Source: JBBIVP01 sp037439705 [NCBI: bacterium]
GTDB taxonomy: Bacteria; JBBIVP01
Assembly (NCBI GenBank): GCA_037439705.1
Contig: JBBIVP010000071.1
Location: 1,217 to 9,971 of the forward strand
Length of the DNA: 8,755 nt
Direction: 5' to 3'
In this document: piece after piece, positions 1 through 8,755 of the stretch
How positions within the stretch are numbered: the stretch's first letter is position 1
Layout of the letters: every line of letters begins with the position of its first letter
Notes under the pieces: model-generated
What the model was told of the DNA's origin: nothing
The model's input: only the letters and a program-made list of their open reading frames with translations
Databases searched by the model: none
Position numbers and translations under genes: made by a program

Positions 1-361
1 TATTATGAATTTCCATTGGGATTGCGAGCCTTGTGGGATTTTCCAGAACCACTTCGGGGATACCCAACTTAATTGGACGCCCAATGAACCCTCCATCTGG
101 TCTTTGCGAAAAATTTTTAACCTCATCACGCGTATAGCCATATGCATAGTTTATTTTCAACATTCCTGAATTATTGTCATATTCCATTATGGCTGCTCTT
201 TTAAGACCAAGAAAATCAACAAGCACCCTCAATGCTGAGTTAATGCTAATTTTTGGATTCGGTGAGGAACCAATAACCTTATTGACTTCATATAGCGTAG
301 TCATTTCAATTGTTCTTCGCTTGAGCAGATTTGCGTAGCCTTTTATTGTTCTTGGACCCAC
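1..361 (-). CDS. GAF-domain regulator, NifA-like N-terminus (partial)
   Basis: The frame is open from a GTG at 361 to the window edge (120 codons), so the C-terminus is missing. After a basic N-terminal helix, the stretch starting LYEVNKVIGSS and continuing through LVDFLGLKRAAI and GGFIGRPIKLGIPEVV reads like a GAF sensory domain of the kind at the N-terminus of NifA/NtrC-class sigma-54 activators. Such domains bind small ligands or partner proteins and control an AAA+ module, which would lie outside the window. GTG 361 is chosen because a -10-like TAAAAT ends 6 nt before it, with TTGAAA at -35, and there is no Shine-Dalgarno site; the next in-frame ATG is at 304. It is divergent from nadE-glnA, whose upstream region holds a sigma-54-like element. 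A GAF-containing histidine kinase or other signalling protein cannot be excluded. The GAF call is fairly sure; the sigma-54 activator call is inference. Confidence 0.68.
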   Translation of the reverse strand, partial: MGPRTIKGYANLLKRRTIEMTTLYEVNKVIGSSPNPKISINSALRVLVDFLGLKRAAIMEYDNNSGMLKINYAYGYTRDEVKNFSQRPDGGFIGRPIKLGIPEVVLENPTRLAIPMEIHN

Positions 362-367
362 ATTTCT

Positions 368-395
368 ATTTTATGCAAATTTTGAAAAATTTCAA
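368..395 (-). promoter_or_regulatory. Putative leaderless promoter of the GAF regulator
   Basis: On the minus strand TTGAAA (395-390), a 16-bp spacer and TAAAAT (373-368) are followed by 6 nt and the GTG at 361. The transcript would therefore begin at or next to the start codon. The -35 hexamer is one arm of the inverted repeat at 382-395, so a protein bound there would block the promoter. Confidence 0.5.
382..395. repeat. Inverted repeat TTGAAA-AA-TTTCAA
   Basis: Perfect 6-bp arms around a 2-bp centre. It overlaps the -35 hexamer of the leftward promoter and lies about 100 bp upstream of the predicted rightward start. Its centre (388.5) is 20 bp, about two helical turns, from that of the next dyad. 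Its role as an operator or enhancer site is inference, and the region is AT-rich, so chance is possible. Confidence 0.4.
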
Positions 396-399
396 CTAA

Positions 400-417
400 A
401 TTGTAAAAAATTACAAT
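400..417. repeat. Inverted repeat ATTGTAA-AAAA-TTACAAT
   Basis: Perfect 7-bp arms around AAAA, centred at 408.5. This is about 85 bp upstream of the start predicted from the sigma-54-like element at 467-481, a usual distance for activator (enhancer) sites. It contains TGT-N8-ACA, which resembles but does not match the NifA site TGT-N10-ACA. It is a candidate binding site for the divergent regulator. Confidence 0.45.
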
Positions 418-466
418 AAAGGTTATCCTTTACTTACAGTCAGTATATTTTATATCTACATATTTC

Positions 467-481
467 TGGCACAGAACTTGT
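467..481 (+). promoter_or_regulatory. Sigma-54-like -24/-12 promoter for nadE-glnA
   Basis: TGGCAC (467-472), 5 nt, then TTGT (478-481). The sigma-54 consensus is TGGCACG-N4-TTGCW; the spacing is exact and the -24 block is perfect, but the -12 dinucleotide is GT instead of GC. The predicted start at about 493 leaves a 15-nt leader that just includes the Shine-Dalgarno site. No convincing sigma-70 promoter was found facing nadE. Confidence 0.5.
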
Positions 482-496
482 AATAAAAATGACATG

Positions 497-503
497 AAAG
501 GAG
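497..503 (+). promoter_or_regulatory. Ribosome binding site deciding the nadE start
   Basis: AAAGGAG lies 5 nt upstream of GTG 509. It falls inside the reading frame if translation began at the upstream ATG 494, so it favours the GTG. Confidence 0.7.
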
Positions 504-508
504 TTTTT

Positions 509-1321
509 GTGAATTATAGAAAATTGGCGACAGAAATTTCTCAATGGATAAAGAAAGAGGTTGAGAGTGCAAAATTAAAAGGGGTGGTTTTCGGATTGAG
601 TGGAGGGGTGGATTCATCGGTGGTGGGAGTGCTTTGCAAAAATGTATTCCCAGATGCTCATCTCGCCCTCATACTCCCCTGCTTCTCATCCGAAGAGGAT
701 ACAGAGGACGCAAAACTTGTTGTTGAAAATTTTGGGTTAAATTCAAAAATAATAAATGTTGAACCTGTGTTTCTGGAATTTGCAAAAATTCTTGAGATTG
801 ACCCGCATTCCCGTGAACTCCCTGTCGTCAACATAAAACCCAGGTTAAGAATGGTAACCCTTTATTATTTTGCAAATCGCTTGAATTACCTTGTAGTAGG
901 AACAGGAAACAAGTCAGAACTCACTATGGGATATTTCACAAAATACGGAGACGGAGGAGTTGATATACTTCCGCTCGGCGATTTAACAAAAACGGAGGTT
1001 TACAAACTTGCTAAAGTTCTCGGAATACCTGAAAGGATAATAAAAAAACCACCATCAGCAGGTTTATGGCCAGGTCAAACAGATGAAGAAGAAATGAAAA
1101 TAAAATACAAAGAACTTGATAAAATAATTTCGGTTTTTGAAAAAAAGCAGAATCTTTCAGGAAGCAAAAAGGACCTTGCGGAAAAAATTCTTACTAAATC
1201 AAAAGTGGCAATTCATAAGCTCAGACCACCAAAAATTTTTAAAGTAAAAATGAAAAAACTTAAAAATAAAAATATAAAGGAGGTGCGGAATGAAAAAGGA
1301 AGAACTTTTAAAACTTCTTAA
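509..1321 (+). CDS. nadE: NH3-dependent NAD+ synthetase
   Basis: Converts deamido-NAD+, ATP and ammonia to NAD+, the last step of NAD synthesis, in the cytoplasm. From GTG 509 the product is 270 residues, normal for the single-domain ammonia-dependent form; there is no glutaminase (CN-hydrolase) domain. Visible family motifs are the PP-loop SGGVDSS at 31-37, GTGNKSE at 131-137, GYFTKYGDGG at 141-150 and the P-SAGLWPGQTDE block at 182-193. GTG 509 is preferred to ATG 494 because of AAAGGAG at 497-503. The last ~25 residues are a lysine-rich, low-complexity tail that reads through the glnA Shine-Dalgarno site and overlaps glnA by 32 bp, as if an earlier stop had been lost. It is first in an operon with glnA behind a sigma-54-like promoter, which links both ammonia-using enzymes to nitrogen supply (inference). 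Confidence 0.93.
   Translation: MNYRKLATEISQWIKKEVESAKLKGVVFGLSGGVDSSVVGVLCKNVFPDAHLALILPCFSSEEDTEDAKLVVENFGLNSKIINVEPVFLEFAKILEIDPHSRELPVVNIKPRLRMVTLYYFANRLNYLVVGTGNKSELTMGYFTKYGDGGVDILPLGDLTKTEVYKLAKVLGIPERIIKKPPSAGLWPGQTDEEEMKIKYKELDKIISVFEKKQNLSGSKKDLAEKILTKSKVAIHKLRPPKIFKVKMKKLKNKNIKEVRNEKGRTFKTS
1276..1284 (+). promoter_or_regulatory. Strong ribosome binding site for glnA
   Basis: AAAGGAGGT lies 5 nt before ATG 1290, inside the 3' end of nadE. It shows that the true glnA start is ATG 1290, upstream of the in-frame stop, and not ATG 1485, which has no such site. Confidence 0.8.
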
Positions 1322-2699
1322 AGAAAAAAGATACGAATTCGTGGACATGCTCTTTACGGACATATTTGGAACTATGCACCACTTCACAATACCACCCTCA
1401 TACCTGAAATAAGAAGACTTTGAAGAAGTTCTCGGTTTAGACGGTTCATCCAACACAGCATGGCTGGCTATTCATTTAAGCGATATGAATTTTGTTCCTG
1501 ACCCTGAAACAGCCTTTGAAAATCCCTTTTATTCCCATCCGACTATAAGCATAATAGGAAACATAATTGACCCGGTTACAAAACAGAGATATAGCAGAGA
1601 CCCACGATATATAGCCACAAAGGCAGAGATGTATCTAAAATCAACAGGAATAGGGGACACGGTTTACATAGGTCCTGAACTTGAATTTTTCATATTTGAC
1701 AATGTTCAGTTTGATTACAGAGAAAACAGGGCATTTCATCTTGTTGATTCCATAGAAGGATGGTGGAGAACAGGAGAAGAAGAAAACCCAAATCTCGGAT
1801 ACAAAATTCCATACAAAAGGGGATATTTCCCGGTTCCACCACACGATACCCTTCAGGACATAAGGGCAGAAATTGCAAATACCCTGCAAAAAATAGGAAT
1901 CACAGTTGAATACTTTCACCATGAAGTAGCAAGCGGAGGGCAGAATGAAATTGACTTTCGTTTTTCACCACTTGTAAAACAGGCTGATAATGTGATGATA
2001 TATAAATATGTCGTAAAGAACATTGCAAGAAAGCACGAGAAGGTAGCGACTTTTATGCCAAAACCACTTTTTGGAGATAACGGAAGCGGAATGCATACCC
2101 ATATCTCAATATGGAAAAATGGAAAACCTGTTTTTTCAGGTTCCGGTTATGCCGGGCTTTCTCAAACAGCACTTTATTTCATAGGAGGAATAATAAAACA
2201 CGGGAAAGCTCTTTGTGCTATTGTGGCACCGACAACTAATTCCTACAGAAGGCTTGTGCCAGGTTACGAAGCGCCTGTGAGACTTGCCTATTCCTCAAGA
2301 AACAGAAGCGCTGCAATAAGAATTCCGATGTATTCTGCATCTCCATCTGCAAAAAGAATTGAAATCCGTTTTCCAGACCCATCCTCAAATCCATATCTAA
2401 CATTTGCAGCCATCTTGATGGCAGGACTTGATGGAATAGAAAACAGAATTGACCCGGGAGACCCTCTTGACAGGGATATATATGCGCTTCCGCCTGAAGA
2501 ACTGGCAGATGTTCCACAGACACCCGGGAGTTTAGAAGAAGCATTAAATGAACTTGAGAAAGACCATGACTTCCTTCTCAAAGGAGATGTATTTACTGAA
2601 GATTTACTTATGGCATGGATAGAATGGAAAAGGAAAGAATGCTTTGAACTTCAGATTCGTCCTCACCCTTACGAATTTCTCATGTATTTTGATTCATGA
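1290..2699 (+). pseudogene. glnA: Type I glutamine synthetase interrupted by in-frame TAA
   Basis: Glutamine synthetase makes glutamine from glutamate, ammonia and ATP as a dodecamer. The frame runs from ATG 1290 (strong Shine-Dalgarno) to TGA 2699, 469 codons, full family length. Codon 41 (1410-1412) is TAA, between SYLK and EDFEE; homologues usually have an acidic or small residue there, so a single G-to-T change from GAA would explain it. Everything else looks intact: DGSS with the active-site Asp51, [10 protein letters not shown] (metal Glu130/132), [20 protein letters not shown] (His269), PGYEAPV and RNRSA. Tyr398 in DIYALPPEE matches the adenylylated Tyr397 of the E. coli enzyme. The open part after the stop begins at ATG 1485, lacks a ribosome site and would lose the N-terminal beta-grasp domain with Asp51, so it should not be active alone. 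Options are a recent nonsense mutation, a sequencing error or readthrough. It converges on the acyl-CoA dehydrogenase with a 21-bp gap and no visible hairpin terminator. Confidence 0.9.
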
Positions 2700-2720
2700 T
2701 TACACTCTTTAACATCCGTT

Positions 2721-3881
2721 TTAAATTTCTATTCCATACTCCTTCAACATCTCCTTGAAAATTATCCTTCTCTGGATTTCACTTGTGCCCTCTCCTATTT
2801 CACCGAGTTTCGCATCCCTGTAAAGCCTTTCAACCTTAAAGTCCGAGATATAACCGTAGCCTCCATGAATCTGCACCGCATCGCTTGCTATTCTCGTTGC
2901 GTGCTCGCTTATGAAAAGTTTGGCAATTGATGCGAACTCATTGGCATTTGGAGAATTTATTTCCTTCAACCATGCTGCTTTATAGAGATGAAGCCTCCCC
3001 TCATCAACAAGCGTTTTCAACTCAGCAATTTTAAAACTTATGTCCTCAAAATGAGCAATAGTCTTTCCGAAGGCTTTTCTTTCTGAAGCAAATTTTATAC
3101 TCTCTTCAAGACATGCCTGAGCAATTCCAAGAGAAAAAGCAGACATTGCAATCCTGCCTGTTTCAAGGGTTTTCATTGCATAATAAAAACCCTCATTCTC
3201 TTTACCGAGAAGATTTTGAAATGGCACGAAAACCTCATCAAGGTAAACCTCCGAAGTTGGACTTCCTCTTACACCAAGTTTTTTAAAAGGCTTTCCACTT
3301 TCAAGTCCATTTGTTCCCCTTTCAACCACAAAAGCGGATATTCCCCTTTTACCTTTTTCCTGCTCCGTCTTTGCAAATATAACAAAAATATCTGCCACGG
3401 GTCCGTTCGTTACAAAAGTCTTCCTGCCATTCAACACATATCCATCATCTACCTTTTTGGCAGTAGTTCTTATACCGCTCACATCCGACCCAGCTTCTGG
3501 TTCTGTAAGACAGAAGGCACCAATTTTTTCTCCTTTCAAAAGAGGTGGAATAAATTTCTTTCTGATTTCCTCATTTCCCGCTATGTATATGGAATTAGCG
3601 CAAAGCAATATACTCGCATTGGCGCTCAAAAATATAGATGGAGATACCCTTGCAAGTTCCTCCCACAATGCAGAACTTATAATAAGGGAAAGACCGAAAC
3701 CCCCATATTCCTGAAGAAAGAAACACCCGAGATAACCGAAATCGCCAAGTTTTCTAAAAATCTCCCTCGGGACCTCTCCCATTTCCTCCACCTTTTCTAC
3801 CACTGGCTCAATCTCTTTTTTTACAAAATCCTTAAAAGAATTTAAAACTTCCTTTTCCTCTTCTTTGAATTCATAATCCAT
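2721..3881 (-). CDS. Acyl-CoA dehydrogenase (SCAD/MCAD-type catalytic Glu)
   Basis: FAD enzyme that introduces the alpha,beta double bond into acyl-CoA, passing electrons to electron-transfer flavoprotein; cytoplasmic. The 386 residues are normal for the family. Visible: N-terminal helical domain, FCLTEPEAGSD at 123-133 and FVTNGP at 156-161 in the beta domain (FAD and substrate contacts), ERKAFGK at 267-273, and the C-terminal IHGGYGYISDF (338-348) and YRDAKLGEIGEGTSEIQ (354-370). Glu364 of EGTSE sits at the catalytic-base position of short- and medium-chain enzymes, and the alternative helix-G position is Gly242. It is last in the TetR-dehydrogenase-dehydrogenase operon; its AGGAGG (3888-3893) overlaps the stop of the preceding gene, with 10 bp between the genes. 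The exact acyl chain cannot be told from the sequence. Confidence 0.93.
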   Translation of the reverse strand: MDYEFKEEEKEVLNSFKDFVKKEIEPVVEKVEEMGEVPREIFRKLGDFGYLGCFFLQEYGGFGLSLIISSALWEELARVSPSIFLSANASILLCANSIYIAGNEEIRKKFIPPLLKGEKIGAFCLTEPEAGSDVSGIRTTAKKVDDGYVLNGRKTFVTNGPVADIFVIFAKTEQEKGKRGISAFVVERGTNGLESGKPFKKLGVRGSPTSEVYLDEVFVPFQNLLGKENEGFYYAMKTLETGRIAMSAFSLGIAQACLEESIKFASERKAFGKTIAHFEDISFKIAELKTLVDEGRLHLYKAAWLKEINSPNANEFASIAKLFISEHATRIASDAVQIHGGYGYISDFKVERLYRDAKLGEIGEGTSEIQRRIIFKEMLKEYGIEI

Positions 3882-3891
3882 TTTTTACCTC

Positions 3892-5067
3892 CTATTCTAT
3901 GTCCTTGCCTGAAAGTTGAATAAGAGCTCTTGCTATGATTGACTTCTGAATCTCTGATGTTCCACCACCTATGGTAGCAAGCCTTGCATCTCTGTAGCCT
4001 TTTTCTACTGAAAAATCCTTTATGTATCCGTAACCACCGAAAATCTGGAGGCTCTCATAAGATTGTTTTATAATTGCTTCAGAAACAAAAAGTTTTGCAA
4101 GGGAAGCCTCAACAAGAGCGGGAATTCCCTTATCAAGAAGCCATGCAACCCTGTAAACCAATTGCCTCGCTGCTTCAAGATTCATCTTCATCTCAACGAG
4201 TTTCTTCTGAATTGCCTGAAATTTAAGAATTGATTTTTTAAACTGAACCCTATCCCTCGCATACTCCATACACCTTCTTATCCCTGCTTCCATTGAACCA
4301 AGTGCAGGGGCAAGCAAACAGCTCCTCTCCCACATAAAGATATATTTAACAACCTCAGCAAAACCCATATCAATCGGTCCAAGGAGATTTTCTTCAGGAA
4401 CTTCACAATCCTCAAAAACAAGTTCTCCAGTTGGAGAAGTTCGGTTACCTAATTTATCAAGTTTTCTGCTCACACTGAACCCCTTAAATGTGCTTTCAAC
4501 TATGAAAGCGCTTATTCCAAACGGACCCTTGCTTTTGTCAGTAACCGCTATGGTCACAAACACCCTTCCAATAGGACCATTCGTTATAAATATCTTTGAA
4601 CCATTAAGAATAAATCTATCACCTTTTTTTACAGCATAGGTTCTCACCGACCCAGCATCAGAACCCGCATTTGGTTCAGTAAGGGCGAAACCTCCGATCC
4701 ATTCACCGCTTGCAATTTTTGGAAGGTATTTTTTCTTCTGTTCCTCTGTCCCGAGTTTCCATATAGGAACACCACAGAGAATTGTGTGGGCGCCCCAGGA
4801 AAGTGTTAAACCCGCATCAGCACCACCCATCGCAAATCCTTCTTTCGCAAGAACCGTCATCATAGCAGATGCTCCCTGCCCTCCATACTCTTCAGGAAAT
4901 GGAAGTCCGAGCAATCCAAATTCCCCCATCTTCTTCCAGCATTCCCAGGGAAACTCTCCCTTTTCGTCGTATTCTGGTTTTGAACTTTCGGGATAGATCT
5001 CCTTCTTTGAAAACTGATAAACGCTTTCTTTAAAAGCCTTCTCTTCTTCTGTGAGTTCAAAGTCCAT
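3892..5067 (-). CDS. Acyl-CoA dehydrogenase (IVD/LCAD-type catalytic Glu)
   Basis: A second acyl-CoA dehydrogenase of 391 residues, clearly divergent from its neighbour. Family motifs: EEYGGQG (59-65), FALTEPNAGSDAGS (127-140), FITNGP (160-165), QIFGGYGYIKDF (341-352) and YRDARLATIGGGTSEIQ (358-374). The usual C-terminal Glu of EGTSE is Gly368 here. Glu247 in the segment MWERSCLLAPALG lines up with the helix-G base of isovaleryl-CoA and long-chain acyl-CoA dehydrogenases (LERL...GPLG in human IVD), so it is probably active with that geometry. This suggests a branched or long acyl-CoA substrate, which differs from the downstream enzyme (inference). Its AAGGAGG (5074-5080) overlaps the TetR stop, and the gap is 12 bp. 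Translation of all three genes looks tightly linked. Confidence 0.93.
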   Translation of the reverse strand: MDFELTEEEKAFKESVYQFSKKEIYPESSKPEYDEKGEFPWECWKKMGEFGLLGLPFPEEYGGQGASAMMTVLAKEGFAMGGADAGLTLSWGAHTILCGVPIWKLGTEEQKKKYLPKIASGEWIGGFALTEPNAGSDAGSVRTYAVKKGDRFILNGSKIFITNGPIGRVFVTIAVTDKSKGPFGISAFIVESTFKGFSVSRKLDKLGNRTSPTGELVFEDCEVPEENLLGPIDMGFAEVVKYIFMWERSCLLAPALGSMEAGIRRCMEYARDRVQFKKSILKFQAIQKKLVEMKMNLEAARQLVYRVAWLLDKGIPALVEASLAKLFVSEAIIKQSYESLQIFGGYGYIKDFSVEKGYRDARLATIGGGTSEIQKSIIARALIQLSGKDIE

Positions 5068-5079
5068 CCTTAACCTCCT

Positions 5080-5685
5080 TTATTTTTTACAAAGTCCATT
5101 AAGATACACATCTATCAATGAATCTGCTGTATTCTTTAAATTTCTGACAAATTTCTTTTTATTTATTTCAGTAAGGGTGAAAAGGGTATCAACAATTCCC
5201 ATATACATCAAACTTGCCATAAGTGGAGACACATCTTCTCTAACCTCTCCTGATCTTTTCCCATTTTTTATAATTCTTTCCAAAATTTTTATAACATTGA
5301 GAAAAGGAGCATTAAGACCTTCTTTTATCAACCTCGGAGAACGGGAATATTCTGCAACAAGAACCTTCATGAGTTCTGGAAATTTTTTATAGGTATTCAG
5401 CAACAAAGATGTTATTTTTATAATTTTCTCCCTCAGCCCTTTCTCCTTCTCGTCAATCTCCTTTATGGATTTTAAAAAAATAGACCATTTTTCCTCAATT
5501 ATTTGCTTTAAAAGTTCATCCTTACTGCTAAAATAATGATAAACAAGCCCGTATGCTGTGCCTGCTTCCTCTGCTATATCTGAAATTCTCGCATTTTCAA
5601 ACCCTTTCCTCGCAAAAACTCTAATTGCAGAATTGATAATACTTTCCCTTTTTTCCTCCACGCCTTTCAAATTTCTGACTGACAT
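5080..5685 (-). CDS. TetR-family regulator of the acyl-CoA dehydrogenase operon
   Basis: A 201-residue TetR protein from ATG 5685. The N-terminal DNA-binding domain covers about residues 11-58, with typical ARKGFENARISDIAEEAG (about 25-42) and YHYFSSKDELL for the recognition region. The rest is an all-helical ligand and dimer domain too variable to name a ligand. It is first in the operon with two acyl-CoA dehydrogenases, so a FadR-like repressor released by an acyl-CoA is the likely role (inference). An upstream in-frame ATG at 5697 would give 205 residues, but it lies inside the predicted -10 hexamer; neither start has a Shine-Dalgarno site. The near-palindrome at 5676-5693 covers the preferred start codon and would let the protein repress its own operon. 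Confidence 0.88.
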   Translation of the reverse strand: MSVRNLKGVEEKRESIINSAIRVFARKGFENARISDIAEEAGTAYGLVYHYFSSKDELLKQIIEEKWSIFLKSIKEIDEKEKGLREKIIKITSLLLNTYKKFPELMKVLVAEYSRSPRLIKEGLNAPFLNVIKILERIIKNGKRSGEVREDVSPLMASLMYMGIVDTLFTLTEINKKKFVRNLKNTADSLIDVYLNGLCKK

Positions 5686-5693
5686 ATCAATCA
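5676..5693. promoter_or_regulatory. Candidate TetR operator TGACTGA-CATA-TCAATCA
   Basis: An inverted repeat with 7-bp arms (6 of 7 pairs match) and a 4-bp centre. It lies just downstream of the predicted -10 and covers the transcription start and ATG 5685. The TGAnTGA...TCAnTCA form resembles operators of FadR-like TetR repressors. Binding is inference. Confidence 0.45.
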
Positions 5694-5695
5694 AC

Positions 5696-5725
5696 ATAAT
5701 ACACCATCTTTTAGAGACAGGTCAA
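5696..5725 (-). promoter_or_regulatory. Putative promoter of the TetR-acyl-CoA dehydrogenase operon
   Basis: TTGACC (5725-5720), an 18-bp spacer and TATTAT (5701-5696) on the minus strand, each hexamer matching consensus at 5 of 6. The predicted start is only a few bases before ATG 5685, giving a nearly leaderless mRNA. It sits in the 60-bp gap after the lysine-tailed protein gene, so the dehydrogenase genes can be expressed apart from the ATPase unit. Confidence 0.5.
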
Positions 5726-5745
5726 GAAACTTTTGATTTTACCAT

Positions 5746-6009
5746 TCAGAGCCTTACTTTTTTAAATCCTCCTTTTTTCTTTGCTTTCCCCTTTTTCTTA
5801 CCCATTATTCCAGGCTCCTTAAGAATCCTCTCAATTTCTTTTGAAAGCTTAAAAAGGCTAATGGAAGCGAGTTCAGAAACCGACCCTTTTCCTGATTTTT
5901 GAAGAATTACGGATATCAGTCTGGAAAGGGCACTCAAAAATTTTAATCCGCTTACGAAAAAATCTCCTGCTGATTCAAGAACTTCTTGAAGTATTTCTTC
6001 CTCTTTCAT
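5746..6009 (-). CDS. Unrecognised 87-aa lysine-tailed protein coupled to ArsA-like ATPase
   Basis: I do not recognise this family. Its ATG overlaps the TGA of the upstream ATPase gene in an ATGA arrangement (6009-6006), which strongly suggests translational coupling and supports a real gene. An acidic start (MKEEE) is followed by a hydrophobic or amphipathic stretch at about 16-37 (FFVSGLKFLSALSRLISVIL), a second predicted helix at about 45-66, and a strongly basic tail at 71-86 made mostly of Lys with Gly. The hydrophobic stretch is interrupted by Lys, Ser and Arg, so a classical transmembrane helix is doubtful; a surface-binding amphipathic helix is more likely. A role as a client or partner of the Get3/ArsA-like ATPase is speculation based on the coupling alone. 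The basic tail could bind nucleic acid or acidic membrane surfaces. Confidence 0.7.
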   Translation of the reverse strand: MKEEEILQEVLESAGDFFVSGLKFLSALSRLISVILQKSGKGSVSELASISLFKLSKEIERILKEPGIMGKKKGKAKKKGGFKKVRL

Positions 6010-7109
6010 TTTTTACATACAGAGATTCTCAACCAGCCATGAGAAAAATCTGCTTCTCTCACATCCATCCTTCCATTTCCCTTAAAAAACAGAGCCCTCT
6101 TGAAAGGACCCGATTTTATGACAAGTTCATTTCCATCTATCCACATTTCTATGTCCTCTTTTTTCATTCCCGGAAAGAAAAATTCAATGGCCATCTGATG
6201 ACCTTTTCTTGTTACCTTCAAGGGTTCAATTTTTGAAAGAAAATCATCTGGGGAAATACTTCCGTAGATTTTTTCACCCAGGCGTTTTAAAACCTCAAAT
6301 CCGATGGGCTCTTTTTCAAATTCCTCAAGTTTCATTATGCAAATGGGAGAAAACATGTATTTCAACCTTTCAAAAAATTCTTCATCCTCTGAAAATCTGT
6401 TCAGGATTATTCCATCAACAGGATATTCAAAAAGGGAAAGAGCAGAATACAATCTTATGGTCTCATTAAAAGCTATCTCTGATGGAAGCGTCACAATGCG
6501 GAAGGATGTTTTTGATGAATCCCTCAGGAGAGAATGTAGTTTCAAAATTTTTTCGTAAATCGTTTCAATATCATCTATAAAATCCTTATCGGGAAGAGGG
6601 GTGTAAAAATACCTCTCCATAATGGGTTTAACCCTTATATACCTTCTTTTAGCACTGTTTAAAAATCTATTTTTATACCAGTTCAAGGTCTCAGGCAAAC
6701 TCAAAAATTTAAGGGATGAAGCGGTAGGTGGACCATCAACAATAAGAACATCATATTTCTGCGATTCAATTATTTTCAGAAGGGATATGAAAAAAAGAAC
6801 CTCCTCCATTCCTGGAAGAAGAACCATCTCCTCCGCATAGACTTCATTAAGTCCCTGCTCCTCAAGGAAATTTTTTAGAAACCTGTATATCCCGTTCCAG
6901 CCTTTTCTGAGTTCTGCATCGGGATCAAACTCAATTACTGCCAAATTTTCGCCTTTAAACTCCTTTCCAAGGATATCCTTCAGATTGTGAGCAAGATCAA
7001 GGCTCGCAAGGACAACCCTTTTCCCACTTCTTGCTATTCTTACTGCAGTAGCGCATGAAAGGGTGGATTTTCCCACCCCGCCCTTGCCGGTAAAAAATAT
7101 AACTCGCAT
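6006..7109 (-). CDS. ArsA/Get3-like ATPase with C-terminal HSP20-like domain
   Basis: A 367-residue single-copy member of the ArsA/Get3 (anion-transporting ATPase) family. It has the deviant Walker A GKGGVGKST at 8-16, switch I SLDLAHN at 36-42 (usual STDPAHS; Asp38 is kept but Pro is Leu), PGMEEVLFF at 99-107, switch II-like VDGPPTASSLKFLSLPE at 124-140 (usual DTAPTGHTLRLL), and an LPSEIAFNETIR block at 208-219. Residues ~303-366 (MAIEFFFPGMKKEDI...GWLRISV) match the alpha-crystallin/HSP20-like tail seen on many ArsA relatives. No CxxC of the eukaryotic Get3 kind is present, and no arsenic genes are nearby, so arsenite pumping is unlikely. Protein targeting or chaperone-like work is possible, and function is open. 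It starts at ATG 7109 without a Shine-Dalgarno site but behind a near-perfect promoter that predicts a leaderless mRNA. The 87-aa gene follows with ATGA overlap. Confidence 0.88.
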   Translation of the reverse strand: MRVIFFTGKGGVGKSTLSCATAVRIARSGKRVVLASLDLAHNLKDILGKEFKGENLAVIEFDPDAELRKGWNGIYRFLKNFLEEQGLNEVYAEEMVLLPGMEEVLFFISLLKIIESQKYDVLIVDGPPTASSLKFLSLPETLNWYKNRFLNSAKRRYIRVKPIMERYFYTPLPDKDFIDDIETIYEKILKLHSLLRDSSKTSFRIVTLPSEIAFNETIRLYSALSLFEYPVDGIILNRFSEDEEFFERLKYMFSPICIMKLEEFEKEPIGFEVLKRLGEKIYGSISPDDFLSKIEPLKVTRKGHQMAIEFFFPGMKKEDIEMWIDGNELVIKSGPFKRALFFKGNGRMDVREADFSHGWLRISVCKK

Positions 7110-7115
7110 GCTTCA

Positions 7116-7144
7116 ATTATAGTTAGTGCAGGGGAGAATTTCAA
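7116..7144 (-). promoter_or_regulatory. Leaderless promoter of the ArsA-like ATPase operon
   Basis: On the minus strand: TTGAAA (7144-7139), a 17-bp spacer and a perfect TATAAT (7121-7116), then 6 nt to ATG 7109. Standard -10 geometry puts the transcription start at the A of the start codon. It is the best promoter match in the window. Confidence 0.68.
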
Positions 7145-7196
7145 TTACTCGGCATTTTTCAGAAAATTCAAAATTTGCTTGGACAAACTTTATTTC

Positions 7197-7208
7197 TTTG
7201 AGCTCAAA
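7197..7208. repeat. Perfect 12-bp palindrome in a divergent promoter region
   Basis: TTTGAGCTCAAA is its own reverse complement. It lies in the 167-bp gap between the divergent ArsA-like and DsbB-like genes, upstream of both promoters (about 53 bp upstream of the ArsA -35 and 35 bp upstream of the DsbB -35). A shared regulator site is possible; no regulator is identified. Confidence 0.35.
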
Positions 7209-7242
7209 TCTCCTCCGCAACGATATTTGTGCTTCTAAAAAC

Positions 7243-7270
7243 TTGAAAATTTAAGGGGGGATGTTATCAT
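7243..7270 (+). promoter_or_regulatory. Putative leaderless promoter of the DsbB-like gene
   Basis: TTGAAA (7243-7248), a 16-bp spacer and TATCAT (7265-7270), then 6 nt to ATG 7277. The arrangement is the same as for the ArsA-like ATPase and the GAF regulator. The spacer contains a run of six G (7255-7260) that looks like a ribosome site for ATG 7261 but directly abuts it, so it is not used as one. Confidence 0.52.
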
Positions 7271-7276
7271 TAAAGC

Positions 7277-7741
7277 ATGGATTTAATAAAAAAGGCGATT
7301 CCAATAGGAAAGATTCTTATTTTGGTTTTTTCACTGATAGGTATCACAGGAAGTTTCTCTCTTTCTGCAAGTGGAGAAATTCCGTGCCCTTATTGTTTAA
7401 TTGCAAGATATTCTCTGGTCATCATTCTTCTTCTCTCACTTCTTGCCCTATTTTTGAAAAAAAACCCCATTTACATAGGTACTGCCATAATCTCAATTCT
7501 TCCAATTGTTGCCTCTTCAATCCTCGTTTATAACGATTACTTCGTTCAGGGAGGAACTGAAATATGCTATTCAGAAAACAGCGATGTCCACTGCACCTCC
7601 CCACTCGTGTTTGGAATCCATGTATCCCTCTATGCCCTTCTCATAAGCCTTGCCATTTTGTTTTTATCACTTTTACTCATCACAGGAAGTTTTATTGTGA
7701 AAAAATATGAAGGTACTGATTCTTGTAGAAAACACGGTTGA
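7277..7741 (+). CDS. DsbB/BdbC-like disulfide bond oxidoreductase
   Basis: A 154-residue inner-membrane protein with about four transmembrane helices (roughly 9-28, 45-61, 64-85 and 111-140). DsbB-family proteins reoxidise DsbA-like thioredoxins and pass electrons to quinone. The first loop carries CPYC at 37-40 followed by the family-typical LIARY. The second loop carries the other pair, Cys97 and Cys106 (ICYSENSDVHC), so both catalytic cysteine pairs are present. Size and spacing suit the short BdbC-like branch. No DsbA-like partner is in the window. The start is ATG 7277, which has no Shine-Dalgarno site but has a -10 hexamer 6 nt upstream. The 3' end overlaps the next gene by 35 bp in another frame. 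The secreted GH5-like enzyme 0.8 kb downstream could be a client of disulfide formation, but there is no direct evidence. Confidence 0.85.
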   Translation: MDLIKKAIPIGKILILVFSLIGITGSFSLSASGEIPCPYCLIARYSLVIILLLSLLALFLKKNPIYIGTAIISILPIVASSILVYNDYFVQGGTEICYSENSDVHCTSPLVFGIHVSLYALLISLAILFLSLLLITGSFIVKKYEGTDSCRKHG

Positions 7742-8540
7742 GGTCAGTTTTCTTCTAACAGGCGAGCACGGACTTTCAATCCTAATTGACAATGGAAATG
7801 AAAAGGTTCTATTTGATACAGGACAGGGAATGAGCATTATCAACAATTCTCAATTTCTCGGACTTGACCTTTCCGAAATAAAGTGCATAGCATTGAGTCA
7901 CGGACATTCAGACCACACAAGGGGATTGAAACCCGTCCTTGAAATTACAGGAAAAAGAGATATCTATGCCCATCCAGGCGTATTTGGTAAAAAATACTTT
8001 ATTGGTAAGAGAAAAGGAGTAGATGTGGAACTTTCAATCGGGATTCCGTATGAGAAAAAAGAAATAGAAGAAATGGGAAGACTGGTCTTAACAGATTCAA
8101 GCGTTAAACTTGCTGATGGTATATGGACAAGCGGTGAAATTCCTTTTGTTACAGAATTTGAAAGAGTTGACCCAACATTTTTCATTCAGGAGGGAGAAAA
8201 ATTTCAACCCGACACCATGCCGGTAGACCTTGCCATATTATAAAAATCCGAGAAGGGATACAGTAACCTACAGGTATGAGGACAAACAGGCGAATGCAAC
8301 ACAATTGAAGATATATAAAATAAATCACAAGAAAGAGAATTTTACGCACTGATAGGTGGAACACATTTAGTAAGCGCTGATGAGAAGAAAATTGAAAAGA
8401 CAATAAATCTCCTTAAGAGGTATAAATTTAAAAAAATAGTTCCCTGTCATTGCACAGGATTGAAGGCTAACTTTGAAATTTTTAAAAACTTCGGCGAAGT
8501 TTTCGTGCCGGGATGCGTAGGCACCGCATTAGAAATTTAA
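7707..8540 (+). pseudogene. MBL-fold metallohydrolase gene broken by three in-frame stops
   Basis: The N-terminal 178 codons encode a metallo-beta-lactamase-fold protein of the MJ0301/TM0207-like group (often named dihydropterin-ribofuranosyl-aminobenzene phosphate synthase-like). It opens with LLTGEHGLSILID and LFDTGQG, with the metal motif SHGHSDH at 64-70. The frame stops at TAA 8241, but reading on in the same frame gives the family's C-terminal part: GQTGECNTIED, then FYALIGGTHL, IVPCHCTG and FVPGCVGTALEI, ending at TAA 8538-8540 (277 codons, normal length). Further in-frame stops are TGA 8277 and TAA 8316. No frameshift is needed. The motif normally reading GCSHxG is V-stop-GQTG, so Cys is replaced by TGA and the metal His by Gln: the catalytic site is damaged beyond the stops. 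The truncated 178-aa product would lack the third metal-binding segment. A decaying gene is the best reading; locally bad sequence is the alternative. Confidence 0.83.
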
Positions 8541-8569
8541 TAGACTTATTCCGGTGAAAATTATAAAAT
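8541..8569 (+). promoter_or_regulatory. Possible leaderless promoter of the GH5-like gene
   Basis: TAAAAT (8564-8569) ends 6 nt before ATG 8576, as in the other leaderless units. The -35 candidate TAGACT (8541-8546, 17-bp spacer) matches consensus at only 4 of 6, so this is the weakest member of the set. Confidence 0.38.
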
Positions 8570-8575
8570 AAGAAA

Positions 8576-8755
8576 ATGAAATTAAAAAGAATAGTTTTGA
8601 AGTATGTCTTTATTTTAATTTTTTCTTTTCTTCATTGTTCGGAGCCATCCAAAGAATTCATAAATTCAAAAGGTAGATGGCTGATTGATGAAAAGGAAAG
8701 GATTTTAATATTAAGAGGAATAAATTTTTCAGACAGGTCCAAAAGACCTCCCTTT
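8576..8755 (+). CDS. GH5-like secreted glycosidase, N-terminus (partial)
   Basis: Sixty codons are open to the window edge. An N-terminal basic segment (KLKR, K9) and a hydrophobic core at about 10-20 form a signal peptide. Cys21 follows FLH, so a lipoprotein is possible, though the lipobox is off-consensus. The mature start GRWLIDEKERILILRGINFSD-RSKRPPF (33-60) matches the first strand of glycoside hydrolase family 5 enzymes of the endoglycoceramidase-like kind, which begin with D-x-x-GR-x-x-LRG-VN and a nearby SK-x-P. The catalytic glutamates lie outside the window. There is no Shine-Dalgarno site before ATG 8576. It would act outside the cytoplasm on a glycan or glycolipid; the substrate is not determinable here. 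Confidence 0.68.
   Translation, partial: MKLKRIVLKYVFILIFSFLHCSEPSKEFINSKGRWLIDEKERILILRGINFSDRSKRPPF

Follow-up and report, generated by a model that had tools for sequence, protein, structure and literature searches.

A recurring 6-nt gap between -10 hexamers and start codons points to leaderless first genes in a low-GC bacterial DNA segment

The window, by which we mean the whole stretch of 8755 bases that was analyzed, has a GC content of 38% and encodes a GAF-like regulator, nadE, glnA, two acyl-CoA dehydrogenases, a TetR regulator, an 87-aa protein, an ArsA/Get3-type ATPase that bears an HSP20-like tail, a DsbB-like protein, a protein with the metallo-beta-lactamase fold (MBL), and a lipoprotein-like protein. 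Gene identities were assigned with Pfam and NCBIfam. The GAF-like regulator is a weak call, being a frame of 120 aa with no Pfam match at E<=1 and a NifA N-terminal match at E 0.006. The top NCBIfam match of the TetR regulator was FadR of the Bacillus type, below the cut-off of that model, and the DsbB-like assignment also sits below cut-off. The 87-aa protein returned no Pfam or NCBIfam matches, and neither did the first 60 aa of the lipoprotein-like gene, the part that lies inside the window; its label 'GH5' in the initial annotation, used below as a name, is thus unsupported by either library. An Rfam scan and a tRNA scan of the window were both empty. Six genes head transcription units: GAF, nadE, TetR, ArsA, DsbB, and 'GH5'.

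In four of these heads precisely 6 nt separate a -10 hexamer from the start codon, an initial assignment that direct reading confirmed in every case. The best promoter of the window (11/12 match) precedes the ArsA-like ATPase gene on the minus strand (7107 to 7144), where a -35 element TTGAAA (7144-7139) is followed after 17 nt by the -10 element TATAAT (7121-7116) and after a further 6 nt by ATG (7109-7107). The GAF-like gene, also on the minus strand (359 to 395), has TTGAAA (395-390), a spacer of 16 nt, TAAAAT (373-368), and GTG (361-359) at the same distance. On the plus strand, the DsbB-like gene (7243 to 7279) shows a 10/12 promoter composed of TTGAAA (7243-7248), 16 nt, and TATCAT (7265-7270), the latter extended by a TG ahead of it, with ATG (7277-7279) again 6 nt downstream. 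The 'GH5' gene (plus strand, 8541 to 8578) completes the set with a 9/12 promoter in which a weak -35 element, TAGACT (8541-8546), stands 17 nt from TAAAAT (8564-8569), itself 6 nt from ATG (8576-8578). A preference for TTGAAA over TTGACA had also been proposed; TTGAAA is indeed what is seen, on a basis of three sites. The TetR gene (minus strand, 5683 to 5725) was said to be similarly spaced, and this held: a 10/12 promoter with TTGACC (5725-5720), an 18-nt spacer, and TATTAT (5701-5696) lies 10 nt before ATG5685.

RNA synthesis as a rule begins roughly 7 nt beyond the -10 hexamer. With a gap of 6 nt, the first transcribed base would therefore be the A or G that opens the start codon, and the resulting mRNA would be leaderless. 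A pyrimidine-purine pair occupies -1/+1 in three of the four gap-6 genes, and the GAF start reads T(-1)G(+1).

Ribosome-binding sites were contrasted between these genes and the rest of the window. Strong Shine-Dalgarno sites precede glnA (plus strand, 1276 to 1292; AAAGGAGG at 1276-1283, ATG1290; dG -14.5), acyl-CoA dehydrogenase 1 (minus strand, 5065 to 5081; AAAGGAGG at 5081-5074, ATG5067; dG -12.1), and acyl-CoA dehydrogenase 2 (minus strand, 3879 to 3893; AGGAGG at 3893-3888, ATG3881; dG -11.6). The initial statement that internal genes have strong sites is borne out by these three, but not by the other two of the five internal genes, in which the site is weak or missing (+0.2 for the 87-aa gene and -2.1 for the MBL gene). 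In a similar manner, the claim that leaderless candidates have no Shine-Dalgarno site is clean for GAF (+0.2), ArsA (+0.4), and 'GH5' (-0.1), with energies near 0, but needs amending for DsbB and TetR. DsbB scored -5.5, apparently from a run of six G at -22 to -17 that is too distant to be a Shine-Dalgarno site, and TetR scored -5.3 at ATG5685. The first gene nadE (plus strand, 497 to 511) has AAAGGAG (497-503) separated by 5 nt from GTG509 (dG -7.5), and no TANNNT was found at gaps of 0-39 before GTG509. Leaderless initiation for first genes as a class was consequently too general a proposal, given that nadE with its Shine-Dalgarno site is leadered; it is the best reading for four of them.

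The four genes could instead yield leadered transcripts from promoters further upstream, with ribosomal protein S1 and little structure, for instance, taking the place of Shine-Dalgarno sites in translation. According to one study, AT bias upstream of genes need not by itself imply leaderless mRNA, and the bias upstream of non-Shine-Dalgarno genes may reflect S1 sites and not a -10 box (PMC5397173). However, an S1 site predicts neither a -35/-10 pair nor one exact gap, and for each of the four genes the best promoter whose -10 element ends 0-39 nt from the start is the one at gap 6. We therefore regard the S1 explanation as very improbable.

Start codons were examined from both directions. Reading upstream, an in-frame stop is met 12 nt before GTG361 of GAF, 6 nt before ATG7109 of ArsA, 6 nt before ATG7277 of DsbB (a TAA), and 12 nt before ATG8576 of 'GH5', in each case with no start codon between, so that an earlier start is impossible for all four genes. 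Reading downstream, the promoters could be real and translation could begin at a later in-frame codon, which would put short leaders inside the annotated genes. This explanation draws on the GAF-like frame, whose failure to match Pfam leaves its N-terminus weakly constrained, and on TetR, which itself offers a choice of starts. Against it, ArsA begins at a conserved N-terminus: the distance from the start to the P-loop GKGGVGK is the same in 6/8 homologues and greater by 1 residue in one and by 7 residues in another, each homologue start being the in-frame start codon closest to where it was expected. Homology thus appears to rule out a later start for ArsA, the one gene whose homologue N-termini were compared. 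On visual inspection, a lipoprotein-type signal sequence runs from ATG8576 in 'GH5', and the next possible start of DsbB, a TTG at 7322, would cut the first hydrophobic stretch. Taken together, a later start merits very little credence. Among the same eight distant ArsA homologues, one (L087) has TANNNT at gap 6, ahead of a start 7 codons earlier. The suggestion that spacing helps to pick GTG361 and ATG5685 was upheld; the earlier ATG5697 of TetR is excluded because the -10 element overlaps that codon.

The common gap is not a product of chance. The 70 nt preceding each start (ATG5685 in the case of TetR) were dinucleotide-shuffled 4000 times, and the best gap shared between genes, within 0-30, was taken each time. 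Among the 6 first genes, 1/4000 shuffles placed TANNNT at one gap in four of them, and none of the 4000 placed four promoters of at least 9/12 or three of at least 10/12 at one gap. The same three criteria applied to all 11 starts gave 14, 0, and 0 of 4000. Furthermore, a scan of both strands for sigma-70 sites of at least 10/12 (-10 with A at position 2 and T at position 6, at least 4/6 per hexamer, spacer of 16-18) recovered only four sites in the window, all at gene starts: DsbB, ArsA, and GAF at gap 6, and TetR at gap 10.

A comparison with 92 loci, mainly glutamine synthetase relatives and not relatives of the window's organism, extended this analysis. Frames of at least 110 aa were used with up to three candidate starts per gene, and genes were dropped if a locus end truncated them, if they lay within 80 nt of one, or if N was close by. 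In 23 low-GC loci of other bacteria, TANNNT with at least 4/6 together with a -35 element of at least 4/6 was found at gap 6 in 0/114 first genes, as compared with four of six first genes in the window (Fisher p about 2e-6, for a criterion picked after seeing the window). Bare TANNNT at gap 6 occurred in 5/114 first genes of the low-GC loci, and the fuller gap-6 promoter occurred in 2/201 first genes at GC 45-55% and in 0/198 at GC 55% or more. The notion that AT-rich intergenic DNA produced the hexamers by chance, with the real promoters elsewhere, might appeal to the 38% GC of the window and to a generic promoter scan that found 24 sites against a shuffle mean of 19.8 (sd 3.8), but it is very improbable, given the confinement of the strongest sites to gene starts, a common gap in just 0 to 14 of the 4000 shuffles, and the lack of the full gap-6 promoter in all 114 low-GC comparison genes.

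Searches with the window proteins, in which phylum words were inferred from record titles and strict E cut-offs were our own choice, did not place its lineage. Glutamine synthetase gave at least 593 stretches in genome_contigs, 569 of them relatives, of which the best 80 were retained; the highest identity among the matches listed was 69%, and these matches were mostly Desulfobacterota by title. When the best 80 loci were searched with the other window proteins, nadE matched at up to 37% identity, GAF once at 32%, and TetR once at 24%; ArsA, DsbB, MBL, and the dehydrogenases had no match there. A pattern search for ArsA matched 51 stretches in genome_contigs and 7 in viral_contigs, none of them a relative. 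In viral_contigs, nadE had no match and acyl-CoA dehydrogenase 1 had two (32-33%). At the level of genomes, ArsA was found at up to 37% identity in those of 23 of the best 80 loci and, likewise at up to 37%, in 179 genomes from the phylum of an Acidobacteria-titled locus (E<=1e-30). It was found in 2/199 genomes from the phylum of a Planctomycetaceae-titled locus (E<=1e-50, up to 34%), and in 0/201 from the phylum of a Dehalococcoidia-titled locus at E<=1e-60. Matches to nadE reached 53% in 178 genomes from the phylum of the Acidobacteria-titled locus and 54% in 148 from the phylum of Desulfacinum; at E<=1e-50 there were none in 118 genomes from the phylum of a Nitrospirae-titled locus and none in 120 from that of a Spirochaetota-titled locus. 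The lineage of the window was not placed by a family search with the HSP20-like domain of ArsA, by a PDB search, or by NCBIfam. Deinococcota are a GC-rich group, and because the window has 38% GC an origin in that group is unlikely.

The pattern TTGAAA-N17-TATAAT-N0-20-ATG was also searched for in two of these genome samples. Among the matches listed, gap 6 accounted for 8/101 and gap 8 for 12 in the 148-genome sample, and gap 6 for 11/98 and gap 8 for 12 in the 178-genome sample with one genome (G143) set aside. There is a mild rise at gap 6 and no sharp peak. Genome G143 had 39 pattern matches, and 10 of the 22 listed were at gap 5 or 6; it was rejected as a leaderless relative, since of 8 such sites one led to an ORF of at least 300 aa, one to an ORF of 52 aa, and six to none of at least 30 aa.

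Leaderless mRNA is, in our judgment, the highly probable explanation for the GAF-like, ArsA-like, DsbB-like, and lipoprotein/'GH5' units, with RNA 5' ends and translation mode deduced from sequence. The four genes have TANNNT at the placement seen in TA-led genes (gap 10 for TetR), no Shine-Dalgarno site in range, and no earlier start. Housekeeping promoters of the sigma-70 type would drive the four units, RNA polymerase would initiate at the opening base of the start codon, and translation of the leaderless messages would dispense with a Shine-Dalgarno site and would probably be carried out by 70S ribosomes that bind the 5'-terminal AUG or GUG. The TetR unit would be near-leaderless, its RNA starting about 4 nt before ATG5685. 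Shine-Dalgarno initiation would serve glnA and both acyl-CoA dehydrogenases, which lie inside operons, as well as the leadered first gene nadE. We count against the leaderless reading the Shine-Dalgarno site of nadE, the weak -35 element of 'GH5', the gap-6 TANNNT of some comparison genes and of the L087 homologue, and possible further-upstream promoters that could give leadered transcripts too.

Leaderless candidates thus make up 4/6 first genes (5 with TetR) and 4/11 of all genes. These are four cases in one 8.8-kb window, from which the generality of the pattern in the organism is extrapolated. That operon first genes in this low-GC lineage are mainly expressed as leaderless mRNA from full -35/-10 promoters is conceivable, though we consider it doubtful. 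The 6-nt rule offers a practical means, independent of RNA data, of choosing start codons and recognizing operon heads in this organism. Should the rule hold across the genome, a low-GC lineage would join the bacteria with a heavy reliance on leaderless mRNA.

Actinobacteria and Deinococcus-Thermus provide the best documentation for heavy use of leaderless mRNA. A 50-kb stretch of D. deserti plasmid 1, taken as a positive control, has TANNNT at gap 6 in 9/28 first genes and in 0 or 1 at each other gap of 0-25, in a gene table that is the incomplete PLSDB one, so that some 'first' genes are perhaps not first. The 6-nt peak is therefore common to both, but GC content differs (59% in the D. deserti stretch and 38% in the window). 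In 50 kb of T. thermophilus pTT27, gap-6 TANNNT precedes 1/14 first genes and 5/33 genes classed as internal by an 80-nt rule; the gap is shared but its confinement to first genes is not, and the first-gene link is not universal.

The survey of Zheng et al. 2011 (PMC3160421) reports TANNNT some 12 bp ahead of gene starts in 207/953 bacterial genomes, with mean shares, where detected, of 39.4% in Deinococcus-Thermus (5/5 genomes), 26.5% in Aquificae (2/5), 19.2% in Actinobacteria (86/89), and 13.3% in Acidobacteria (3/3). The 4/11 genes of the window are close to the Deinococcus-Thermus mean. Counted from the first T, 12 bp corresponds to a gap of about 6, as in the window, and the TA-led genes of the survey coexist with Shine-Dalgarno-led genes, as they do here. 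Their middle positions read TAtAAT in Firmicutes, mostly low-GC, a further likeness; the survey, though, covers sequenced genomes of named groups, unlike the window's organism. TANNNT just upstream of the start is interpreted as leaderless both there and in PMC12340547, which describes experimental tests in Deinococcus of the -10 motif adjoining ORFs. In D. radiodurans a -10 element can function by itself and is enhanced when a -35 is added (PMC12340547), whereas TTGAAA -35 elements accompany three of the four window promoters. Mycobacterium tuberculosis resembles the window in having a TANNNT -10 element before mapped transcription starts and a preference for a purine start, but that study found no conserved -35 element (PMC3898074), in contrast to the TTGAAA at 16-17 nt seen here in 3/4 cases. 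Leaderless genes of this design are already published for many bacterial groups, and the pattern seen here is a clean further instance of that design, three of its four cases having complete -35 elements and the organism being low-GC.

The divergent promoters of the ArsA-like and DsbB-like genes (window 7110-7276) have in common a near-identical stretch between the -10 hexamer and the start codon, which reads TTGAAGC-ATG for ArsA and TTAAAGC-ATG for DsbB, the first letter being the last T of the hexamer. When the pattern TTGAAA-N17-TATAAT-N0-20-ATG was counted across an Acidobacteria-centred sample of 178 genomes, the AT-rich genome G143 (loci L097-L107) yielded 39 matches and the next highest genome 9. 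This count, with look-alike spacers in several of the matches, suggests a repeated promoter or element in G143.

In glnA, frame reading revealed just one in-frame TAA, which is codon 41 (1410-1412, forward strand); to either side of it the frame is open, and the gene matches the glutamine synthetase N-domain and catalytic domain. The stop would reflect either a sequencing error or a damaged gene. Three in-frame stops (8241, 8277 and 8316) were read in the metallo-beta-lactamase-fold gene (from 7707, forward strand), past which the original frame reopens as far as 8538, and its middle stretch (8241-8318) therefore appears frame-shifted or poorly sequenced.

On the reverse strand, within 2721-5697, two acyl-CoA dehydrogenase genes sit directly downstream of the TetR regulator. 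The three genes perhaps constitute a self-regulated fatty-acid operon whose first gene would be almost leaderless. The best NCBIfam match of the regulator, falling below the cut-off, is FadR of the Bacillus type.
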